DNA from: Natranaerobius thermophilus JW/NM-WN-LF
GTDB taxonomy: Bacteria > Bacillota > Natranaerobiia > Natranaerobiales > Natranaerobiaceae
Reading direction: 5' to 3'
Assembly: GCF_000020005.1 (NCBI RefSeq)
Contig: NC_010718.1
Span: 2,500,001 to 2,564,000 of the forward strand
DNA length: 64,000 nt
Positions within the stretch are counted from its first letter, which is position 1. Each line of letters starts with the position of its first letter. The notes under the pieces were generated by a model. It searched no databases, was not told the origin of the DNA, and saw only the letters and a program-made list of their open reading frames with translations. A program made the translations under genes and the position numbers. Shown piece after piece: positions 1-64,000 of this stretch.

Positions 1-500
1 TGTTCTTTAACACAGGCTTTAATGCCCATCAAAGTTCCAAAAGCTGTATTTATAGCTGAGTTGCCACTGCCTCCGAACTCTTCAGGTAAACCCACAAAAT
101 AATCCGATTCGCGATATGAGTGCACAAAATCATCGGGTACTGTTCCAACATCGGTACCGGTATAGTAGCGGCCTTTCATAGTTCCAACAAATCGCCCCAA
201 GGCCCTAAACATACCTTCAGACTTGTCCTTTTCAGGGTCGCCGATTATAACAGTTTTACCACCACCGTAATCTACTTCGGAAATACTGCACTTATAAGTC
301 ATCCCTTTGGAAAGGCGTAACACATCGTCTAGAGCTTCTTCCTCGGTTTCGTATGGAAGCATTCTGCAACCACCTAAAGCGGGACCTAGAGTAGTATCAT
401 GTACTGCAATGATGGCTTTTAACCCGGTAGTCTTGTCGTAATTAAAGATTACCTGCTCATGACCGTGCTTCTCCATCTCTTCAAAAATTTTCACACTCAT
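1..500 (-). CDS. Leucine dehydrogenase-type amino acid dehydrogenase (Glu/Leu/Phe/Val family), C-terminus cut off by window
   Basis: Oxidative deamination of a branched-chain amino acid with NAD+. The first 166 residues are present and the remainder (family length about 360) lies outside the window. Visible family signatures are LGPALGG, the substrate-binding lysine in KGMTYK and the GGGK motif followed by [11 protein letters not shown]. The GTDVGT segment near residue 133 is typical of the leucine/phenylalanine/valine dehydrogenase branch rather than glutamate dehydrogenase. The ATG at 500 follows a strong AGGAGGT ribosome binding site. A LysR-type regulator lies 109 bp upstream on the same strand and may control it. 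Exact substrate (Leu, Val or Phe) cannot be decided from this part. Confidence 0.87.
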
Positions 501-609
501 TAGAGTACCTCCTTATATTTTGGTAAATATTAGTCCCTTCATGGAAAAGAATACCAAACTTTTTGACTATTTTCCACCTTCACGCTTTTTGGACCAATAA
601 CAATATTTT

Positions 610-1536
610 TTAACAAAAGCAATATTCTTCATTAATCAGTAGTTCAAAAAATTCTCTGTGAAGAAAATCTTTCAATCTGGAAGGATGATATAGAAGTGTG
701 TAAGGATGATAAAACTCAACCCCTTCTACTACAAGGGAAGATAACGCTTCATAAACCAAATCCTGTTTAAAAGCATTTTTAGGTAGGATGGACAGGCCTT
801 TTCCAGTTTTAACTGCATTGATAATAGCACAAGAGTTGTTCAACTCCATATTCATATTTAGTCTAGATGGGTCTAAACCTTGATTAGTTAGTGTTTGTTC
901 AATAGTTTTTCTAATCCCGGAACTTTTTTCTCTCAAAATTAAATCTTGATTAAAAAGTTCTTCTATTGTAATAAAATCCCGCTTGGCCCAGGGGGGTCCA
1001 TAGGGGGCTAGTACATTCAATCTATCGTACAACAACCGCTTAGTTTGAATCCCACTTATTTTGAATTCTTCCCGTAGTTCTTTGTCTACAGGACCTTCAA
1101 TTATTCCCATTCCAACTTTATCTTCCATCACCAAATTGGCTACTTCTTCACTATTAGTTATCTTCATTTTGATGTCATATTGAGGATAACGTTTTTTAAA
1201 GTTAAATATACTACAGGGCAGAGCATGATTACCTATAGTGGAAGAAGCACCAATATATAATTTTTTAGTGCCTTCACCGGCGTGCTCCCTAATTTTATTA
1301 CTCATACTCTTAAATAAACTGGTAAATCTTTTACCTTCTTCATAGAGGGTTTCCCCGGCAGGTGTCAATTTAACCCCTTTAGAAGATCTTTCTACCAGGG
1401 AAACCTGAAAATACTTTTCTAGACAATTAATTTGTGCACTTAGGGCAGGTTGACTAATGTGTAGCTTGTTAGCAGCTTTAGTAATACTGCCTTCTTCCAC
1501 TACGACAAAAAAGGAATCAAAATAATCTAGATTCAT
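610..1536 (-). CDS. LysR-family transcriptional regulator
   Basis: Protein of 308 residues with an N-terminal winged helix-turn-helix (about residues 1-60: FVVVEEGSITKAANKLHISQ then PALSAQI) and a C-terminal periplasmic-binding-like effector domain (about 90-300). Length is normal for the family. ATG at 1536 follows a GGAGG ribosome binding site. It lies between thiI (upstream, 42 bp away) and the leucine-dehydrogenase gene (downstream), all on one strand, so an amino-acid catabolic target is possible. The effector is unknown. The C-terminus carries two cysteines (YCFC), which is unusual but of unknown meaning. Confidence 0.9.
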   Translation of the reverse strand: MNLDYFDSFFVVVEEGSITKAANKLHISQPALSAQINCLEKYFQVSLVERSSKGVKLTPAGETLYEEGKRFTSLFKSMSNKIREHAGEGTKKLYIGASSTIGNHALPCSIFNFKKRYPQYDIKMKITNSEEVANLVMEDKVGMGIIEGPVDKELREEFKISGIQTKRLLYDRLNVLAPYGPPWAKRDFITIEELFNQDLILREKSSGIRKTIEQTLTNQGLDPSRLNMNMELNNSCAIINAVKTGKGLSILPKNAFKQDLVYEALSSLVVEGVEFYHPYTLLYHPSRLKDFLHREFFELLINEEYCFC

Positions 1537-1578
1537 ATGTCCCCTCCTTCTATTCTACTCCTCTCCCATCAGATGAAC

Positions 1579-2820
1579 TTAAACATCAAAGGTCAATTCT
1601 TCCTCTGTAATGTCCTGATAAGGTTCAAAATACTTAATTTCAGTTTTCTCCAGGGATTCTTCCACCAGTTCCTCAAAGTTCAGTTTGCTTATTTCCCTCT
1701 TAGTTTGTTCCAGACTAGGACGAGTTTTAGGATTTTTAGGTAAAAACAATGTACAGCAGTCCTCATAAGGACGGATAGATATATCGTAGGTGCCAATAGT
1801 TTCAGCCTTGCTCATGATCTCTTTTTTATCCAATCCAGCCAGGGGACGCAAAATGGGAAGGTTTACAACATCTTGACTGACTGCATGCATACTTTCAAGG
1901 GTTTGGCTAGCTACCTGCCCAACATTTTCACCCGTGACCACTGTCATTGCTTGTTCTTTCTGAGCCATTCGATTAGCTATATAAAACATGAATCTGCGCA
2001 TTACTGTAACCCACATGCTTTCACTGCAGTAATTCTGAATGGCTTTTTGGATATCGGTGAAGTGATTGGTAATCAACTTAAAGCCACCTGTTGGACCTGT
2101 ACCGTAACGTGAAAGAACTTGGGAGATATCTTCAACTTTTTTTAAAGCCCGCTGACTGGTAAAGGGGTAACTGTGAAAATGAAGACCAACTACTTGAATC
2201 CCTCTTTTCATGGCAAGCCATCCTGCAACAGGACTGTCTATACCTCCAGATAACATTAACACTCCTTTACCAGTAGTACCAATAGGTAGACCACCATGTC
2301 CTGGAATTTTTTCCGTAAAAATATAGGTCCCATCTTCTCTAATTTCTACCTGAAGAAGAATCTGTGGTTGCTTTACATCTACCTTCAGACCTGGAACATG
2401 GTCCAGTATGTGTGCACCCAAAATCTGATTCATTTCCATGGAATTTTTGGAAAATAATTTATCAGCTCGGCGACAATCCACTTTAAAAGAAACCTGATTT
2501 TGTGGGCTTATACTATCCATGTGATTTTTAAAGACTTGTAAAGCCGTCTTTTTGATGACTTCCAAATCGGACTCCACTTTTACGGCAGGGCTGACGGTTT
2601 CGATTCCAAAGACCCTGGTCACCCTGTCTAAAACTCTAGTCAATTCATCACTACTACCACTTAGAGGTATATACATGCGTCCCTGGGTAGATTTAATCTT
2701 ACCTATCTCTAAATCTTTTAAGGCTGACTGCATATTTTTTACCAAGCTCTTTTCAAAATACGATCTGTTTTTACCCTTTAAGCCTATTTCACCGTAACGA
2801 ATCAGTAAATAGTTGTACAT
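1579..2820 (-). CDS. thiI: tRNA 4-thiouridine synthase ThiI (no rhodanese domain)
   Basis: Transfers sulfur to U8 of tRNA, and in some organisms also supplies sulfur for thiamine thiazole. Length 413 residues: N-terminal ferredoxin-like and THUMP region (about 1-165) and a PP-loop ATP pyrophosphatase domain with the SGGIDSPVAGW loop near residue 190. The E. coli-type C-terminal rhodanese domain is absent, as in Bacillus. I take the ATG at 2820 (protein begins MYNYLLIRYGEIGLKG) because a near-perfect GGAGGTGAT sits just upstream; a longer reading frame would start inside that site. Only 4 bp separate it from the upstream cysteine desulfurase gene, the usual partner that donates persulfide sulfur in Firmicutes. 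Confidence 0.96.
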   Translation of the reverse strand: MYNYLLIRYGEIGLKGKNRSYFEKSLVKNMQSALKDLEIGKIKSTQGRMYIPLSGSSDELTRVLDRVTRVFGIETVSPAVKVESDLEVIKKTALQVFKNHMDSISPQNQVSFKVDCRRADKLFSKNSMEMNQILGAHILDHVPGLKVDVKQPQILLQVEIREDGTYIFTEKIPGHGGLPIGTTGKGVLMLSGGIDSPVAGWLAMKRGIQVVGLHFHSYPFTSQRALKKVEDISQVLSRYGTGPTGGFKLITNHFTDIQKAIQNYCSESMWVTVMRRFMFYIANRMAQKEQAMTVVTGENVGQVASQTLESMHAVSQDVVNLPILRPLAGLDKKEIMSKAETIGTYDISIRPYEDCCTLFLPKNPKTRPSLEQTKREISKLNFEELVEESLEKTEIKYFEPYQDITEEELTFDV

Positions 2821-2824
2821 ATTA

Positions 2825-3991
2825 TCACCTCCGGCCATATTGCTTTAACTCTTGATAAACTCCTATCACCTGATCTGCCGCATAATCTATTTCATCCATG
2901 GTATGATGATATGAAAAGCTCAATCTAATGGTACCTTCTCTAAAATCATCTGGAATTTTCATAGCTTTTAACACATGACTTTCACCTTCTTTATTAGAAG
3001 TACAGGCAGACCCAGCGGATACATACACACCTCTTTTTTCCAGGGCGTGAATCATAACTTCCGCTTTGACTCCAGAAAATGCCAGAGACATGATATAGGG
3101 AACACCTTCCTGAATTTCAGGACCTATCAGCATGACTTCATTTCCTAGTTTTAAGGTGATTTTATCATATAAGTGTTTTTTCAAAGAATAGAGTTCTTTA
3201 AATTGTTCCCTGTTCTTTAGCATTTTTTCCAGAGCTTTTCCCATACCTGTTATTCCAGGGACATTTTCTGTTCCTGGTCGCAAGTCCTGTTCCTGACCAC
3301 CACCATAGAACAAAGGTTTTAATCTGGTTCTAGGAGAAATATACAGACTACCCACACCCTTGGGGCCATGAAATTTATGGGCACTTACAGTCAACAGATC
3401 AATTCCCCAGTCCTCGGGAGCAAGCTCAATTTTACCAACTGCCTGTACGGCATCACAATGAAATACAGGTTTATGCGAAACGTCCTTAACCAGTTTCGCT
3501 GCTTCTTTGACCGGTTGAATCGTCCCCGTTTCGTTATTGACGGCCTGAATACTGACTAAAATAGTATCGTCATTAACAGCTTGTTGCAATTGGTAAAGGT
3601 CAATTATACCTTTATGATCAACTGGCAGATAAGTGACTTGATATCCCTGATCTTCTAAACTGTTAAAAACTTCTAAAACCGAGGGATGTTCCACTTCTGT
3701 AGTTATCAGATGATTACCTTGCCTGTTTTCTCGATAAGCCACACCTCTAATAGCCAGATTGTTAGCTTCGGTACCTCCAGAAGTAAATATTAGCTCACCC
3801 TGTGAGGCTTTCAGAGCTTTCATTAAAAAAGAGCGTACTTTCGTAATATTATCTTCAGCGGTAACACCTAAACCATGCAAAGAACTAGGATTACCATACC
3901 CTTCTGTCATTATTTTATAAACAACATCAGCCACTTCTTTATCAACTTTGGTTGTAGCACTATTATCCAGATAAATTTTTCTTGACCCCAT
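2825..3991 (-). CDS. iscS: Cysteine desulfurase (NifS/IscS family), ThiI partner
   Basis: PLP enzyme of 388 residues that converts cysteine to alanine and a protein persulfide. It starts MGSRKIYLDNSATTKVD. The PLP lysine is in SAHKFHGPKGVG and the catalytic cysteine in AGSACTSNKEG. The ATG at 3991 has GAGGTG at suitable spacing; a GTG at 4000 is in frame but would lie inside that site. The TGA stop overlaps the ribosome binding site of thiI, so the two genes are translationally coupled. By analogy with Bacillus nifZ-thiI it is probably dedicated to tRNA thiolation rather than general Fe-S assembly. No Fe-S scaffold gene is nearby. Confidence 0.94.
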   Translation of the reverse strand: MGSRKIYLDNSATTKVDKEVADVVYKIMTEGYGNPSSLHGLGVTAEDNITKVRSFLMKALKASQGELIFTSGGTEANNLAIRGVAYRENRQGNHLITTEVEHPSVLEVFNSLEDQGYQVTYLPVDHKGIIDLYQLQQAVNDDTILVSIQAVNNETGTIQPVKEAAKLVKDVSHKPVFHCDAVQAVGKIELAPEDWGIDLLTVSAHKFHGPKGVGSLYISPRTRLKPLFYGGGQEQDLRPGTENVPGITGMGKALEKMLKNREQFKELYSLKKHLYDKITLKLGNEVMLIGPEIQEGVPYIMSLAFSGVKAEVMIHALEKRGVYVSAGSACTSNKEGESHVLKAMKIPDDFREGTIRLSFSYHHTMDEIDYAADQVIGVYQELKQYGRR

Positions 3992-4059
3992 GATTGACAC
4001 CTCAATTTTAATAAATTGTAGAGAATTAGTTTCTCATTTAAATAGCTGAATTTACCTTA

Positions 4060-4065
4060 ATTATA
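4060..4065 (-). promoter_or_regulatory. Candidate -10 element for the nifS-thiI operon
   Basis: On the minus strand this reads TATAAT, about 70 bp before the nifS start, in an AT-rich leader. No convincing -35 hexamer is found 16-18 bp upstream, so the call is weak. Confidence 0.3.
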
Positions 4066-4202
4066 CTATAAGTTATATTAATAGAAAAATCTATCCGGAC
4101 TAGTGCTCTTTAACAATGCCAAAACTTGCATAATTAGTTCAATTGAAAATTTGACATGAAGACTTTACTGTATTAATACTGAAATATAATAGCACCTACA
4201 TT

Positions 4203-4228
4203 TAAAAAAAGGCCCTACTGCGGACCTT
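4203..4228 (-). terminator. Rho-independent terminator after the OYE-family gene
   Basis: On the minus strand AAGGTCC and GGGCCTT form a 7-bp stem (one G-T pair) with a six-base loop, followed by a run of seven T. It lies 17 bp behind the stop codon at 4245. Confidence 0.8.
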
Positions 4229-4244
4229 ATCTATATCTATCTAT

Positions 4245-5240
4245 TTACTTACGATTAATCAATTCTTGCTTAGCCATATAAGGCCAGTCAGGCCTAGATA
4301 ACAGGGCTCTTCCCACTCCTACAAAATCAAGGCCTTCTTCTTCTATTACCTCATTGGCATATTGTGGGCTGCTGATGCCGCCTGCAACCATGACAGGTTG
4401 AGTCAGGTTCTGTTTAATTTCCACAGCTATGGGAACAAAGTAGCCTTGACTCCTTGTGTGACCACGATATCCCCCATGACCACCGGAAACGTCTATAATA
4501 TCTACACCATTTCGGACTAGCTCTTTTGCTATCCAAATGGCATCGGGCATAGTCAACCCTTTATCATATCCATCCGTAGCGCCTAAACGATACAGGAGTA
4601 ACTTATTTCCCACAACCTCTTTAAGATCACTGGCTACTTCCAGAGAGAGTCGGGCTCGATTTTTTCGAGAACCTCCGTATTTATCCTGGCGAAAATTCGT
4701 CAAAGGTGAATTAAATTGATTTAACAAAAACCCATGGGCTCCATGAATTTCTACACCATCAAAACCAGCCTCCATAGCCCGTTCCGTAGCTTTGATAAAA
4801 TCTGCCTTAACTTGGGCTATCTCCCCTAAAGTCATCTGGCGGGGGGTTACTTCCTGTGTAACATTAGGGGCTAGTACACCAGAAGGTGATAAAAGTTCGC
4901 TTTTATCTTTGGAATACGCCTTTGCTCCGCCATGATTTAGCTGGAGTATGGCAACGGCTCCAGTGTTTTTTATGGATGATGCCAAGCGACTTAAACCTTC
5001 AACCTTATCGTCATCAGCAGCTGACAGTTGATGTCTACTACATCGTCCATTTTCAGAAATAAATGCAGGTTCCACTATCACCCCTGCCAGGCCCTCTTTT
5101 GCCCTGTCTAAATAATATTCGACATTTTTATCTGTGACTTGTCCTTGTTCAGTTGCTTTCTCACTCACCATTGGCGGCATAATAATTCTATTCTTAAAAA
5201 GAAAATCTTTTACTTTTTTGGGCTCAAAGAGCGCAGTCAC
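4245..5240 (-). CDS. NADH:flavin oxidoreductase, old yellow enzyme family (single TIM-barrel)
   Basis: FMN-dependent ene-reductase-type protein of 331 residues. It has the family start LFEPKKVKDFLFKNRIIMPP, the barrel motif LQLNHGG, and the segment EIHGAHGFLLNQF followed by SPLTNFRQDKYGGS that contributes FMN and substrate contacts. The C-terminal barrel phosphate site is seen in VAGGISSP and FVGVGRALL. It lacks the extra Fe-S/FAD domain of 2,4-dienoyl-CoA reductase, so it is the short form. The start is a GTG at 5240 behind a run of six G. It has its own terminator downstream and another terminator upstream, so it is probably monocistronic. Physiological substrate unknown. Confidence 0.9.
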   Translation of the reverse strand: MTALFEPKKVKDFLFKNRIIMPPMVSEKATEQGQVTDKNVEYYLDRAKEGLAGVIVEPAFISENGRCSRHQLSAADDDKVEGLSRLASSIKNTGAVAILQLNHGGAKAYSKDKSELLSPSGVLAPNVTQEVTPRQMTLGEIAQVKADFIKATERAMEAGFDGVEIHGAHGFLLNQFNSPLTNFRQDKYGGSRKNRARLSLEVASDLKEVVGNKLLLYRLGATDGYDKGLTMPDAIWIAKELVRNGVDIIDVSGGHGGYRGHTRSQGYFVPIAVEIKQNLTQPVMVAGGISSPQYANEVIEEEGLDFVGVGRALLSRPDWPYMAKQELINRK

Positions 5241-5375
5241 TTGTTAACCCCCCAATTTTTTTCAAATTTTAAATCTTCCTTGAGAAAAATATCACAAAAC
5301 CTTTCGCGTTTGTGTATTCTACAAGTTGAGTTTAATCTCCTGTCAGTTGTATGGAAATTTGAAAAAAATTACGTA

Positions 5376-5413
5376 ATAAAATCCGCCCCTGTGATTACGC
5401 ACGATGGGGCGGA
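5376..5413 (-). terminator. Probable terminator after the ParM-like gene
   Basis: Inverted repeat TCCGCCCC/GGGGCGGA (8 bp) around a 16-nt loop. On the minus strand the stem is followed by TTTTATT. It lies 45 bp behind the stop codon of the actin-like gene. Confidence 0.65.
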
Positions 5414-5457
5414 AATTGATAAAAGATGGCTAATTAAGAAATATACTGCTTAAGAAT

Positions 5458-6588
5458 TTAAGCATTAAATAAATTATTAGCTAATTTTTGATAACCTCTG
5501 ACATTGGCAGTTTGAGGATCTTCAACCAAAACCAGGTTGGGAAACTTATCCTTTAGATAAGGATACAGCATTTCTCCACCACCGCCAGTTAACAGTAATG
5601 TGTCAAAATCCCTATAATCCCATTTTGATTCTATTTCTACACTTATTTTATCCGATACAGTTTGCAGGGCTTCTCTAACCCATGATGAGATATCTTCCGA
5701 CTTACCGGCCACCATGATTTTTTGACTGTTAATACAGTCATCTAATTGATGCTCTTCCCGGTCAATTTTAAATTCATGGCGGAGTTTTTCGTTCACAAGC
5801 CGATTTACATTGCTCAGACCTGTAGTAGTAGAAAAGCTCAGGGGATTAATAAACTCCATACCGTCACTAACAGCCAGGTCAGTAGTTTTAAACCCGATAT
5901 CTACGATGCCAATTTTACTATCAGTCAAGTCTCGATCAACTACCTTACCCACACTGTTCAACACCTGATCATACAAAGTTCCAAAAGGTTGTGGCAGGGT
6001 AGTGACTTCTTCAATCTGAAATGATCGCTCCTGAGTCTTTCCACCTATTTTCATTTTGGTTTTAAATTCACCATTCAGAGTTGATTCCCATTCCTCTGCA
6101 AAGGCAGCATAAAAGTTGGTAGGAAGTCCAGTAACCAGGTTAAATCCTTGCTTATCCCAACTACTCAATAAACTGAGAGCAGTTAACATAAGCACCCGGG
6201 CGTTTTTATCCTGGGATCTATCTTTACCTAAACTTCGGGATGCCACTTCACTCTGTCTGATAGCCAAATCACCTATAAAAAAATGCTCGTCACCAATCTT
6301 AATTTGCAGATCATCTAAAGGATTTAAATCAAGTTGAAGGGCACTTTTATATTTTTGTGAATTTCCGTAACCCACCACACTGGGAAACATTTTTGGTTCT
6401 TTTCCATCGATAAATTTAACATATCCGTAACCAAGATCTATCCCGACATTTTTAACTGAACGATCAAAAGCATCATCACCACCTAGATGATGCTCCTCCT
6501 CTTCTGATATTACCTCATCTTCTTCAGATATACCATCAGAAAATCTTCGCCTTTTGCGATCTTTATCAGGAATTGAACCCCAGACCAC
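5458..6588 (-). CDS. ParM/StbA-type actin-like ATPase with acidic N-terminal extension
   Basis: Protein of 376 residues. After a charged N-terminal tail (about residues 1-47, a KRRR cluster then many Asp/Glu) comes an actin-fold ATPase: phosphate-1 motif VGIDLGYGYVKF (about 49-60), phosphate-2 motif GIVDIGFKTTDLAV (about 225-238) and adenosine motif LLLTGGGG (about 332-339). Closest recognised type is the ParM/Alp/Ta0583 group, usually plasmid segregation filaments. Here it sits alone in a chromosomal context next to murJ, with no visible DNA-binding partner (ParR-like) or centromere-like iterons. Start is GTG at 6588 with GGGGGTGG upstream. A cytoskeletal or envelope role is possible but unproven. 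Confidence 0.82.
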   Translation of the reverse strand: MVWGSIPDKDRKRRRFSDGISEEDEVISEEEEHHLGGDDAFDRSVKNVGIDLGYGYVKFIDGKEPKMFPSVVGYGNSQKYKSALQLDLNPLDDLQIKIGDEHFFIGDLAIRQSEVASRSLGKDRSQDKNARVLMLTALSLLSSWDKQGFNLVTGLPTNFYAAFAEEWESTLNGEFKTKMKIGGKTQERSFQIEEVTTLPQPFGTLYDQVLNSVGKVVDRDLTDSKIGIVDIGFKTTDLAVSDGMEFINPLSFSTTTGLSNVNRLVNEKLRHEFKIDREEHQLDDCINSQKIMVAGKSEDISSWVREALQTVSDKISVEIESKWDYRDFDTLLLTGGGGEMLYPYLKDKFPNLVLVEDPQTANVRGYQKLANNLFNA

Positions 6589-6631
6589 ATTACCACCCCC
6601 GAAAAAATAAGACTCTTTTCTACATATTTTA

Positions 6632-6671
6632 CCAAAAGAAAATGGGGCTTTAATGCTACTAAAGCCCCATT
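6632..6671 (-). terminator. Terminator between murJ and the ParM-like gene
   Basis: Perfect 12-bp stem AATGGGGCTTTA/TAAAGCCCCATT with a 7-nt loop. On the minus strand it is followed by CTTTTGG-type T-rich sequence after TTTT. It lies about 110 bp past the murJ stop. Confidence 0.8.
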
Positions 6672-6730
6672 TAAATAAATTTTCTATAAATTAAAAGTCC
6701 TTATCTTATTCGAATCATTCATCGGTGTTG

Positions 6731-6765
6731 TCTAATTATGTTCATTTATTTCTAATTATGTCCAT
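6731..6765. repeat. Short direct repeat, 20-bp period
   Basis: TCTAATTATGTTCAT at 6731 and TCTAATTATGTCCAT at 6751, exactly 20 bp (about two helical turns) apart, in the murJ 3' flank. Function unknown. Confidence 0.45.
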
Positions 6766-6779
6766 CATGTTTATCAATG

Positions 6780-8324
6780 TCATTTTCGGAATCGGTTGAG
6801 AGCTTTTATCAACATATCTTTGGCTATATCCATTTCTTCGACTTGCAATGCCCTACAGATCGCTAAATAAGCAGAGCCACCAAAGATAGTCGGTATCACA
6901 AGCCTCCAGATAGCTGCTGTACCTTCCGGTAAAATTAAATTGACTCCGTAGAGAATAGTTCCCATGGTTCCCGCGGCCAGTAACATTTTGAGCCCATTTA
7001 CTGTAAATGACCTTAAACCAAAGGGTCCTAGGAAGCGCCGGACACTAATAAATAATAAAACTACTCCGATGGTCATGGATATACTGGTAGCAAAGGCCAG
7101 TCCTCCGTGCCCCAAAGGGCCGACTAAGAGAAAATTCAATCCGATATTGATAAAAACCGAGATAGTAGCAATCCTGATAGGAGTTTTTGTATCTTGATAA
7201 GAGTAAAACACCCGATTGATAATTTCCCTTAATGATATTGAAAGCATTCCCAGAGAGTAAAAAAACAAAGCAAAGGCTGTGCGCTCCGTCGCTGTTGCAT
7301 CAAATTCTCCCCGTTCAAATAACACCCTGATAATTGGCTCTCTTAAAACCAGGGCACCTATCATCATAGGTAGAATTAAAAAGACAAGACTGGATAAACC
7401 GCTTACCATGGTTTCTTTAACCCTGTTTACATTACCCTTGGCAGCAAACTGGCTGAAAGATGGATACAGTACAGTTGCCACTGCCATGACAAAAATTCCG
7501 TGAGGTAATGTAAATATCTTAGATGCATAGTTTAAAGCAGATATACTACCCTCTTCCAAGTTAGAAGCCAGCATTCTATCTACCAACTTATTTAACTGAA
7601 GAACCATATTACCAAAAAGGATGGGAAGCATTAAGTAAAAACTTCGCTTAACCAGGGGATGAAAAGGTTTCAGTTTATCAATTAAAGGCACTTTTAATTT
7701 GCGAGCTTTCGGATACAAGATAAAAAAGTTCATGGAAAAACCGATTAAACTGCCCACTGTTACCATTTCTATCCCGTAAGTTGGACCTAATATCAAGATA
7801 AAGGCTATAATAATCACATTTTGAAATACACCTACGGACACGGGAATCAAGAATTCATTATGTGAATGTAAAATCCCCTTTAAGACACCACCAGCAGCTA
7901 AAAAGACTATTACAGGAAGCATGATTCTAGTTAGCAGAATAGATAATTCACGCACTTCCCCTGTAAAACCAGGACTGATTACGGAAATTAGCTGAGGAGT
8001 AAAAAGCAGGGCCACAGTTACAATGATACTGCTTAAACCCACCATAATTTTGAAAAAAGTACTGACAAAGGAGTTCACTTCATGTTTGTTGTCTAACCTG
8101 GCTTCAGTATAGAGTGGTATAAATGTCGTAGCAATGGATGCTCCCAGGGAAGCAAATAGTATCTGCGGTATCATAATGGCAATTAAAAAAGCATCAGTTT
8201 CAAAAGTGGCTCCAAATTCTCTGGCCAGGGCCATTTCCCTGAGAAATCCAAACACCTTACTCAGTAATGATACTATAGTCATAGCACCGGCTGCTTTTAT
8301 AGCTTGGCCTCGATTTAATGTCAA
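6780..8324 (-). CDS. murJ: MurJ/MviN lipid II flippase
   Basis: Polytopic membrane protein of 514 residues that moves undecaprenyl-linked peptidoglycan precursor across the membrane. The family signature is clear at the N-terminus (SLLSKVFGFLREMALAREFG then TFETDAFLIA) and through about 14 hydrophobic segments; NYASKIFTLPHGIF near residue 265 and RVFYSYQDTKTPI near residue 370 are also typical. Start is TTG at 8324, the only plausible start in frame, with a G-rich GGGGAGAGTGAG upstream. Its 5' leader contains a 16-bp palindrome. The next upstream gene (nucleotidyltransferase) is 163 bp away. Confidence 0.94.
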   Translation of the reverse strand: MTLNRGQAIKAAGAMTIVSLLSKVFGFLREMALAREFGATFETDAFLIAIMIPQILFASLGASIATTFIPLYTEARLDNKHEVNSFVSTFFKIMVGLSSIIVTVALLFTPQLISVISPGFTGEVRELSILLTRIMLPVIVFLAAGGVLKGILHSHNEFLIPVSVGVFQNVIIIAFILILGPTYGIEMVTVGSLIGFSMNFFILYPKARKLKVPLIDKLKPFHPLVKRSFYLMLPILFGNMVLQLNKLVDRMLASNLEEGSISALNYASKIFTLPHGIFVMAVATVLYPSFSQFAAKGNVNRVKETMVSGLSSLVFLILPMMIGALVLREPIIRVLFERGEFDATATERTAFALFFYSLGMLSISLREIINRVFYSYQDTKTPIRIATISVFINIGLNFLLVGPLGHGGLAFATSISMTIGVVLLFISVRRFLGPFGLRSFTVNGLKMLLAAGTMGTILYGVNLILPEGTAAIWRLVIPTIFGGSAYLAICRALQVEEMDIAKDMLIKALNRFRK

Positions 8325-8372
8325 TTCATCTCACTCTCCCCGATTAAACTGCAACACTTATAGCTTACCATA

Positions 8373-8388
8373 TTAACTGCTCAGTTAA
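8373..8388. promoter_or_regulatory. Operator-like palindrome upstream of murJ
   Basis: TTAACTG-CT-CAGTTAA, 7-bp perfect arms with a 2-bp centre, 49 bp before the murJ start and downstream of a minus-strand TATAAT at 8410-8415. The form fits a repressor site; no regulator is identified. Confidence 0.4.
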
Positions 8389-8487
8389 CAGAAATTAGCC
8401 ATAAAATTTATTATAAAACTTTTTCCTGTTATTTTATTCACGGCTCTGTTATACTTCGTTGTTAATACTGTAAAATTTTCAATAGCT

Positions 8488-9870
8488 TTATTCATAATTT
8501 GATTCCCCCGATTCATCGCCAATCAATTTTTGATAGTGCAAGTCCTGAAGAGCTTGTTTCAACCAGGGGCCAGGGTCTTTTCCGCTATGCTCTAACAACC
8601 AGTTGCCATCATACTTTTCCTTAATCTGCTTATATCTTGTAATCAGTAAAGGAATGATTTGTGCTTCTTTCTTCAAGCTCAGCTTGATTACTCCCTCCAT
8701 ATCCCTGGAATTATTAAATTCAACATTGGAACTACTATTAAATTCCTGAACTTGAGTCCTGGCAAAATTCAACAACCATCCCAGAGACTCTAATTTTAAC
8801 CAGGTACTATCCCTGAATTTAACCAGTTCTCGGGCATAAAAACGGTAGCGACATTTAGAACAGACATTTACAGGGATTTGCTGCCTTCCCCTTAAAACTC
8901 CTTCTTGTAAGCTCTTTAAGGATTTAGGTAAAGTCAATTCTTCATAAAAATTAAATCCTGCTAAGTCCCATAATAAAAAAGCCAGTTCAAATCTGTTTAT
9001 TTGTGGGTATGTTTTGGACCAGGACCAGCTGTCTAACAACATTTCCAAGATAGATGATAGCGTAATTAGATTATTTTGTCTGAAATTAATATGCTCATCA
9101 AAGCCCAGTACTTGCATTAACTGAAGGAGCTGAGCCTGACGCTGTAAAGAACTATTCGAAGCCCAAATAGCTTTCATTTCATGATAAATTCTTTCCTGGG
9201 CTATCTGGCCATAAATATCAGACCAGGAATATTCACCTTCTTCAATTAGGTTTAAAATTTCCCTAGATAAGTCATAGCCTAAGACAAAAAATCTGAATGC
9301 TCTCAAACATCTTAGGGGGTCATTTTCCATAATACGTTGGGATACTGGCCTGACAACCTTATGTTTTAGGTCTAATTTCCCCTGAAAGGGATCGATTATT
9401 AACTGTTCCATTTTTTTAGTGCTATTAGGAATTTTAAACAGGAGTTCAGACCCTTCGTCTACTGATCCTTGCTTCGGATTTGGTTTTACTATCATTTTGT
9501 CGAGGGATAAAGCCATTGCATTGATGGTAAAATCCCTACACCCCAAATCTTCTTGCAAGTCCCTGCCCTTCAAAGGCATTAGATCGACAAAAATCTTTGT
9601 TTCCGGTTCAGCAGGTATGAACCTGAATATTTGCCTGCCTTGATCCAGAATGATAAATTTATCCCCTTTATCAGATCTCCTTTGGGATAACTGTAAATTC
9701 TCTACAATAACCTCTAAGTCCTCCCGATTAAAGACAAGATCCAGATCAACGGGGATTTTGCCGCTAAGGAGATCTCGAAGACTGCCACCCACGAGAAAAC
9801 CCTTTCCAATTAGCTTTGCCCCTGATCGATCTATTAAACTATTTAAAGCAATTTCCAGATTATAAGTCAT
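8488..9870 (-). CDS. Class II tRNA nucleotidyltransferase / poly(A) polymerase family protein
   Basis: Protein of 460 residues adding nucleotides to RNA 3' ends, most likely CCA to tRNA. Nucleotidyltransferase signatures: GGSLRDLL (about 28-35), catalytic DLDLVF (about 42-47), and LGCRDFTINAMAL (about 108-120). The conserved ENDPLRCLRAFRF helix (about 182-194) belongs to the neck/RNA-binding region. No HD motif is evident. A CSKCRYRF pair of cysteines near residue 338 is not typical of the family. Whether it is a CCA-adding enzyme, an A- or CC-adding half enzyme, or a poly(A) polymerase cannot be decided from sequence alone. ATG at 9870. Confidence 0.88.
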   Translation of the reverse strand: MTYNLEIALNSLIDRSGAKLIGKGFLVGGSLRDLLSGKIPVDLDLVFNREDLEVIVENLQLSQRRSDKGDKFIILDQGRQIFRFIPAEPETKIFVDLMPLKGRDLQEDLGCRDFTINAMALSLDKMIVKPNPKQGSVDEGSELLFKIPNSTKKMEQLIIDPFQGKLDLKHKVVRPVSQRIMENDPLRCLRAFRFFVLGYDLSREILNLIEEGEYSWSDIYGQIAQERIYHEMKAIWASNSSLQRQAQLLQLMQVLGFDEHINFRQNNLITLSSILEMLLDSWSWSKTYPQINRFELAFLLWDLAGFNFYEELTLPKSLKSLQEGVLRGRQQIPVNVCSKCRYRFYARELVKFRDSTWLKLESLGWLLNFARTQVQEFNSSSNVEFNNSRDMEGVIKLSLKKEAQIIPLLITRYKQIKEKYDGNWLLEHSGKDPGPWLKQALQDLHYQKLIGDESGESNYE

Positions 9871-9926
9871 CTAAATTTTCTCCTTAAACCTGATCTGTGT
9901 TAAAACTCCTCTTTATCTTATTTACC

Positions 9927-11336
9927 CTATTCCTGAACCTGTATCTTGCGATACAGCCAGGTCCCCTTTTGGTACCAGTAATATAAAATTGCTATCTCTA
10001 TTCCAATAGAAATAGTAATAGCCCACCAGATACCATTAGTTCCTATTTCCATATGGAAAGCCATTAGATAAGCCAGAGAAAGTTTGACTATCCAATTAGA
10101 TATAAAGGCGGCCACCATACCCGGAACCGTGTCACCTGCTCCTTTAAAAGTCCCTACAAAAGCCCGGATTGGACCTGCAAATAAAAGGCCCAGGGCAATA
10201 ATTCGCAGATAGTTGACACCCATCTCTACAGCCAATTGGGATTCAGTAATAAATAAATCCATAATCGGCCGTGCCAGGACAAAGTAAACCAAAGCTATAG
10301 CACCTTGAAATAAAAATCCGATTATAATACTTTTTCTAGATATACTTCTAGTATAGTCCAGATCTCCTGTACCTAGTCCCTGTCCTACCATGGTAGTAGT
10401 GGCCACCATTAGACCTGCTGATACTATAAAAGCATAAGACAGGGCCCGTTGACCCACGCCAAAAGCTGCAATGGCATCATCACCAAAGATAGAGACCATG
10501 TACATTAATATCATACCCGTCAATGGTCTGGATATGGCTTGAACTCCAGCCGGAAATCCGATAGCCATGATATTTCTTGCTATAGACCTATTAAACTGAA
10601 AATCACTTACCTTAATAGCCGGCAACTTATTGGTCCGGAAAAACCAACGCCCCAATATTAACAGGGCCAGGGAATTGGAGACCAAAGTAGCTACCCCGGC
10701 TCCCATGACTTCTAAGCGCGGGGCAGGACCCAGGCCCAGGATAAAAACTGGATTAAGAATAATATTTAAGCCATTGGCAAAAAATAGCATCTTCATTGGT
10801 GTCTTAGTATCTCCAGCACCCTGAAACGATGCACTCATAACAATATACAAAAATAGAATGAACATACCCACAGCCATGATTCTAAGATAGGCAGTTCCAG
10901 AAGCCAGGATCTGTTCATCTTGAGTAAATAAACTCAAAAAAGGTGCCGAAAAGTAGATTAACAAAGAAGATACCAACAGAGATAACAACAAGGCAAACAG
11001 TCCTGAATGGAGAATGGTATTTTTAACCTTTCCTGGTTCTTCGGCACCGATAAATCTTGCTACCATGGATACTGTACCTACATTAATGACTTCAGATATT
11101 GTGATCAATAGCCAAAAGATATTGCCCGACAAGGAAATAGCTGCAACGGCATAATCCCCCAAACGACCTACGAAAAAAGTATCGGCTACTGCCAGGGTGG
11201 AGTGAAGCATCATCCCCAACATTACCGGCCAACTGAGTTTCCACAGGTTTCTTAAGATATTTTCTCTGTCAGGGGCAATTCTCCCTTCTAAACTATTACC
11301 GGGACTGCTTTGCTTTTCTTCAGGCTCCATTTTCAC
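9927..11336 (-). CDS. MATE family efflux transporter
   Basis: Membrane protein of 469 residues with 12 predicted helices in two homologous halves. Repeat signatures are WPVMLGMMLHSTLAVADTFF then VGRLGD (about 34-60) and IGFPAGVQAISRPL (about 257-270); ASFQGAGDTKTPM and GTFKGAGDTVPGM are the equivalent loops of each half. It probably exports cationic drugs or metabolites using a Na+ or H+ gradient. The first 25 residues are hydrophilic. Start is GTG at 11336 or the in-frame ATG two codons later; a GTGGTGAT stretch lies upstream. It is 26 bp from the upstream GNAT gene, so probably cotranscribed. Confidence 0.93.
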   Translation of the reverse strand: MKMEPEEKQSSPGNSLEGRIAPDRENILRNLWKLSWPVMLGMMLHSTLAVADTFFVGRLGDYAVAAISLSGNIFWLLITISEVINVGTVSMVARFIGAEEPGKVKNTILHSGLFALLLSLLVSSLLIYFSAPFLSLFTQDEQILASGTAYLRIMAVGMFILFLYIVMSASFQGAGDTKTPMKMLFFANGLNIILNPVFILGLGPAPRLEVMGAGVATLVSNSLALLILGRWFFRTNKLPAIKVSDFQFNRSIARNIMAIGFPAGVQAISRPLTGMILMYMVSIFGDDAIAAFGVGQRALSYAFIVSAGLMVATTTMVGQGLGTGDLDYTRSISRKSIIIGFLFQGAIALVYFVLARPIMDLFITESQLAVEMGVNYLRIIALGLLFAGPIRAFVGTFKGAGDTVPGMVAAFISNWIVKLSLAYLMAFHMEIGTNGIWWAITISIGIEIAILYYWYQKGTWLYRKIQVQE

Positions 11337-11362
11337 ATCACCACACGGGATCTCATTAAATT

Positions 11363-12343
11363 TTATTTAAAGGATCGTTCCATGAGATAAAAGGCCTCAC
11401 CCTCATCTTCTGGCATAAACCTGGTCAATTCCTCCTTATGTTTTACCCAGAGCTGATACGGAATTGCTATGGTATAGCCCCAGTATCCTTGTGCTTTCAA
11501 TTCCAAAAGTAAAGCACGGATTAAAGCGGGAAAATCTAGTCGGTCTCCTTTCCCCTGTTGTAATTCATTATCAGTGAATAGGATCTTGTTTATAGCAAAT
11601 ACTGGGCGGTTCTCAGAATCTGAAGTCTCTTCACCAAGAAAACTTATCCGGTCCTCACCTGAAACTGATAACAAGTATCGGGTTTTATCGTCCAAAGTTT
11701 GCACTTCTGAGCTCGACAAACCTACAAAAGTAAAATCCGTTAAGAACAGAAATTTCCGGTTATAACCCAACTCCAGCTCAAATTTACCCGCAGCACATTG
11801 TTCAAACCAGTCTTTTACACAAGGGAATTCTTGCCATGTTAGTCTATATTTAGATTCTTTTGATCTAGGTTCATCACTTTTTATTACATTTTCAGCAGGC
11901 AGTTCTTCGTGAAAAAAGATTCTCCACCGAGAGTTTTTATAAAAACCGTGTTTTTCCCCAACTTTTTGAGCTGGATAATTATCCAGAGTAGTAGTTAGCC
12001 GAACAAAAGAAGCGCCTTCTTCGCCACCTTTTTGAGCCAACTTTCCAGTTAATACACTCCCTGCTCCCAAGTTTTGATAATCAGGTCTAACTCTCATCCC
12101 TGCCAGCCAAGCCTGGTCTTCAGTGTGAAATTTGATCTGGCAAAAAGCTACAATATTGTTGTTATTTTGGTCTTGGTCTTCAAGCAGGTATAAGCCACCC
12201 TTTTCCATAGATAGCCAATTATCAATTACCCTGGGTAAATAATCTTTACCCATTTCATCGCATATCGTAATTATTTCATCACGGTCTTGAAAACCCGCTT
12301 TTCTAAAGTTGTAATCAATATGAACCTGTTCAGGATTTTCCAT
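11363..12343 (-). CDS. GNAT-family N-acetyltransferase with extra C-terminal region
   Basis: Protein of 326 residues. The N-terminal half is a GNAT fold: acetyl-CoA loop RVRPDYQNLGAGSVLTGKL (about 86-104), followed by the strand VRLTTTLDNYPAQKV and the KHGF motif (about 131). Residues 160-326 form an additional region without a motif I recognise. The substrate is unknown. Its ATG at 12343 is divergent from the plus-strand FliK-like gene, with a 108-bp shared promoter region. Confidence 0.8.
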   Translation of the reverse strand: MENPEQVHIDYNFRKAGFQDRDEIITICDEMGKDYLPRVIDNWLSMEKGGLYLLEDQDQNNNNIVAFCQIKFHTEDQAWLAGMRVRPDYQNLGAGSVLTGKLAQKGGEEGASFVRLTTTLDNYPAQKVGEKHGFYKNSRWRIFFHEELPAENVIKSDEPRSKESKYRLTWQEFPCVKDWFEQCAAGKFELELGYNRKFLFLTDFTFVGLSSSEVQTLDDKTRYLLSVSGEDRISFLGEETSDSENRPVFAINKILFTDNELQQGKGDRLDFPALIRALLLELKAQGYWGYTIAIPYQLWVKHKEELTRFMPEDEGEAFYLMERSFK

Positions 12344-12451
12344 GGTTTCTCCCTCCCTAATAAGCCATTGTTAATTTTCACAGACAACAGGAATTTTCAT
12401 ACAAAAAGAGAATAATACTCCCTAGTATCAAATACTGGAGAGTGATAAAGT

Positions 12452-13834
12452 ATGATCAAATTCTTCCCTTCTTCTCCTTTAACAGGGCAAAACAATCTTA
12501 AGTTAACCTCCATTGCAGATAAAATTAAAGAAATTTTCAAACCTGGCAATACTGTCAAAGCCAGAGTAGCCAAGTCTCAAGGAGATCGTGTGATCTTAGA
12601 TCTCAATAATAATCTATTTCAAGTAAAGTCAGAAATTCCATTATCTGAAGGTACCTGGATTAAAGGACGTGTTTATATAGATAGTTCGGGGACGACCTAT
12701 CTCCAGCTCCTAGAGTCCCAAGAAGAAGCAGAATTAAATGCTAAGACGGATCGGTTTTTTAAAGAACAGGGCTCTAGAATTTCAGATACTCCCCTTCACA
12801 GAGAAATTGCTAAAACCGTGATATCCATGGGTAAAAAACCCAGCCCAAATTTGATTACTGAATTGGCCAGCTTTTTCCCAACTGTTTCCCAGGACCAGCC
12901 AGCTGGAAGCGGTACTTTTTCGCTAAATAATTTAGAAGAAATAGTTTTTTTACATTTAAATAAATTACCTATTAATGATAGTACAGTAGCTACAGCCAAG
13001 AGTTTTTTAAACTCTGCTACCTTAAACTCCCAGGAATTATCTACCTCTCCTTTAGGAGATGTATTTCTGATACCCCAAGCCCAGAACTGGGGTGAGCACG
13101 GATTGCCAGGCCAGGGTAGCGGTCTTAATACTCAGGGCATTAAAACTTCCCTGACCAATGTGTTTAAATTGTTTTTAACAAATCAAGACCAGTCAAGCAG
13201 TTTAAACCTTCAAGGTCAAGCAGTTCAGGGGGGCCAGGGGGAAAACGGTGAAAACCATCCTGGTCCCCAAGTCCAAGTCACTGAAACCAGCCCAGGAACA
13301 AGGGAGTTAAGTCCCTTTAGACTGGAGTCATCAGGACAGGATCAAAACAATCTTTTGGCATTACTGGGAATGTCCAGGGCTATAAACGCTATAAGAAACG
13401 AATCTGGTCAACCCAATTTGATTCAAGAACCCCTATTCGGTTTCTTTTTACTTCAATTAAATGGTGAAAAGGCTCCTGGTGAGTTTTATATCTCCCGCTT
13501 CCAACGACAGCAAAAAGGACCTGGATACAATGCAAAACAGGGCTCTTCCGAAATTACCCTGGGAATAAGTTTGAACCCAAGACAGTTAGGACCCCTTGTG
13601 ATCAGAATTCATTTTAAATCTAAGGTATTGTCACTGCAGTTCACATCTCATATTGAAGATACCAATAAGTTGATATCAAAACATCTGCCCTCGCTAAAAC
13701 AGCAGTTAAATAAGTCAGGATTAACTGTTGCCAGGGCGGAAACACAAACAGCTCGTATGGAAACACCTGAGCTACAATCCAGATTGGCCCGGACACCTTT
13801 TACACCTGAAGGGAATCTAGATTACAAAATCTAA
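12452..13834 (+). CDS. FliK-like protein (YlqG type)
   Basis: Protein of 460 residues. The N-terminal 75 residues form a small beta-rich region (TVKARVAKSQGDRVILDL). The middle (about 220-300) is Gln/Asn/Gly-rich and low-complexity. The C-terminal 90 residues resemble the flagellar hook-length control (FliK) C-terminal domain: ITLGISLNPRQLGPLVIRIH, then a strand-rich region and LKQQLNKSGLTVARAE. It is followed by an FlhB C-terminal-like gene, the same pairing as Bacillus ylqG-ylqH, which lies outside flagellar operons. Because FliK and FlhB interact as a substrate-specificity switch, a physical partnership is likely; its purpose is unknown. ATG at 12452 follows GGAGAGTG. Confidence 0.78.
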   Translation: MIKFFPSSPLTGQNNLKLTSIADKIKEIFKPGNTVKARVAKSQGDRVILDLNNNLFQVKSEIPLSEGTWIKGRVYIDSSGTTYLQLLESQEEAELNAKTDRFFKEQGSRISDTPLHREIAKTVISMGKKPSPNLITELASFFPTVSQDQPAGSGTFSLNNLEEIVFLHLNKLPINDSTVATAKSFLNSATLNSQELSTSPLGDVFLIPQAQNWGEHGLPGQGSGLNTQGIKTSLTNVFKLFLTNQDQSSSLNLQGQAVQGGQGENGENHPGPQVQVTETSPGTRELSPFRLESSGQDQNNLLALLGMSRAINAIRNESGQPNLIQEPLFGFFLLQLNGEKAPGEFYISRFQRQQKGPGYNAKQGSSEITLGISLNPRQLGPLVIRIHFKSKVLSLQFTSHIEDTNKLISKHLPSLKQQLNKSGLTVARAETQTARMETPELQSRLARTPFTPEGNLDYKI

Positions 13835-13870
13835 TTGTCAGACTTTCAATATCCAAATATGACAATTAGA
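13830..13870 (+). repeat. 11-bp perfect inverted repeat between the FliK-like and FlhB-like genes
   Basis: TCTAATTGTCA and TGACAATTAGA around a 19-nt spacer, beginning at the stop codon of the upstream gene. No T-run follows, so it is not a standard terminator. It may be an mRNA-stabilising hairpin or attenuator. It is followed by two copies of ATAACGATAA (near 13876 and 13891). Confidence 0.5.
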
Positions 13871-13916
13871 CACTATAACGATAAACCAATATAACGATAA
13901 TTTGGAGGTTGTTAAA

Positions 13917-14207
13917 ATGGCGCGCAAGCCCAAACATTTCAAACGTGCTGCTGCATTAAAGTACGATCAAGATAAAAATCAAGCCCCTCAGTTAATCGCT
14001 GCCGGTCAAGGTTTAGTTGCCGACGAAATAATTCGACGAGCCGAAGAAGAGGGGATTTATATTTACCAAGACCCTGAACTGGCTAATACTTTATCCCAGC
14101 TATCCCTCTACCAAGAAATTCCCGAAGAACTGTATCAAGGTGTAGCAGAAGTACTAGCCTTTATTCAAAGGATTGACAGGGATTCTGGGAATAGTCCAAG
14201 AGATTAA
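13917..14207 (+). CDS. FlhB C-terminal domain-like protein (YlqH type)
   Basis: Protein of 96 residues matching only the cytoplasmic autocleavage domain of FlhB/YscU export-switch proteins: AAALKYDQDKNQAPQLIAAG near the start, then EEEGIYIYQDPELANTLSQL and IPEELYQGVAEVLAFI. The canonical NPTH cleavage motif is not present; the fragment begins just after its usual position (compare KYDQDKNQAP). ATG at 13917 is preceded by TTGGAGG at good spacing. It has no membrane part, so it is a stand-alone soluble paralogue. Its 3' end overlaps the convergent membrane-protein gene by 54 bp. Confidence 0.88.
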   Translation: MARKPKHFKRAAALKYDQDKNQAPQLIAAGQGLVADEIIRRAEEEGIYIYQDPELANTLSQLSLYQEIPEELYQGVAEVLAFIQRIDRDSGNSPRD

Positions 14208-14894
14208 TAACAGAATTGCCAGGTGAGCCACTGTTCGATAAACAATCCTGAAAATGGTATTGTAAAAGAAAGGTACTGGAAAAATTCTAATTAGATTATG
14301 AGTTTCAGGATTTAACAGCCAATAATCATTGTCAAATAACCAGATATGAAGTTGATCATACCAAAAATCAAAGCCCAAGAAGAAAATAACAGCTAACAAC
14401 AAAAATAGTGCCAATGCAAGCCGAGCTCCCCATTTTAATAGATAGGCAGTGGCTTCCCTTCTGGAATTTAAATATTGGCCGTGATAATAAGTTAAATAAC
14501 TACTACCAAAATAAAAACCTAGAATTAATAAGAATATATTCCCTACAAGGATAACATAACCACCTTTGAAGAGGTCCCTGACATCTTCCATATGAATTAG
14601 CTCTCGTTCTGTGAACAGCCGTTCTTCTTCACCTTCTATCTCAGCTGTTATATCAATATGAGACCGCTGTAACTTTAAGTAATCTAGAATCTCTTCTGTT
14701 ACCCGATAAAGTTCTGCTTGCTCGATACCAGTGAACTCAACTCGATCTAGCTCCTCAAACTGCTGTTCATAGTGAGAAAAATCAAATACCACCATGGCAA
14801 AATTTGCAAAAAAGACGCCACCTAAAAGTAAAATCCCTATCAAGCCATTCAGTAAACATTTTATAAATTTCTTGTTATAATTTGAAGTATTCAC
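14154..14894 (-). CDS. TIGR01906/DUF1461-type integral membrane protein
   Basis: Protein of 246 residues with four to five hydrophobic segments (about 14-36, 128-150, 172-192, 220-242) and a long extracytoplasmic loop. Features of this uncharacterised Firmicutes family are FDFSHYEQQFEELD early on and the ELIHMEDVRDLF motif (about 118-129). Function unknown. The last 17 codons plus the stop are encoded antisense to the end of the FlhB-like gene, an unusual convergent coding overlap. ATG at 14894. Confidence 0.72.
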   Translation of the reverse strand: MNTSNYNKKFIKCLLNGLIGILLLGGVFFANFAMVVFDFSHYEQQFEELDRVEFTGIEQAELYRVTEEILDYLKLQRSHIDITAEIEGEEERLFTERELIHMEDVRDLFKGGYVILVGNIFLLILGFYFGSSYLTYYHGQYLNSRREATAYLLKWGARLALALFLLLAVIFFLGFDFWYDQLHIWLFDNDYWLLNPETHNLIRIFPVPFFYNTIFRIVYRTVAHLAILLLISWTIPRIPVNPLNKG

Positions 14895-14967
14895 CTTCCC
14901 ATCACCACCTATAATTTTTATTTAAAAGTTGTATTGAAGTTAAATGTTGATAGTTTTGGTACTGTCA

Positions 14968-16119
14968 TCAATAGAATATCATAAATAAGAATGGAATTAC
15001 TAGTTTCAATGTCACAAGCCTGGACAAGTGCAGTAAAGAAACTCGTACAGGATCATAACCTTCATTTAATGCAAAGCCCGTCATGACAGTAAATCCAGCT
15101 GGTGCACTGGCTAAAAAACACAAAGTATACTCCCATCCTGTTAGCTTGTTTATTAAATATGCCACCCCAAAGGAAGACGCTAAAGTCAAGGTTACGGATA
15201 ATACTAAGGGAATCACAAGTTCTCCGGATAAAATCAGTTCCATAGTTTCAGGAGATACTTCATTACTTACCATCAGACCAATACCCACTAAAAACCAATT
15301 AAGGGCTTTACGAGGTGGAACTTCTACGGGAAATTCAAAATAATTGGCTATAATAATAAACACCATTCCACCAACCAGGCCACCGGCTGGTACTCCCACT
15401 AATATAAGCAGGCCTCCAAAGCCTCCGGCAACAGCCAGAGTTAGCAGCAATTTAATTGGATTGAGTTTTTGATATTTATTCTGAGTTTTACCATTATCGC
15501 CAGGACTTTGAGATGTTCCCATCTGTTGATAATTCGCATACGAGGTGGTATCTGTACTTGTTGTTGTATTGGCTTGTGCTTGAGATTTTCTACTAAAATG
15601 GGAAAGTATAAAGGGAAACACTAGCATAGTAGACAAAACTCTTAAAATATGAAACATTACTACAGTAACTGTATCCGCACCTGTATCTTCAGCTAAAACA
15701 GTCATTTCTGGCAGACCACCTATACTAGAGCCCAATATGGCAGTAGTAGTTTCCAAACCACTTATAGCAGCTATCAAAAATCCAAATACTAGGGTTATTG
15801 TCACTGCCCAAGTAGAAATTAGTACTGCCGGTAAAGCAATTGTCTTCAGGGATTTCATGGCTTGGCGGTCAAGTCTGGAACCTACCATGACACCTAGCAT
15901 TATTTGTAACCCCAGGACAACTGGTTGGGGTAAAAAGGGAAGCTGAAGTCCCATAACACGGAGACTACCTATTAGCAAAACACCTCCTAGAACTGGAGCT
16001 GCAGGCAGTTTGATCTTGATGCCCAGGTACCAACCCAAAAGCCCCAGTCCATAAAGGAGGATCAATCCCAGGAGTTTTTCAATTATTTCTATAAGTGTAA
16101 TTTCTATTGGTAAATCCAA
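14968..16119 (-). CDS. AbrB-type membrane protein (AbrB duplication family)
   Basis: Polytopic protein of 383 residues with two homologous halves, each starting with a glycine/proline-rich hairpin: KLPAAPVLGGVLLIGSLRVM (about 34-53) and VPAGGLVGGMVFIIIANYFE (about 245-264). A hydrophilic Ser/Thr/Gln-rich linker (about 180-215) separates the halves. The family includes E. coli AbrB, a membrane protein, and is sometimes misnamed ammonia monooxygenase or AbrB transcription regulator. Transport of a small metabolite is plausible but unproven. ATG at 16119; a GGAGATGGATTAC stretch lies upstream. Confidence 0.82.
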   Translation of the reverse strand: MDLPIEITLIEIIEKLLGLILLYGLGLLGWYLGIKIKLPAAPVLGGVLLIGSLRVMGLQLPFLPQPVVLGLQIMLGVMVGSRLDRQAMKSLKTIALPAVLISTWAVTITLVFGFLIAAISGLETTTAILGSSIGGLPEMTVLAEDTGADTVTVVMFHILRVLSTMLVFPFILSHFSRKSQAQANTTTSTDTTSYANYQQMGTSQSPGDNGKTQNKYQKLNPIKLLLTLAVAGGFGGLLILVGVPAGGLVGGMVFIIIANYFEFPVEVPPRKALNWFLVGIGLMVSNEVSPETMELILSGELVIPLVLSVTLTLASSFGVAYLINKLTGWEYTLCFLASAPAGFTVMTGFALNEGYDPVRVSLLHLSRLVTLKLVIPFLFMIFY

Positions 16120-16290
16120 TGTAATCCATCTCCTCTACTATTGATTCGCTTTAATTCTAATTATTTCGATAGGCGAATATTTTTTCCTGTTGACCTTTTC
16201 TTTTTTTTAATTTAGTCTTACAATAAAATAAATGAATCTTATTATCAATACATGAATATTTTGTAATTACTGAGTAAGGGGGGAATCAAT

Positions 16291-19200
16291 ATGGAGTTTA
16301 AAATTACAGACTACGACTCCAAGTATCTCAGCTCCATCAAGACCATGATAGAGGAAAGTGATCTTCATTGGCCCAGATCCTTGAATCAGGGTATACCATT
16401 GAGAATTGAAGATATTAGTCAAATATTAAAAGAGAGTGATTCAACCTTTATTTGGCTAGCTGTATGTAATTCTACTGAAGAAGTAGCCGGCCTTTTAGAA
16501 TACAGTCCCCATCCCCATGAGATCAATGTTGGGTACATAGCTTTGTTAAATGTGCGACCGAAATTTTACAGACAGGGCGTGGCACGGGCTTTGCTTGAAA
16601 AAGCTATTTATGAAACCACGCTTTTAGGATATCATAGGGTAGACCTTCGTACTTGGCCTGGTAATCACAAAGCTCTACCTTTGTACAAAGACCTGGGCTT
16701 TTTTTGGATTAAAGAAGGCAGATCCACTAGATTAGAAAGTTACATCCCGTTATTATTAAATTATCCAGTCCTGACTAACTATTTCAAAAAGTATAGTTGG
16801 CAAAAATCTATCATTCCTAATCCTCCCTTTATGGAAGACTTTACCCCAGGAGGTACAACAGAGCTATTAACTTACCGCTTCCAAAAAGGTAATATCCATT
16901 GGGAGGCCACTGTGGATAGACGAACCCAAGAAATAGCAGCTTTTAAAACACCCCAGCTGAGCTGTAGAACTGAGTTATCTGTACCAAAAGAAAATCCCGA
17001 TCAAGTCTCTGCAAATTTGATTATAACACCAGGTTTAGATGCAGATCGTCCTGCTGAAGACCCCGATTCTTACAGCATCTGGGAGGAGAACTTTGATCAA
17101 ATAGTCACTTCCACTTCAATTACTGAGAAAGGTACTTTAAAGGATAAAGGTGAAAATAATCAAACAGAAAGTAATTTAACAGAAAACCATGTCTTTCCAC
17201 CTAAAATACACCAACACCATCAAGGAAAGCAAGAAACACAACTTAGAGAATCTCACAGTTCTATCTTAAAAACACCCGGAAAGCTTAAAAATTCGGGGAA
17301 GACTGTTGAAGATATAATTTTGACTCAAAGATCCATTATCAAATTCTCTGATGAAAGAGAGATACCACTGACTACTTCCAAACAGATAGTTCACCCCTTT
17401 AGTATCTCATTTGAAGAAGAACCAGTACCATTATTGACAACAGGGGAAGAGGACTTAACATATATCACTGTCAGCAATAACACATCAAAATCCCTGGAGA
17501 TATATATTCAACTATGGAGCAGCCAACATTTCAAACCAACTCTCCTTACCAACAAGACTAATAGACGACAATTTTCGAAAAGCTGTTCAAAACTTCAAAC
17601 AATCACGGAAACTGAGAATCTACGCAATACTGAAATGCACGCATTAACTTTCAGTTTACTATTGGAAGCTGAAGATAAAATTTCATTACCTATTAAATTA
17701 GCAGCCAAAAAATCAGGTCTAGGAGAACTAGCTCTGTATTCAAATTGCAAAGAGCTAAGATCTGCACCATATATTACCGAAACGCAAGAAGACAACACAG
17801 TTATACCAGTATTCATTAGAGAAGGTCACGAACCATATCAAAAGGCAAGGAGCCAAAATCAAGGGACTGCTATAACTTATGGTTATCAAACTGAAAATAA
17901 GCTAAAAGTTGAAACCCACTATTATCTTCTGGAAGTAGACAAAAATTCTGGAGCCTATTCCTTATATGACAAATTTTTAATAAGGGATAAACAATCTAAA
18001 GAAAGTGGAAAGTTATTGCAAGGAAAATCTGTAATCCCAGGACCCCCCTTTCACAATCATGAATTTGGCAGAAAAATCCCTGATTGTACTGTTCATCAAA
18101 ATACGGCAGAGGTCCAGTTTAAATCTGAAAAATACCAAGACTTGCAAATTATTACTCGACTCACTTTATCCCCTCAGGGTAAATTAACGGTATCGGGAAA
18201 AGTACGCAATCCCGTTTCTAGAAAAAAATCTATAACGACCCAGATAGAAGCATTTGTACCACCACGTCCGAATATGAAAATTAGTGCTCCATTAAAAGAT
18301 GGTCCTTTGATTGAAGATATTTTACCTGGGGCCTTTCCTGTTACTAAACGCGATTTTCCACAAGGAGCAGATCTGTTTACCGAACCTAGATACACTATTA
18401 GTTTTCCAGAAAGAGACATCAGTTGTGAGTTTTCACAAAAAGCTGATGTTTATCTAGGGAACACTTTAATGCCTGTAGTTCGAGAAGATTTCCGATTATC
18501 AGCAGGTGAAGAACAGTTAATTTCTCCAGTAGAATATCATTTTTACAGGAAAAAGAAACAAGAGTTGCCCACCCCCAGTCAGGAGGTGCAAGGTGGAGAG
18601 TTACAGTTATATCCCCAGGTGAAAGCCACCATGTCACCTGTTAACAAAACTAAATTCCGTCTAACTACTAGAAGGAACAAACCTTTTTCCGGAAGCTACC
18701 GGGTATTAAATCAGGATGGTGACCTGATTACAGAAAAATATTTCTATCTCTCTCGCCGAGAAGATAAACCAGAAGTTGAAATACCGGTCAATTTCAAAGG
18801 ACAAAGAGTAGAAAATTACACCTTGAAAGTCAGAGGAGATAGAATCCATGAATTCGACTTGCCCATGATCAAGACGGGAAGTAACAAGTATAAAGTGACT
18901 GTGGATAAACCTGCTGGTAAAAAAGATCCAATTACTATCGATAACGAAACTCTGAATTTGAAAGTTCGACAAAACTTTTCCGGTTCAATTACTCAAATAA
19001 CGAAACATGATCCCCTTGCCGAAGAAAGGACTACTGAGGCTAAAGAAGTAAATACAAATACTCAAAAAGAAAACGAGGGAATCAAGATTTTATCGTCAAC
19101 CTATCCCGAAATCACTAATTTTTCCTTCTTTTATCCATATACAGGCGGGATAACACCTTTTATACACACAATTGATGAGCATTTTCCCGGTAAACATATT

Positions 19201-19734
19201 TTGGAATATCAAAAACCAAAGGCTAAACAGTCAAAACAGAAAGTTTTAAATGAAAATTTCCGAGGCATCATGCTGGAATATCAGCTATCCATTGGCCTGG
19301 ATCTTTCGATTCAATATCTGACCCTACCGGGAAGTAACTTGCTGTACTGTAACTTCCATGTAAAGAATACCAGCAAAACAGTTACTGGAATTAATTTCGG
19401 GAAAATGACTTCTTATAACATGAAAGAAGAAGAAGGAGAATTTATTACAAATCAGGGGAAGCCACTGATATTTCCCAGGAAATATCCAAAAGACTTTATA
19501 ACCAGGGATTTCTGCACTGTTAAAGGACCCATTTATTCTGCGGCAATGCTGGCACCAGGTCATAAAATTACTCTCATGGACGGTGGTTCCTTTGATGGGA
19601 ATATTGTCTTAGTAAGCTCTAATCAAACTCTATTTCCGGGTAATTCTACATCATTAAGGCTTTTAATGGCATATACGTCACCTGAAGAAAATCCTGAAAT
19701 CTATAAGCATTTAATGGCTAAAATGTTCATTTGA
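16291..19734 (+). CDS. Giant GNAT-headed protein with large beta-rich C-terminal region
   Basis: Protein of 1147 residues. Residues 1-150 are a GNAT acetyltransferase: acetyl-CoA loop NVRPKFYRQGVARALLEKAI (about 88-107), strand VDLRTWPGNHKALPLYKDLG and FFWIKEGRST. Residues 150-220 continue with a conserved-looking linker (NPPFMEDFTPGG). The remaining 900 or so residues contain no motif I can name. They are strand-rich, hydrophilic and lack a signal peptide or membrane segment. Parts (KNSGAYSLYDKFLI near 550; FVPPRPNMKISAP near 655) loosely recall carbohydrate-active beta-sandwich proteins, but that is only an impression. ATG at 16291 follows AAGGGGGG. It is flanked by its own promoter gap and a terminator. 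Confidence 0.75.
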   Translation: MEFKITDYDSKYLSSIKTMIEESDLHWPRSLNQGIPLRIEDISQILKESDSTFIWLAVCNSTEEVAGLLEYSPHPHEINVGYIALLNVRPKFYRQGVARALLEKAIYETTLLGYHRVDLRTWPGNHKALPLYKDLGFFWIKEGRSTRLESYIPLLLNYPVLTNYFKKYSWQKSIIPNPPFMEDFTPGGTTELLTYRFQKGNIHWEATVDRRTQEIAAFKTPQLSCRTELSVPKENPDQVSANLIITPGLDADRPAEDPDSYSIWEENFDQIVTSTSITEKGTLKDKGENNQTESNLTENHVFPPKIHQHHQGKQETQLRESHSSILKTPGKLKNSGKTVEDIILTQRSIIKFSDEREIPLTTSKQIVHPFSISFEEEPVPLLTTGEEDLTYITVSNNTSKSLEIYIQLWSSQHFKPTLLTNKTNRRQFSKSCSKLQTITETENLRNTEMHALTFSLLLEAEDKISLPIKLAAKKSGLGELALYSNCKELRSAPYITETQEDNTVIPVFIREGHEPYQKARSQNQGTAITYGYQTENKLKVETHYYLLEVDKNSGAYSLYDKFLIRDKQSKESGKLLQGKSVIPGPPFHNHEFGRKIPDCTVHQNTAEVQFKSEKYQDLQIITRLTLSPQGKLTVSGKVRNPVSRKKSITTQIEAFVPPRPNMKISAPLKDGPLIEDILPGAFPVTKRDFPQGADLFTEPRYTISFPERDISCEFSQKADVYLGNTLMPVVREDFRLSAGEEQLISPVEYHFYRKKKQELPTPSQEVQGGELQLYPQVKATMSPVNKTKFRLTTRRNKPFSGSYRVLNQDGDLITEKYFYLSRREDKPEVEIPVNFKGQRVENYTLKVRGDRIHEFDLPMIKTGSNKYKVTVDKPAGKKDPITIDNETLNLKVRQNFSGSITQITKHDPLAEERTTEAKEVNTNTQKENEGIKILSSTYPEITNFSFFYPYTGGITPFIHTIDEHFPGKHILEYQKPKAKQSKQKVLNENFRGIMLEYQLSIGLDLSIQYLTLPGSNLLYCNFHVKNTSKTVTGINFGKMTSYNMKEEEGEFITNQGKPLIFPRKYPKDFITRDFCTVKGPIYSAAMLAPGHKITLMDGGSFDGNIVLVSSNQTLFPGNSTSLRLLMAYTSPEENPEIYKHLMAKMFI

Positions 19735-19751
19735 TTGATTGCTCCACATAG

Positions 19752-19814
19752 TTATCCCCAGGATTTCCACAAAAAACAGGAAATATCCACAGGGTTTTCC
19801 ACAATTTACCCACA
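19752..19814 (+). promoter_or_regulatory. Cluster of five DnaA-box-like 9-mers
   Basis: All on one strand, compared with the DnaA consensus TTATCCACA: TTATCCCCA at 19752 (one mismatch), ATTTCCACA at 19763 (two), ATATCCACA at 19783 (one), TTTTCCACA at 19795 (one), TTACCCACA at 19806 (one). Start-to-start spacings are 11, 20, 12 and 11 bp, close to whole helical turns. The cluster lies in the gap between two convergent genes, where no promoter is expected. It may titrate DnaA or influence replication; no replication gene is nearby. Confidence 0.5.
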
Positions 19815-19820
19815 AAAAAT

Positions 19821-19883
19821 TAACAGCCGGTGGGGATTTATCTTTGAATATAGATAAATCAATCCCCAGACCGGCTGTTTTTT
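19821..19883. terminator. Shared terminator between the GNAT giant gene and the BtuD-type gene
   Basis: Outer stem AACAGCCGGT/ACCGGCTGTT (10 bp) enclosing a second stem based on GATTTATC/GATAAATC, followed on the plus strand by TTTTTT. It overlaps the last codons of the minus-strand ATPase gene, whose stop is at 19859. Confidence 0.85.
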
Positions 19884-21226
19884 AACCAATTTAACAACTC
19901 TTCCTTGCTGTCGATTAATTCTAAGCCCGGGTTATTTTCTCCAGCACTATCCAGTGACCGACCGGCGTAATTATCCACCAGTTCTGTCAGTAGTTGTTTT
20001 CCTTCACCACCTGTGTAGTCACTAATTTCATCGGGACTGATCTTGTATAAAGCTACGGGCTTACCTTGATTTACTGCCTCTTGAACTAATTCCAAGTTCT
20101 TTAAGTTGCCATGACCGAAGGGAACTGGAGCCAATATAACAGCTTCCGAATCCAGGATTTTATTTTTTGCCCTTTGAAAGCTATCTTCATCTATTGGTGA
20201 AAAAGGTTCACAAACAACTGATGAAAAACCAAGATCTACGGCCTTTTTGTGATCTGAATCTCCCAGGTTTACAACTCCCAAGCTCACCTGACAATCCCAC
20301 AAAAATAGTTCTTTGAGTAATTCAGTCCCTTCACCGCCCCCACTGATTACATGAATCTTTTTGTCCGATATGGGACTTTTACCAGTGATTTTGGGCTGAA
20401 TAGTTTGATCATCAGGATTATCAGGTTGGATTTCTGCTAATCTAGGACCAGGCCATACTGCTACCATGGGCGATCGAGTAACGGGATTTTCCATTACAGT
20501 CAATTTGGTTTTATACACTCGTTCCAGGTTGGCTTCATTAATCACTTGTTCCGGTGATCCCATGTCAACAATTTCACCTTGCTCCATCAGTATCAAATTA
20601 CGGCAGTATTCCGAAGCAAGATTGAGATCGTGTAAGACCATAATCACTGTCAAATTGCGTTCTTGATTTAACCTAGCTAATAGATCCATTAACTCTTTTT
20701 GATAACCCAAATCTAAAAAAGTAGTTGGCTCATCAAGGAGCAAGAGTTGAGGGGTTTGAGCTAATACCCTAGCAACGATGACCCGTTGGCGCTCCCCTCC
20801 TGAAAGTTGAAAGACCTGTCTATCCTTCAAATGCCAGCAGTTGGTATCCTCCATAGACATTTTCACAATCTCCCTGTCGGCAGTGGACATCCGGGAAAAT
20901 CTACTCATATAGGGTGCTCGCCCCATGGAAACTAGTTCATATACACTAAAATTAAAATTCACCTGGTTATCCTGAGAAACTACCCCCTGTTTTTTAGAAA
21001 GGTCTCTAATATTGTAATCAGCTAACTTTTTGTCATCGAGATAGATTGTACCCTCTTCCGGTTCTAAATAAGATGTCAAGTTTTTCAACAAAGTGCTTTT
21101 TCCCGAACCATTGGGACCGACTATGCCGGTAAAGGCTCCAGGTTCAATTTCAAAGCTCAACCCAGACAGTACCTGATTGGATGGATAACAAAATGATAGA
21201 TTGTTCACTTTTAATGTTACAGACAT
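19859..21226 (-). CDS. btuD: ABC transporter ATPase, BtuD/FhuC type, with extra C-terminal domain
   Basis: Energises import of cobalamin or a related corrinoid. Length 455 residues. Residues 1-255 are a standard siderophore/B12-type ATPase: Walker A GPNGSGKST (about 37-45), signature LSGGERQR (about 142-149), Walker B LLLLDEPT (about 163-170). Residues about 285-455 form a separate domain beginning KKIHVISGGGEGTELLKELF, with alternating strands and helices and a glycine-rich first loop. It looks Rossmann-like and is absent from ordinary BtuD (about 250-270 residues). Its role (regulator or corrinoid processing) is unknown. The gene is third in a riboswitch-controlled operon, 30 bp after the permease. 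Confidence 0.88.
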   Translation of the reverse strand: MSVTLKVNNLSFCYPSNQVLSGLSFEIEPGAFTGIVGPNGSGKSTLLKNLTSYLEPEEGTIYLDDKKLADYNIRDLSKKQGVVSQDNQVNFNFSVYELVSMGRAPYMSRFSRMSTADREIVKMSMEDTNCWHLKDRQVFQLSGGERQRVIVARVLAQTPQLLLLDEPTTFLDLGYQKELMDLLARLNQERNLTVIMVLHDLNLASEYCRNLILMEQGEIVDMGSPEQVINEANLERVYKTKLTVMENPVTRSPMVAVWPGPRLAEIQPDNPDDQTIQPKITGKSPISDKKIHVISGGGEGTELLKELFLWDCQVSLGVVNLGDSDHKKAVDLGFSSVVCEPFSPIDEDSFQRAKNKILDSEAVILAPVPFGHGNLKNLELVQEAVNQGKPVALYKISPDEISDYTGGEGKQLLTELVDNYAGRSLDSAGENNPGLELIDSKEELLNWLKNSRSGD

Positions 21227-21256
21227 AAGTACAAACTCACCTCAAGTTTATATTTC

Positions 21257-22318
21257 TTAAAAATAAAATTCGTCTCGCTTTTGCTTTAATAAAATTAAAA
21301 AGAAAGGAGCACCAACAAAGGCAGTCACCACTCCTACAGGAATTTCTGCTGGGCTCAACATGGTCCTGGCCAAAACATCCATCCATGCTAAGACTATCCC
21401 GCCTAAAAGCAATGCCCCCGGAAGTAAGAGCCTATGATCTGGCCCGAGAATCAACCTGGCTGCATGGGGTACAATCAAGCCAACAAAACCTATCATGCCA
21501 CTAACTGACACACAGGCAGCCGTCAATAAAGAAGCTGTCACCAGCAAAATTTTTTTAACCTGCTCAACAGGAATTCCCAAATAAGTAGCAGATTCTTCTC
21601 CCAGTAAAATAATATTCAAATCCCTGGCAAAAAAATAGATAACTATTCCCCCTGCCAGTAAATAAGGAAATAAAATCGTCACATGCTGCCATCCGGCCAG
21701 GTTAAAACCTCCTGAAATCCAAAAAAAGATTCCTTGCATGCTTTCACCTGAAATGATCATGATAAAAGAAATTACAGCTGACAGGAATGAGCTAACTACA
21801 ACTCCGGCCAGCAACAAAGTTACCGGAGGAACTCGTCCACCAACTCGAGCCAAAGAATAAACTATAGCCAAGGCCAAAATCCCACCAGCAAAACTAAAGC
21901 CAGGCAAACCAATCAATTCCGGTAATGTTCGAAATAATCCTGCCAACAATTCCTGTTCCTGTATTAATAAATAGAGACTGGCTCCTACTGCAGCCCCACT
22001 AGAAACTCCAATTGTAAAAGGATCTGCCAGGGGATTGCGAAGTAATCCCTGATAAGTCGTACCTGCCATAGACAGGGCAGCTCCTACCATTATACTTAAC
22101 AGGGTCCTGGGTAGGCGTAAATTCATGATAATAGCTTCATGACCCTGGGCCCAGTTAGCATCAATCACATTTGATAAAAATGGAAGGCGAGAGGCTATGA
22201 TCCTATAAGTATCTCTATAAGAAATCTCAGCTACTCCAATGGCTGTAACTGTACCAAAAGTGAATATTAAAGCCAGTATTAATATTGTAAAAAAGGCAAT
22301 CTTTTTTTTATTCCTCAT
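21257..22318 (-). CDS. btuC: FecCD/BtuC-type ABC permease
   Basis: Membrane protein of 353 residues with about ten helices. Family signatures are LRLPRTLLSIMVGAALSMAG (about 68-87), YQGLLRNPLADPFTIGVSSG followed by AAVGAS (about 89-114) and the cytoplasmic coupling region VSGMIGFVGLIVPHAARLIL (about 273-292). It forms the channel of the importer with the flanking ATPase and lipoprotein genes. ATG at 22318. The riboswitch upstream of the operon supports a B12-type substrate over iron-siderophore. Confidence 0.93.
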   Translation of the reverse strand: MRNKKKIAFFTILILALIFTFGTVTAIGVAEISYRDTYRIIASRLPFLSNVIDANWAQGHEAIIMNLRLPRTLLSIMVGAALSMAGTTYQGLLRNPLADPFTIGVSSGAAVGASLYLLIQEQELLAGLFRTLPELIGLPGFSFAGGILALAIVYSLARVGGRVPPVTLLLAGVVVSSFLSAVISFIMIISGESMQGIFFWISGGFNLAGWQHVTILFPYLLAGGIVIYFFARDLNIILLGEESATYLGIPVEQVKKILLVTASLLTAACVSVSGMIGFVGLIVPHAARLILGPDHRLLLPGALLLGGIVLAWMDVLARTMLSPAEIPVGVVTAFVGAPFFLILLKQKRDEFYF

Positions 22319-22357
22319 ACCACACCCGCCTTCCTTTTTAGTCTCGCAAAAATGTAA

Positions 22358-23326
22358 TTAATAAATTTCTTCAAATACTTCCCGAGCGCCATCAATCACC
22401 CTGGGACCAGGTCTGCTTAGCTTATCGTCATGTCCCTGATAAACTCGACCTTCCTTAACAGCCGTTAATTCTGATAAAGCTCCCATGGCTTTCAATTCCT
22501 CGATGTCGTGATAAGTAGTAATAATCACATCAGGATCCTGGTCTAGTAGAACTTCCTGACTAATTTCATCGTAACCGCTGATATCCGATGCAATATTTTC
22601 TACACCTGTCAACTCTATGACTTCAGACAGAAAGACATCTTCTCCCACGGTATACAAAGATTCCGGTTCTAAGAGAACTACAGCACTTTGAGTCTCATCT
22701 ATATCAGATACTTCAGACTGTAATTGTTCTCTTTCCTGTTTAAATTCTTCATGTAGATTTTCGGCTGCCTCTTCCCTGTCGAATACTTCGCCCAGGGTTA
22801 AGAACATTTCTTCTACTTCATCTAAATCCTGGGGATCAAAAACCAGGGTTTTAATGCCCATTTCATCCAGTTTATCGTTGATCTCACCCATCATTTCTCC
22901 ACCGCCCATTACTACTAGATCTGGCTCTAGTGAGACGATTTTTTCCACATTTAAATCAAAGGCATCCCCAACCCTTGTTTTATCTTCTACTTCTTGGGGA
23001 TAATTACAAAAATCCGTAATACCCAGTATCTGATCTGACATATCCAAAGCGAAGAGAGTTTCCGTTAAATTAGGCATTAGTGATACCACTGTTTCCGGAT
23101 GAGATTCGAATTCAATTTCCCTGTCCATATGATCAGTTACCGTTACTGCTAGGTCTTGATCTTGTTCTTTCCCTTCTTGATCTTTCTTGTCACCATCCTT
23201 TTGCTCGGCAGTTTCCTGGGCTTGTTTATCGGTTGGTTCCTCATCGCCACAGGCTGCTAATATCCCAGAACCCATGATTATAATTACAATTAAAATACTG
23301 TACAAACTTAATCTAGTAAATTTCAA
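22358..23326 (-). CDS. btuF: BtuF-type cobalamin/corrinoid-binding lipoprotein
   Basis: Exported binding protein of 322 residues. It has a lipoprotein signal peptide (hydrophobic 8-24, lipobox LAAC with Cys26), an acidic linker rich in Asp/Glu/Lys/Gln (about 27-60), then a class III binding fold: VVSLMPNLTETLFALDMSDQ (about 81-100) and the second lobe starting near residue 205. First gene of the importer operon, directly downstream of the B12 riboswitch and its terminator. ATG at 23326 follows a GGAGGGG-type site. Confidence 0.9.
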   Translation of the reverse strand: MKFTRLSLYSILIVIIIMGSGILAACGDEEPTDKQAQETAEQKDGDKKDQEGKEQDQDLAVTVTDHMDREIEFESHPETVVSLMPNLTETLFALDMSDQILGITDFCNYPQEVEDKTRVGDAFDLNVEKIVSLEPDLVVMGGGEMMGEINDKLDEMGIKTLVFDPQDLDEVEEMFLTLGEVFDREEAAENLHEEFKQEREQLQSEVSDIDETQSAVVLLEPESLYTVGEDVFLSEVIELTGVENIASDISGYDEISQEVLLDQDPDVIITTYHDIEELKAMGALSELTAVKEGRVYQGHDDKLSRPGPRVIDGAREVFEEIY

Positions 23327-23360
23327 TTTGACCCCTCCATTACAAAAATTTTAAAACAAT

Positions 23361-23388
23361 AAAAAATGCCTCTCCCGAAGAGTAGGCA
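23361..23388 (-). terminator. Terminator of the cobalamin riboswitch expression platform
   Basis: On the minus strand TGCCT-a-CTC, loop TTCGG, then GAGAGGCA, followed by TTTTTT, 35 bp before the btuF start. Its position between the aptamer and the first gene implies transcription attenuation. Confidence 0.75.
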
Positions 23389-23403
23389 CTGGCTTACTAC
23401 AGC

Positions 23404-23452
23404 CTTTGACTATGCAGATAACGAAAATGTCTAAGCATACCCTTAGTCAAAG
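23404..23452 (-). promoter_or_regulatory. Hairpin between riboswitch aptamer and terminator
   Basis: CTTTGACTA and TAGTCAAAG (9 bp perfect) enclose TATGC/GCATA, giving a long stem. It lies between the aptamer and the terminator and may form part of the switching structure. Confidence 0.5.
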
Positions 23453-23499
23453 AAAAGAACGGCCATAGTTACCATCCCCTTTCTACCGAAGGTTTCTGG

Positions 23500-23695
23500 C
23501 TTCCGGCCCGGGCAGGTCTCCTGACTTCCGGTCATTGCTTCGTTCTAACCTTCCCCGACAAACTTTTAGTTGTCGAGTGGTTTTATTGCAAACAAAGCTC
23601 ACGGTTACAGTGGCGGGACCGTTCGGGACTTGCACCCGATTCCCTATTATCCCTGAAAGGGCACCCGGCCGACGATATCTTTACTTTTATCCCAG
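23500..23695 (-). promoter_or_regulatory. Cobalamin (B12) riboswitch aptamer
   Basis: Read on the minus strand, the conserved elements appear in order: GGGTGCC, AGGGAATCGGGTGCAAGTCC, CCCGCCACTGTAACCGTGAG and, near the 3' end, the B12 box GTCAGGAGACCTGCC. Adenosylcobalamin binding should cause termination before btuF. It controls the btuF-btuC-btuD operon; its 5' edge is about 75 bp from the divergent SpoIIM-family gene. Confidence 0.95.
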
Positions 23696-23766
23696 TATAT
23701 ATTATTATAACAATATCCAGTATCATATTCAATCTAATGATGAATAATATATACGGAGTGATGCCA

Positions 23767-24402
23767 ATGATGGAAAATTTCTTATCTAACAATCTCAAAT
23801 ATTTAAAACTTAATTCCCTGTGGGTAAAAGCTTCCACAATTGTGTTTTTTGGAAGTGCTTTATTTTTTGGGGGGATCGCATCATTGTATCCCCAGCTAGT
23901 GGAAAATATCTTTTATGGTTATTTTACTGAAATTGAACAAATAGGTGAGCAGGTTTTCGGAGCAGATCCTTTAATAGGAACAGTCATGTTATTTTGGAAC
24001 AATCTCATGGCGTCTCTGATTATGATCCTCTTCGGAATAATTTTATCCCTACCGACATTGTTTGCACTTTCAATAAATGGTGGAGCTTTAGGTGTGTTAG
24101 CATCATTTATGTCATTTCAAGGTATCAATCCTATACCCGTTTACATACTAGGAATCTTACCCCATGGAATTTTTGAAATTCCCGCAATATTAATTTCAGG
24201 TGGCTTGGGTCTTAAGATTGGTTATCAATTACTTTTCCCACCTTCATCAGCGAATCGTTTGGCTGCTCTAAAAACAAATATAAACCATGGTATCAAATTA
24301 CTTCCCGGAATTGTAATTCTACTAGCTGTAGCAGCGGTTATTGAAATCTTCGTAACCCCCCAATTGTTAGATCTAGCAGGGTTAAATATGGAACATAACT
24401 AA
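23767..24402 (+). CDS. SpoIIM-family membrane protein (DUF95)
   Basis: Protein of 211 residues with about five transmembrane segments. Family features are FWNNLMASLIMILFGIIL (about 77-94), the LSINGGALGVLASF loop and LPHGIFEIPAILISGGLGLK (about 134-153), in which the HGIFEIPA motif is the hallmark of the SpoIIM group. SpoIIM itself takes part in peptidoglycan remodelling during engulfment with SpoIID and SpoIIP; this shorter relative could be the sporulation protein or a general family member. Start taken at 23767 because CGGAGTGAT lies 8 bp upstream; in-frame ATGs at 23737, 23740 and 23761 are less well placed. Confidence 0.85.
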   Translation: MMENFLSNNLKYLKLNSLWVKASTIVFFGSALFFGGIASLYPQLVENIFYGYFTEIEQIGEQVFGADPLIGTVMLFWNNLMASLIMILFGIILSLPTLFALSINGGALGVLASFMSFQGINPIPVYILGILPHGIFEIPAILISGGLGLKIGYQLLFPPSSANRLAALKTNINHGIKLLPGIVILLAVAAVIEIFVTPQLLDLAGLNMEHN

Positions 24403-24510
24403 TTAAATATTTACCTATGAATTGACACGACTAAATAGCTGTATTAACAAGGAAATTCAACCAGATAGAAATAGGACAGCTCCAAATTAAAAAAAAGCTA
24501 GTATTATTGG

Positions 24511-24557
24511 AGTTATCATTGCGAATAACTAGTAAACTATAGTAAAATATTAGTAAA
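24511..24557 (+). promoter_or_regulatory. Dyad plus three phased direct repeats upstream of rubrerythrin
   Basis: AGTTAT and ATAACT (6-bp arms, 8-bp spacer) at 24511-24530, followed by TAGTAAA at 24530, 24540 and 24551. The element lies about 60-110 bp before the rubrerythrin start, in the expected promoter region. It could be an oxidative-stress or iron regulator site, but it does not match the PerR consensus well. A perfect TTGACA is present further upstream at 24422. Confidence 0.35.
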
Positions 24558-24618
24558 CGCAATGAGTTTTAATTATTAATAAACTTAATTGCTAACATTA
24601 ATTCAGGAGGGATCGTCT

Positions 24619-25167
24619 GTGGAGAACAATATTACTGCCAACAAGGTAAGATCTGCTTTTGGTGGCGAAAGCCAGGCTTATCAACGCTATAAAGTCTGGG
24701 GCAGAAAAGCCGAAGATGAAGGCTATCCGAACGTAGCCAGATTGTTTTATGGAATTGCCTATGCTGAAGAAGTTCACGCCGGAAACCATTTTGAAGTACT
24801 GGGTGATGTAAAAGGTGATTTTCTAGTGGCTTCAATGGCTGGTTTCGGCCTAGGAGATACTAAAGAAAACCTGGAAGGTGCCAAGGAAGGCGAAGATTTT
24901 GAAATTCATGAAATGTATCCTGCTTATCTGAGAGTAGCTGAGATGCAAAATGAAAAAGGTGCCATCCGAAGCTTTAAGTGGGCCCTAGAAGCAGAAAAAG
25001 CCCATTCTGAGTTGTTCCAGAGAGCTATAGACTCAGTTAGCAATGGAAACGACATTGACATTGACGAAGTAAGTGTTTGCGGCAAATGTGGCTATACAAC
25101 CACTGAAGGTGTACCTGATTACTGTCCTATCTGCGGAGCTCCCAGGAATAGATTCAAAAGCTATTAG
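24619..25167 (+). CDS. rbr: Rubrerythrin
   Basis: Cytoplasmic non-heme diiron peroxidase of 182 residues protecting anaerobes from hydrogen peroxide. The N-terminal ferritin-like four-helix domain carries the diiron ligand helices (FGGESQAYQRYKVWGRKAED; YAEEVHAGNHF; ALEAEKAHSELF). The C-terminal rubredoxin-like domain has two Cys pairs (VCGKCGY and YCPICGAP). Start is GTG at 24619 (protein VENNITANK), placed 6-8 bp after CAGGAGGGAT; a longer frame from 24589 would run through that site. Single gene with its own terminator. Confidence 0.95.
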   Translation: MENNITANKVRSAFGGESQAYQRYKVWGRKAEDEGYPNVARLFYGIAYAEEVHAGNHFEVLGDVKGDFLVASMAGFGLGDTKENLEGAKEGEDFEIHEMYPAYLRVAEMQNEKGAIRSFKWALEAEKAHSELFQRAIDSVSNGNDIDIDEVSVCGKCGYTTTEGVPDYCPICGAPRNRFKSY

Positions 25168-25189
25168 TTCAAGCTACAATATTGAACAT

Positions 25190-25219
25190 AAAAACCCCGT
25201 CATATATGACGGGGTTTTT
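25190..25219. terminator. Bidirectional terminator between rubrerythrin and the subtilase gene
   Basis: Perfect palindrome of 15-bp arms centred on CATATATG: AAAAACCCCGTC...GACGGGGTTTTT, ending 2 bp before the convergent stop codon at 25222. Confidence 0.93.
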
Positions 25220-25221
25220 GT

Positions 25222-28200
25222 TTATTCTATAATTATATTTTCTAAATATTGATCAACAAAGGGACTTCTAAATTTACTTTCTAAAGCCGGATTGCTGCTA
25301 AGGTTATAGGCATCTTGTAAAAACCTGCCTAGAAGATATCCCCTGCTCATAACTACAGTCCAAGGTACGTTTATATCAGACACGGAATAACTGCCTTTTC
25401 CCATGTGGTGTCTGTATCTAATCTCGGTAGTAGTATCTTCTATTAAGACTGCCCGCTCGTCTTCATCCCAAGCTAGCTGGATCCCCAGAGGTATGGCAAT
25501 TTCTTTCAATGGGACAAAGAAATGTCCGTCAACCACCCGAGGCGTTCTTTCCATTTCCACTGAACTGTCTGCAAGGTACATAGTATCTTCACCACTGATC
25601 AATTTCAAAATTTGGCCCTGGCGGGAAATTTCAACAAATTCGTCGTCGCCCGGGTCCTGTTCGGCATCCAAGCTGGATAACATGTCTGCACCCATCAATG
25701 CCTGAACTATAGATGTAGCTGGTAAAAGTATTCTACCATCATCCAAGATAGGTGGTACAGGCAGAGACAGCTCTTGATCATGAAGCTTTACCGCAATATC
25801 ATGGGGATCGTAGATAATTTCAAGCTCCAATTCAGTCGAGTTTTTGGCCCAATCCTCGGCTCTCAAATCAATCATATTAGATCCTTCATCAAGTTTAACC
25901 TGATGCTGAAACTTACCATCTCTATCTAAATCGACTTTCTCGCCATCTATTTTCAATTCTAGTTCTTGGGGACTGATTTCCAGTGATAGATCCTCAACCC
26001 GCCCTGTTAAAGAATAAGGAGAGGTATCAACCAAAATAGTCTCCTCCCCTTGTTCTCCGTACAGGTCTTCAACTTGTTCATCTAATTCAATTTCAGGTGC
26101 TGTTCTATCTACAGCGGTCTTTCGAGATATTTTAAGCCAATTGTCCTCATGGGTTGGATCTTTTCCCTGGGGAAGAGCATTAGCCTGGAGATAATAAAAT
26201 CCATCATCCAAAGGTTCACCACTACTCAATTGACCTCGCCAACTCAATATATGACGTCCCGGTCCTAGTGTACTCGTTCTGCTATGTAATCTCTCGATAT
26301 AATTCTGGTCTTCATCATAGAGTTCAATATCAAGGCGATCAAGGGCGTCAGATATTCTGACATTGATATTAGCATGCTGTTCCTGGCTAACAGCATAGGG
26401 TGAAATTTCTAGGCCTACATTATGGTCTTGACCTTCTTTCATAACTACCAGGAAGGGAATGCTAAATGTTCTGGCAGAAGTCAAGTCATCTATTTCCACA
26501 TAACCTTGGTACTCCCCAGCAGGAAGACTGTCTGTAGCAGCAGATAGTTCCAAATCCAGCTCACGCTTGCTACCCCCTGATACAAAAAAAGTATTTGATT
26601 TTGGGTCAATATCCAAATCCTCATGGCCGTTTAGGAAATTAACCCTGGTTCGATATCGCCTTGTACTTCCACTATTATTATAGATTGTCAATTGTTCACT
26701 ATCGTAATATCGATAGCCCGGATAATCAATTTTATCAAAACTCAAACTCCCTGGATGTACCACCGTTTGCGAGCTCAAGGCACTGTGCACCCTCAATTCA
26801 CCAGCTCCCTGAGTTGTAGGATCATAGTTTCTACCTGCAGAATCAGATAACGGTTCGGCAGAGTTCATCAATGCTGATTTCACCCAATCTGGAGACCAGC
26901 CGGGATTGTGCTGGCGCATTAAGGCCACGGTCCCGGATACAAAGGCTGCTGACACGCTAGTACCTTCAGACCAAGAGTAATCGTCTTGAGTCCAGGTACT
27001 CATAACATTTTTACCAGGAGCTACAAGATCAGGCTTCACAGTTGACTCACTGGAAGGTCCCCGAGAGCTAAAGTTGGCGATTCGCGAATTATTACTCATT
27101 CTGACCCAAACATTACCCTCATTCAGCTGGTTTCTGATTTCCAAGCCATCTCCTCTGGAAATTGATATAGTAGGTATATAATCTTTTGGTTCTACCAGGG
27201 AACCATAAAACATTCCTGGATCGTTATTATATATAATCAGTGCCTTTGCTCCCGCTCGAGCGGCATTTTCGGCCATCTCTCTATAAGTACCTTCTCCCCG
27301 TTCTACCAGAGCAATCTTATCTTCTACATAACTTTCACCAGCCCAATTGGTAAAATCACTGTAATTATTCCCACCTTCGATGTACTCAATCCTGGCAGAT
27401 CCATCTATATCGGGTGCAGGTGAGTACAACATCAGTTCACCATAAATAAAACCACTAATTCCCGAAGCTGAAATATTGACTTCCTGGGCACCTGCACCTG
27501 ATGATCCCACCGTAATGATGGAATCATTATGTTGGGGAAAGTAATTGGGAAAGTCAAGAGTGGACGAACGCGGTCCTTCATTCCCCCCAGCCATGACTAC
27601 ACTAATTCCTTCATCCACAGCCGATTCCAGGGCATCAGCAATTAATGAACCCACATATTCTTGCCTGGAACCAAAACTCATATTAATTATATCGGCAGCA
27701 TTGGCACTACCACGACGCCTATCACGAACAATCTGATCTAGGGCAGCCAAAATATCATCTGTAGAACCTTCTCCATGTTCATCTAATACTTTATAGGCTA
27801 AAATATTCGCTTTAGGGGCAATTCCCTGAAATTCTCCGTCAGCAGCTATTATACCTGCCACGTGGGTACCATGTCCCTCATCATCCATGGGATAACGCCG
27901 CCGATTTACAAAATCGTAACCGTCAACTACCTTATGCCCGTCACCAAAACCCTCTCCTAAAGCAGAATGTGTATAATCTACACCTGTATCTAAAATTGCT
28001 ACATTTACTCCTGCACCTTTCAAGGAGGAGCCAGGACGAAGTTGCCATCCCCGTTCTACTTCCATCTGGGGATACACTCGATGACCTTTTGTTTCTACCA
28101 TACCTACCGGATGAATTTCCTCGATCCATGATAATTCAAATAAATCTTGTAATTGATCTCTGCTTACTTGGAATGAAAAGCCTGAGAAAACTTCACTATA

Positions 28201-28626
28201 CACGTGATTGACTTTCAGGTTTATTCCATGGGATTTTGTCTTTTCGGACAAATTACCTTTTTCCAAGATAATTTCTTTATGATCACTTCCCTCTCCCTGT
28301 TTTATCTTGGCAACCAAAATCAATTCTTCATCTAAATCTGTTAGAGTTTCAACTTCATATAGTTCTAAGAGTTCGTCTAATGAAGAAGCTCCTTTACCCT
28401 CCCTATCGACCAGGTTTGTTAAGGGGGTATTTTTTTCTGCTCCTTCTGCACCAGCTAGTTCTATATCACGCGAAGTTTTGTCCGCAACTTCATGACTATT
28501 ATATTCCCAATTTTTATCCCTGGCCGCCTCAATCGGTCTAGGACTTGTTACAGGCGATAATAAGGTACTGCAGGTTAATATAGCTGCCACTGCCACAGCC
28601 AGGGTTTGGCAAACACGCCTGTTAAT
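25222..28626 (-). CDS. Large exported subtilisin-like (S8) protease with PA domain and C-terminal stalk-like domain
   Basis: Extracellular serine endopeptidase. Counting from the GTG at 28596, the triad lies in VAILDTGVDYTHS (Asp about 207), EGHGTHVAG (His about 244) and EGTSVSAAF (Ser about 546). A PA (protease-associated) insertion lies between His and Ser (about 380-490). Later come a beta-sandwich with an FlgD-like segment (about 775-810) and a copper-amine-oxidase-N1-type domain (about 935-1060: GRILLPATSIVQALMGA; HFFVPLKEIAIPLG). No ATG, GTG or TTG lies upstream of 28596, yet an ATT at 28626 has GGGGGTGAT in front and gives a complete signal peptide (NRR, then a hydrophobic stretch, ending PIEA). 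I take ATT as the start; a small sequence error is the alternative. The protein is acidic throughout. Confidence 0.88.
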   Translation of the reverse strand: MNRRVCQTLAVAVAAILTCSTLLSPVTSPRPIEAARDKNWEYNSHEVADKTSRDIELAGAEGAEKNTPLTNLVDREGKGASSLDELLELYEVETLTDLDEELILVAKIKQGEGSDHKEIILEKGNLSEKTKSHGINLKVNHVYSEVFSGFSFQVSRDQLQDLFELSWIEEIHPVGMVETKGHRVYPQMEVERGWQLRPGSSLKGAGVNVAILDTGVDYTHSALGEGFGDGHKVVDGYDFVNRRRYPMDDEGHGTHVAGIIAADGEFQGIAPKANILAYKVLDEHGEGSTDDILAALDQIVRDRRRGSANAADIINMSFGSRQEYVGSLIADALESAVDEGISVVMAGGNEGPRSSTLDFPNYFPQHNDSIITVGSSGAGAQEVNISASGISGFIYGELMLYSPAPDIDGSARIEYIEGGNNYSDFTNWAGESYVEDKIALVERGEGTYREMAENAARAGAKALIIYNNDPGMFYGSLVEPKDYIPTISISRGDGLEIRNQLNEGNVWVRMSNNSRIANFSSRGPSSESTVKPDLVAPGKNVMSTWTQDDYSWSEGTSVSAAFVSGTVALMRQHNPGWSPDWVKSALMNSAEPLSDSAGRNYDPTTQGAGELRVHSALSSQTVVHPGSLSFDKIDYPGYRYYDSEQLTIYNNSGSTRRYRTRVNFLNGHEDLDIDPKSNTFFVSGGSKRELDLELSAATDSLPAGEYQGYVEIDDLTSARTFSIPFLVVMKEGQDHNVGLEISPYAVSQEQHANINVRISDALDRLDIELYDEDQNYIERLHSRTSTLGPGRHILSWRGQLSSGEPLDDGFYYLQANALPQGKDPTHEDNWLKISRKTAVDRTAPEIELDEQVEDLYGEQGEETILVDTSPYSLTGRVEDLSLEISPQELELKIDGEKVDLDRDGKFQHQVKLDEGSNMIDLRAEDWAKNSTELELEIIYDPHDIAVKLHDQELSLPVPPILDDGRILLPATSIVQALMGADMLSSLDAEQDPGDDEFVEISRQGQILKLISGEDTMYLADSSVEMERTPRVVDGHFFVPLKEIAIPLGIQLAWDEDERAVLIEDTTTEIRYRHHMGKGSYSVSDINVPWTVVMSRGYLLGRFLQDAYNLSSNPALESKFRSPFVDQYLENIIIE

Positions 28627-28661
28627 TTATATCACCCCCACCAACCGATACCCAGGAATCG

Positions 28662-28712
28662 CAATGCAGTACAATGGAATACAATGCAATACAATAGTAT
28701 CGCAATGTGATA
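28662..28712. repeat. Degenerate 10-bp tandem repeat in the subtilase 5' region
   Basis: Five units in a row: CAATGCAGTA, CAATGGAATA, CAATGCAATA, CAATAGTATCG, CAATGTGATA. The repeat lies 36 bp upstream of the proposed protease start, between two minus-strand genes. Period near one helical turn. Confidence 0.7.
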
Positions 28713-28724
28713 TACTGAAATCCA

Positions 28725-31700
28725 CTAGTAATATATGGAAATCTCCTTGGTATCTTCATCGTATGTTACATATGATCCCATTTGTTCATTAACAAAGCGC
28801 AGAGGGACCATAGTTCTTCCGTTCTTTATTTCAGCAGGAACTTCAAGCTCCACTTCTTCTCCATTAACCAAAGCAGTTTCATGTTTTGTCTCTTCTGAAA
28901 CGAACATGCTAATAGATTGATTTTCTTGTATAACTCGTGCAATGCCTTCATCGGGCAGATAATCTACATTGGCACCTAGTGAGTCGGCAACAAATCTCAA
29001 TGGAACTAAAGTTCTTCCCTGAGATACATAGCTCTCTACATCCATTTCTTTAGAAGTCTGTTCTCCAGTTATTTTATCATTTATTTCTAAAGAATTGGAA
29101 CCCAATTTAGTCAAAATTAACCGTTCCCATGAATTTTCTTCCTGTTCTTCAGCCTGATCATGATTAGAATTTTCTTCCTGATTCCGATCTGAGTTTTGAT
29201 CTTGATTATCATTGCTGGTATTTTCCTGATTATCGGAATCTTGGTCTTCAATGGTCTCGTTATCCCCATGATTTTCATCCTGGCCGCCCGTTTCATGGTT
29301 TTCTTCGTTTTCTAATTGTTCTTGTTCCCCATTTTGGTCCAATTCAAGTTCGTCTTCTTCCAAAATATCTAAAATATCTTCTTGGCGAAAACCCATTTCA
29401 TCTAGAGAAACTTTTTCTATGTCAAAGCTTTCTTTGAATTCAAGACCTTCAGTAAATTCATGGCGGACAACACCATAGGACATAAAGATGTGACTTGTAT
29501 CGGGCAATTCTCCGAAAAAGTCGGAATACCATGCATCAAATGTAGGTTCAACGGGAACCCAACCATATCCTTCCAGGTAAAATTCTGACCAAGCGTGATA
29601 CTGGCCTTCATCAGGTCCGGAAATATAGTAACCTGACAATCTTCTAGCCGGAATACCTTCAGCCCTTGCTAGAGCCACAAATAGGTCGGCATAGTCAGCA
29701 CACACTCCTTCTCCAGAACGATATGCTTCTAAAGCGCCGACATTACCCGGTGGCACATATTCTAGATAATCTTTGACCCAGTTAAAGATATTTTCTACTT
29801 TTTCAATAGGTTCTTCAGCATCACCCACAACATGAGCGGCTCTATTCTGAATCTCCTCATGGTCGGAAGGGGACATTTCATCAGGTCCGGTGTAAAGCTG
29901 GTAAAATTCACTGTTTGTGTCATAGGGCTCTGGATCCATTGTATCCAGGTCATAGTAAGTCTCAAAAACAACTACTTCATTATTTACTTTGATATCCCAA
30001 GTTTCTTCCGGTCCCAATTTATCTTTTTCAAAGACCAATATTTCATTTCCTTTTTCAAACCAGGATTCCTCAACATCATAAGCATTACCATCCAGTTGAT
30101 CATAATTCTCTTTAGTTAGGGTCTGGGATGGTTCGGAATCTAAATTATAATCATAGCGGAATTGATATATACCATGATTTAAAACTTTCGGTGCCATGAA
30201 AACTACATTTTCCTTAGTCTCATTAGTAGTATTCTTTAACTCAAAATGTTCTTCAAATCTATATACATCGGGATTATCCAGGGTATAGTGCTCTTCATCT
30301 TCCCAACCCAGATGGGGGATTTCATAAGCTTCATGGCGATAAACCCCCTCTTCTGTACCCATGTACAATGCTGTTGGTGGACCAAAGTGAGCACTAAAAC
30401 TCTCTACCCTGAGCTGTAAATCATTAATGAGCTGCCATTCCTGTCCGGAATTTCCAGAAAAGTATACACCACTTTCTAAGCCAGCCAATACTTTTTCAGG
30501 ATTATTTGGATAAACATCCAGAGATACAACGGCAGGCAAGTATTCTGTATCTTCTGCGTCTCGGCTACCAGGAAGCCCTGTATTTCTGGACTCAAAACTT
30601 TCTCCTGCATTCTGAGAGTGGTATAAACCTCTACCCAAGGTTCCCAACCAAATCTTTTCCGGATTAAAATCTGCAACTTCTATTTCAGATAGAGCATAAT
30701 CTTCCCTAGTAATAATCTCTTGGAATTCTTCTATCTCACCTTGCTCTTGCAACCAATCAACGTCATTTTCCGAATCTTCTTCTGATTCCTCAGCATCTGT
30801 ATCTTCTTTATCATCCTGTTCATCAGATAATTCTTGGTCTGCTTCAATTGATAGTTCAGTATCTCCGTATCCCTCTACATAACGGGAGACCCCTGCATAA
30901 CCACCGGCATAAACCACAGTCATATTTCGCTCACGTTCAAAAGATACATCAAGATACTCTACAAATTGATCTTCTAAACCCAGATGCTCCCAAGTCTCAC
31001 CAGCATCTCTGCTTACATAAACACCTTGATCAGTGCCGGCCCATACTTCCTCTTTATCCATTGGATGAACACTTAAGTTATAAATTTGTCTATCAAGTCC
31101 ATCGAGAGTTACTCGATCATAATACTGTTCACCAAAGTCCGAGATTAATAGCTTTTCACCGGCTACCATATACAGCTGTTCCGAACCCGATTCAAATTCC
31201 CGATTATCAGCGCCCTCCTGATCATAATCTTCTAAAGTAATTTCTGGATCACTCCAGGTTGCTACTGCCCGGGGACGCTCATTCAAGATATTTATCCAGT
31301 CTTCTCCTCGATCATCGGAGTAATAAACATTATCGTCAGATACTGCCACAAGTTTACTGGGGTCTAAACTAGACGAATAAAGTTCATGAACATAAGTAGT
31401 TAAGCCTTCGTTCAAGACTGCATGATCACCAGAACGAAGGTCTAGGGAAACAATCCCCTGTTCGCCTGTTCCAAAATAAAACTGTTCATCATCTTCCACA
31501 TCTAGAATCATGCTCAGAAAATCTATATCCTGAAGTTCCTCACATACCGATTCCCAGTGATCACCTGCGTTAGTACTCCTTTTGATACCTTCACCTTCCG
31601 TAGCAGCCATGATGTGAATGGGAAGTTCCGGATCCATCCAAATTTCGTAAACAGGTGTTCCTAAAACTCCTTCGTGTTCCCAAGAAGCGCCACGATCATA

Positions 31701-32642
31701 AGAAGCATAAATGCCATTAGTAGTACCCAAATACATAATATACGGAAAAGAGGGGTTTATAGATATGGTCAAAACTTCTCCTACGAAATCATCGGAAATG
31801 ACATCCCAGGTATTACCTCGATTACCACTTTGGACCAGACCAACATCGTCTACTGCCAGATAAAGCTGTTCCGGTGCCGATTTATGTATTTTCCCGGCAG
31901 TAACCTTCTCGCCTTCATAACCGATCTGTGTAAAAGAGCTCCCCTTTGTTCTGGAAACATAGGCACCGTCATTCGTTCCTACCAGGGTAGTTTCATTAAA
32001 AATTGGATCCTCTACAGTAGTAACGAAATAAGTTTCTAATCCTTCAAGAGACCCCTGGTAATAATCCCATTGTGCTCCACCATCCCTTGATAAATACAAT
32101 CCTTCATCTGTTGCCATGTATACCAAATCTTCATCAACTTTACTAACTGAAATATCATTAATACTACTATTAGTCACACCCAAATCATACCAGTTTTCAC
32201 CTTTATTAAAGCTTTTAAACAGTCCATGTGGAGTACCAGCATACATGTGATGAGGTTTATGGGGATCCTGGGTAATGGCAAGTACTTCTCCACTATAAGG
32301 TCCACCGGTGCTTTGCCATTGTGAAATTAACCAGCCCGACTCCGAGTTGTTACCCGGATTTTCTTTATTAGTGGGTCTGGATTGGTATTCAGAACTTTGA
32401 TCATTGTCAGTATTTGCTCCTTCTTCCTCATTATGGTTTTTATAGTATGACTGATTCATTAGACTAACACCAATGGCTTCCCTAAATTCGGACAAGGCCT
32501 GTCCACCTGCTACCATCTGACTTGACTCTATGGTATCTTCGGGACTTAAGCCATCAGCCAAGGCCTCATCTTGATCAGGGCCCGGTACGAATATTAATAA
32601 TGGCACAATGATCAATATAATAAGTGCCCATGATAATCTCAA
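28725..32642 (-). CDS. Exported beta-propeller / transglutaminase-like / stalk-domain protein
   Basis: Protein of 1305 residues with an N-terminal signal peptide (hydrophobic 5-20). About residues 110-780 carry ten Asp-box-type repeats (for example SRDGGAQW, SYDRGASW, STNAGDHW, SDDRGEDW, SRDAGETW), as in BNR/sortilin/Ycf48-type propellers. A transglutaminase-like cysteine domain follows (Cys about 978 in GEGVCADYADLF, His about 1014 in QYHAWSEF, Asp about 1034 in EPTFDAW). Next come an extremely acidic Asn/Gln/Glu linker (about 1105-1190) and a C-terminal copper-amine-oxidase-N1-type domain (VPLRFVADSLGANV; VPLRFVNEQMGSYV), also present in the neighbouring protease. The start is TTG at 32642 behind GAGGGGTGA. 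Likely cell-wall-associated; cross-linking or amidase activity is inference. Confidence 0.88.
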   Translation of the reverse strand: MRLSWALIILIIVPLLIFVPGPDQDEALADGLSPEDTIESSQMVAGGQALSEFREAIGVSLMNQSYYKNHNEEEGANTDNDQSSEYQSRPTNKENPGNNSESGWLISQWQSTGGPYSGEVLAITQDPHKPHHMYAGTPHGLFKSFNKGENWYDLGVTNSSINDISVSKVDEDLVYMATDEGLYLSRDGGAQWDYYQGSLEGLETYFVTTVEDPIFNETTLVGTNDGAYVSRTKGSSFTQIGYEGEKVTAGKIHKSAPEQLYLAVDDVGLVQSGNRGNTWDVISDDFVGEVLTISINPSFPYIMYLGTTNGIYASYDRGASWEHEGVLGTPVYEIWMDPELPIHIMAATEGEGIKRSTNAGDHWESVCEELQDIDFLSMILDVEDDEQFYFGTGEQGIVSLDLRSGDHAVLNEGLTTYVHELYSSSLDPSKLVAVSDDNVYYSDDRGEDWINILNERPRAVATWSDPEITLEDYDQEGADNREFESGSEQLYMVAGEKLLISDFGEQYYDRVTLDGLDRQIYNLSVHPMDKEEVWAGTDQGVYVSRDAGETWEHLGLEDQFVEYLDVSFERERNMTVVYAGGYAGVSRYVEGYGDTELSIEADQELSDEQDDKEDTDAEESEEDSENDVDWLQEQGEIEEFQEIITREDYALSEIEVADFNPEKIWLGTLGRGLYHSQNAGESFESRNTGLPGSRDAEDTEYLPAVVSLDVYPNNPEKVLAGLESGVYFSGNSGQEWQLINDLQLRVESFSAHFGPPTALYMGTEEGVYRHEAYEIPHLGWEDEEHYTLDNPDVYRFEEHFELKNTTNETKENVVFMAPKVLNHGIYQFRYDYNLDSEPSQTLTKENYDQLDGNAYDVEESWFEKGNEILVFEKDKLGPEETWDIKVNNEVVVFETYYDLDTMDPEPYDTNSEFYQLYTGPDEMSPSDHEEIQNRAAHVVGDAEEPIEKVENIFNWVKDYLEYVPPGNVGALEAYRSGEGVCADYADLFVALARAEGIPARRLSGYYISGPDEGQYHAWSEFYLEGYGWVPVEPTFDAWYSDFFGELPDTSHIFMSYGVVRHEFTEGLEFKESFDIEKVSLDEMGFRQEDILDILEEDELELDQNGEQEQLENEENHETGGQDENHGDNETIEDQDSDNQENTSNDNQDQNSDRNQEENSNHDQAEEQEENSWERLILTKLGSNSLEINDKITGEQTSKEMDVESYVSQGRTLVPLRFVADSLGANVDYLPDEGIARVIQENQSISMFVSEETKHETALVNGEEVELEVPAEIKNGRTMVPLRFVNEQMGSYVTYDEDTKEISIYY

Positions 32643-32755
32643 ATCAATTCACCCCTCAATCCTCACTACTATTTAAATCTAAATTATATTAATTGTAGAT
32701 GGGCGATGTATAAAATGTAATTTATTATTAGATAATAACACTTCTACATTTTTTT

Positions 32756-33583
32756 TCAAATTTCCTCTTTAGAGCTAAAAATAATCTTGCCAATAAAACG
32801 TGGAATTTGCATTCCTCTACTAATTCGTTTGGGATCTGTGACTATCCTGTAAAACCATTCCAGCTTTAATTTTTGAAATATTTCAGGAGCCCGGTTAACT
32901 TCACCGGCAATAACGTCCAGACTTCCACCTATTCCCATACCTAAATTAATTGCCAGTTTGTCTCTATTTCTAGCCAAAAACAACTCCTGCTTAGGGCTTC
33001 CCATGGCTACAAATAGTAAACTGGCATCAGACTGATTAATTGTTTTTACTATTTTATCTTCCTCCTGTTGAGAAAAATAACCGTGATGAAATCCCTTGAT
33101 TTGTAAACCGGGAAACTCCTTATTCATTTTTTTGATAGCCTTGTTGATAACCGTTTCCTTGCCCCCGAGAAAATACACTCCTGCACCCAGTTCTTCTGCC
33201 TGAGCCAGCAGTCTATGCATTAAATCTATACCAGTTACCCGACCTGGTAAATCATATCCTTTTCTATTCAAAGCCCAGACTACACCACTGCCGTCTGGTA
33301 TCAGTAAATCTGCTTCTTCAAGAACTGAGCTAAGTTCAGGTTCATCCATACTCCTGAGAACTTTTTCGGGATTTTGTGCAAAAATAAACTTTGTTTCACA
33401 GGTCTCAACCGGATTGCTTAACCATGATTGTGTCAAGGACAACGCTTTATCATAAGTTAGCAAGTCCACGGGCTGACCCAGGACTTGCTCTCTCTTAACT
33501 ATCAACTTTTCGTACTCTGTTGAATATATTCGTTCCCCTGTTTGATTATTAAATTCATTTTGATTATAATCCGTTGTACCCAC
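32756..33583 (-). CDS. tagA: WecG/TagA/CpsF-family glycosyltransferase (ManNAc transferase type)
   Basis: Membrane-associated GT26 enzyme of 275 residues. It transfers N-acetylmannosamine to GlcNAc-PP-undecaprenol, the second step of wall-polymer linkage-unit synthesis. Motifs: FAQNPEKV (about 68-75), DGSGVVWALNRKG (about 96-108), RVTGIDLMHRL (about 115-125), and VAMGSPKQELFLARNR (about 192-207). Start is GTG at 33583 after AGAGAGGTG. It is cotranscribed with the LysR gene 21 bp upstream. It is probably functionally linked with tagO, the dehydrogenase and csaB in the cluster at 37.3-47.9 kb. Confidence 0.93.
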   Translation of the reverse strand: MGTTDYNQNEFNNQTGERIYSTEYEKLIVKREQVLGQPVDLLTYDKALSLTQSWLSNPVETCETKFIFAQNPEKVLRSMDEPELSSVLEEADLLIPDGSGVVWALNRKGYDLPGRVTGIDLMHRLLAQAEELGAGVYFLGGKETVINKAIKKMNKEFPGLQIKGFHHGYFSQQEEDKIVKTINQSDASLLFVAMGSPKQELFLARNRDKLAINLGMGIGGSLDVIAGEVNRAPEIFQKLKLEWFYRIVTDPKRISRGMQIPRFIGKIIFSSKEEI

Positions 33584-33604
33584 CGTAACACCTCTCTGTT
33601 TCAG

Positions 33605-34507
33605 CTAAATTTTTTGGTCTTGTACATGAGCTATAAAGCGTTCACAAGTAGGGGAAAATACTCTATCCTTATGATAAATCAGATAAAATTTCCTTTCAGG
33701 CATCAGATCTTGTATGTAAAAACTCTTTAAGCTTGTATCTCGATTTAAGCTGAACTTGGAAACAAAAGAGACTCCAACACCCTGATGCACAAAGCTCTTA
33801 ACTCCTTCCAGGTTATCCACCTGTCCGGCAATCTGTAAATTTTTGATAGACTTTTCCTGTTCCGCTAAGGTTTTTTCAAATACCTTTCTAGTTGCAGAAC
33901 CCTCAGTTCTAATTATAAAAGGAAGGTCTAATAGGTCTTTCATATATAATACACCTTGTTTCTTTTGCTGTTCGTCAAGTTTTTCTTTAAATGGAGAGTC
34001 TGCAATTAACACAAGTTGATCATTAATTAAAGGTTTTGCAACTAATTTATCCGATGTTTTCGGTGAACCTACAAAACCCAGATCGGCTTCATAATTTAGT
34101 ATATTTTCAAAAACCCCGTCGGTATCCGAAATAGTAATCCTAAAACTAGACCTGGGATACTTTTTTTGATATGGAGCCAGTAAATTAGGTAGTAAATAAA
34201 TCCCAGGAGTTTGACTGGCATTAATTGTTATTTTACCGTCAATTTCCTGATTGAACCTAGCGAAGCTTTCATGGGCACGTTCCTTCATATCAAGTAAATC
34301 TACAGCATAGGGATAAAAATTTTGCCCCGCCTCTGTTAAGACAGCCTGCCGATTACGTCTTTCAAACAACTTCATACCACATTCCCTTTCTAAAGAATCA
34401 ACATGAGCACTTACAGTAGGCTGTGTCAAGTACAGACGTTTTGCCGCCTTAGAAAAGTTCCCCTCTTCCACAATTGTTACAAACACTTCTAGCTGCCTGA
34501 AGTCCAT
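33605..34507 (-). CDS. LysR-family regulator, selenium-metabolism-associated type
   Basis: Protein of 300 residues: winged HTH at the N-terminus (MDFRQLEVFVTIVEEGNFSK then AAKRLYLTQPTVSAHVD) and a CysB-like effector domain (about 90-295) with IIRTEGSATRKVFE typical of the CysL/selenium-linked subgroup. I chose ATG 34507 because GGAGGG lies 6 bp upstream; a longer frame from 34543 has no such site. It is divergent from a DUF3343 (Se/S carrier-like) gene, an arrangement that supports control of selenium or sulfur metabolism. No selA/selB/selD is in the window. Specific assignment is moderate; the LysR call is firm. Confidence 0.85.
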   Translation of the reverse strand: MDFRQLEVFVTIVEEGNFSKAAKRLYLTQPTVSAHVDSLERECGMKLFERRNRQAVLTEAGQNFYPYAVDLLDMKERAHESFARFNQEIDGKITINASQTPGIYLLPNLLAPYQKKYPRSSFRITISDTDGVFENILNYEADLGFVGSPKTSDKLVAKPLINDQLVLIADSPFKEKLDEQQKKQGVLYMKDLLDLPFIIRTEGSATRKVFEKTLAEQEKSIKNLQIAGQVDNLEGVKSFVHQGVGVSFVSKFSLNRDTSLKSFYIQDLMPERKFYLIYHKDRVFSPTCERFIAHVQDQKI

Positions 34508-34889
34508 AGTCAACCCTCCGATTTCTCCGAAACCCCTCCTCATATATACAGGGGGTTATAGTTTTAATTTTAGACAGCAATTTTATGATAATTTCATTAT
34601 TTATGGTTTGTGAATAATTTCTAAAACAATTATAATTAAAAATGTAAAATTAGAATTTAATGTTTAGTTATATCTTAATGGCTTAATCTTGCATGGCGCT
34701 TAGTTTATTTTAGAAATTTTGGACAGTCTTTAAGCATCTGATAAATTAGACGAAAATCGAAGCCCATAAGTTACGGTTATACTGTCATGATTTTTGGTTA
34801 TTCACAAGATATTTCAGGCATATAAAAGTGCTAATTTTAAAATGTTGTCGATAGAAAATTTTACTTATTAGAGAGGAGTTGATTATTAA
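34508..34889. promoter_or_regulatory. Divergent intergenic region, LysR gene / DUF3343 gene
   Basis: A 382-bp AT-rich gap with promoters expected in both directions. It contains short dyads of the T-N11-A kind that LysR proteins bind, such as ATAAT-TTC-ATTAT near 34585-34597. No clear -35/-10 pair or structured RNA was recognised. Confidence 0.4.
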
Positions 34890-35159
34890 ATGTATTATGT
34901 AATCACTTTTCCCAGTACACACATGGCCATGAAGTTTGAAAAAATTGTTTTCCAAAATAAATTAACAGGAAAATTAATTCCAATCCCCAGGGAATTAAGT
35001 GCCAACTGTGGGCTATGTGCCAGGCTAGAGTCGGAACAGGACCTTAAGACAGCTATTAATACCTGTCAAAAAGAACAAATCCAATTTGAACAAGTCTATC
35101 GCCTTGATAGTCAAGGCGAAACAGCCCCAGAACCAATAGACCAGATCAACCAGATCTAA
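34890..35159 (+). CDS. DUF3343 protein, putative Se/S carrier-like
   Basis: Small protein of 89 residues that begins YYVITFPSTHMAMKFEKIV and contains SANCGLCARLES with a CxxC pair (about residues 44-47), the proposed chalcogen-carrying site of this family. It is often found next to selenium or sulfur enzymes. Here it is divergent from a LysR regulator of the selenium-linked kind. ATG at 34890 follows GAGAGGAGTTG. Its last codons lie in a short tandem repeat that runs up to the edge of a group II intron. Confidence 0.82.
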   Translation: MYYVITFPSTHMAMKFEKIVFQNKLTGKLIPIPRELSANCGLCARLESEQDLKTAINTCQKEQIQFEQVYRLDSQGETAPEPIDQINQI

Positions 35160-35169
35160 CCAGATCTAA
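35141..35169. repeat. Three tandem copies of a 9-10-bp unit at the DUF3343 stop codon
   Basis: CCAGATCAA, CCAGATCTAA, CCAGATCTAA, the last ending one base before the inferred 3' end of the group II intron. It encodes the final DQINQI and stop. Confidence 0.6.
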
Positions 35170-35265
35170 ATCGAGTAGGTAGAAGCCACAGTAATTAGCT
35201 GTGGCTTCGTTCCTCTCACAGAACCGTGCTTACGGGCCACGTACACGGCTCCTAGTAGACCTCGA

Positions 35266-36534
35266 TCACTTTCTAAAGTGATGCAAAATACCAACTTGAT
35301 AGGTACTAATATTAATTAGACCTATCTCGTCAAACCACTTATTGGGTAGTGCTAAACTTATGAGAGGACTTGATGAGTTTCTCCATTTATTCATGGAGAT
35401 TTTCTCAAATTCCCCTTTGTAGCCTTTTCTGCGAAGAGTTTTGTGTAGTTGTTTCCAACTTTTCCATTCTCGCATTTTCTTCATCCTAAGTCTTCTTCTA
35501 ATCCATTTCATTAAGTTCTCAAATTGTTTCTTACAATTGGCTATTCGGAAGTAATTTGCCCATCCTCTTAATACTGGATTTAGCTCTTTTATGATTTCGG
35601 ATAGATTTCTACCATGATTTCTTGGTGTAAGAGTTCTGACTTTTTCTTTGAATTTCTGTATCTTTTCAGGCTGGATGGATATGTTTTGACTCCTTATGAT
35701 AACTCCTAGGTAGGGAACACCTTTGCGGTCATTTGTTATGTGAGTTTTCTCTTTATTAACTGTTAGTTTTAATTCGTCTTCTAATATTTCAGTAGCTATA
35801 TCTTTATATCTTTTCGCTTGTCTTGGTGTGTAGGCGAATATTAAAATATCATCGGCATATCTTACTATTCGGATATTGCGACTCTTCATTTCTTTATCAA
35901 ATCTGTCTAGGTAAATGTTGGTTAGTAGTGGTGAAATCACTCCACCTTGAGGGCTCCCTATTTCTGTGTCTTCTATGGCTCCATCTTCCATTACTCCGGA
36001 CTTCAAAAATTTCTTTATTAATTTGAGAACACTTCCATCACTAACTTTCTTGGCTACTTCTTCGATAATCAACTCATGGTTTAATTTATCAAAGCATTTA
36101 GATAGGTCCATATCTACTACATGTCTTAGATTGTATTTATTAATGAACTGTTCTGATTTAGCTATTGCTTTGTGACATGAGCGATTAGGCCTGTATCCGT
36201 AGCTTGACGGGTGGAAGTCTGGATCAAAAATCGGTTGAAGTATATTTAACGTTGCTTGTTGGACTACCCTGTCTTTTACGGTTGGAATCCCTAATGGGCG
36301 AGTACTTCCATCTGGTTTGGGTATCTTAACTCGCCTCACAGGTTGTGGTTTGTATGCGCCAATTTTAAGGTCATGATGAAGGGTTTCCAGATTTTCTTCT
36401 AGGTTGGAGCCATAAGCCTCCACGGTTACCTGGTCTATGCCGGGTTTACCTTTGTTAGCTCTGACCCTGCGGTAGGCGTCTTCTAGATTTTTTTTGGAAT
36501 AAATCTTGTCTATTAAACTGTACCATTTCTTCAT
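35266..36534 (-). CDS. ltrA: Group II intron-encoded reverse transcriptase/maturase
   Basis: Protein of 422 residues promoting intron splicing and retrohoming. Reverse transcriptase blocks are in order: KPGIDQVTVEAYG; RPLGIPTVKDRVVQQATLNI; SSYGYRPNRSCHKAI; the catalytic YADD in RIVRYADDILIFA; then the maturase (X) region with RGWANYFRIANCKKQFENL. It ends without an HNH endonuclease domain, as in class C introns. ATG 36534 has AAGGTG 6 bp upstream and is preferred to the in-frame GTG at 36543. No frameshift or stop interrupts it, so it may be active. Confidence 0.95.
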   Translation of the reverse strand: MKKWYSLIDKIYSKKNLEDAYRRVRANKGKPGIDQVTVEAYGSNLEENLETLHHDLKIGAYKPQPVRRVKIPKPDGSTRPLGIPTVKDRVVQQATLNILQPIFDPDFHPSSYGYRPNRSCHKAIAKSEQFINKYNLRHVVDMDLSKCFDKLNHELIIEEVAKKVSDGSVLKLIKKFLKSGVMEDGAIEDTEIGSPQGGVISPLLTNIYLDRFDKEMKSRNIRIVRYADDILIFAYTPRQAKRYKDIATEILEDELKLTVNKEKTHITNDRKGVPYLGVIIRSQNISIQPEKIQKFKEKVRTLTPRNHGRNLSEIIKELNPVLRGWANYFRIANCKKQFENLMKWIRRRLRMKKMREWKSWKQLHKTLRRKGYKGEFEKISMNKWRNSSSPLISLALPNKWFDEIGLINISTYQVGILHHFRK

Positions 36535-37258
36535 CAATTGCACCTTCTTTCGCTGTGTGCCTTCCCTCTTTCTACACTTTTAGTTGTGGTTTCTTTGAAC
36601 GTGCTTAACGGTGTCTCTAGCTCTTTGGCAATCTTACCTATCAGGGTACGCTCTACTTCCACTAGGCGGACGGTAAAGCAAGTAAGCTCGTCACCACCTG
36701 ACTTTCCGTTCCCTTTAGCATTTCAGCTTCAGTTTTCTTCCTACCTAAAGTGTCTACTCGAGTTCTTGCTACACTCTTTGGTCTACTTTCACCCCTTCAC
36801 ACTACATAATTCCCTTTCGGTCATTATGCACCACTACAACCAGGTGTAGTGTCCTTTCGGTTTTATCCTCCAGACTGTTACCAGCTTTCTTTGGCCGAAA
36901 GTTCTTCACTACTACGGGTTCATCTGCCTCCTGCACTGCTTTAGTTAAAACTCATGTTTCCACTTGTCTTAACTTTACTTGTCGTCACAAGACAATACAG
37001 GTATCTCCCCGGTTAAGTCTGCTTGCCTGAATTTGAACGCATCCGTCCTAACCTTTTAGGTTATCCAGCTTTCGGGCTTCCCATAATTTGCAAGGTTACC
37101 CACCTAAAAGGCCATCCTCGGTTTGTTCTCACTATGTTCCAAATTCCCCCTTCAGCTTCCTTCAGACTCCACCGTCACCGGTGACGCCCTTGCCTTATGG
37201 TTGTCTTCCTGCTGGTTAGGTGACAGGGTTTCTTTCAACCCATCGGCGCGGCAGGCAT
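36535..37258 (-). ncRNA. 5' catalytic RNA of the group II intron (domains I-IV)
   Basis: About 720 bp without a conserved protein, lying between the intron 5' edge and the maturase start. It has many short inverted repeats, for example GTCACCGGTGAC near 37174-37185. This is the position of domains I to IV. Confidence 0.75.
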
Positions 37259-37262
37259 GCCG

Positions 37263-37302
37263 GGCAAACAAATAACCAGCCTCTCTTCTTAAGAGGCCGG
37301 TT
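37263..37302 (-). terminator. Terminator of the wall-polymer operon; group II intron target
   Basis: On the minus strand AACCGGCCTCT, loop TAAGAAG, AGAGGCTGGTT (11 bp, one G-T pair), followed by TATTTGTTTG. It lies 10 bp behind the tagO stop. The intron begins within about 15 bp after it. Confidence 0.88.
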
Positions 37303-37312
37303 TATGTATTTT

Positions 37313-38251
37313 CTAAAATCCTGTGCCATTTTGAAAGAAGAGCACCGCTCCAATTCCAAAACCGACACTTATCAAGTAAATAAATAGAACAGCTTGTTTA
37401 TGACTCATTCCCAAATTCAATAATCTGTGATGTAAATGACCTTTATCAGCCTGAAAAATTGGTCTTTTATGCCAGTATCTTCTCAATATGGCAAAGAATG
37501 TGTCTAGTATAGGTACTCCTAAAAGGAGCATGGGGATGATAAAAGTCACCATAGTAACACTTTTCAATAGGCCCATAACTGATAAAGCGGAAATCATATA
37601 ACCAAGTAACAGAGAACCTGAATCACCTAAGAAAATTTTTGCAGGGTAAAAGTTGTATTTTAAAAAACCTAGGATACCACCCAATAAAGCTAAAGCTGTC
37701 AAGGCAACTAACATTTGTTCGTTTTGAACGGCTATAATGGCAAAAGCCGTTAACGCTATAGCTGATACTCCTGAAGCCAATCCATCTAAACCGTCAATCA
37801 AGTTGAGAGCATTTGTGACTCCCACCATCCACATTACGGTCACAGGGATACTTAAAACTCCCAAATAAAACAAGCCGTCAAAGGGATTGGTTAAGAACTC
37901 TACCTGATTTCCGAAGGCTATAAATACCAGAACCGCTGCCACCTGTCCACCCAGTTTTATTAGCGGAGACAATCCATATATATCGTCAAGCATTCCTATA
38001 ACTAAAATCAATATTGAGCCCATCAAGAGCCCATAAAATTCAGTTTCTAATGGTACGTACATTATTAATGAAATCAAAAAACTCAAAAATATGGCAGGAC
38101 CACCTAACCTAGGCATAACATGGTTGTGAATTTTTCTGCTTTCCTTTGGCTGGTCCACAGCCCCCACCTTATATGATATTTTTCTCAATAGTGGTGTCAT
38201 GATTAAACTTAAGGCGGCAGAAGTTACCGCAACTTTAAGGTAGAGCTCCAT
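37313..38251 (-). CDS. tagO: Undecaprenyl-phosphate GlcNAc-1-phosphate transferase (TagO/WecA, MraY family)
   Basis: Membrane enzyme of 312 residues with about ten helices. It starts wall-polymer synthesis by making GlcNAc-PP-undecaprenol. Signatures: RKIHNHVMPRLGGPAIFLSF (about 38-57), catalytic DDIYGL (about 88-93), NALNLIDGLDGLASG (about 146-160), FLGDSGSLLLGYM (about 206-218) and the cytoplasmic HLHHRLLNLG (about 275-284). ATG at 38251 follows CTGGAGG. It is the last gene of the operon and ends before a strong terminator. TagA acts on its product. Confidence 0.95.
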   Translation of the reverse strand: MELYLKVAVTSAALSLIMTPLLRKISYKVGAVDQPKESRKIHNHVMPRLGGPAIFLSFLISLIMYVPLETEFYGLLMGSILILVIGMLDDIYGLSPLIKLGGQVAAVLVFIAFGNQVEFLTNPFDGLFYLGVLSIPVTVMWMVGVTNALNLIDGLDGLASGVSAIALTAFAIIAVQNEQMLVALTALALLGGILGFLKYNFYPAKIFLGDSGSLLLGYMISALSVMGLLKSVTMVTFIIPMLLLGVPILDTFFAILRRYWHKRPIFQADKGHLHHRLLNLGMSHKQAVLFIYLISVGFGIGAVLFFQNGTGF

Positions 38252-38313
38252 AGGTCATAACCTCCAGTTCTAAACCTTTCTTTGATGTTTCTATTGCATT
38301 ATCTCTGCCATTT

Positions 38314-39348
38314 TTAGGCTCTTAACTTATCTAGCTTTTGTTTACCTTCAGCTGAGCCTTCTTGTTCAGTATCTTCCTTATCTGTATCTTCCTGCTCCGT
38401 ATTTTCCTGTTCCATATCTTCCTGTTCTTCATCGTCCTTAATGATATCTTTAACGGCTTGGCGACATTCCTCTTTATCAACCATATAATACCAAGCACTA
38501 GTTTTTTGACTTTCACCAGGTAATGTGGCTGTTTCCATATCGTCCCAGTTTATATTATGAAACGAAACAGCATGATTCATTAGCTCTGAAAGTCTAAAGT
38601 TCGTCTCTACATTATCACTGGCTTGCTCTAGTAGCTGGTTAATCTTGGTCACAGAGCTGAACTGCAACAACTCATCAATAACTTCTTTCACTAATTTCTG
38701 TTGCCTTTCCACTCTTCCCAAGTCGGCATCGGCATCACCGCGCCAGCGCACATATTGCAGGGCTTCTTCGCCGTCTAAAATCTGGGTTCCTGCCTGCAGG
38801 TTTATAATAGGGACTAGTTCTCCATCTTTCCATGTTTCATGGTACATATCTTGTTCTACATGAATTTCCACTCCGCCCAGTATATCAATGGTATTTTTAA
38901 AACCTCTCATATTTACAGTCACATAATTGTGGATGGGAATATCTAAAAACTTTTCCACAGTATCAATCAAATACTCGTGTCCACCATAAGCAAAGGCATG
39001 ATTGATTTTTTCTTCACCTCTGCCAGGCAGCTCTACTTTGCTATCTCTGGGAATGGAAATTAGTCCCACATCCTTGGTTTCTTTATCATATCGAGCCAGC
39101 ATGATAGTATCGGCCCGACCACGGCCATTTTCCCCATCAGCACCGATTAATAATACATTCAAGATATTTTCTTCTTCTGGAGGTACAGGTATTTCATTTC
39201 CATTGTTCTCATTATCCGCACTCTCGGGGTCTGGATTGTAAATTCCGTAATACAAGTCAGCCACACGATAACCAGCATATGCTGATGCAAGTAAAATAAC
39301 GATCAGCAGAATTAAGCCAGGCAATTTTATTTTTTTAAAAAAGCTCAT
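38314..39348 (-). CDS. LytR-CpsA-Psr (LCP) family wall-polymer ligase
   Basis: Protein of 344 residues with one N-terminal transmembrane anchor (about 10-30) and an extracellular LCP domain. The domain contains NVLLIGADGENGRGRADTIM (about 64-83), LISIPRDSKVELPG and the KINHAFAYGG motif, then ALQYVRWRGDADADLGRVER (about 196-215), whose arginines bind the polyprenyl pyrophosphate. It attaches finished polymer to peptidoglycan. The C-terminal 45 residues are an acidic repeat of EQEDT/EQENT type. The gene sits between tagO and the nucleotide-sugar dehydrogenase, matching a role in attaching the polymer made here. Confidence 0.94.
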   Translation of the reverse strand: MSFFKKIKLPGLILLIVILLASAYAGYRVADLYYGIYNPDPESADNENNGNEIPVPPEEENILNVLLIGADGENGRGRADTIMLARYDKETKDVGLISIPRDSKVELPGRGEEKINHAFAYGGHEYLIDTVEKFLDIPIHNYVTVNMRGFKNTIDILGGVEIHVEQDMYHETWKDGELVPIINLQAGTQILDGEEALQYVRWRGDADADLGRVERQQKLVKEVIDELLQFSSVTKINQLLEQASDNVETNFRLSELMNHAVSFHNINWDDMETATLPGESQKTSAWYYMVDKEECRQAVKDIIKDDEEQEDMEQENTEQEDTDKEDTEQEGSAEGKQKLDKLRA

Positions 39349-39431
39349 ATATAGACACTCCTAAACTAACTTACAAATTCGCTTTTAATGACCGATATCC
39401 TTCCTTTGTGTCACTCTGTAAATAGTTACCA

Positions 39432-40814
39432 TCACAAGATTACGTATTGAATCCCTTCTTTAGTAGCTTCTTCCCTGGACAGGGCTTTTTTGGGATCTAA
39501 CAGCAAAGGTGAGTGGGGATTTGCTAACATTTTTCCTTTTAACTGTCCAAAATCCAAATTATCAAACTCTTCCTGTCGAGTCAAAAATATCACGGCACTG
39601 GCTCCCTGCACACACTTCCACAGGTCATTAACTTGACCTGCGATCAATCCAGAACTCACTTCTGGGTCGTAACAGTTTACTTCTCCACCTTGATGTAGCA
39701 ATAGTTCTACAATATCTAAAGCAGGGCTTTGCCTGTGGTCACTAGAATAGTCTTTCATAGCCAGTCCCAAAATAGCTATTTTGCACTGATCTAGAGATTT
39801 CCCCTGCTCCTGTAACCTCTCTTTTAAACGCTCAACTACACGCCTGGGACGATAATCATTGATTTCACGGGCACTAGAACTTAAGTCTAAATCTAAACCG
39901 GCTTCTCTAGCCCTGGGTAAAAGATAATAGTAAGCATTTGGAATACAAAATCCTCCCACACCGGGTCCAGGACGCAATAAGTTGACCCTTTTGTGGGTAT
40001 TGGCCAAATCAATAATATGGTGAATATCTAAATCAAGTTCCTCACATAAACCCGCAAATTCATTTACCATTCCTATATTAATATCCCTGGACAAGTTCTC
40101 TAGAACCTTTGACAATTCTACCGCCTCTATAGAAGGGGAGACAACAATTTCACCACCATCACCAAACAAAGAAGCCAGTAATTCACTTGCCCTCTTACGA
40201 CCAGAGTCGGTGACTCCGGCAACCAGAGTTGGCATTTCACTGAATTCAAGAAAAGCTTTTCCTTCAGCTATACGTTCCGAAGAGTAAGCCAAATCAAAGT
40301 CTTCTCCTGACACCAAACCGCTTTCGCTTTCCAAAATTGGCTGAATCACTCTTTCAGTAGTACCAGGAACTACTGTACTCCGTACCAGGACCAGGTCATC
40401 TTTTTTCAATGATTGTCCTATTTCACGAGCAACTGCTTTCAGAGGACTATTATTTACTTCTCCATCATCCTTGATAGGCGCACCTACTGTTACTACGATA
40501 ATCCCCGCCTGAGTTAGGGCTTGACGGTAATCATCCACTGGTATATATCTTCCCGAATCCAGTTCTTCCTGTAAGATTTCCTGAATTGATTTGCCCTGGT
40601 AACTCTCTAGGTGCTTGGTCTTCCCCTGCTTTAACTCTTTAATCAAAGCTTGATTAATATCAACACCAAATACCTTGAATCCTTTCATGGCAAAGCTAAG
40701 CGCCAGAGGTAATCCTACATATCCCTGGCCAAAGACAGCAATGGTATTGTTTCGCTTTAAACCGACAGTATTTACTTCCATTTTATTTTGATCCGTTTTA
40801 TTAACTGGGTTCAT
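39432..40814 (-). CDS. Nucleotide-sugar dehydrogenase (UDP-ManNAc/UDP-glucose dehydrogenase family)
   Basis: NAD-dependent four-electron oxidation of a UDP-sugar to a uronic acid. Length 460 residues. Rossmann motif VFGQGYVGLPLALSFAMKG (about 28-46); middle-domain ELSKVLENLSRDINIGMVNE; catalytic cysteine in GPGVGGFCIPNAYYYL (about residue 288); C-terminal UDP-binding ILGLAMKDYSSDHRQSPALD. The WecC/UDP-ManNAc dehydrogenase branch is the best guess, given TagA and TagO nearby. ATG at 40814 has AAGGGAGAG in front; an in-frame ATG at 40847 has a poorly spaced site. Gap to csaB is 50 bp. Confidence 0.87.
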   Translation of the reverse strand: MNPVNKTDQNKMEVNTVGLKRNNTIAVFGQGYVGLPLALSFAMKGFKVFGVDINQALIKELKQGKTKHLESYQGKSIQEILQEELDSGRYIPVDDYRQALTQAGIIVVTVGAPIKDDGEVNNSPLKAVAREIGQSLKKDDLVLVRSTVVPGTTERVIQPILESESGLVSGEDFDLAYSSERIAEGKAFLEFSEMPTLVAGVTDSGRKRASELLASLFGDGGEIVVSPSIEAVELSKVLENLSRDINIGMVNEFAGLCEELDLDIHHIIDLANTHKRVNLLRPGPGVGGFCIPNAYYYLLPRAREAGLDLDLSSSAREINDYRPRRVVERLKERLQEQGKSLDQCKIAILGLAMKDYSSDHRQSPALDIVELLLHQGGEVNCYDPEVSSGLIAGQVNDLWKCVQGASAVIFLTRQEEFDNLDFGQLKGKMLANPHSPLLLDPKKALSREEATKEGIQYVIL

Positions 40815-40864
40815 ATCAGTCTCTCCCTTTGGACAAGTTTTCTTCATAATCCTTTATATAACAA

Positions 40865-42067
40865 TTAAGTCAAACAATCAAGTGTAAATTTAGCGGTATT
40901 CCTTGCCAGTCCCTGCAGACGTTTGGAATTGAACAAAAGTTTTTCTTGAATAGGTATAAAATTATCTTGAATTTTTCCGGTTAATTTTAATAACTGATCG
41001 CAGTTTATCTCTTCCAGTTCTAACATAAATGAAGATTGCTCCATTTCATCAAATACACTTGCTACCTTGGGCTGATAAGACAATCCTATAGTAGGAACAC
41101 AACTTTTCAAAGAAAAAATAGCTGCATGTAATCTCATGGCAATATTAATATCCATCATAGAGAGTACAGTCAGCATTTCCCTGGGTGAACCTTGATAATC
41201 AAAAAGATAAACATTTTCTGTATTGTACATAAGTTTTCGCACTTTTTTAGAGACTTCCAAGTCTGGAAGATACTGCATAGGGATGAATAGTATTTTATAA
41301 CCCTGATCACTCATTTCGTCTAAATACTGGGCAAGTTCGTGTATAAGTTTCTCATTCTCTCCCCATGAGCGCAAGCTGACTCCTATCCATTTATCACTAG
41401 GGTCTTGAGATTCAACACTATCACCCTCAAACTCATTATTATCAAGTTTAAGTGTTCTGGTTTTTTTATTGAAACAGGACCGGGTATCAAAATCCGGCAG
41501 TACTCTGTCCATGATTGATAAAATCTTGTCTTGGGAAACTGACTCCAAAGTGAAAGCCGGATCAGCAGTCACTTGAATTTTCTCACTAGAAACTCCTAAA
41601 TGTTCCAGGAGCTCTTTAGAGTCATTGTCTCTCACTGTTATCAAGTCCAAGCCGGGCAAAATCCACCTGATTAATAGCTTACTCAAAGGCCTGTAAATTG
41701 GGCCTACCCCCTGGGCATAAAAAACTACCGGTTTGCGAAACAATTTTGCTAAAACGACCCGGGATAACCAGTAAGGTACTACTCGAGGATGGGCATCTTG
41801 AAGCAGACCACCACCCCCGCTGACAAATAAATGGCAATTTTTTATTGTAGAAACTACCTGTTTCATTCCAGATAACATTCTTCCCGTATAAACAGATTCC
41901 ACTCCATGTTCTCTTTTCGTTGCTTCCGGTTCCCTTGAAAACACAGTGAAATGTAATTGTTCTTGGCCCGATTCTTCTTGCAAGTTTTGAATAATGGAAG
42001 ATAGAATTGCCTCATCACCTGTATTACCCGCACCATAATAACCTTGAATTACAATGTTTTTTCCCAT
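40865..42067 (-). CDS. csaB: Polysaccharide pyruvyl transferase CsaB
   Basis: Transfers a pyruvyl ketal from PEP to ManNAc of the secondary wall polymer, creating the ligand bound by SLH domains of S-layer proteins. Length 400 residues with two Rossmann-like lobes: GYYGAGNTGDEAILSSII (about 9-26), FVSGGGGLLQD (about 82-92), YAQGVGPIYRPL, then IAMRLHAAIFSLKSCVPTIG followed by LSYQPKV. An insertion around residues 195-220 (hydrophilic) is longer than usual. ATG at 42067 after GGAGGAG; it overlaps the upstream glycosyltransferase gene by 19 bp, so translation is coupled. Confidence 0.93.
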   Translation of the reverse strand: MGKNIVIQGYYGAGNTGDEAILSSIIQNLQEESGQEQLHFTVFSREPEATKREHGVESVYTGRMLSGMKQVVSTIKNCHLFVSGGGGLLQDAHPRVVPYWLSRVVLAKLFRKPVVFYAQGVGPIYRPLSKLLIRWILPGLDLITVRDNDSKELLEHLGVSSEKIQVTADPAFTLESVSQDKILSIMDRVLPDFDTRSCFNKKTRTLKLDNNEFEGDSVESQDPSDKWIGVSLRSWGENEKLIHELAQYLDEMSDQGYKILFIPMQYLPDLEVSKKVRKLMYNTENVYLFDYQGSPREMLTVLSMMDINIAMRLHAAIFSLKSCVPTIGLSYQPKVASVFDEMEQSSFMLELEEINCDQLLKLTGKIQDNFIPIQEKLLFNSKRLQGLARNTAKFTLDCLT

Positions 42068-43353
42068 AGCTCCTCCATCCTTTGAACTCGTTTTTCCCAG
42101 GAATGTTCCTCGGCAAACTCCCTGCGCATCCTTCTTATACCCGGAAGCATTCCTTCTTGATGATATTTTTCCTCCATAGTCAGGGCTTTCTCAATTTGAG
42201 ATAAAAATTCCTCTCCATTATTAGCCAGATATAAGTATTCTTTGAACTCCTGTAACTCCCGTAAGTCTGTAGCTACTACTGGTTTCCCTCCAGCTAGATA
42301 TTCATAGACTTTTACTGGATTAACCCTCTCGGTGAGCCGATTCTTTTTAAATGGACAGATAGCTATACTAAAAGCCTGGAGTATTTGAGGCAGTATTTTA
42401 TAATTCATAAATCCGGGAAAGTAAACATTTTCCCGATGAGCCAGCGGGCCAGGGTCAACTCCCAGGGGACCAATCATAAAGAATTTCCACCGGGGCCTGG
42501 CCTGTGCCATGTAATCTACCAGAGATAAATCCACCCAATCTCCAATACCACCGATAAACCCAATTTTAACTTGGTCCAAAGCGAGTTCTTCAGCCACTTC
42601 TGGGGAAACCCCCAGGTCTGTCAGTGTTTTCTTATCAGGCCCAGAAGAAGAAACTCCTGTACCTAATCCTTTAATCTCAGAGGTGTTTTTCTTTGGTCCT
42701 TTATTGCTTCTAGATCTGATTTTATTTTGCTCTTCTTTATCCTGGCTTTCTTTATTGTTTATGGCAAAATGCTCCACCTGGGCACCATTGGGCACCAGAT
42801 GACAGTTAGAATTAAAGCCCTTTTTATCTTCATACAGGGCATATGCAGTAGTAAACACCAGATCTGCTCGCTCCAATAAGTTAATCTCCAATTCCCTCAT
42901 CAATTCATCATTATGCCCGGAAAAGGATGCGTGACAATCCACACAGTCATAAATTACCTGACTGTCGGGAAAGTATTTGAGCAAATCCACAGTATTGGGA
43001 AGTGTAGTGAAAATCATCGGATCTGAAAAATTTAGCTTTTTGGTGACTTTTTTCAGCTTCCTACCCATGGACTTTTGATTAATGGGATTTATCCCTTTTA
43101 TCTTACCTTGAAATGGTAAAGTGGGTTTTGGTGCATACAGGTATAAATTGTCCTTTTCAGGATGTTTTCTCAATCCCGAAAACCACTTTTTAATGGCTCG
43201 AGGTTTTTTTAAAGGCGCTAGTAAAGAATAAGGCGGTTCAACATAAATCACCCGGTTATTTTGTGCTAACCGCATAACAGTCTGTTGAGGCCTGGCAAAT
43301 ACGTAATCCCAGTCTACAGCACTAAAGTAAATTATGTCCTTATTTTTAATCAT
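42049..43353 (-). CDS. Glycosyltransferase, group 1-like
   Basis: Protein of 434 residues. N-terminal acceptor lobe starts KDIIYFSAVDWDYVFARPQQ (about 5-24), the opening typical of a Firmicutes glycosyltransferase found in capsule/teichuronic loci. C-terminal lobe has IGFIGGIGDWVDLSL, FMIGPLG and NRLTERVNPVKVYEYLAGGK (about 340-360), the nucleotide-sugar site of the GT-B fold. A charged insertion near residues 200-235 is low-complexity. ATG at 43353 follows GAGGAGG and overlaps the deacetylase stop by 8 bp. Donor and acceptor unknown. Confidence 0.87.
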   Translation of the reverse strand: MIKNKDIIYFSAVDWDYVFARPQQTVMRLAQNNRVIYVEPPYSLLAPLKKPRAIKKWFSGLRKHPEKDNLYLYAPKPTLPFQGKIKGINPINQKSMGRKLKKVTKKLNFSDPMIFTTLPNTVDLLKYFPDSQVIYDCVDCHASFSGHNDELMRELEINLLERADLVFTTAYALYEDKKGFNSNCHLVPNGAQVEHFAINNKESQDKEEQNKIRSRSNKGPKKNTSEIKGLGTGVSSSGPDKKTLTDLGVSPEVAEELALDQVKIGFIGGIGDWVDLSLVDYMAQARPRWKFFMIGPLGVDPGPLAHRENVYFPGFMNYKILPQILQAFSIAICPFKKNRLTERVNPVKVYEYLAGGKPVVATDLRELQEFKEYLYLANNGEEFLSQIEKALTMEEKYHQEGMLPGIRRMRREFAEEHSWEKRVQRMEELWEKTL

Positions 43354-44356
43354 GGTCCGGTTCCTCCTCATTCAAAACAGGTTCAAATATCTCTTTAAAT
43401 TCTTCCATGGTCATGTCTTTAGTAATTCCAAATCGAAAAAGCCGTTGAGGATGAGACTCTTTTGTGACATAATCTTCCCGAACGAGAAAAGTGGCCTCAT
43501 AACCTGCTTTTTCTACTAGCTCCTCTGTATGACTGTTCCAGTCTCCAAAAGGATAGGCAAAGTATCGAATTTCTTTATTCAGCTTGTCCTCCAAGACCTG
43601 TTTCGATTTTTCCAGTTCATACCCAATTCTCTCCCGCCATTCCGAAGTACTTTCCCCTTCCTTTTGATCAGTGAAAGGATCGTGGGAAACTGAATGGCTT
43701 TCGATAGAGTGTCCCTGATCTTCAAGATCTTTGAGCTTTTCTTTGGACAAAAAGTCATACTCACCTACCTGCTTACCAATTCTCTCGGTAATCATAAATA
43801 TATATGAGTTAAAACCATACTCCTCCAGTATAGGTATTGCCTGTTCATAAGTACTGGCATAACCGTCATCAATTGTGATTAGTACAGGACGGTCAGGAAG
43901 GTGGTTATCATCGCCATCTTCAATAAATCTAAGTAAATCTTCCATACTAATGGCAGAAAATCCGTGTTTATCTAGAAATTCCATCTGTTTTTCCAGCATA
44001 TCCGGAGTAATGGTTGCACTAGTCTCGGGGTCATCATCAAAATGATGATACATTAAGACAGGTATTTTAGTATCTTGGTCAGATGGCTTATTCGTATCCT
44101 GATCCGATTGCTCATGTGTATTTTGATCAGATTGCTCATCCTGTTCTGATTCCTCAATTTGCTTTGAGTCCTTAACTTGCTCTGACTCTTCTTGAGCTTG
44201 GTTTTCTTTATCTTCTGATAAAGGAGCCTGTGTGTCATGGTTACAACCCTGAAACAACAAAGCCCCACTCATGGCAACAACTAAAATCCCTATTAAGATC
44301 CACTTAAAAACCAAATCAGAACCTAGAGCATGTCTATTACTGTCATACTGCAACAA
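43346..44356 (-). CDS. Polysaccharide deacetylase (NodB domain) lipoprotein
   Basis: Extracellular deacetylase of 336 residues. The N-terminus has a hydrophobic segment and lipobox LLFQGC, followed by a 60-residue linker of Glu/Gln/Ser/Asp with repeated SDQDT-like units. The NodB domain shows IPVLMYHHFDDDP, the motif ITIDDGYASTY (metal and catalytic Asp) and SIESHSVSHDPF (metal His). The start is judged to be TTG at 44356, which has an ideal AAGGAGG six bases upstream; the longer ATG frame (44380) would run through this site. It probably trims acetyl groups from wall glycan or polymer. Confidence 0.9.
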   Translation of the reverse strand: MLQYDSNRHALGSDLVFKWILIGILVVAMSGALLFQGCNHDTQAPLSEDKENQAQEESEQVKDSKQIEESEQDEQSDQNTHEQSDQDTNKPSDQDTKIPVLMYHHFDDDPETSATITPDMLEKQMEFLDKHGFSAISMEDLLRFIEDGDDNHLPDRPVLITIDDGYASTYEQAIPILEEYGFNSYIFMITERIGKQVGEYDFLSKEKLKDLEDQGHSIESHSVSHDPFTDQKEGESTSEWRERIGYELEKSKQVLEDKLNKEIRYFAYPFGDWNSHTEELVEKAGYEATFLVREDYVTKESHPQRLFRFGITKDMTMEEFKEIFEPVLNEEEPDHD

Positions 44357-44372
44357 GGGATACCTCCTTCCA

Positions 44373-45317
44373 TCAAACATCTTCTTCCTTGACAGTTTTT
44401 ATTAATCCTGACTCCAAGGAATGTTGTGCTTGAAATCCTAGATTAGTCCGGGCCTTTTCTGAGTTAAATACACTTCTATATATATCGCCCGGTCGTCGAT
44501 TTGTATATTCATAGGGCAACTCTCTGCCCAGGATGCGAGCTAGACTGTCTACCAGTTCACTAATGGAAGTTTCTTCACCGTAACCGACATTAAAAACTTG
44601 ACCACTTCCCCTCTCAAGGGCCAGAAGATTAGCTCTAGCTGCATCTTCAACATATACAAAGTCCCTGGTCTGGCTGCCATCTCCATGAATTATCAAAGGA
44701 AGTCCCTTTTTAATTCTATCCATAAATACCGCCACAACGCCTCCATCGGCTCCAGGGACCTGACGGGGCCCATAGACATTGGCATATCTCAGAACAGTGT
44801 AATCCATCCCAAGGTTTACCCGATAACTTTCAAGATATTGTTCAAAGGCCAACTTATTAATCCCATAGGGCGATAACGGCTTTTTTTCGTGTTCTTCCTT
44901 TAACGGTAATTCCGAGGGGTCTCCGTAAACAGCAGCTGTCGAAGCATATACGAACTTTTCTACTCCGTTATTACTAGCTTCTTGGAGTAGGTTTAAACCA
45001 CCCATGAGGTTTATCTTGGCGTCTTCCTCTGGGTCTTCCAAGGATTTGCTGACACTTACCTGAGCCGCCATGTGAATGACGTAGTGGGGTTTTTCCTTTA
45101 GAAATATACTTGAAAGATCTTCTGTGATACATAGTGAATAAAACGCGGCTGATTCCGGAATATTACCAGTTTGTCCCGTAGATAGGTCATCCACAATCAC
45201 AACTCGATATCCTTGATCTATTAAGAGTCCAGCCACATAGGAACCGATAAATCCGGCTCCTCCTGTTATCAAAACTGTTTCCTGGCTGTTGTTATTTTTC
45301 TTATTTTCACGACTCAT
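44373..45317 (-). CDS. NAD-dependent sugar epimerase/dehydratase (GalE-like)
   Basis: Short-chain dehydrogenase-fold enzyme of 314 residues acting on a UDP-sugar. Rossmann motif VLITGGAGFIGSYV (about 16-29), DDLSTGQTGNIPESA, the catalytic Tyr-x-x-x-Lys in PYGINKLAFEQYL and a C-terminal NRRPGDIYRSVFNSEKAR. It is most similar to UDP-glucose/GlcNAc 4-epimerases; substrate not certain. ATG at 45317 follows AAGGAG by 10 bp; TTG two codons upstream (45323) is the alternative. The stop lies 16 bp before the deacetylase start. Confidence 0.9.
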   Translation of the reverse strand: MSRENKKNNNSQETVLITGGAGFIGSYVAGLLIDQGYRVVIVDDLSTGQTGNIPESAAFYSLCITEDLSSIFLKEKPHYVIHMAAQVSVSKSLEDPEEDAKINLMGGLNLLQEASNNGVEKFVYASTAAVYGDPSELPLKEEHEKKPLSPYGINKLAFEQYLESYRVNLGMDYTVLRYANVYGPRQVPGADGGVVAVFMDRIKKGLPLIIHGDGSQTRDFVYVEDAARANLLALERGSGQVFNVGYGEETSISELVDSLARILGRELPYEYTNRRPGDIYRSVFNSEKARTNLGFQAQHSLESGLIKTVKEEDV

Positions 45318-45356
45318 GCCCAACCGACTCCTTCCTCATACCCGTTAATCATCCAA

Positions 45357-46553
45357 TCATCCGGGTTCCCTTTTTGAGTTAACAGTCTTTTGATATAATT
45401 TCAAAGTTTCAGTGACAACCCGAGAAAAATGATGGTCTCGCTCAACTCTCTCACCAGCTTGGCCACCCAATTTACGGCATAAATCCGGGGATTGCCACAG
45501 TCTCTTTAAAGCTTCCGCTAGTGTTTTCGGGTCTTTTGATGGTACCATGAGGCCAGTTTCGCCTTCATTAACCACTTCAGATACTCCCCCTACCCGACTA
45601 GCCACCAATGGTAACCTTGCTGCCATAGCTTCCAATAAAATGATAGGCATACCCTCCATTAAAGATGGCAGGGTAAATATATCAGCCATTTGGAAGAAAG
45701 CAGGAATATCCCGCCGAAAACCAGTAAAGATAACTTTTTCTTCAATCCCCAAGCTCTTGGCCTTAGAAGATAAGCTATCACCTAGGGGACCATCTCCTAC
45801 GATGACAAGATAAGGCAATTTTTCTTGTGAGTAAGTACCAATATCCTCTTCTTCTGTCAAATCTTCCAATAAGTCTTTAAAAGCTTCCAGGAGATAATCT
45901 TGACCCTTAACCGGAACAAGCCGACCTACAGTCAAAATTACCGTCGCCTCTTCCGGAATCCCCAGTTCTTCCTTCAAGGTAGTAGGGTCACTGTCGGAGT
46001 TAGTATCAGGTGAAAATTTCTCTGTGTAGATCCCATTTGGCACCAAAGCCAATCTGTCTTCTTCAATACCGTCCTGCAAAAGCTCCTGATACAAACCATC
46101 AGATACTGCTATAAAACGATGAACAACTGCTCGCAAGCTCTTTTCCATAAAAGGATAAATAAATCTTTTCCAGCTGTTTGTGTAATCATGATAAATAGAC
46201 GAATGAACTGTAGTAAACATTACGGGTTTTAGATCAGATAACATAAATTTGTAAGTCAATCTGCCAATAAAGTTTGCTCTCACCCCATGAGTATGGAGTA
46301 TATCTGGCTTCCTTTCCGCCAGGTATCTAATCAAGGGAGAGATAACTCTAAAATCCAACATTCCTTTCATGGGAATAACTTTGATGGGAAGACCACGTTC
46401 CCGTGCGTCTTGAGTTAAAGGCCCTTCCATTAAAGATACCAATTCGATATCATGGTCATCATCTGTATTTTGAACAAGTTCTTCCAGGAGGCTTAATACC
46501 TGAAATCGTGAACCGCCTCCTTCGCTCCCGCTGATTAAATGAATTACTTTCAT
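45357..46553 (-). CDS. Glycosyltransferase family 4 (GT-B)
   Basis: Protein of 398 residues starting MKVIHLISGSEGGGSRFQVL. The N-lobe contains ILHTHGVRANFIGRL (about 98-112). The C-lobe has VGRLVPVKGQDYLLEAF and the retaining-enzyme E-x7-E signature in LPSLMEGMPIILLEAMAARL, then PLVASRVGGVSEVV. It probably adds a sugar to the lipid-linked polymer. ATG at 46553 is preceded by GGGAGGG and overlaps the preceding stop codon (ATGA), so the two genes are translationally coupled; a longer upstream frame is not supported. Confidence 0.92.
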   Translation of the reverse strand: MKVIHLISGSEGGGSRFQVLSLLEELVQNTDDDHDIELVSLMEGPLTQDARERGLPIKVIPMKGMLDFRVISPLIRYLAERKPDILHTHGVRANFIGRLTYKFMLSDLKPVMFTTVHSSIYHDYTNSWKRFIYPFMEKSLRAVVHRFIAVSDGLYQELLQDGIEEDRLALVPNGIYTEKFSPDTNSDSDPTTLKEELGIPEEATVILTVGRLVPVKGQDYLLEAFKDLLEDLTEEEDIGTYSQEKLPYLVIVGDGPLGDSLSSKAKSLGIEEKVIFTGFRRDIPAFFQMADIFTLPSLMEGMPIILLEAMAARLPLVASRVGGVSEVVNEGETGLMVPSKDPKTLAEALKRLWQSPDLCRKLGGQAGERVERDHHFSRVVTETLKLYQKTVNSKREPG

Positions 46554-47860
46554 GCCTGTCCCTCCCTTTCGTAAAGCAGAGGTAGAGCATGAAGTACACC
46601 TACCAGAATCCAAAAGTAAGTTCCTACCACCAGGACTTCAAAAATACTGGCAGTTCCGTTCTGTATAAGGACGGCAAATAAACCGGCAAGAATCCCTCGA
46701 GTTAGTTCCTTGGAGTAGGGATCTGATAACCTTTTGAGATTGCGATAACCTTTCAAGAAAACACTGGCCATTAACCACAAGAAGATACCCAATCCGACTA
46801 TTCCCATTTCCGCACCAGTTTTTAAGTAATGATTATCTACCCACACTGCACCCGGCATATCATGGCGCATGGCTACAGTATCCCCAAAGGAACCCAAGCC
46901 TGTCCCGAATACCGGATTATCTATCATTCGCACAAAGGCCTGACGCCAGTAAAACAAACGACCTGCTTCTGAACTTCGTTCAATGTATTCTGGTGAAAAT
47001 GCGTGGAATAATCTGGAAGTTATGGTGTCAGGAAGTACCACAGGCATTAAAACCAACAGTATCATGAACAAGATTATAAATCGTTTATCCTTCATGACCA
47101 TCAATAACCCGACACCCGCCATACAACCAATCCAGGCTCCTCTTGAAAAAGTGAATAACAGTGTCAGGCCCATAACTAATACTATAGCCAAATAAACTAT
47201 CCGCCACTTCAAAGACAATTTCCGCCTAAGGCCCAGGCTTAGAGACACAGGTATAAACATAGCCATATAAGCACCTAAGGCATTAGGATTTCCAATAGTT
47301 GAAAACACACGAGTACGAATGTTTTCCATATCCCTGTCGATCCAGTTAGCCGGAGTTTCAAAGGCAAAGATATACTGAAGCACCCCGTACAAAGCCACAA
47401 TAGCCGCCGCAATCAGCATGTATGTAACCAATTCCTGAAGAAATTTGCTGTCACCTACGTTTTTTAAGGCATAAAACACAATTAAGTACCAAAATACCAC
47501 CTGTCCCAACACTCGAAGGCCGTCAATCCCTACAATGGGGGGAATTCCATTAACAATGATAGTAATAGCGGCAAAAGCCATCAAAACAACATAGGGCATG
47601 TCAGTTTCGGTTTTATGATAGGCCGATAGCCATCTACTTTTATATAAGTACACCAGCATGAAAAAACCGGCCAGCATTAAGGCATCATTCCAACCCCTGG
47701 CCAATGGTGTAGGTAATCCAAAGTTCCTAAAGAAAAAGTCAAACAATGAAAATAGTGATACTATTATCAAAAGGATGCTTAACCCTGTAAAAATTAAGCT
47801 ACGAACTTGTTCTCCTCGTTCATTATTTAATAATTGGTAAGAAGTACTTTTTCCATTCAT
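46550..47860 (-). CDS. O-antigen ligase/Wzy-type membrane protein
   Basis: Polytopic protein of 436 residues with about 11-12 helices. The Wzy_C region includes FSTIGNPNALGAYMAMFIPV (about 190-209), LLFTFSRGAWIGCMAGVGLL (about 236-255) and the large outer loop with SEAGRLFYWRQAFVRMIDNP then VFGTGLGSFGD and VDNHYLKTGAEMGIVGLG (about 305-365). Such proteins polymerise or ligate lipid-linked glycans outside the membrane. ATG at 47860 follows GGGAGAG. It is the first gene of the nine-gene operon running to tagO. The 174-bp gap upstream should contain the operon promoter. Confidence 0.9.
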   Translation of the reverse strand: MNGKSTSYQLLNNERGEQVRSLIFTGLSILLIIVSLFSLFDFFFRNFGLPTPLARGWNDALMLAGFFMLVYLYKSRWLSAYHKTETDMPYVVLMAFAAITIIVNGIPPIVGIDGLRVLGQVVFWYLIVFYALKNVGDSKFLQELVTYMLIAAAIVALYGVLQYIFAFETPANWIDRDMENIRTRVFSTIGNPNALGAYMAMFIPVSLSLGLRRKLSLKWRIVYLAIVLVMGLTLLFTFSRGAWIGCMAGVGLLMVMKDKRFIILFMILLVLMPVVLPDTITSRLFHAFSPEYIERSSEAGRLFYWRQAFVRMIDNPVFGTGLGSFGDTVAMRHDMPGAVWVDNHYLKTGAEMGIVGLGIFLWLMASVFLKGYRNLKRLSDPYSKELTRGILAGLFAVLIQNGTASIFEVLVVGTYFWILVGVLHALPLLYEREGQA

Positions 47861-47993
47861 AAGCAACTCTCCCTTTTTGGAACCTAGTTATGCCATCTAT
47901 ATTTTAACATAATTTACTCGCCCAGTGACAGGTTTAAGATTTTTCCATATCAACTTTTTTAAGACTTTCAGCAAACTTTTCTTAAATAAATTG

Positions 47994-48046
47994 TACGATA
48001 AACACCAGCAGAAAACCACAGCTCTAACTATGGGAATACATCAAAG
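47994..48046 (-). repeat. Copy A of an imperfect inverted repeat pair (IS200/IS605-end-like)
   Basis: On the minus strand it runs from CTTTGATGTATTCCCATAG to GTTTATCGTA. Aligned to copy B (50920-50971, plus strand) it is about three-quarters identical over 52 bp. It contains a small CCATAG/CTGTGG hairpin. Its first bases form the last codon and stop of the ABC permease gene. Confidence 0.5.
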
Positions 48047-49450
48047 CTCACGCTTTAGGGCTTCTAATACATTAATTCTAGTAGCTTTTACCGCTGGTTT
48101 CATCCCGGAGACAACAGCTACAAAAAAACACAATGAAAAACCCGTTATCACAAGAACAGGTGCCACGTAGGACAGTTGCACAATATCGGGTAATTCCGTC
48201 TCAAAAGTATTCTCCAGTAAATAAGGGAGTAAAGCATTGATTCCAGTACTAGCAATCAGGGCGATGGCAATACCTAAAAACGCCCCTATTACTCCTATAT
48301 AGATACTTTCCAAAAGAAAAATCTTACGTACAGTTCCAGGATGAGTGCCAATGGCCTTCATTATGCCAATTTCATGGGACCTTTCAGATACTGCCATGGA
48401 CATGGTATTATAAATTCCTAAAGATGCAATTACGATTCCAATAAGTCCCACAAATATCATGGCAATATGTAAAAATTGAAAATAGAAAGCTACATTATCA
48501 ATAATATCAACTACGGCAAAGGCTCTAAACCCTTCTTCTTCCAGTTGGTCTGAGACATGTTCTACTCGCTCTACTTCGTGGGCAAAAACATTAACCCCTT
48601 CATACAGACCGCCACTTCCCGGGGCCATTTCCATCATCTGATCAAATTCATCGCCCACTTCCTGGCCAGTTAGTTCCAAAAGAACTTCCATGGAACCTCC
48701 CAAAAACTGCATTATTGTATCAATCAGTTCGGGAGACACAACTTGACCCATAGGGGTACCTGTAAAATCTTGTATTTCATCTAAAATACCTTTTGGTAAG
48801 TAAATACTGTAATTAGTGCTGAAGGGATTGTTAGGAGGGCCAAATTCCATGCCTGCCATTTCCGAAGAATCAAATATTCCTACGACCTCTAAATTAAAAT
48901 TTTCCTCCACCTGAGCATCACCCACACCACGGCGAATGATCATATCAATTTCACGGCCCAAAAGCTCCTGGGCCTCTGTTTCTAGATCAGACAACTGGGC
49001 GAACTTCCGATCTAATACCACTTCCTGATCATTTTCAGGAATCCTCCCCCGATATAGTTCACGGCCGGCCTTTATTTCAGAAGCAAAATCTACAATTCCC
49101 ACAGACAAGTCTGTTCTGTGAGAATTTATCTCAAACTTGGGGAGTTGACCCAGGCGGGCACTGCGGGTGACAACCTTCACGTCTTCCATTGCTTCGATCT
49201 CTTGGATATGCTCTCTGTTGAGTTCTGTATTATCCCCTGTTACACCATAAACTGCAATTTGATTTAATTCAGACTGGGCGAGTAATCCCTGAATCACAGT
49301 TTTTTGAATACCAAAACCAAAGGAAGCTAGAAGAATTAAATACCCACAGGCAATGGCGACAGCTATGATAGTCATGACAGTTCTTGATTTATTATTTTTG
49401 AGATTTCTGTAGACCAGATTGTTCATATCCCTAAAAGTCACGGTCATCAT
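48041..49450 (-). CDS. MacB/FtsX-type ABC transporter permease
   Basis: Protein of 469 residues. One N-terminal helix (about 24-45: SRTVMTIIAVAIACGYLIL), a large extracytoplasmic domain (about 60-330) and three C-terminal helices (about 335-360, 385-410, 430-455). VSERSHEIGIMKAIGTHPGT is the FtsX-family coupling motif. It works with the ATPase encoded immediately upstream (20-bp overlap), probably for export or release of a lipoprotein, peptide or lipid. The downstream-most codons lie in an inverted repeat, so its C-terminus may have been altered by an insertion. Confidence 0.9.
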   Translation of the reverse strand: MMTVTFRDMNNLVYRNLKNNKSRTVMTIIAVAIACGYLILLASFGFGIQKTVIQGLLAQSELNQIAVYGVTGDNTELNREHIQEIEAMEDVKVVTRSARLGQLPKFEINSHRTDLSVGIVDFASEIKAGRELYRGRIPENDQEVVLDRKFAQLSDLETEAQELLGREIDMIIRRGVGDAQVEENFNLEVVGIFDSSEMAGMEFGPPNNPFSTNYSIYLPKGILDEIQDFTGTPMGQVVSPELIDTIMQFLGGSMEVLLELTGQEVGDEFDQMMEMAPGSGGLYEGVNVFAHEVERVEHVSDQLEEEGFRAFAVVDIIDNVAFYFQFLHIAMIFVGLIGIVIASLGIYNTMSMAVSERSHEIGIMKAIGTHPGTVRKIFLLESIYIGVIGAFLGIAIALIASTGINALLPYLLENTFETELPDIVQLSYVAPVLVITGFSLCFFVAVVSGMKPAVKATRINVLEALKREL

Positions 49451-50141
49451 CCTGTTCTATAATGTGACCATCTTTCACCCGAATAATTTCATGGGACTTT
49501 TCAGCTACTTCTTTATCATGGGTGACCAAAAGGACTGTAATTCCTAGTTCATCGTTCAGCTGATAAATTAACTCCAAAAGCAGTTTCTCATTATAAGAAT
49601 CCAAACTGCCTGTGGGCTCATCAGCTAATAAAATTTCCGGATTGTTGATTAAAGCTCTGGCCACACTAGTCCGCTGCTGCTGCCCTCCCGAGAGCTGATC
49701 AGGGTAGAATTCGGTATGGCTATATAAACCCACTTTTTCCAACATTTCAAAGACCAATTCTGTACGTCGTCCTGGTGAAATGCCTTTAACCATTAAGGGC
49801 ATTTGAACGTTTTCAAAGACTGTCATGGATGAAATTAGCTGATAGCTTTGGAAAACAAAGCCCAAATTATTTAATCTAAACTTGGCCCATTCATTTTCAT
49901 TGAAGCCCGTGACATCTTTGTCATTTAATACAATCCTACCTGTTCTGGGTTTGAGATAACCTGATAAAAGATTAAGGAGAGTAGATTTACCCGAGCCACT
50001 TTTACCCATAATAGCAGCTATTTTCCCCTGTTCTATTTCGAAGTTGATATTATTGAGGACTGTAAAACCAGTATTATTCCCAACAGGAAAGGTATGGCTT
50101 AAATCTGAAACTTGTATCACATCCCGATCCCCCTGATTCAT
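49431..50141 (-). CDS. ABC transporter ATP-binding protein, LolD/MacB type
   Basis: ATPase of 236 residues: Walker A MGKSGSGKSTLLNLLSG (about 45-61), Q-loop FVFQSYQLISSMTVFENV, signature LSGGQQQRTSVARAL (about 146-160), Walker B ILLADEPTGSLDS. The sequence after the Walker B is typical of the MacB/LolD/FtsE group. It is the first gene of a two-gene exporter. An exported protein gene lies 123 bp upstream on the same strand with a terminator between, so the exporter may have its own promoter in that gap. Confidence 0.94.
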   Translation of the reverse strand: MNQGDRDVIQVSDLSHTFPVGNNTGFTVLNNINFEIEQGKIAAIMGKSGSGKSTLLNLLSGYLKPRTGRIVLNDKDVTGFNENEWAKFRLNNLGFVFQSYQLISSMTVFENVQMPLMVKGISPGRRTELVFEMLEKVGLYSHTEFYPDQLSGGQQQRTSVARALINNPEILLADEPTGSLDSYNEKLLLELIYQLNDELGITVLLVTHDKEVAEKSHEIIRVKDGHIIEQDDDRDF

Positions 50142-50246
50142 AGGTGAATAATAGCTTTATATGGATTTAAAAATGTATTGGAGTTAGAATATTATTCCCT
50201 GAGGGGTCAAAAATTATTTTAATTGAACGAATTATACGGTTTTGGC

Positions 50247-50278
50247 AAAAAAAAAGCCGGAGCATTAGTTGCCCGGCT
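50247..50278 (-). terminator. Terminator after the exported protein gene
   Basis: On the minus strand AGCCGG, 12-nt loop, CCGGCT, then nine T. The first arm lies in the last codons of the gene ending at 50265. Confidence 0.85.
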
Positions 50279-50807
50279 GAATCTCGTAATCTCCTCTTAC
50301 CATTATGTACGCTTTATGCCTAATACTCATCCCCCGACCATCGTCCCTGGGAAAGAGTAAGTGATGGTTCCTAGGGATATCTTCATCTGCATCGATATCA
50401 TTACCAGCGGTCAGATCAGCTATTCCTCCTTGAGGAGAAGTAATAGCATTACCACGGCCAGCTCTCAGGATCATTTCCGTACCATCCCCAGCCATGATAG
50501 TGTCTCCTGCTTCAACTTGCACCACTTCAAACTTATCTAAATTGCCCTGAGGCATGTCCAAGTCTTCCAGGTCGTTTAGTTGAGCTAGCTGATCTTGTAA
50601 CTTTTTATCAACCTCTTCTAGTAATTCATCTTGCAAGTCGTATTTTAACTCATCTTTTAATACTTCTTCCACATAACTCTCGGTTACTAGAGGGTCATCC
50701 TTAGAGCCAGGCTCCGAGACATTGACCGCGCCAGCCCACACAGCTTGTCCCAAAAGTAAAGCTCCTAATACAGTAACAGTAATTATTAAGGCAAGTTTTT
50801 TTGACAT
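50265..50807 (-). CDS. Conserved exported protein of unknown function
   Basis: Protein of 180 residues with a clear signal peptide (hydrophobic 5-22, cleavage near AVWAGA). Then SKDDPLVTESYVEEVL, a short charged coiled-coil stretch (about 45-80) and a compact C-terminal part (about 90-175): QVEAGDTIMAGDGTEMILRA, then DLTAGNDIDADEDIPRNHHL and FPRDDGRGMSI. I recognise this pattern from uncharacterised exported proteins of Clostridia but know no function. ATG at 50807 follows GGAGGAG. Its neighbours are a MacB-type exporter and an oligopeptide importer; a link is not shown. Confidence 0.75.
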   Translation of the reverse strand: MSKKLALIITVTVLGALLLGQAVWAGAVNVSEPGSKDDPLVTESYVEEVLKDELKYDLQDELLEEVDKKLQDQLAQLNDLEDLDMPQGNLDKFEVVQVEAGDTIMAGDGTEMILRAGRGNAITSPQGGIADLTAGNDIDADEDIPRNHHLLFPRDDGRGMSIRHKAYIMVRGDYEIQPGN

Positions 50808-51270
50808 ATGTACTCCTCCATTTTTAATTTTCTATTAAATTCGACAATTTTATAGCTAAATTATACCATAAAGCACCATCAAATAAAACGGAGAAACCTT
50901 TAAAACTTGATTACGGCTCCTTTGAGATACTCCCACAGCTGAAGCATGGGCTTTTGCTGCTGTTTATCGTAAACAATTTAAGTTTCAGTTATCACACAAT
51001 AAACAAATTAAATCAATGTATTGTTAAATATTAATTTTTTTAGCAGGTATTAACTATCTCTATATTGAACCATCTAAGAACACAGAATATTCTTAATTTT
51101 CAGATTTAATTTAATGATAGATAAACTTCTAATTTCGGTGACTAGTTAATAATGTATATATTACAAATAGTAAAGTTTTAAGTAATCAAATTTATTAAGG
51201 GGGGGGGATTTCAAAAAGTATTACCGAGACAAAAGACAAGTTTAATCAAATTTTTACAGGGGGGTTTAAT
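50808..51270. other. 463-bp intergenic region, mostly AT-rich
   Basis: Contains repeat copy B (50920-50971). Also two similar leader segments exactly 60 bp apart (TAATCAAATTT at 51183 and 51243), each followed by a run of six or more G, the second serving as ribosome binding site for the binding-protein gene. Promoters for both flanking genes are expected here; none is clear enough to mark. Confidence 0.5.
50920..50971 (+). repeat. Copy B of the imperfect inverted repeat pair (IS200/IS605-end-like)
   Basis: Runs from CTTTGAGATACTCCCACAG to GTTTATCGTA. It is opposite in orientation to copy A at 47994-48046, so the two bracket the ABC exporter and the exported-protein gene. Hairpin-forming CCCACAGCT/AGCATGGG and the general look recall the right ends (guide RNA scaffold region) of IS605-type elements. 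No transposase or TnpB remains between them. Confidence 0.5.
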
Positions 51271-53022
51271 TTGAAAGGTTATTGGTGGACCTTTGTGACT
51301 GTGTTAGTCTTAAGTTTTACCTTAGTGTTTACTGGCTGTGGCCCCGATGATGCCGATCCTGCCGAAGAAGAACCAGAAGAAGCTCCTGACCCCGACAGAA
51401 AAGTTGAAGAAATTGTAATCAACACTACCACTATGGATTACGACCCGGCTAGAAATGAAGTCGCCAGGTGGGTAGGAGATACTTTTGAAACTGAACTAGG
51501 CGTTGATGTGGAAGTTCAACCTAGAGAGTTTACAACTTTAGTAGACTCAGCTCGTCGGGATCCTGGTGAATCTGAATGGCAAGCCATCACTCTAGGTTGG
51601 TCTGGGCGGATAGAGAGAGCCGACCCTGACATGTTCACTCACACCTTGTTCCATTCCGATCAAGCTTACGACGGTGGAAACAACTATCATAATTATGAAA
51701 GTGATGAATATGACGAGCTAGCAGAACAGGCCAGGATGGCCTTCGATGAAGATGAAAGACAGGAACTGGTCTATGAAATGCAAGAAAAATTAGCTGAAGA
51801 TATTCCCATGATTGTATTGTACAACGAGGCTGAACATCAAGCTCAAAACGTGGAACGCTGGGACAATGTAATACAAACTCCTGAAGGAAAATACAGTGAA
51901 TGGTTCCCCTATTACGCTGAACCATTAACTGATGATGATCATTTTAGAATCGGCTATACCCAGGATTTGGATACATTTAACCCACTAGCAGCTACCACAG
52001 TTTTTGAGTGGAAATTACTACGACTAAATTACGACAAATTGTTCCGAGTTGGCCCTGATATGGAATTGAGGCCCTGGATGGCTGAAGATCACGAGGTCGT
52101 AGACGAACAAACCATAGATGTGGAACTTCGGGACGGTTTAGAGTTTCATGACGGTGAACCTGTTACACCAAGAGACGTTAAATTTACCTTTGATTACATG
52201 ACAGACTGGGGAGTAGGTTATTTTGCCGGTTTCTTAGATCCTCTAGACGAAGTGGAACTACTTGAAGACGAAACAATTCGCTTCCACTTGGAAGAACCCA
52301 ATGCAACCTTCTTGACAAATACTTTAACCCAAATTGTCATCTTACCAAAACACATTTGGGGAGACTTAGTTGAACCAGAAGAGGATCATGTTTGGGGAGA
52401 AATGATGGATGATCCCAGTCAAAGCGAAGGATTATCCCACCCCGATGAATATGAAAATGAAGAAGCCATCGGAAGTGGACCTTATGAACTGGACTACTGG
52501 AACCGAGGTGAAGAAATCAGCCTTGTTCGCAATGAAAATTACTTTGACCATCCCGATTACTATGATGCCGATGAAATAGATGTAGAAAGGATTTCCTATA
52601 TAATTTACGGACACGAAGAAGGTGTTATGGGCGGCCTTGAACACGAAGAAATTGACCTGGTAGGAGATGCTTACATGTCCGATTACGTGGATAGAGTTGA
52701 AGAAATGGAGCATGTGGAATATTCCGGACACACATCCATCGGTTTCCACTATTTATCCTTCGATCTCAGCGAACCACCTTTTGAAGACCACGCCTTTAGA
52801 GAAGCAGCTGCCCACTTAATAGATGCCGAAGAACTACTGGATATTGTCCACGGAGGTTACGGAGAACCCGGTGGTGCAGGTAGAGTAATTTCACCATCAG
52901 TCGAGTTTTGGAGAAATCCCGATGTGCCAGAATACCCCTTTGACCCAGACCGAGCAGTAGAAATTTTAGAAGACGCAGGTTATGAATTTTACGATGGAGA
53001 TCTCTATTATCCCGAAGACTAA
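51271..53022 (+). CDS. Oligopeptide/nickel-type ABC substrate-binding lipoprotein, apparently circularly permuted
   Basis: Exported binding protein of 583 residues. It has a lipoprotein signal (VLSFTLVFTGC, Cys23) and an acidic linker. The order of family-5 segments is rearranged. Residues about 40-222 look like the usual C-terminal lobe (FETELGVDVEVQ; ITLGWSGRIERADPDMF; ESDEYDELAEQARMAFDEDE; IPMIVLYNEAE). The normal N-terminal opening appears only at about 224 (FRIGYTQDLDTFNPLAA), and the protein ends at FDPDRAVEILEDAGYEFYDG, where ordinary members continue into that C-lobe. Start is TTG at 51271 behind GGGGGG. It is very acidic. First gene of an importer operon; ligand unknown. Confidence 0.9.
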   Translation: MKGYWWTFVTVLVLSFTLVFTGCGPDDADPAEEEPEEAPDPDRKVEEIVINTTTMDYDPARNEVARWVGDTFETELGVDVEVQPREFTTLVDSARRDPGESEWQAITLGWSGRIERADPDMFTHTLFHSDQAYDGGNNYHNYESDEYDELAEQARMAFDEDERQELVYEMQEKLAEDIPMIVLYNEAEHQAQNVERWDNVIQTPEGKYSEWFPYYAEPLTDDDHFRIGYTQDLDTFNPLAATTVFEWKLLRLNYDKLFRVGPDMELRPWMAEDHEVVDEQTIDVELRDGLEFHDGEPVTPRDVKFTFDYMTDWGVGYFAGFLDPLDEVELLEDETIRFHLEEPNATFLTNTLTQIVILPKHIWGDLVEPEEDHVWGEMMDDPSQSEGLSHPDEYENEEAIGSGPYELDYWNRGEEISLVRNENYFDHPDYYDADEIDVERISYIIYGHEEGVMGGLEHEEIDLVGDAYMSDYVDRVEEMEHVEYSGHTSIGFHYLSFDLSEPPFEDHAFREAAAHLIDAEELLDIVHGGYGEPGGAGRVISPSVEFWRNPDVPEYPFDPDRAVEILEDAGYEFYDGDLYYPED

Positions 53023-53054
53023 ACATGGGCACAACATGAGTAAAACATGAGCAT

Positions 53055-53093
53055 AACAGGGTAAGGGGGCAAACTTGGCCCTCTTATCCTGTT
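53055..53093 (+). repeat. Strong hairpin between binding-protein and permease genes
   Basis: A 16-bp stem (two G-T pairs) of AACAGGGTAAGGGGGC with GCCCTCTTATCCTGTT and a 7-nt loop, without a T-run. Intra-operon hairpins of this kind commonly stabilise the upstream mRNA and lower permease expression. Confidence 0.65.
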
Positions 53094-53181
53094 AATCAAT
53101 ATAATCAATCCATTTAAGCTGCTAATACTTTTAAAAGGATGATTTATTTATTTTTATCTAGACCGTAAGTTGTGAGAAAGG

Positions 53182-54171
53182 ATGGTGAAAAATTTGGGCT
53201 TTAGGCGATTTGTCTTGCGTAGAATCGGTCAAGTAATCATCAGCTTATTCATTGTTGCCACCATTGTATTTTTTCTCTTTCGATTATTACCCGGTGACCC
53301 GACAGCAGCCATGATGCAGCCCGAAATGTCCTCAGAAGCCCAAGAAATGATTCGGGAAAGATTTGGTCTTGACCGCCCTCTTCATGAACAGTATTTAGCA
53401 TATATGGTTAACTTGCTTCAAGGGGACTTTGGTATATCCTTTCACTACAGACTACCCGTTAGCCAAGTTATAGGTACTTACATTCTGAACACCCTTTGGC
53501 TAATGTTTTCAGCTATTGCAGTTGCCTACATTGGAGGAGTCCTAATAGGTGGGTTAATGTCCTGGTATCGCGGATCAAGACTAGAAACTTTCTTGAGTGG
53601 TGGTGTACTATTCTGTCGGTCTTTACCACCTTTTTTCTTGGGAATGGTGGGAATAATGGTTTTTAGCTTTTATTTTGAATTACTCCCCCATTCTGGTATG
53701 AGGTCCCCTGGAGCTAATCCAGTGGGTTTTGTAGAAACTTATTTAAATTTAGACTTCCTCTATCATTTGATTCTGCCAGTAGCCATGTCGAGTTTATATT
53801 ATCTAGCTCGTCCCACTCTGATTATGAGAAATAATATGCTGGAATTGAGAGGAGCCGATTTTGTTGAACTAGCAAGAGCCAAGGGGCTCAGACAATCTCG
53901 GGTAATCTACCTTCATGCAGCCAGGAATGCAATTTTACCTGTAATAACTAATTTAGCTCTCTTCCTGGGAATGGCCATTGGAGCAGCAGTAGCCGTTGAA
54001 TACGTTTTTGGATGGCCAGGCCTCGGCCGTGAAATGGTCAGGGCTGCACAACTCAGGGATTATCCCCTAGCCCAGGCTTGTTTTCTAATGTTAGCAGCTA
54101 AAGTAATGGTACTGAATCTGTTAGTAGATATACTCTATGGCTATCTAGATCCCAGGATCACCTATGAATAA
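53182..54171 (+). CDS. Oligopeptide-type ABC permease, OppB/DppB
   Basis: Membrane protein of 329 residues with six helices. The N-terminus FVLRRIGQVIISLFIVATIV is typical of DppB/OppB, followed by FRLLPGDPTAAMM (about 35-47), ERFGLDRPLHEQYLAYMVNL and the coupling EAA-like motif ELARAKGLRQSRVIYLHAAR (about 230-249). The last loop VEYVFGWPGLGREMV precedes the final helix. ATG at 53182. It pairs with the next gene as the transmembrane channel. Confidence 0.93.
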   Translation: MVKNLGFRRFVLRRIGQVIISLFIVATIVFFLFRLLPGDPTAAMMQPEMSSEAQEMIRERFGLDRPLHEQYLAYMVNLLQGDFGISFHYRLPVSQVIGTYILNTLWLMFSAIAVAYIGGVLIGGLMSWYRGSRLETFLSGGVLFCRSLPPFFLGMVGIMVFSFYFELLPHSGMRSPGANPVGFVETYLNLDFLYHLILPVAMSSLYYLARPTLIMRNNMLELRGADFVELARAKGLRQSRVIYLHAARNAILPVITNLALFLGMAIGAAVAVEYVFGWPGLGREMVRAAQLRDYPLAQACFLMLAAKVMVLNLLVDILYGYLDPRITYE

Positions 54172-54188
54172 AGGGGGTTTCAAATTTA

Positions 54189-55109
54189 ATGAATAAAGAA
54201 ATTGAATCTCAATTACAGGAACATGATGCTCCTAGTTTTAAAAGTAAAGTATCTTCATTGGCCTATTTCATTAAAGAAATTTTCAGTCAGGACAAAATGG
54301 CCTTGATCGGGACCATTATTTTTATCCTGTTTATCATAGTCGCCCTCATGGCTCCAACTCTAGCACCCCATGACCCTATGGAAATACATCGCAGAGATGG
54401 GGAGATTGTACGGACTGAACCCCCATCTAGCGAATTTCCCTTTGGGACAACTAATAGGGGACGCTGTGTCTTTAGCCAGGTGATTATGGGAAGCAGAGTT
54501 GCCCTATTGGTAGGCGCCCTGGCAGCTCTACTAGTAACTATAATTGGCTCAAATATAGGATTGATTTCAGGTTATTATGGTGGTTGGATAGATAATCTAT
54601 TCATGAGAATCGTCGACATCAGTTATGCCATACCTTTTATCCCTTTTACAATAATCCTGGTCACATTATTAAGACCTAGTATTTGGAATATAATTTTAGC
54701 CATTGTGGTCCTTACATGGAGGACAATAGCCAGGGTTTTAAGGGCTCAAGTGTTGTCAGTAAAAGAACGTCCCTATGTGAAAGCGGCTAAAGTAGCTGGT
54801 GCAAGCAATGCCAGGATAATTTTCCTATATATTCTTCCTAATGTCCTTCCTCTGGCTTTGCTGGAAATGTCACTAAGAATGGCTCAAGCCATTGTTGCAG
54901 AATCAACGGTAAGCTTTTTGGGTTTCGGAGACCCGGATGTAATTAGCTGGGGTAGAATTTTACAGGAAGGCTTTATCGCTGGAGCTATGCGGGAAGCTTG
55001 GTGGTGGGTAATTCCACCAGGATTAGCTATTGCCATAGTAGTAGTATCGGTATTCTTTAGTTCCAGAGCCCTGGAATTTGTAGCTAATCCTCAATTAAGG
55101 AGGCGATAG
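54189..55109 (+). CDS. Oligopeptide-type ABC permease, OppC/DppC
   Basis: Membrane protein of 306 residues: N-terminal helix after a 35-residue cytoplasmic tail, APTLAPHDPMEIHRRDGEIV (about 54-73), the FGTTNRGRCVFSQVIMGSRV segment (about 85-104; DLFS-type loop altered to CVFS), EAA-like coupling loop YVKAAKVAGASNARIIFLYI and LGFGDPDVISWGRILQEG near the C-terminus. ATG at 54189 is 18 bp after the oppB stop. The CVFSQ in place of the common DxFSR is a small deviation. Confidence 0.93.
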   Translation: MNKEIESQLQEHDAPSFKSKVSSLAYFIKEIFSQDKMALIGTIIFILFIIVALMAPTLAPHDPMEIHRRDGEIVRTEPPSSEFPFGTTNRGRCVFSQVIMGSRVALLVGALAALLVTIIGSNIGLISGYYGGWIDNLFMRIVDISYAIPFIPFTIILVTLLRPSIWNIILAIVVLTWRTIARVLRAQVLSVKERPYVKAAKVAGASNARIIFLYILPNVLPLALLEMSLRMAQAIVAESTVSFLGFGDPDVISWGRILQEGFIAGAMREAWWWVIPPGLAIAIVVVSVFFSSRALEFVANPQLRRR

Positions 55110-55113
55110 TTAG

Positions 55114-56154
55114 ATGGCACTATTAGAAATTGAAAATCTGACCATCAGTTACCAGCTTAAAAATGGTGAATTACGTGCCGTCGATGACGTTTCATTTAAT
55201 ATTCCCGAGGGAAGTAACTTGGGTCTAGTCGGTGAAAGCGGTTGTGGTAAAACTACCGCAGCCAAGTCTATAGTCAATCTCCTTCCGGAAAACGGGCGAA
55301 TTGCCCAAGGAAAAATTAAATATAAGGGGACGGATCTAGCTCAATTAAATGAAAATGAAATTCGTAAATGGCGCTGGCAAGAAATCTCTCTGATTACCCA
55401 GAGTGCCATGAATGCCCTAAACCCGGTTTATCGTGTGGGAGATCAAATCGTAGAAGCTATTAGAGCCCATGAAAATATCAGTAAGAAAAATGCCAAGAAC
55501 AGAGCAGCAGAGCTCTTCGATATAGTAGGTCTAGAAAAGAAAAGGTTAGAAGCTTATCCCCATGAAATGAGTGGCGGAATGCGCCAACGCGCAATTATAG
55601 CCATGGCTCTAGCCTTGGATCCAGGTCTGATACTAGCCGACGAGCCTACAACTGCCTTGGACGTGGTAGTTCAAGATAAAATTCTCGCCAAAATAATCGA
55701 AATTCAAGCAGAGCTTAAGAGTTCTATGGTTTTTATAACCCACGATATATCTGTAGTTGCCGAAACCTGTGATTATGTATGTGTCATGTATGCAGGTAAA
55801 GTTATGGAATACGGGCCTACCAGAACTATTTTCAAAGATTCTCGTCATCCATATACCATGGGTTTAAGAAATGCATTTCCCAGTGTTAATTTGTCTCAGA
55901 TGGAACTGATTTCAATACCAGGTTATCCACCTGATCTGATGGATCCACCTACTGGCTGTAGATTTGCAGAGCGTTGCCCCTTTATGGAAAATATTTGTTT
56001 AGAACAGGACCCGGGAATCACAGCCATCACAGATGACCATTATCTCAGCTGTCACTTCCCCGAAAAATATCAACAGTTCCGAGATATAGCAAAGCACCGC
56101 AGTACCTGGGAAAAAGTTAAAGAGAGGATGATAGAAGGTGAGGTGGTATATTGA
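55114..56154 (+). CDS. Oligopeptide ABC transporter ATPase, OppD/DppD
   Basis: ATPase of 346 residues: Walker [14 protein letters not shown] (about 39-51), signature [15 protein letters not shown] (about 152-166), Walker [13 protein letters not shown]. The C-terminal oligopeptide extension has the cysteine motif [14 protein letters not shown] (about 288-301) plus a later Cys, likely an Fe-S-binding site typical of this subfamily. ATG at 55114 is 5 bp after the oppC stop; its own stop overlaps the start of the next gene. Confidence 0.94.
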
Positions 56155-57206
56155 TGAAACAAGAAGCCAAAACTGATATCAACCAATCAACTGCTGGTAG
56201 CAATGAAATACCAGCTATAGAGGTGAAAAATTTAAAAAAATATTTCCCCCTCCCTACTGGATTAATTGATACCTTATTAAAAAGAGAAAAAAAGTCTGTC
56301 AAAGCTGTAGATAACATTTCCTTTTCTTTAAAAGAAGGCGAAATCCTAGGACTTGCCGGGGAAAGCGGTTCAGGAAAAACCACTACAGGAGAGCTGATTA
56401 CTCAGCTTCAAGATCCCACGGAGGGAGACATAATCTATCAAGGTAATAGTTTACACAAATTAGGGCCCAAAGAATTGAAGGAATTCAGAAAATACTGCCA
56501 AATGATTTTCCAGGACCCCTATGAAACTTTAAACCCACGTTTTACTATTAAACGAACCATCGAAGAACCTTTACTTATAAATGGTTGGAAAAGCGACAGT
56601 GCCCGGCTTAATAAAGTCAAAGAAGCTCTTTACAGAGCTGAGCTTCGCCCTCCAGAAGCATATATGAACAGATTTCCCCATGAACTATCGGGAGGTCAGC
56701 GCCAGAGAGTAGCCATTGCTCGAGGAATCGTGTTAGATCCACGGATTCTAGTAGCCGATGAACCGGTATCCATGTTAGATGTTTCTATCAGGGCAGGGAT
56801 TTTAAATCTTCTAAAAGATTTTAGAGATGAACTGGGACTGTCCATGTTGTATATTTCCCATGACTTGTCCACCATGAAATACATTTGTGACAGGACTATG
56901 ATCATGTATCTTGGTAAAGCTGTCGAGATCGGCCCTACAGAAAAAGTTATTGATAAATCTGTTCACCCATATACCCAGGCTTTAATTTCATCAGTGCCTA
57001 TTCCCGATCCTGATATTGAACGGGAAGGCACTAAAATCAAAGGTGAGATTCCAGATCAAATCAACTTACCCCAAGGCTGTAGGTTCGTGCCCCGGTGCCC
57101 GGACTCAGAAGATCAGTGCCATGAAAGGGAACCTGAACTAGTTAAGGTAGGAGAAAACCAAGATGGAGAGGGTCATTATGCTGCCTGCATTCACGCAGAC
57201 GCCTAG
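56154..57206 (+). CDS. Oligopeptide ABC transporter ATPase, OppF/DppF
   Basis: ATPase of 350 residues: Walker A GESGSGKTTTGELI (about 73-86), FQDPYETLNPRFTI, signature LSGGQRQRVAIARGI (about 176-190), Walker B ILVADEPVSMLD. The C-terminal oligopeptide extension includes CRFVPRCPDSEDQC (about 311-324) and a last Cys. ATG at 56154 shares its first base with the TGA of the preceding gene (TGATG), so translation is coupled. Last gene of the importer operon, followed by a strong terminator. Confidence 0.94.
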   Translation: MKQEAKTDINQSTAGSNEIPAIEVKNLKKYFPLPTGLIDTLLKREKKSVKAVDNISFSLKEGEILGLAGESGSGKTTTGELITQLQDPTEGDIIYQGNSLHKLGPKELKEFRKYCQMIFQDPYETLNPRFTIKRTIEEPLLINGWKSDSARLNKVKEALYRAELRPPEAYMNRFPHELSGGQRQRVAIARGIVLDPRILVADEPVSMLDVSIRAGILNLLKDFRDELGLSMLYISHDLSTMKYICDRTMIMYLGKAVEIGPTEKVIDKSVHPYTQALISSVPIPDPDIEREGTKIKGEIPDQINLPQGCRFVPRCPDSEDQCHEREPELVKVGENQDGEGHYAACIHADA

Positions 57207-57322
57207 CAAAAACCTAGCAGAAGCCTAGTACTTGAGAGTCAACTTCAAATTGTGCTAAACTCGATCTGCTATCCACTATTGACTTATCAAGATTATTATA
57301 GATTATCATAAACTAAATGAAT

Positions 57323-57370
57323 TGGGCGCCAGTGAAGTGGTTAGAACCACTCTGGCAGCCCAGTTGTTTT
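57323..57370 (+). terminator. Terminator of the oligopeptide importer operon
   Basis: Long stem: GGGC/GCCC, GCCAG/CTGGC and AGTGGTT/AACCACT with small internal bulges and a 2-nt loop, followed by GTTGTTTT. Confidence 0.85.
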
Positions 57371-57443
57371 ATATATCCCAACTCTCAATTTGCGTCTCGT
57401 ATTAATTTACCTAGCAGTTTTGAATTGTCTTCACAATTATCAT

Positions 57444-58652
57444 TTAGGTGGCATTACTCAAATAAACCAATAGCAAAAATACCCTCTGTACGCCTATATG
57501 AGCATTTGTGGGATCAAACCACTCTTCCAGGGTGTGAGCACTCCCACCCTGTCCGCCTCCTGAAAGACAAACAGCGGGGATACCCATGCTTATTGGAATA
57601 TTGGCATCAGTACTACCCGCTCCAGTAAGACGTGGTTCTATTTCCAGAGCGCTAGTTGCCGCCACAGCTGCTCGAACAATGAGAATGTTGGGATCTTGCA
57701 TCCCAGCAGGGCGGTCACCGACCAATTTGTTTTCCACTTTCAACTGGTTTTCTTGGTCATCCTTTTTAATGCGGGCATTTTCTTCTTCTTTGGATTTTTG
57801 AATTATTTCCAAGACCTCTCGTTCTAAATCGGCCAGTTCTTGTTCCCCATTGGACCGCAAATCTACCAGCATGGAAGCTTCTGCTGCGATAGTATTCACT
57901 GAGGTGCCACCTGAGATAGTCCCCACATTAAAAGTGGTCTTAGGCTCTTGGGGAACCTCCAAGCTTGAAATTTTTGAAATAGCCCTACCCAGGGCATGAA
58001 TGGCACTAGGTTCTCCAAATGCACCAAAACTGTGCCCCCCAGGTCCCATAAAAGTCACCTCATATCTTTTACTTCCAGTGGCTCCATAGACTATACTGCC
58101 AGTACCCATGCCAGTTCCATCTAGGGCCACCACACCCTGGACCTGGGGATATGATTCCATGATAACTTTTGAACCCTTTAAATCTCCTAATCCTTCTTCA
58201 CAAACATTTCCCACAAATATGATATCTGTTTCCGGCCTGATACCTGCTTCTTTAAAAGCCCTGATAATTGATAACTGGGCTGCCAGGTTTCTACAATTAT
58301 CTGAGATTCCTGGAGCATACAAAATTCCATCTATATTTTTGACTGATACATCAGTTTCCTGGGGAAAAACCGTGTCTAAGTGAGCCATAGTTATAATTCC
58401 AGGTTGTTCCTGTCTTCCTTTTAAAATTCCAATCACATTATTATATTCGTCTATTTTAACTTCGTCTAAGCCTAACTGGGACATAAGCTGATAATAATAT
58501 TTACCGCGTTTTTCTTCTTCAAAAGTTGGTGCAGGTATCTCACAAAGTTGTGTCTGTTCTTCTAAAGTTCTTTTAGCATCTTTTTCAATGAACTTTAAAG
58601 CTCTAGCTACATTCTTATTTTGTAAAATCTTATAAAGCTCAAAATCAATCAT
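57444..58652 (-). CDS. M20-family metallopeptidase
   Basis: Zinc exopeptidase or amidohydrolase of 402 residues. Metal-ligand and catalytic motifs: TMAHLDTVFP (His/Asp about 88-90), ISDNCRNLA (Asp about 118), FVGNVCEEGLGD (Glu-Glu about 152), and SGGGQGGSAHTLEEWF (His about 375). The dimerisation domain (about 190-300) begins with TFMGPGGHSFGAFG. It is closest to the M20 group of di/tripeptidases (PepT-like). ATG at 58652 has GAGGAG 10 bp upstream. It is convergent with the oligopeptide importer, which may supply its peptides. Confidence 0.9.
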   Translation of the reverse strand: MIDFELYKILQNKNVARALKFIEKDAKRTLEEQTQLCEIPAPTFEEEKRGKYYYQLMSQLGLDEVKIDEYNNVIGILKGRQEQPGIITMAHLDTVFPQETDVSVKNIDGILYAPGISDNCRNLAAQLSIIRAFKEAGIRPETDIIFVGNVCEEGLGDLKGSKVIMESYPQVQGVVALDGTGMGTGSIVYGATGSKRYEVTFMGPGGHSFGAFGEPSAIHALGRAISKISSLEVPQEPKTTFNVGTISGGTSVNTIAAEASMLVDLRSNGEQELADLEREVLEIIQKSKEEENARIKKDDQENQLKVENKLVGDRPAGMQDPNILIVRAAVAATSALEIEPRLTGAGSTDANIPISMGIPAVCLSGGGQGGSAHTLEEWFDPTNAHIGVQRVFLLLVYLSNAT

Positions 58653-58750
58653 AATTATCTTCACTCCTCACTCTTTCGGATCTCAACGCTTATATCTACT
58701 TTAATTGTGCATCTCTCATGACAAGTCACGAGAATGTGTGACGGACTGGT

Positions 58751-59185
58751 TCAAAGTTCTTTTGAAAACATCTCTAGTTCATCACGCCTGGTCCAACCAG
58801 ATTTATTCCAAAATCGCATGGCCCTGTCATTTTCTTTGACAACGAACAGATGACACTTTTCAATACCCTCTTCTCTCAATCTTTCCAGACATTCATCTAC
58901 CAACCATTTGGCCAGGCCAGTACCTCGAAATTCAGGTATCACAGCCAGGTGATGTAAATAACCTCTGCGACCGTCATGACCACCCATGACTGTGCCGAGG
59001 ACCCGGCCTTCCTTTTCAGCCACCAGGCTCAAACCAGGGTTTCTCTGTAAAAACCGAAATATATTGTCTCGGGAATCCGACTTGGTAACAGAAATGCCTT
59101 CGGCATTTTCCCAAATAGTTACCGCCTCTTCGTGATCATTCAAGGTCATTTCTCTAATAATCACTTCTGCAAGTGTTTTTGCCAA
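58751..59185 (-). CDS. GNAT-family N-acetyltransferase (YpeA-like)
   Basis: Protein of 144 residues: single GNAT fold with LHHLAVIPEFRGTGLAKWLV (about 77-96) as the acetyl-CoA loop, then CHLFVVKENDRAMRFWNKSG (about 111-130), where the asparagine and phenylalanine/tryptophan positions match RimI/YpeA relatives. Start is TTG at 59185 behind GGGGGAG. It lies after sucD on the same strand with a 61-bp gap. Substrate unknown. Confidence 0.88.
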   Translation of the reverse strand: MAKTLAEVIIREMTLNDHEEAVTIWENAEGISVTKSDSRDNIFRFLQRNPGLSLVAEKEGRVLGTVMGGHDGRRGYLHHLAVIPEFRGTGLAKWLVDECLERLREEGIEKCHLFVVKENDRAMRFWNKSGWTRRDELEMFSKEL

Positions 59186-59246
59186 TTAGCACTCCCCCTA
59201 TCAGTTAACAATCAGTTAACATTCCCATTTTCGTGTTAACTTTCGT

Positions 59247-60119
59247 TTATTGTACACCACTCTTTTTTAAAATTTCAACTAATTCCCAGGGAAGACTGGC
59301 AACTTCTACTCCAGCTGACCTTAAAGCTTGCACCTTTGAGTCAAAAGTCCCTTTTCCACGTTCAATTATAGCTCCAGCATGGCCCATGCGTTTTCCCGGT
59401 GGAGCACTTTTGCCTGCTATGTAAGCATATACAGGTTTGGTCATTTTATTTGCTATAAATTCAGCCGCTTCTTCTTCTGCAGTACCCCCAATTTCACCGA
59501 CCATGACAACCTGATCAGTTCCAGGATCTTGTTCAAAATGTTCTAACATATCAATAAATTCTGAACCTACAACTCGGTCACCACCTAATCCTATTGCCGT
59601 GCTCTGACCTACTCCCACACGACTCAATCCTTCTGCTATTTGATAGCTCAGTGTACCGCTTCTGGCAACCAAACCAGTTCTACCCGGTTGATAACTTTCG
59701 TTAGGCATTATCCCCAACTTACTTTGACCTGGAGTGATAATCCCAAAAGTGTTGGGACCGATAATAGTTGTCCCTCTTTCCCTGGCAAAGGCCATGATTT
59801 CCATGGCATCTTGAACGGGTATATGTTCCGTGATTATGGCAACTAAATCCATGCCTGCATCAATAGCCTCAAAAACTGCATCTTTTCCAAAGGAAGCCGG
59901 TACCATTACAGCTGATACATTAGCATCAGTTTCTCTCACTGCTGAAGCCGCACTATTATAAACTGGTACTCCCTCAACTTCCTGGCCACCTTTTCCGGGA
60001 GAAACTCCCGCCACTACATTACTTCCGTATTCTAGCATCTGCCTGGTGTGAAACCGTCCCTGATATCCGGTGATGCCCTGCACCAAAATTTTACTATTTT
60101 TATCCAGTAAAATAGCCAT
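59247..60119 (-). CDS. sucD: Succinyl-CoA synthetase alpha subunit (ADP/GDP-forming)
   Basis: Protein of 290 residues that binds CoA and carries the phosphohistidine. N-terminal CoA-binding fold: VQGITGYQGRFHTRQMLEYG (about 13-32). The catalytic histidine is in RMGHAGAIIERGKGTFDSK (about 244-246), preceded by GGTAEEEAAEFI. ATG overlaps the sucC stop by one base (TAATG). With sucC it interconverts succinyl-CoA and succinate with substrate-level phosphorylation. Confidence 0.96.
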   Translation of the reverse strand: MAILLDKNSKILVQGITGYQGRFHTRQMLEYGSNVVAGVSPGKGGQEVEGVPVYNSAASAVRETDANVSAVMVPASFGKDAVFEAIDAGMDLVAIITEHIPVQDAMEIMAFARERGTTIIGPNTFGIITPGQSKLGIMPNESYQPGRTGLVARSGTLSYQIAEGLSRVGVGQSTAIGLGGDRVVGSEFIDMLEHFEQDPGTDQVVMVGEIGGTAEEEAAEFIANKMTKPVYAYIAGKSAPPGKRMGHAGAIIERGKGTFDSKVQALRSAGVEVASLPWELVEILKKSGVQ

Positions 60120-61246
60120 TATACACCAACTCCTCCCTCAGCAGCTAATTCAACAGCTTTTTTGGCCGCCTCTCCCATATCTTGATAGGCGGAAATACCG
60201 TGTTGTCCTAAAATTTTGACAGCTTCCTCGTCTTTAGTCCCTATCAAACGAATTACCAAGGGTACTTTAATGCCCATATCTTGTTTTACCTGGACCAGGG
60301 CATTGGCCACATCATCACATCTGGTAATACCACCAAAAATATTAATTATTACAGCCCGGGGATCCGTATTGAGAAGTAACTCCAGAGCTTTTTTTGTCGG
60401 TTCTACACTGGCTCCTCCCCCGGCATCTAGGAAGTTGGCAGCTTTCCCACCGTACTGTTCTATCACGTCTACTGTAGCCATGGCCATTCCAGCGCCATTA
60501 GCCATAATCGCTATATCTCCTTCCAGTTCTACAAAGGATAGCCCGATTTTCTCAACTTGCTGTTCTAGGGATGTCTTTTCTGACACCCGAGGCAATTCAT
60601 CTTGTCTGTACATGGCGTCATCATCTATAGTCATTTTTCCATCAGCTGCTATTACACGATTATCCTCAGTAATCACCAAGGGATTGATTTCAACCAGTTC
60701 TGCGTCGTAAGTTTTAAAGGTGTCATAGAGTTTTGAAATGATGGCAGAAACTTGTTTGCTAGCTTCCCCTGGTAAATTAAGTTGATCTGTAATTTCTCTA
60801 CAAAGATAAGGAAGGACGCCCCAGTCTGGCTCAATATGACGCTTTACAATCAAATCATCAGAGACCTCTTCAATATCTACACCACCCTGGGTAGAAGCCA
60901 TAATTAGTGGTTTTTTAGTTCCCGTATCCACAGTAATACTAAGATAAAGTTCACTGGATATATCTAGCTGTTCTTCCACTAAAACTCCTGTTACCTGCTC
61001 TCCCTTTATTTGCATATTAAATAATTCCTTACTAACTTTTCTGGCTTCCTGGGGGGTATCCGCAAATTTAATCCCCCCTGCCTTGCCACGTCCACCCACA
61101 AGGACCTGACTTTTTATTACCGCAGGAGAGTCCAAACCAGTAAATTTTTGTTCCACCTCTTGAGCGGAAAATGCTGCTTCTCCCCTGGGTACGGAAATAC
61201 CACATTGATTCATCAATTTCTTAGCCATATATTCATATAATTTCAT
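60119..61246 (-). CDS. sucC: Succinyl-CoA synthetase beta subunit
   Basis: Protein of 375 residues, slightly shorter than typical (about 386). ATP-grasp domain with KLYEYMAKKLMNQCGISVPR at the N-terminus, KSQVLVGGRGKAGGIKFADT (about 45-64), VEINPLVITEDNRVIAADGK (about 200-219) and, in the C-terminal lobe, NFLDAGGGAS and FGGITRCDDVANALV. ATG at 61246 is preceded by GGGAGG. It follows the fumarase beta-subunit gene with a 40-bp gap, so the dicarboxylate genes form one transcription unit or two linked ones. Confidence 0.96.
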   Translation of the reverse strand: MKLYEYMAKKLMNQCGISVPRGEAAFSAQEVEQKFTGLDSPAVIKSQVLVGGRGKAGGIKFADTPQEARKVSKELFNMQIKGEQVTGVLVEEQLDISSELYLSITVDTGTKKPLIMASTQGGVDIEEVSDDLIVKRHIEPDWGVLPYLCREITDQLNLPGEASKQVSAIISKLYDTFKTYDAELVEINPLVITEDNRVIAADGKMTIDDDAMYRQDELPRVSEKTSLEQQVEKIGLSFVELEGDIAIMANGAGMAMATVDVIEQYGGKAANFLDAGGGASVEPTKKALELLLNTDPRAVIINIFGGITRCDDVANALVQVKQDMGIKVPLVIRLIGTKDEEAVKILGQHGISAYQDMGEAAKKAVELAAEGGVGV

Positions 61247-61286
61247 ATCCCAAACCTCCCACTATCGTGATAAATATGAAACCATG

Positions 61287-61847
61287 CTACTTGGCATACC
61301 TATTCTTGCCCTGTTGGTACAGGTCATTGCCATAGATATCATTAGCAACTAATACCGGGAAATTTTTAACTTCTAAACGCCTGATAGCCTCAGGCCCCAG
61401 GTCTTCGAAGGCTATCACTTGATAGTCCACTATACTTTCCTTTATAAGTGCTCCCGCCCCACCGACGGCAGCTAAGTATACCCCTTTGTGTTTTTGCAGC
61501 GCATTTTTAACTGTTTGAGAGCGATAACCCTTGCCTATGAATGCTTTGGCTCCTAGTTCCAACATTTGGGTAGTATATCTATCCATCCTGCTGCTGGTAG
61601 TTGGACCAGCCGAACCTATGACATGCCCCGGTTTGGCAGGAGTGGGACCCACATAATAAATAATTTCACCTTCTAAAGATACTGGTAGTTCAATCCCGGC
61701 TTTCTTCAGCTCTATTAACCTCTTGTGGGATGCATCCCTGGCAGTCAAGACTGACCCTGAAAGCAGCACCTGATCTCCCACCTTGAGTTCTTGAACCTCT
61801 TCCTCAGCAAGAGGAGCTGAAAGTTTTTTATAAAACTGATCACGCAT
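61287..61847 (-). CDS. Fumarate hydratase class I, beta subunit
   Basis: Smaller subunit (186 residues) of the heterodimeric iron-sulfur fumarase/tartrate-dehydratase family. Motifs: LSGSVLTARDASHKRL (about 32-47), YYVGPTPAKPGHVIGSAGPT followed by TSSRMD (about 65-90), GKGYRSQTV and VADFEDLGPEAIR-type sequence (here AFEDLGPEAIRRLEV). I chose ATG 61847, which has GGGAGG upstream, over a longer TTG frame to 61880. It is separated from the alpha subunit by 153 bp, a larger gap than usual, in which no feature was recognised. Confidence 0.93.
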   Translation of the reverse strand: MRDQFYKKLSAPLAEEEVQELKVGDQVLLSGSVLTARDASHKRLIELKKAGIELPVSLEGEIIYYVGPTPAKPGHVIGSAGPTTSSRMDRYTTQMLELGAKAFIGKGYRSQTVKNALQKHKGVYLAAVGGAGALIKESIVDYQVIAFEDLGPEAIRRLEVKNFPVLVANDIYGNDLYQQGKNRYAK

Positions 61848-62000
61848 TATTTTATTTTCCTCCCAATTGTGAAATTTCAATCTTTTTTAGTCTGCTAATC
61901 CACTTAATCTCTCCTCTTCTCTATTTAGTTTTGTTGAACGCAATGTAAGAATAAAAATATCGACAAGTTTTAATCCATCACATCACCTCTTTCTATGATA

Positions 62001-62843
62001 CTAGATCTCCCTATGAGCATGCCTGGTGGCATGACAACTTATATTAACAGCCACAGGAATGCTTGTTAGATGAACAGGATATTTTTCTATATGCACATCC
62101 AGAGCAGTAGTCCTGCCTCCAAAGCCTTGAGGACCAATTCCCAGGTTATTAATCTGTTCTAACAGTTCTTCCTCCAGCTGGGCATACTGATCTTCAGGAT
62201 GACGACTGCCCACAGGCCTGAGCAATGCTTTTTTCGATAGATAAGCCACTTTTTCAAAGTTTCCGCCAAGGCCAACACCAATAATAAAAGGTGGACATGC
62301 ATTGGGTCCAGCTTGCTCCACACTTCTAACCACAAAGTCAATAATCCCCTCTTTTCCCTGGGAAGGTGTCAGCATTTTCAAAGTGCTCATATTTTCACTG
62401 CCACCGCCCTTGGGCGCCACATCTAGCTTCACTTTATCTCCAGGAACAATTCTGGTATGAATAATTGCCGGAGTATTATCACCAGTGTTTTCTCTATTTA
62501 AAGGATCCTTTACCATAGAGGTTCTCAAATAAGCTCTCAGATAAGCTTCTCTAACTCCTTGATTAACTGCTTCGGTTAGTTCACCTCCTGTAAAGTGTAC
62601 ATCCTGGCCGATATCCATAAAAACCACACTGGTACCAGTGTCCTGACAGATCGGAACCTCTTGTTCCTTGGCTATTTCCGCATTTTTAAGAAGTTGTTTT
62701 AATACTTCTTGACCTACAGGAGATTCTTCCCCTGCCAGACCATCTTTTAAAGCCTGGGACACATCTTCACCCAGGAACTGATTGGCTTCAATAAACATCT
62801 CTTTTACACTCCTGGTAATCTCGGAAACATGGATTTTACGCAA
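62001..62843 (-). CDS. Fumarate hydratase class I, alpha subunit
   Basis: Catalytic [4Fe-4S] subunit of 280 residues converting fumarate and malate. Cluster cysteines are in EVPICQDTGTSVVFMDIG (about residue 65), AGPNACPPFIIGVGLGGNFE (about 184) and VNISCHATRHAHREI (about 270). PKGGGSENMSTLKMLTPSQG (about 149-168) is also diagnostic. ATG at 62843 follows GGAGGAAT. It is downstream of malic enzyme with a 50-bp gap. Confidence 0.95.
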   Translation of the reverse strand: MRKIHVSEITRSVKEMFIEANQFLGEDVSQALKDGLAGEESPVGQEVLKQLLKNAEIAKEQEVPICQDTGTSVVFMDIGQDVHFTGGELTEAVNQGVREAYLRAYLRTSMVKDPLNRENTGDNTPAIIHTRIVPGDKVKLDVAPKGGGSENMSTLKMLTPSQGKEGIIDFVVRSVEQAGPNACPPFIIGVGLGGNFEKVAYLSKKALLRPVGSRHPEDQYAQLEEELLEQINNLGIGPQGFGGRTTALDVHIEKYPVHLTSIPVAVNISCHATRHAHREI

Positions 62844-62893
62844 AGAGATTCCTCCTTAGCTTATGTTTGCTTTATGGCTTATAATAGCATGAA

Positions 62894-64000
62894 CTATATT
62901 GAATTGATATCCTTTCGATTTAGCCCAGAATCTATTGCAGCCTTTGCCACAGCCCTGGCTACAGTTTTGGCAATTTTTTTGTCTATGGCATCAGGTATCA
63001 CATAATCTTGTCTTAAATTGGCAGGAGGGATTAACTCTGCAATAGCTTGCGAAGCTGCAATTTTCATATCCTCGTTGATATCTTTTGCTTGCACATCCAG
63101 GGCTCCCCGCAGTATCCCGGGAAAAGCCAAAACATTATTGATTTGATTTGGGAAATCACTCCGCCCCGTTCCTACTACTTTAGCACCTGCCTCCTGAGCT
63201 AGATGAGGATAAATCTCCGGAACTGGATTTGCCAGGGCAAAAATAATCGGATCCCTATTCATGCTCACTACCATCTCTTTAGTCACACTGTCAGGAACAG
63301 ACAATCCTAAGAAGACATCGGCACCTTCCATGGCTCGGGCTAAATCTCCGGTAATATTGTCTTGATTAGTCCTCTCCGCCATTTCTTCCTTAATCCAATT
63401 CATACCTTGTCTGCGTCCCTTATGAATAATCCCCCTGGAATCACACAAAATTAAATCTCCACAGTTCATATCCATGAGAAGCTTGGCCGTGGCAATCCCT
63501 CCTGCCCCCGAACCATTGACTACAATTCGTACATCTTCAATTTTCTTATTAACAAGTTTTAAAGAATTGATTAAGGCAGCAGTGGCTACAATGGCTGTTC
63601 CGTGTTGGTCATCGTGGAATATGGGTATATCTGTTTCTTCTTTTAACCGACGCTCAATTTCAATACACCTGGGAGAGCTTATATCCTCTAGGTTAATACC
63701 ACCCCAGGTAGCCTCAGTTCCCTTAACTATCCTGACAATTTCGTCCACATTTTGCGTGTTTACACACAAGGGAAAAGCATCTATATTGGCAAATTCCTTG
63801 AATAAAACAGCTTTTCCTTCCATAACAGGCATGGCAGCTTGGGCACCGATATTGCCTAAACCCAGGACAGCAGAGCCGTCTGTCACAACTGCCACATTAT
63901 TCCCTCGATTTGTATATTGCCATACTTTCTCAGAGTTTGCAGCGATCTCACGACAGGGTTCAGCAACACCTGGACTATATGCCAGGGAGAGGTCTTCCTT
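62894..64000 (-). CDS. Malic enzyme (NAD(P)-dependent, bacterial short type), 5' end outside window
   Basis: Oxidative decarboxylation of malate to pyruvate. The reading frame is open to the right edge; the visible part (368 residues) begins KEDLSLAYSPGVAEPC. It shows the bacterial short-form motifs VTDGSAVLGLGNIGAQAAMP (about 38-57), the DIPIFHDDQHGTAIVATAAL segment, the Rossmann motif VVNGSGAGGIATAKLLMDMN, and FALANPVPEIYPHLA. There is no phosphotransacetylase fusion: the protein ends soon after ANLRQDYVIPDAIDKKIA. First visible gene of the C4-dicarboxylate cluster. Confidence 0.95.
   Translation of the reverse strand, partial: KEDLSLAYSPGVAEPCREIAANSEKVWQYTNRGNNVAVVTDGSAVLGLGNIGAQAAMPVMEGKAVLFKEFANIDAFPLCVNTQNVDEIVRIVKGTEATWGGINLEDISSPRCIEIERRLKEETDIPIFHDDQHGTAIVATAALINSLKLVNKKIEDVRIVVNGSGAGGIATAKLLMDMNCGDLILCDSRGIIHKGRRQGMNWIKEEMAERTNQDNITGDLARAMEGADVFLGLSVPDSVTKEMVVSMNRDPIIFALANPVPEIYPHLAQEAGAKVVGTGRSDFPNQINNVLAFPGILRGALDVQAKDINEDMKIAASQAIAELIPPANLRQDYVIPDAIDKKIAKTVARAVAKAAIDSGLNRKDINSI

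Follow-up and report, generated by a model that had tools for sequence, protein, structure and literature searches.

The window analysed here, a 64,000-nucleotide stretch of the Natranaerobius thermophilus chromosome, contains an ABC exporter module bracketed by two short inverted repeats, and the locus raises the question of whether the repeats carried the module as a unit or arrived at its two sides separately. The preliminary description placed the repeats at 47994-48046 (copy A, minus strand) and 50920-50971 (copy B, plus strand), where we find them, with the identity of about three-quarters that had been claimed (40 of 52 aligned bases equal, plus one gap). Their 25-nt arms (47994-48018 and 50947-50971) are the first-listed of 14 inverted pairs in a repeat search, and the similarity of A to B is above chance, as copy B used as a BLAST query against the whole 3.19-Mb genome retrieves copy A at an E value of 6e-4. 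We consider it very probable that A and B are separate insertions of an IS608-type family of 47-48-nt, non-autonomous IS200/IS605 elements and that they flank the exporter by chance. With strands and borders read as those of such elements, the features are as follows.

47993-47996, plus strand: target tetranucleotide of copy A, GTAC (consensus TTAC)
47997-48044, plus strand: copy A, 48-nt terminal-only IS200/IS605 element, hairpin decayed, TCAA at 48041-48044
48041-49450, minus strand: MacB/FtsX-type permease, probable bystander (FtsX 61.4 bits, MacB_PCD 42.4 bits)
49431-50141, minus strand: exporter ABC ATPase, probable bystander (ABC_tran 125.8 bits)
50265-50807, minus strand: 180-aa protein, probable bystander, N terminus signal-like by eye
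50922-50968, minus strand: copy B, 47-nt terminal-only IS200/IS605 element, folding still possible
50969-50972, minus strand: target tetranucleotide of copy B, TTAC, preceding the element and read 50972-50969
C2:2673507-2675185, minus strand: full-length IS, 1,679 nt (manual count), about 110 kb outside the window

A BLAST search of the N. thermophilus genome with positions 50880-51000 returned the query itself, copy A, and 16 more places at E<=0.015, with all matches confined to query bases 40-101, and the 16 include the right end of the full-length IS. The check proposed in the preliminary description, a genome search for the repeat near tnpA/tnpB, thus turned up both scattered copies and one full-length tnpA-tnpB IS with matching hairpins. 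The left end of this IS reads TTAC and then, past the border, GAAAAAACCAAACAGAAAG-CCCACTGCTTTAGCTGTGGG-ATGAATG..., with an AAAG guide before the hairpin, and its right end reads ...CCAGAAT-CCCACTGCTTTAGCTGTGGG-AGTATGTCAA up to the border. The hairpin is identical at both ends and is common to the short copies. IS608 of Helicobacter pylori is built like this resident IS, with two palindromes, tnpA and tnpB, the target TTAC, the left guide AAAG, the right guide GAAT, and right cleavage at TCAA (PMC5934647), and all four signs lie at matching places in the resident element. Its tnpA (133 aa) and tnpB (380 aa) frames are both open and intact-looking, with Pfam scores of 145 bits for Y1_Tnp and 85.5 bits for the TnpB domain PF07282; the HVH motif, late tyrosine, and RuvC-like acidic positions were judged by eye. 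Two other IS605 relics in the same genome retain most of tnpB. The earlier statement that no transposase remains therefore holds for the window but not for the genome, where an intact-looking tnpA-tnpB element carries the same hairpins.

On the strand opposite to that used in the preliminary description, the consensus of the short copies is TTTAC followed by GATAAACAGCAGCAGAAAG-CCCACTGCTTTAGCTGTGGG-AGTATGTCAA, with one border after TTTAC, the other at the end, and a length of 47-48 nt between them. The copies follow the IS left-end layout through the hairpin and then continue as the IS right end, so that two ends are fused at one palindrome, and they look as if everything between the two IS hairpins had been deleted. 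In contrast to IS608, they carry one hairpin, the left guide alone, and no genes, and at 47-48 nt they are too short for the tnpA of an autonomous IS200/IS605 element. The preliminary description had likened the repeats to IS200/IS605 right ends facing outward. The kinship is borne out, but each copy is a left end plus one hairpin plus a right-end tail, and by IS polarity it is the TTAC ends that lie outward, with the right (TCAA) ends inward. Among the 21 strongest copies, TTAC is present in 13, is one base off in 7, and is displaced by a few bases in the last (L050), and a strict string test finds TCAA in 13 and the left guide AAAG in 17, all three columns belonging to the search model so that these counts are not independent of it. 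The 10-base flanks of the copies are dissimilar by eye, and no target duplication is seen in them by eye. The consensus is 0.90 identical over the whole element to a composite of the left and right ends of the resident IS; the exact parent was not found, because the short copies (21 at E<1e-6) have a left-spacer consensus that departs from its counterpart in the resident IS at 6 of 15 bases (manual count). As a single strand, the consensus favours pairing between spacer and hairpin (-7.6 kcal/mol; 7 of 200 shuffles as good) over the plain hairpin, which is the fold adopted by both ends of the full-length IS (-6.3 and -9.2 kcal/mol).

For copy number, we trained a covariance model on 14 copies; it gave 45 matches at E<=10 when 150 of the 1661 first-look candidates were scored. 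After removal of two matches that are ends of the full-length IS, and of the 18 weakest (E>0.05), 25 were tabulated. On that scoring of 150 of 1661 candidates, the chromosome holds 21 short copies at E<1e-6 and, with the two IS ends excluded, 25 copies at E<0.01, in a genome of 3,191,453 bases in 3 contigs. Copies A and B score 61 and 65 bits, both being among the 14 training sequences. By crude frame calling, 16 of the 21 copies lie outside any called frame of at least 90 aa, and the other five overlap frames by 4, 4, 17, 36, and 54 bases. Identity to the consensus ranges from 0.79 to 0.96 across the copies; copy B is at 0.92, and copy A, at 0.80, is among the more decayed. The hairpin potential attributed to both repeats accordingly stands for B, which folds at -8.1 kcal/mol in a segment extended by the left flank and the small stem formed there (7 of 200 shuffles equally good), but is nearly gone in A (-0.7 kcal/mol; 112 of 200 shuffles equally good). 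As an observation apart, copies L003 and L005, 1.5 kb apart with dissimilar flanks, have the guide variant AAAT in common, as would be expected had a short copy moved over a small distance, the likeness being a single shared base that was spotted post hoc.

IS200/IS605-type elements are stated to prefer the lagging-strand template (PMC6006769). In 20 samples, each 16 kb long, GC skew is above zero from base 1 to 1.456 Mb and below zero from 1.600 to 3.056 Mb, which makes the plus strand the lagging-strand template in the first of these regions and the minus strand in the other. This template carries 17 of the 21 copies (P 0.007), or 19 of 25 when the four weaker copies are included (P 0.015), and the four of the 21 on the other strand include copy A. 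Because genes here mostly follow replication, we split the copies by gene context, a division made post hoc with the data already seen: all 8 copies between divergent or convergent genes are on the lagging-strand template (P 0.008), as are 9 of the 13 between co-directional genes.

These observations are consistent with the following scheme. An IS with identical hairpins at both ends would have lost everything between them and so founded the short family, the remainder being the left spacer, the left guide AAAG, one hairpin, and the right tail ending in TCAA. Copies would have entered as single-stranded DNA 3′ of TTAC, mainly on the lagging-strand template and probably by the action of TnpA, and would subsequently have decayed, presumably neutrally. 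The exporter would then be flanked by chance, with copy A incidentally providing a stop codon to the permease.

How the copies multiplied admits several routes. It is possible, at somewhat less than even chances, that the 47-48-nt single-hairpin form is itself mobile, a single founding core deletion having been followed by some 20 moves driven by TnpA from a resident IS; a lone hairpin with its left guide and the right TCAA would then suffice, although IS608 uses two hairpins. In its favour, the 21 copies have in common a left-spacer consensus that is not that of the resident IS, while most of tnpB is retained in the two other IS605 relics. Alternatively, either a two-hairpin mini-element or the full IS may have moved and then collapsed at each site. 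Since all 21 strong copies are collapsed and the covariance model search (150 of 1661 first-look candidates scored) found no element combining the short-copy spacer with any core, mobility of the short form and of a two-hairpin mini-element are the favoured routes, but the single hairpin, single guide, and altered consensus fold tell against the short form.

Copy A also bears on the end of the permease. As the preliminary description had noticed, copy A supplies the permease stop codon, because its terminal TCAA is TTGA on the opposite strand, the TGA being the complement of 48041-48043. If the flanks of A are joined with A removed, the permease frame continues beyond its present end. In the 8 of 9 permease homologue loci that were inspected, seven stop exactly at the alignment end and one has a single additional residue. 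A Pfam search with the 180-aa protein at 50265-50807 gave no family at E<=0.001.

A conserved terminator or regulatory RNA structure is another possible identity for the repeats, but one that we regard as very unlikely. On the permease strand, copy A does resemble a terminator, with a hairpin and then TTTT (48033-48016), and 16 of the 21 copies overlap no called frame, but there are 4 terminator-like sites against 2.4 (sd 1.8) in shuffles. Across 22 copies (the 21 and the short copy of the related genome G001), hairpin positions pair at 90.0%, where slid partners give 28-53%, and covariation is slightly raised, its score being reached by 45 of 500 shuffles, in an alignment that was itself fitted to this structure. 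Against this, pairing with shuffled partners is 89.1% (120 of 500 as high), double changes occur in one pair and two cells, the hairpin of copy A is decayed, and all Rfam families fall below cut-off at A and B, the scan of the window giving 3 matches, none at either copy. There is thus weak or no sign in the alignment that structure has been maintained after insertion; local co-option of copy A as a terminator is possible.

It is highly improbable, in our judgement, that the exporter module moved as a unit between A and B in the manner of a composite transposon. The repeats bracket the module in inverted orientation over 2.9 kb, and the permease has distant matches alone in 30 relatives, the best being about 30% identical over the C-terminal part, so that acquisition of the module by some route is possible. 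Two pairs of copies lie within 3 kb of each other, slightly above the 0.40 expected (P 0.058); the second pair (2410850/2412412) lies on one strand, and its members are separated by two frames that measure 155 and 213 aa between stops. However, at least one pair within 3 kb occurs in 33% of trials in which 21 copies are placed at random (P 0.33). Near-identical flanking copies acting as a unit mark a composite transposon, and A and B are 76.5% identical, below the mean of 0.787 over 210 pairs and ranking 139 of 210. The closest copy to A is L040 (0.84), and those closest to B are L003 and L040 (0.90), and the hairpin is decayed in A but not in B. Transposition of this kind is strand-specific, and an IS608-type mobile unit needs its left end and its right end on the same single strand, which A and B, on opposite strands, would not offer by that mechanism. 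Transposition in the IS608 family works on single strands (PMC5934647, PMC6006769). From these comparisons, we conclude that of the two options in the preliminary description, a module moved as a unit or two independent insertion remnants, the second is the better, A and B being two of 21 scattered copies.

That the copies are REP-type repeats dependent on a REP-associated transposase (RAYT) and not IS605 derivatives is also highly improbable. They are short, dispersed, mainly intergenic single palindromes in a genome with a Y1 transposase, but the matching tnpA sits next to tnpB, and the two belong to an ordinary IS that has both its ends, TTAC/TCAA and AAAG/GAAT. REPs are reported to bear GTAG/CGTC tags (PMC3733652).

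Separate insertion of a terminal-only family, the reading we prefer, was followed into other genomes using 31 genomes, comprising N. thermophilus and 30 relatives, of which 3 are in the order and one (G001) is the only other in the family. Among the 31, matches at E<0.01 occur solely in N. thermophilus and G001, where one of two matches is a short copy and the other, by eye, a right end beside a tnpB end. Three other relatives have weak matches (E 0.018-0.061) that were not counted, one of which (L069) resembles an IS605 left end by eye. An exact 22-base pattern of left spacer plus guide had 0 matches in the genome contigs, a set that may omit records of N. thermophilus itself. TnpA relatives are found at 64 loci in these contigs, and upstream of 21 that were inspected, L092 (Halanaerobiales) and L095 (Nitrososphaeraceae) show by eye a left end with TTTAC, a spacer, AAAG, and a CCCA hairpin. 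L128 was the sole locus flagged by a regular expression, and it was not counted. In the Halanaerobiales genome G031, there are 8 weak model matches at E<=1, by eye including six right ends and one left end, and the left end and one right end bound a mini-element of about 410 bp. The remaining G031 site, C99:4260-4312 (23 bits, E 0.09), has TTAC, a central part resembling a hairpin, and AGTATGTCAA, and is a possible terminal-only copy.

Similar ends-only derivatives have been described elsewhere. Haloquadratum walsbyi carries 52-bp terminal-only PATEs, HqIRS46 and ISHwa23 derivatives, whose parent repeats a 19-22 bp palindrome at both ends (PMC3119063). Like the copies here, they are multicopy IS605-type ends collapsed by deletion of the core and one palindrome, in their case to 52 bp (PMC3119063). 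The present family differs from them in belonging to a bacterium, in its IS608-like TTAC/TCAA, in having a full-length relative with an intact-looking tnpA in the genome, and in the divergence of its copies (0.79-0.96 to consensus). Halanaerobium hydrogeniformans, a haloalkaliphilic bacterium, also has an ends-only IS605 derivative, a PATE-like element, but this is a single copy of 271 nt in which the end of tnpB and the complete right end are preserved (PMC7290912); the IS605 elements of that genome are described without strand bias, 10 of 22 tnpA genes being on the leading strand (PMC7290912). Free-standing IS605 stem loops on Borrelia plasmids are likewise transposase-less, some at gene 3′ ends, and several are said to have compensatory changes (PMC2775950), whereas here such changes are confined to one pair and two cells and are not above shuffles. 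In the open-licence literature, we found no paper that treats Natranaerobius and IS605 together. The short family is a bacterial case of the Haloquadratum kind of terminal-only PATE, itself already known (PMC3119063). What appeared to be a transposon around an exporter thus becomes a probable coincidence, and as the genome holds a plausible helper transposase, the question raised in PMC3119063 of whether terminal-only elements move becomes testable with defined sequences.

Only two of the 21 short, terminal-only IS200/IS605 copies (E<1e-6) carry the guide AAAT in place of AAAG, namely L003 (C2:2410850) and L005 (C2:2412412) on the chromosome contig C2. These two copies lie on the same strand with 1.5 kb between them and have unlike flanks, and the pair may represent a local hop of one short copy.

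The same genome holds two further IS605 relics, one comprising L023 and L025 (C2:855085-856345) and the other L026 (C2:2708736), in which tnpA is broken and tnpB is largely kept. A string search did not find the short-copy hairpin beside either relic. Separately, we observed a weak match (E 0.11) to the covariance model built on 14 short copies at L066 (C2:2672408-2672506), where the hairpin arm seems to have been multiplied in CCCCGCTAAAG-like units. The full-length tnpA-tnpB element lies roughly 1 kb away from this match.

Within the window, a 37-nt stretch containing a run of 6-9 G is present upstream of the solute-binding protein gene in two copies (51183-51279) that are 60 bases apart and 73% alike, and this is perhaps a doubled ribosome-binding region. 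Elsewhere in the window, the following RNA features were matched:

35170-37184, minus strand: group II intron matches (Rfam RF02001 and RF00029)
23494-23683, minus strand: cobalamin riboswitch (Rfam RF00174, 117 bits)

IS605 forms also occur in the Halanaerobiales genome G031, where L159/L156 (G031:C193:4326-4735) is a mini-element of about 410 bp with both ends present; by eye, all that is left of its genes is the beginning of tnpA and the final part of tnpB. A second locus in that genome, L163 (G031:C99:4260-4312), matches the covariance model weakly (23 bits, E 0.09) and has TTAC, a hairpin-like middle, and AGTATGTCAA. Judged by this sequence, L163 is possibly a terminal-only copy in another bacterial order.

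Follow-up and report, generated by a model that had tools for sequence, protein, structure and literature searches.

The window, by which we mean the whole 64,000-nucleotide stretch of Natranaerobius thermophilus DNA analysed here, encodes a substrate-binding protein whose segments appear out of their usual order, raising the question of whether a member of family 5 has been circularly permuted in nature, as the original prediction proposed from sequence alone. We find it very likely that this protein is a family-5 (OppA/DppA/NikA) binding lipoprotein with a circularly permuted chain, which serves as the substrate-binding subunit of a five-gene Opp/Dpp-type ABC importer.

Chain order of the window protein

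The open reading frame at 51271–53022 comprises 583 codons in one uninterrupted frame. Its coordinates and frame were confirmed, and a G-rich stretch resembling a ribosome site lies just 5' of its TTG start codon. Family membership is met by the Pfam model SBP_bac_5 (PF00496), which scores 203 bits (cut-off 32.4). The match is split and reversed in order: residues 265–577 correspond to profile positions 1–284 of 368, and residues 31–133 to positions 269–367 of 368. Alignment with the structure 5u4o places residues 230–349 at 51–172, 398–572 at 197–360 and 76–181 at 389–487, and alignment with AppA (1xoc) places residues 232–578 at 31–351 and 58–192 at 370–495. A canonical profile, which we built from 23 ordinary family-5 proteins, reads the window protein as positions 359–511 followed by 44–366, each stretch once. 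The resulting features are as follows.

51271–53022, plus strand: very probably a circularly permuted family-5 substrate-binding lipoprotein, 583 aa, TTG start (sequence, Pfam, PDB, custom HMM, rotation)
51271–51339, plus strand: signal peptide with lipobox-like LVFTG-C (Cys23) (sequence; Cys conserved in close relatives as FMGC, VIGC and FIGC)
51340–51402, plus strand: acidic linker from the anchor to the new N-terminus, residues 24–44 (sequence; residues 21–34 have pLDDT < 50 in the model)
51403–51924, plus strand: residues 45–218, in ordinary members the latter half of lobe II plus the C-terminal end of lobe I, canonical profile 359–511 (Pfam, PDB, custom profile)
51883–51954, plus strand: junction of the ancestral C-terminus with the ancestral N-terminus, residues 205–228 (profile mapping; residues 202–211 of low confidence in the model)
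51940–53019, plus strand: residues 224–583, in ordinary members lobe I and the first part of lobe II, canonical profile 44–366, ending just past the DAGY helix at cut A (Pfam, PDB, custom profile)

The two matched stretches overlap by 8–16 profile positions, which are located in the flanking linker, and no segment is duplicated. When the protein is rotated to ordinary order, it gives one collinear, end-to-end alignment with 1xoc (14–517 to 33–495). The ordinary chain order, with the N-terminus in lobe I, is not met, and collinearity appears only after rotation. The window protein meets the criteria for natural permutation, namely ancestral segments present once, joined ancestral termini and new termini elsewhere. 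The order of the segments and their single copy are thus established here.

Permuted relatives in other genomes

The genome of the window (3.19 Mb, three contigs) contains a second permuted gene, 50% identical to the window protein end to end, together with at least seven ordinary family-5 paralogues. Two permuted genes also occur in the sister genome (60% and 51% identity to the window protein), again with the same order in single open frames. Because the paralogue and the sister-genome genes have the same order in single open frames, the order of the window protein is neither a chance event nor a sequencing artefact.

Scanning genome contigs with a single protein returned no relatives; an alignment-based scan returned many. 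Using a junction profile for the class that includes the window protein (A1), built from 12 permuted proteins, we found permuted open frames in about 48 of the 399 genomes of the phylum (hand count of rows). The first set comprised 82 distinct permuted open reading frames, eight of them on plasmids of Alphaproteobacteria and haloarchaea, and no repeated segment was found in any of these 82 proteins. A scan of named genomes added 27 further frames among 80 loci, with hosts in Actinomycetota, Pseudomonadota, Thermodesulfobacteriota, Bacillota, haloarchaea and a Desulfurococcaceae archaeon. This gives a total of 109 distinct permuted family-5 frames from several bacterial and archaeal phyla, establishing that the arrangement recurs. 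Ordinary family-5 proteins were recognised as ordinary in the same scans, so the method has no bias towards seeing permutation everywhere. Annotation pipelines label the permuted proteins plainly as "ABC transporter substrate-binding protein". For such members, end-to-end or coverage-based comparisons and predictions of domain borders will err.

The original prediction therefore held in its two central claims. Family-5 segments do occur in permuted order: against family-5 profiles and structures, residues ~45–222 mapped to the C-terminal portion (the last third) and residues ~224–583 to the N-terminal portion (the first two thirds). Permutation rather than duplication is supported by HMM order, rotation and same-order relatives, and by the predicted model and the common nearest relative of both parts described below. 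The reading would have been refuted by an end-to-end alignment in normal order, or by a repeat of the N-terminal part after residue 224; both were examined, and the outcomes favour permutation. The treatment of the protein as a single oddity failed, as the phenomenon is widespread and recurrent.

Two features of individual relatives were also noted. One permuted gene of class A2 (L106:5675–6817, in genome G233) carries an in-frame TAG ahead of the junction; the gene may be a pseudogene, the codon may be read through, or the sequence may contain an error. Four haloarchaeal permuted binding proteins (L160, L279, L296 and L298) have no permease or ATPase detected alongside; one of them sits in a 969-residue open frame. 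Their match to the canonical profile reaches only ~336 on the C-terminal side, and a further class is possible.

Fold, position of the cuts and membrane anchoring

AlphaFold2, supplied with an alignment of nine permuted proteins, gave a coherent model of the window protein (pLDDT 79.5, pTM 0.77), and a protein with a second cut site (cut B, see below) was modelled with pLDDT 88.9 and pTM 0.82. For both models, the best Foldseek matches were family-5 structures with partial chain coverage, Foldseek being a sequential aligner that is blind to permutation. Matches to the window model spanned ~370–400 columns with TM scores of 0.36–0.46 (normalised by query), which alone do not prove an assembled fold. 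No solved permuted family-5 protein was among the best 50 matches of either model, all of which cover only part of the chain. That the window protein adopts the three-domain, two-lobed family-5 fold in solution is thus inferred, without experiment.

Permuted proteins are opened at one of two sites. At cut A, found in the majority including the window protein, the chain ends at canonical ~364–366 and starts at ~365–390, in the loop after the "AKELLEEAGY" helix. At cut B, found in some thirty proteins, it ends at ~229–232 and starts at ~221–232, in the loop after "NPNYW". When 12-position windows along the chain of ordinary members are ranked by length variability, the one at cut A is third and the one at cut B sixth. 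Both loops thus tolerate change. We named groups by cut site and sequence class, giving A1 (with the window protein), A2, A3 and B.

Domain II of SapA comprises residues 313–531 (PMC8519434). On an E. coli-numbered SapA model, cut A falls near residue 383, well within lobe II; the numbering offset between sources is small, and the cut stays inside domain II regardless. As the cut lies inside lobe II, whole lobes are not swapped and both lobe crossings are unchanged, so that the permuted chain most probably starts and ends in lobe II while retaining the two ordinary crossings.

In the window protein, Cys23 follows a hydrophobic stretch and meets the lipobox criterion, as judged by a simple pattern only. 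It seems likely that the protein is held from lobe II through Cys23 and the acidic linker; this anchoring, including the lipidation itself, is inferred from the sequence and not from experiment. By the same simple pattern, proteins of class A3, almost all of those of class B and many A1 and A2 members carry a signal peptide or a membrane segment without a lipobox. The lipobox count in ordinary proteins is an invalid control, since the profile start removes their signal peptides. Two further claims of the original prediction can be judged here. New termini near the lobe boundary had been expected, which is wrong, as the cut lies mid lobe II, in the loop that follows the DAGY helix. The claim of tethering from a different face held in part: it is a fair inference for the window protein (LVFTG-C23) and no general feature of permuted forms.

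One could suppose that selection favoured permutation for the new tether point that it gives to a binding protein anchored in the membrane, an idea put forward for the permuted sugar-binding protein TpMglB-2 (PMC4990184). The Cys lipobox and acidic linker of the window protein and its near relatives speak for this idea. However, the lack of a lipobox in A3, nearly all of B and many A1 and A2 members indicates that a lipid tether is not the common reason for permutation, and loop tolerance accounts about equally well for the cut sites. We consider this explanation unlikely.

Number of origins and alternative explanations

For phylogenetic analysis, all permuted proteins were rotated to ordinary order and combined with 38–76 ordinary proteins. 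A1, A2, A3 and B were each supported as a group (SH-aLRT 97–100, from a quick tree and not bootstrap values), leaving aside the single protein L142 and the long-branched haloarchaeal L160. A2, A3 and L142 each lie beside different ordinary proteins, and A2 and L142 are nested among ordinary proteins. AU tests rejected a single clade for A1 and A2 (p 8e-60), A2 and L142 (p 2e-131) and A2 and A3 (p 2.7e-5), and less strongly for A1 and A3 (p 0.014). A clade of A1 and B was not rejected (p 0.67), and it is possible that these two have a common origin with a second re-cut. As the groups were named partly after the tree had been seen, the AU p-values are somewhat optimistic. A non-single origin is established here, and from the rejection of these pairwise clades we conclude that cut A was opened on no fewer than three occasions, probably four. 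The fourth origin, L142, rests on the A2/L142 test and on a starred pairing with the ordinary protein L212.

The closest comparison is between the ordinary protein L153 and the permuted A2 protein L026, which are 57.4% identical over 462 positions, with the sole break exactly at the loop; the old C-terminus of L026 joins the old N-terminus via a linker of a few residues. Such a close ordinary/permuted pair (57% identity), taken with about a hundred examples, several origins and two cut sites, makes it testable how permutations arise. It is also testable whether one loop is reused as the sole cut-tolerant site and whether the tether point matters for delivery to the transporter.

On a bolder reading, which we regard as likely, nature permuted family-5 proteins on at least three to five independent occasions, in most cases at one and the same loop of lobe II, and a single permuted line spread through several bacterial and at least two archaeal phyla. 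If true, permutation would be a recurrent and site-specific natural event in a transport protein family that ranks among the largest, and the resulting importers would have a receptor tethered through the other lobe.

Alternatively, one ancient permutation could lie behind all permuted forms, with ordinary order regained in some lines. This view can draw on the identical loop of cut A across all A classes, on the possible A1/B clade, and on the inability of tree counts to separate gain from loss. However, the rejection of one clade for A1/A2, A2/A3, A2/L142 and A1/A3, together with the nesting of A2 and L142 among ordinary proteins, makes it very unlikely.

Another alternative is a chimera, in which the C-terminal part of one binding-protein gene was fused before the N-terminal part of another. 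Binding-protein genes often occur in tandem (genome G056, for example, has three), and for the A1 protein L154 the top-ranked relative of its first part is only 55th for its second part, the parts being hard to trace at deep divergence; in some distant A1 members, divergence is too great for a choice between permutation and chimera. However, the two parts of the window protein lead to one and the same nearest ordinary relative, L003, which is encoded in the genome of the window itself (first of 76 for either part, 34.0% and 31.3% identity); this fits permutation and not a chimera. The two parts likewise share their nearest ordinary relative in the A2 proteins L026 and L057 and in L142, and the identities in the A2/L153 pair are alike in the two parts (58.3% and 54.6%). 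A chimeric origin can therefore be considered highly improbable.

Finally, a decayed or partial tandem duplication mimicking permutation (pseudogene, frameshift or assembly fusion), for which only the 8–16-position profile overlap speaks, is all but excluded by the single open frame, the same order in the paralogue and orthologues at 50–60% identity, the lack of a repeated segment in the 82-frame set, and the conservation across species of 109 distinct examples with intact operons. Circular permutation thus remains the preferred reading.

Relation to known systems

Family-5 proteins (cluster C, Venus-flytrap fold) such as OppA, AppA, DppA, NikA and SapA (PF00496) resemble the window protein in sequence family, length, secondary-structure content and an operon with two permeases and two ATPases. 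They differ in that the window protein has the C-terminal third first and its termini in lobe II instead of lobe I. The closest precedent that we found is TpMglB-2 (Tp0684) of Treponema pallidum, a naturally permuted sugar-binding lipoprotein with a type I fold, for which the authors proposed the term "Type Ic / Cluster Bc" and showed experimentally that it binds glucose and closes despite the permutation (PMC4990184). Both proteins are naturally permuted ABC binding lipoproteins. However, TpMglB-2 belongs to another fold cluster, and permutation gave it a fourth lobe crossing; the window protein keeps the usual crossings. The window protein is not of the TpMglB-2 type (Cluster Bc), as Pfam, PDB and Foldseek all place it in family 5. 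For TpMglB-2, the passages of PMC4990184 consulted do not report recurrence.

Engineered circularly permuted binding proteins in biosensors show that new termini are tolerated. These are man-made, whereas the permuted family-5 forms are natural, widespread and recurrent. We found no report of permuted family-5 proteins in the literature searched, which omits most subscription journals. Thus, the kind of rearrangement was already known; what appears to be new is its family, its scale, its recurrence and its shared cut site. Natural circular permutations are generally rare enough to merit single reports; family 5 provides about a hundred, with several origins and two cut sites.

Operon, putative ligand and proposed mechanism

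Downstream of the binding-protein gene, the window contains four importer genes.

53182–54171, plus strand: permease B, Opp/Dpp type (best NCBIfam model Opp2B, under its cut-off)
54189–55109, plus strand: permease C, Opp/Dpp type (best NCBIfam model Opp4C, under its cut-off)
55114–56154, plus strand: ATPase, OppD/DppD type (best NCBIfam model OppD, under its cut-off)
56151–57206, plus strand: ATPase, OppF/DppF type (best NCBIfam models DppF/OppF, under their cut-offs)

The criterion for an Opp/Dpp-type importer, two permeases and two ATPases with a binding protein, is thus met at 53182–57206, as it is in relatives, establishing the operon. Genes of such a dppBCDF-type set lie next to the permuted gene at 73 of 78 long loci, and the same is true of most named genomes. 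No equivalog cut-off of NCBIfam was attained, so the ligand, be it peptide or nickel, is not fixed. A small peptide or peptide-like amide is possible; both this ligand and its uptake are inferred, with slight support from genes for M20/M28 peptidase, hydantoinase and creatininase that lie nearby in relatives.

We propose, by inference and without experiment, that the permuted gene arose by tandem duplication of an ordinary binding-protein gene followed by in-frame fusion. The front of the first copy and the tail of the second would then have been lost, with the signal peptide kept. This would have joined the ancestral C-terminus to the ancestral N-terminus within lobe I through a short linker and opened new termini in the long, length-variable loop of lobe II. 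We found no intermediate that carries duplicated segments, and the tandem-duplication route remains an inference. The protein would be exported, lipidated at Cys23 and tethered by the acidic linker from lobe II rather than lobe I. Because both lobe-to-lobe crossings are kept, the hinge should function as usual, and the receptor would close on a small peptide or peptide-like ligand and deliver it to the two permeases encoded next door.

Gene arrangement varies among permuted loci. In the operon of the permuted paralogue (G000:C2:2337251–2338909; L002, L060), the binding-protein gene is last, after permB-permC-atpD-atpF, whereas it is first in the window. In Nitratireductor, a single gene of 2.3 kb (L154:10124–12427) appears to cover both ATPases of the permuted operon. 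Three loci (L119, L121 and L127) carry a tandem pair of cut-B permuted genes with one downstream permease/ATPase set in common, an arrangement from which permutation could arise. On the minus strand of the window, divergent from the binding-protein operon, positions 48041–50807 encode a MacB-like permease and ATPase pair together with a 180-residue exported protein of unknown function.
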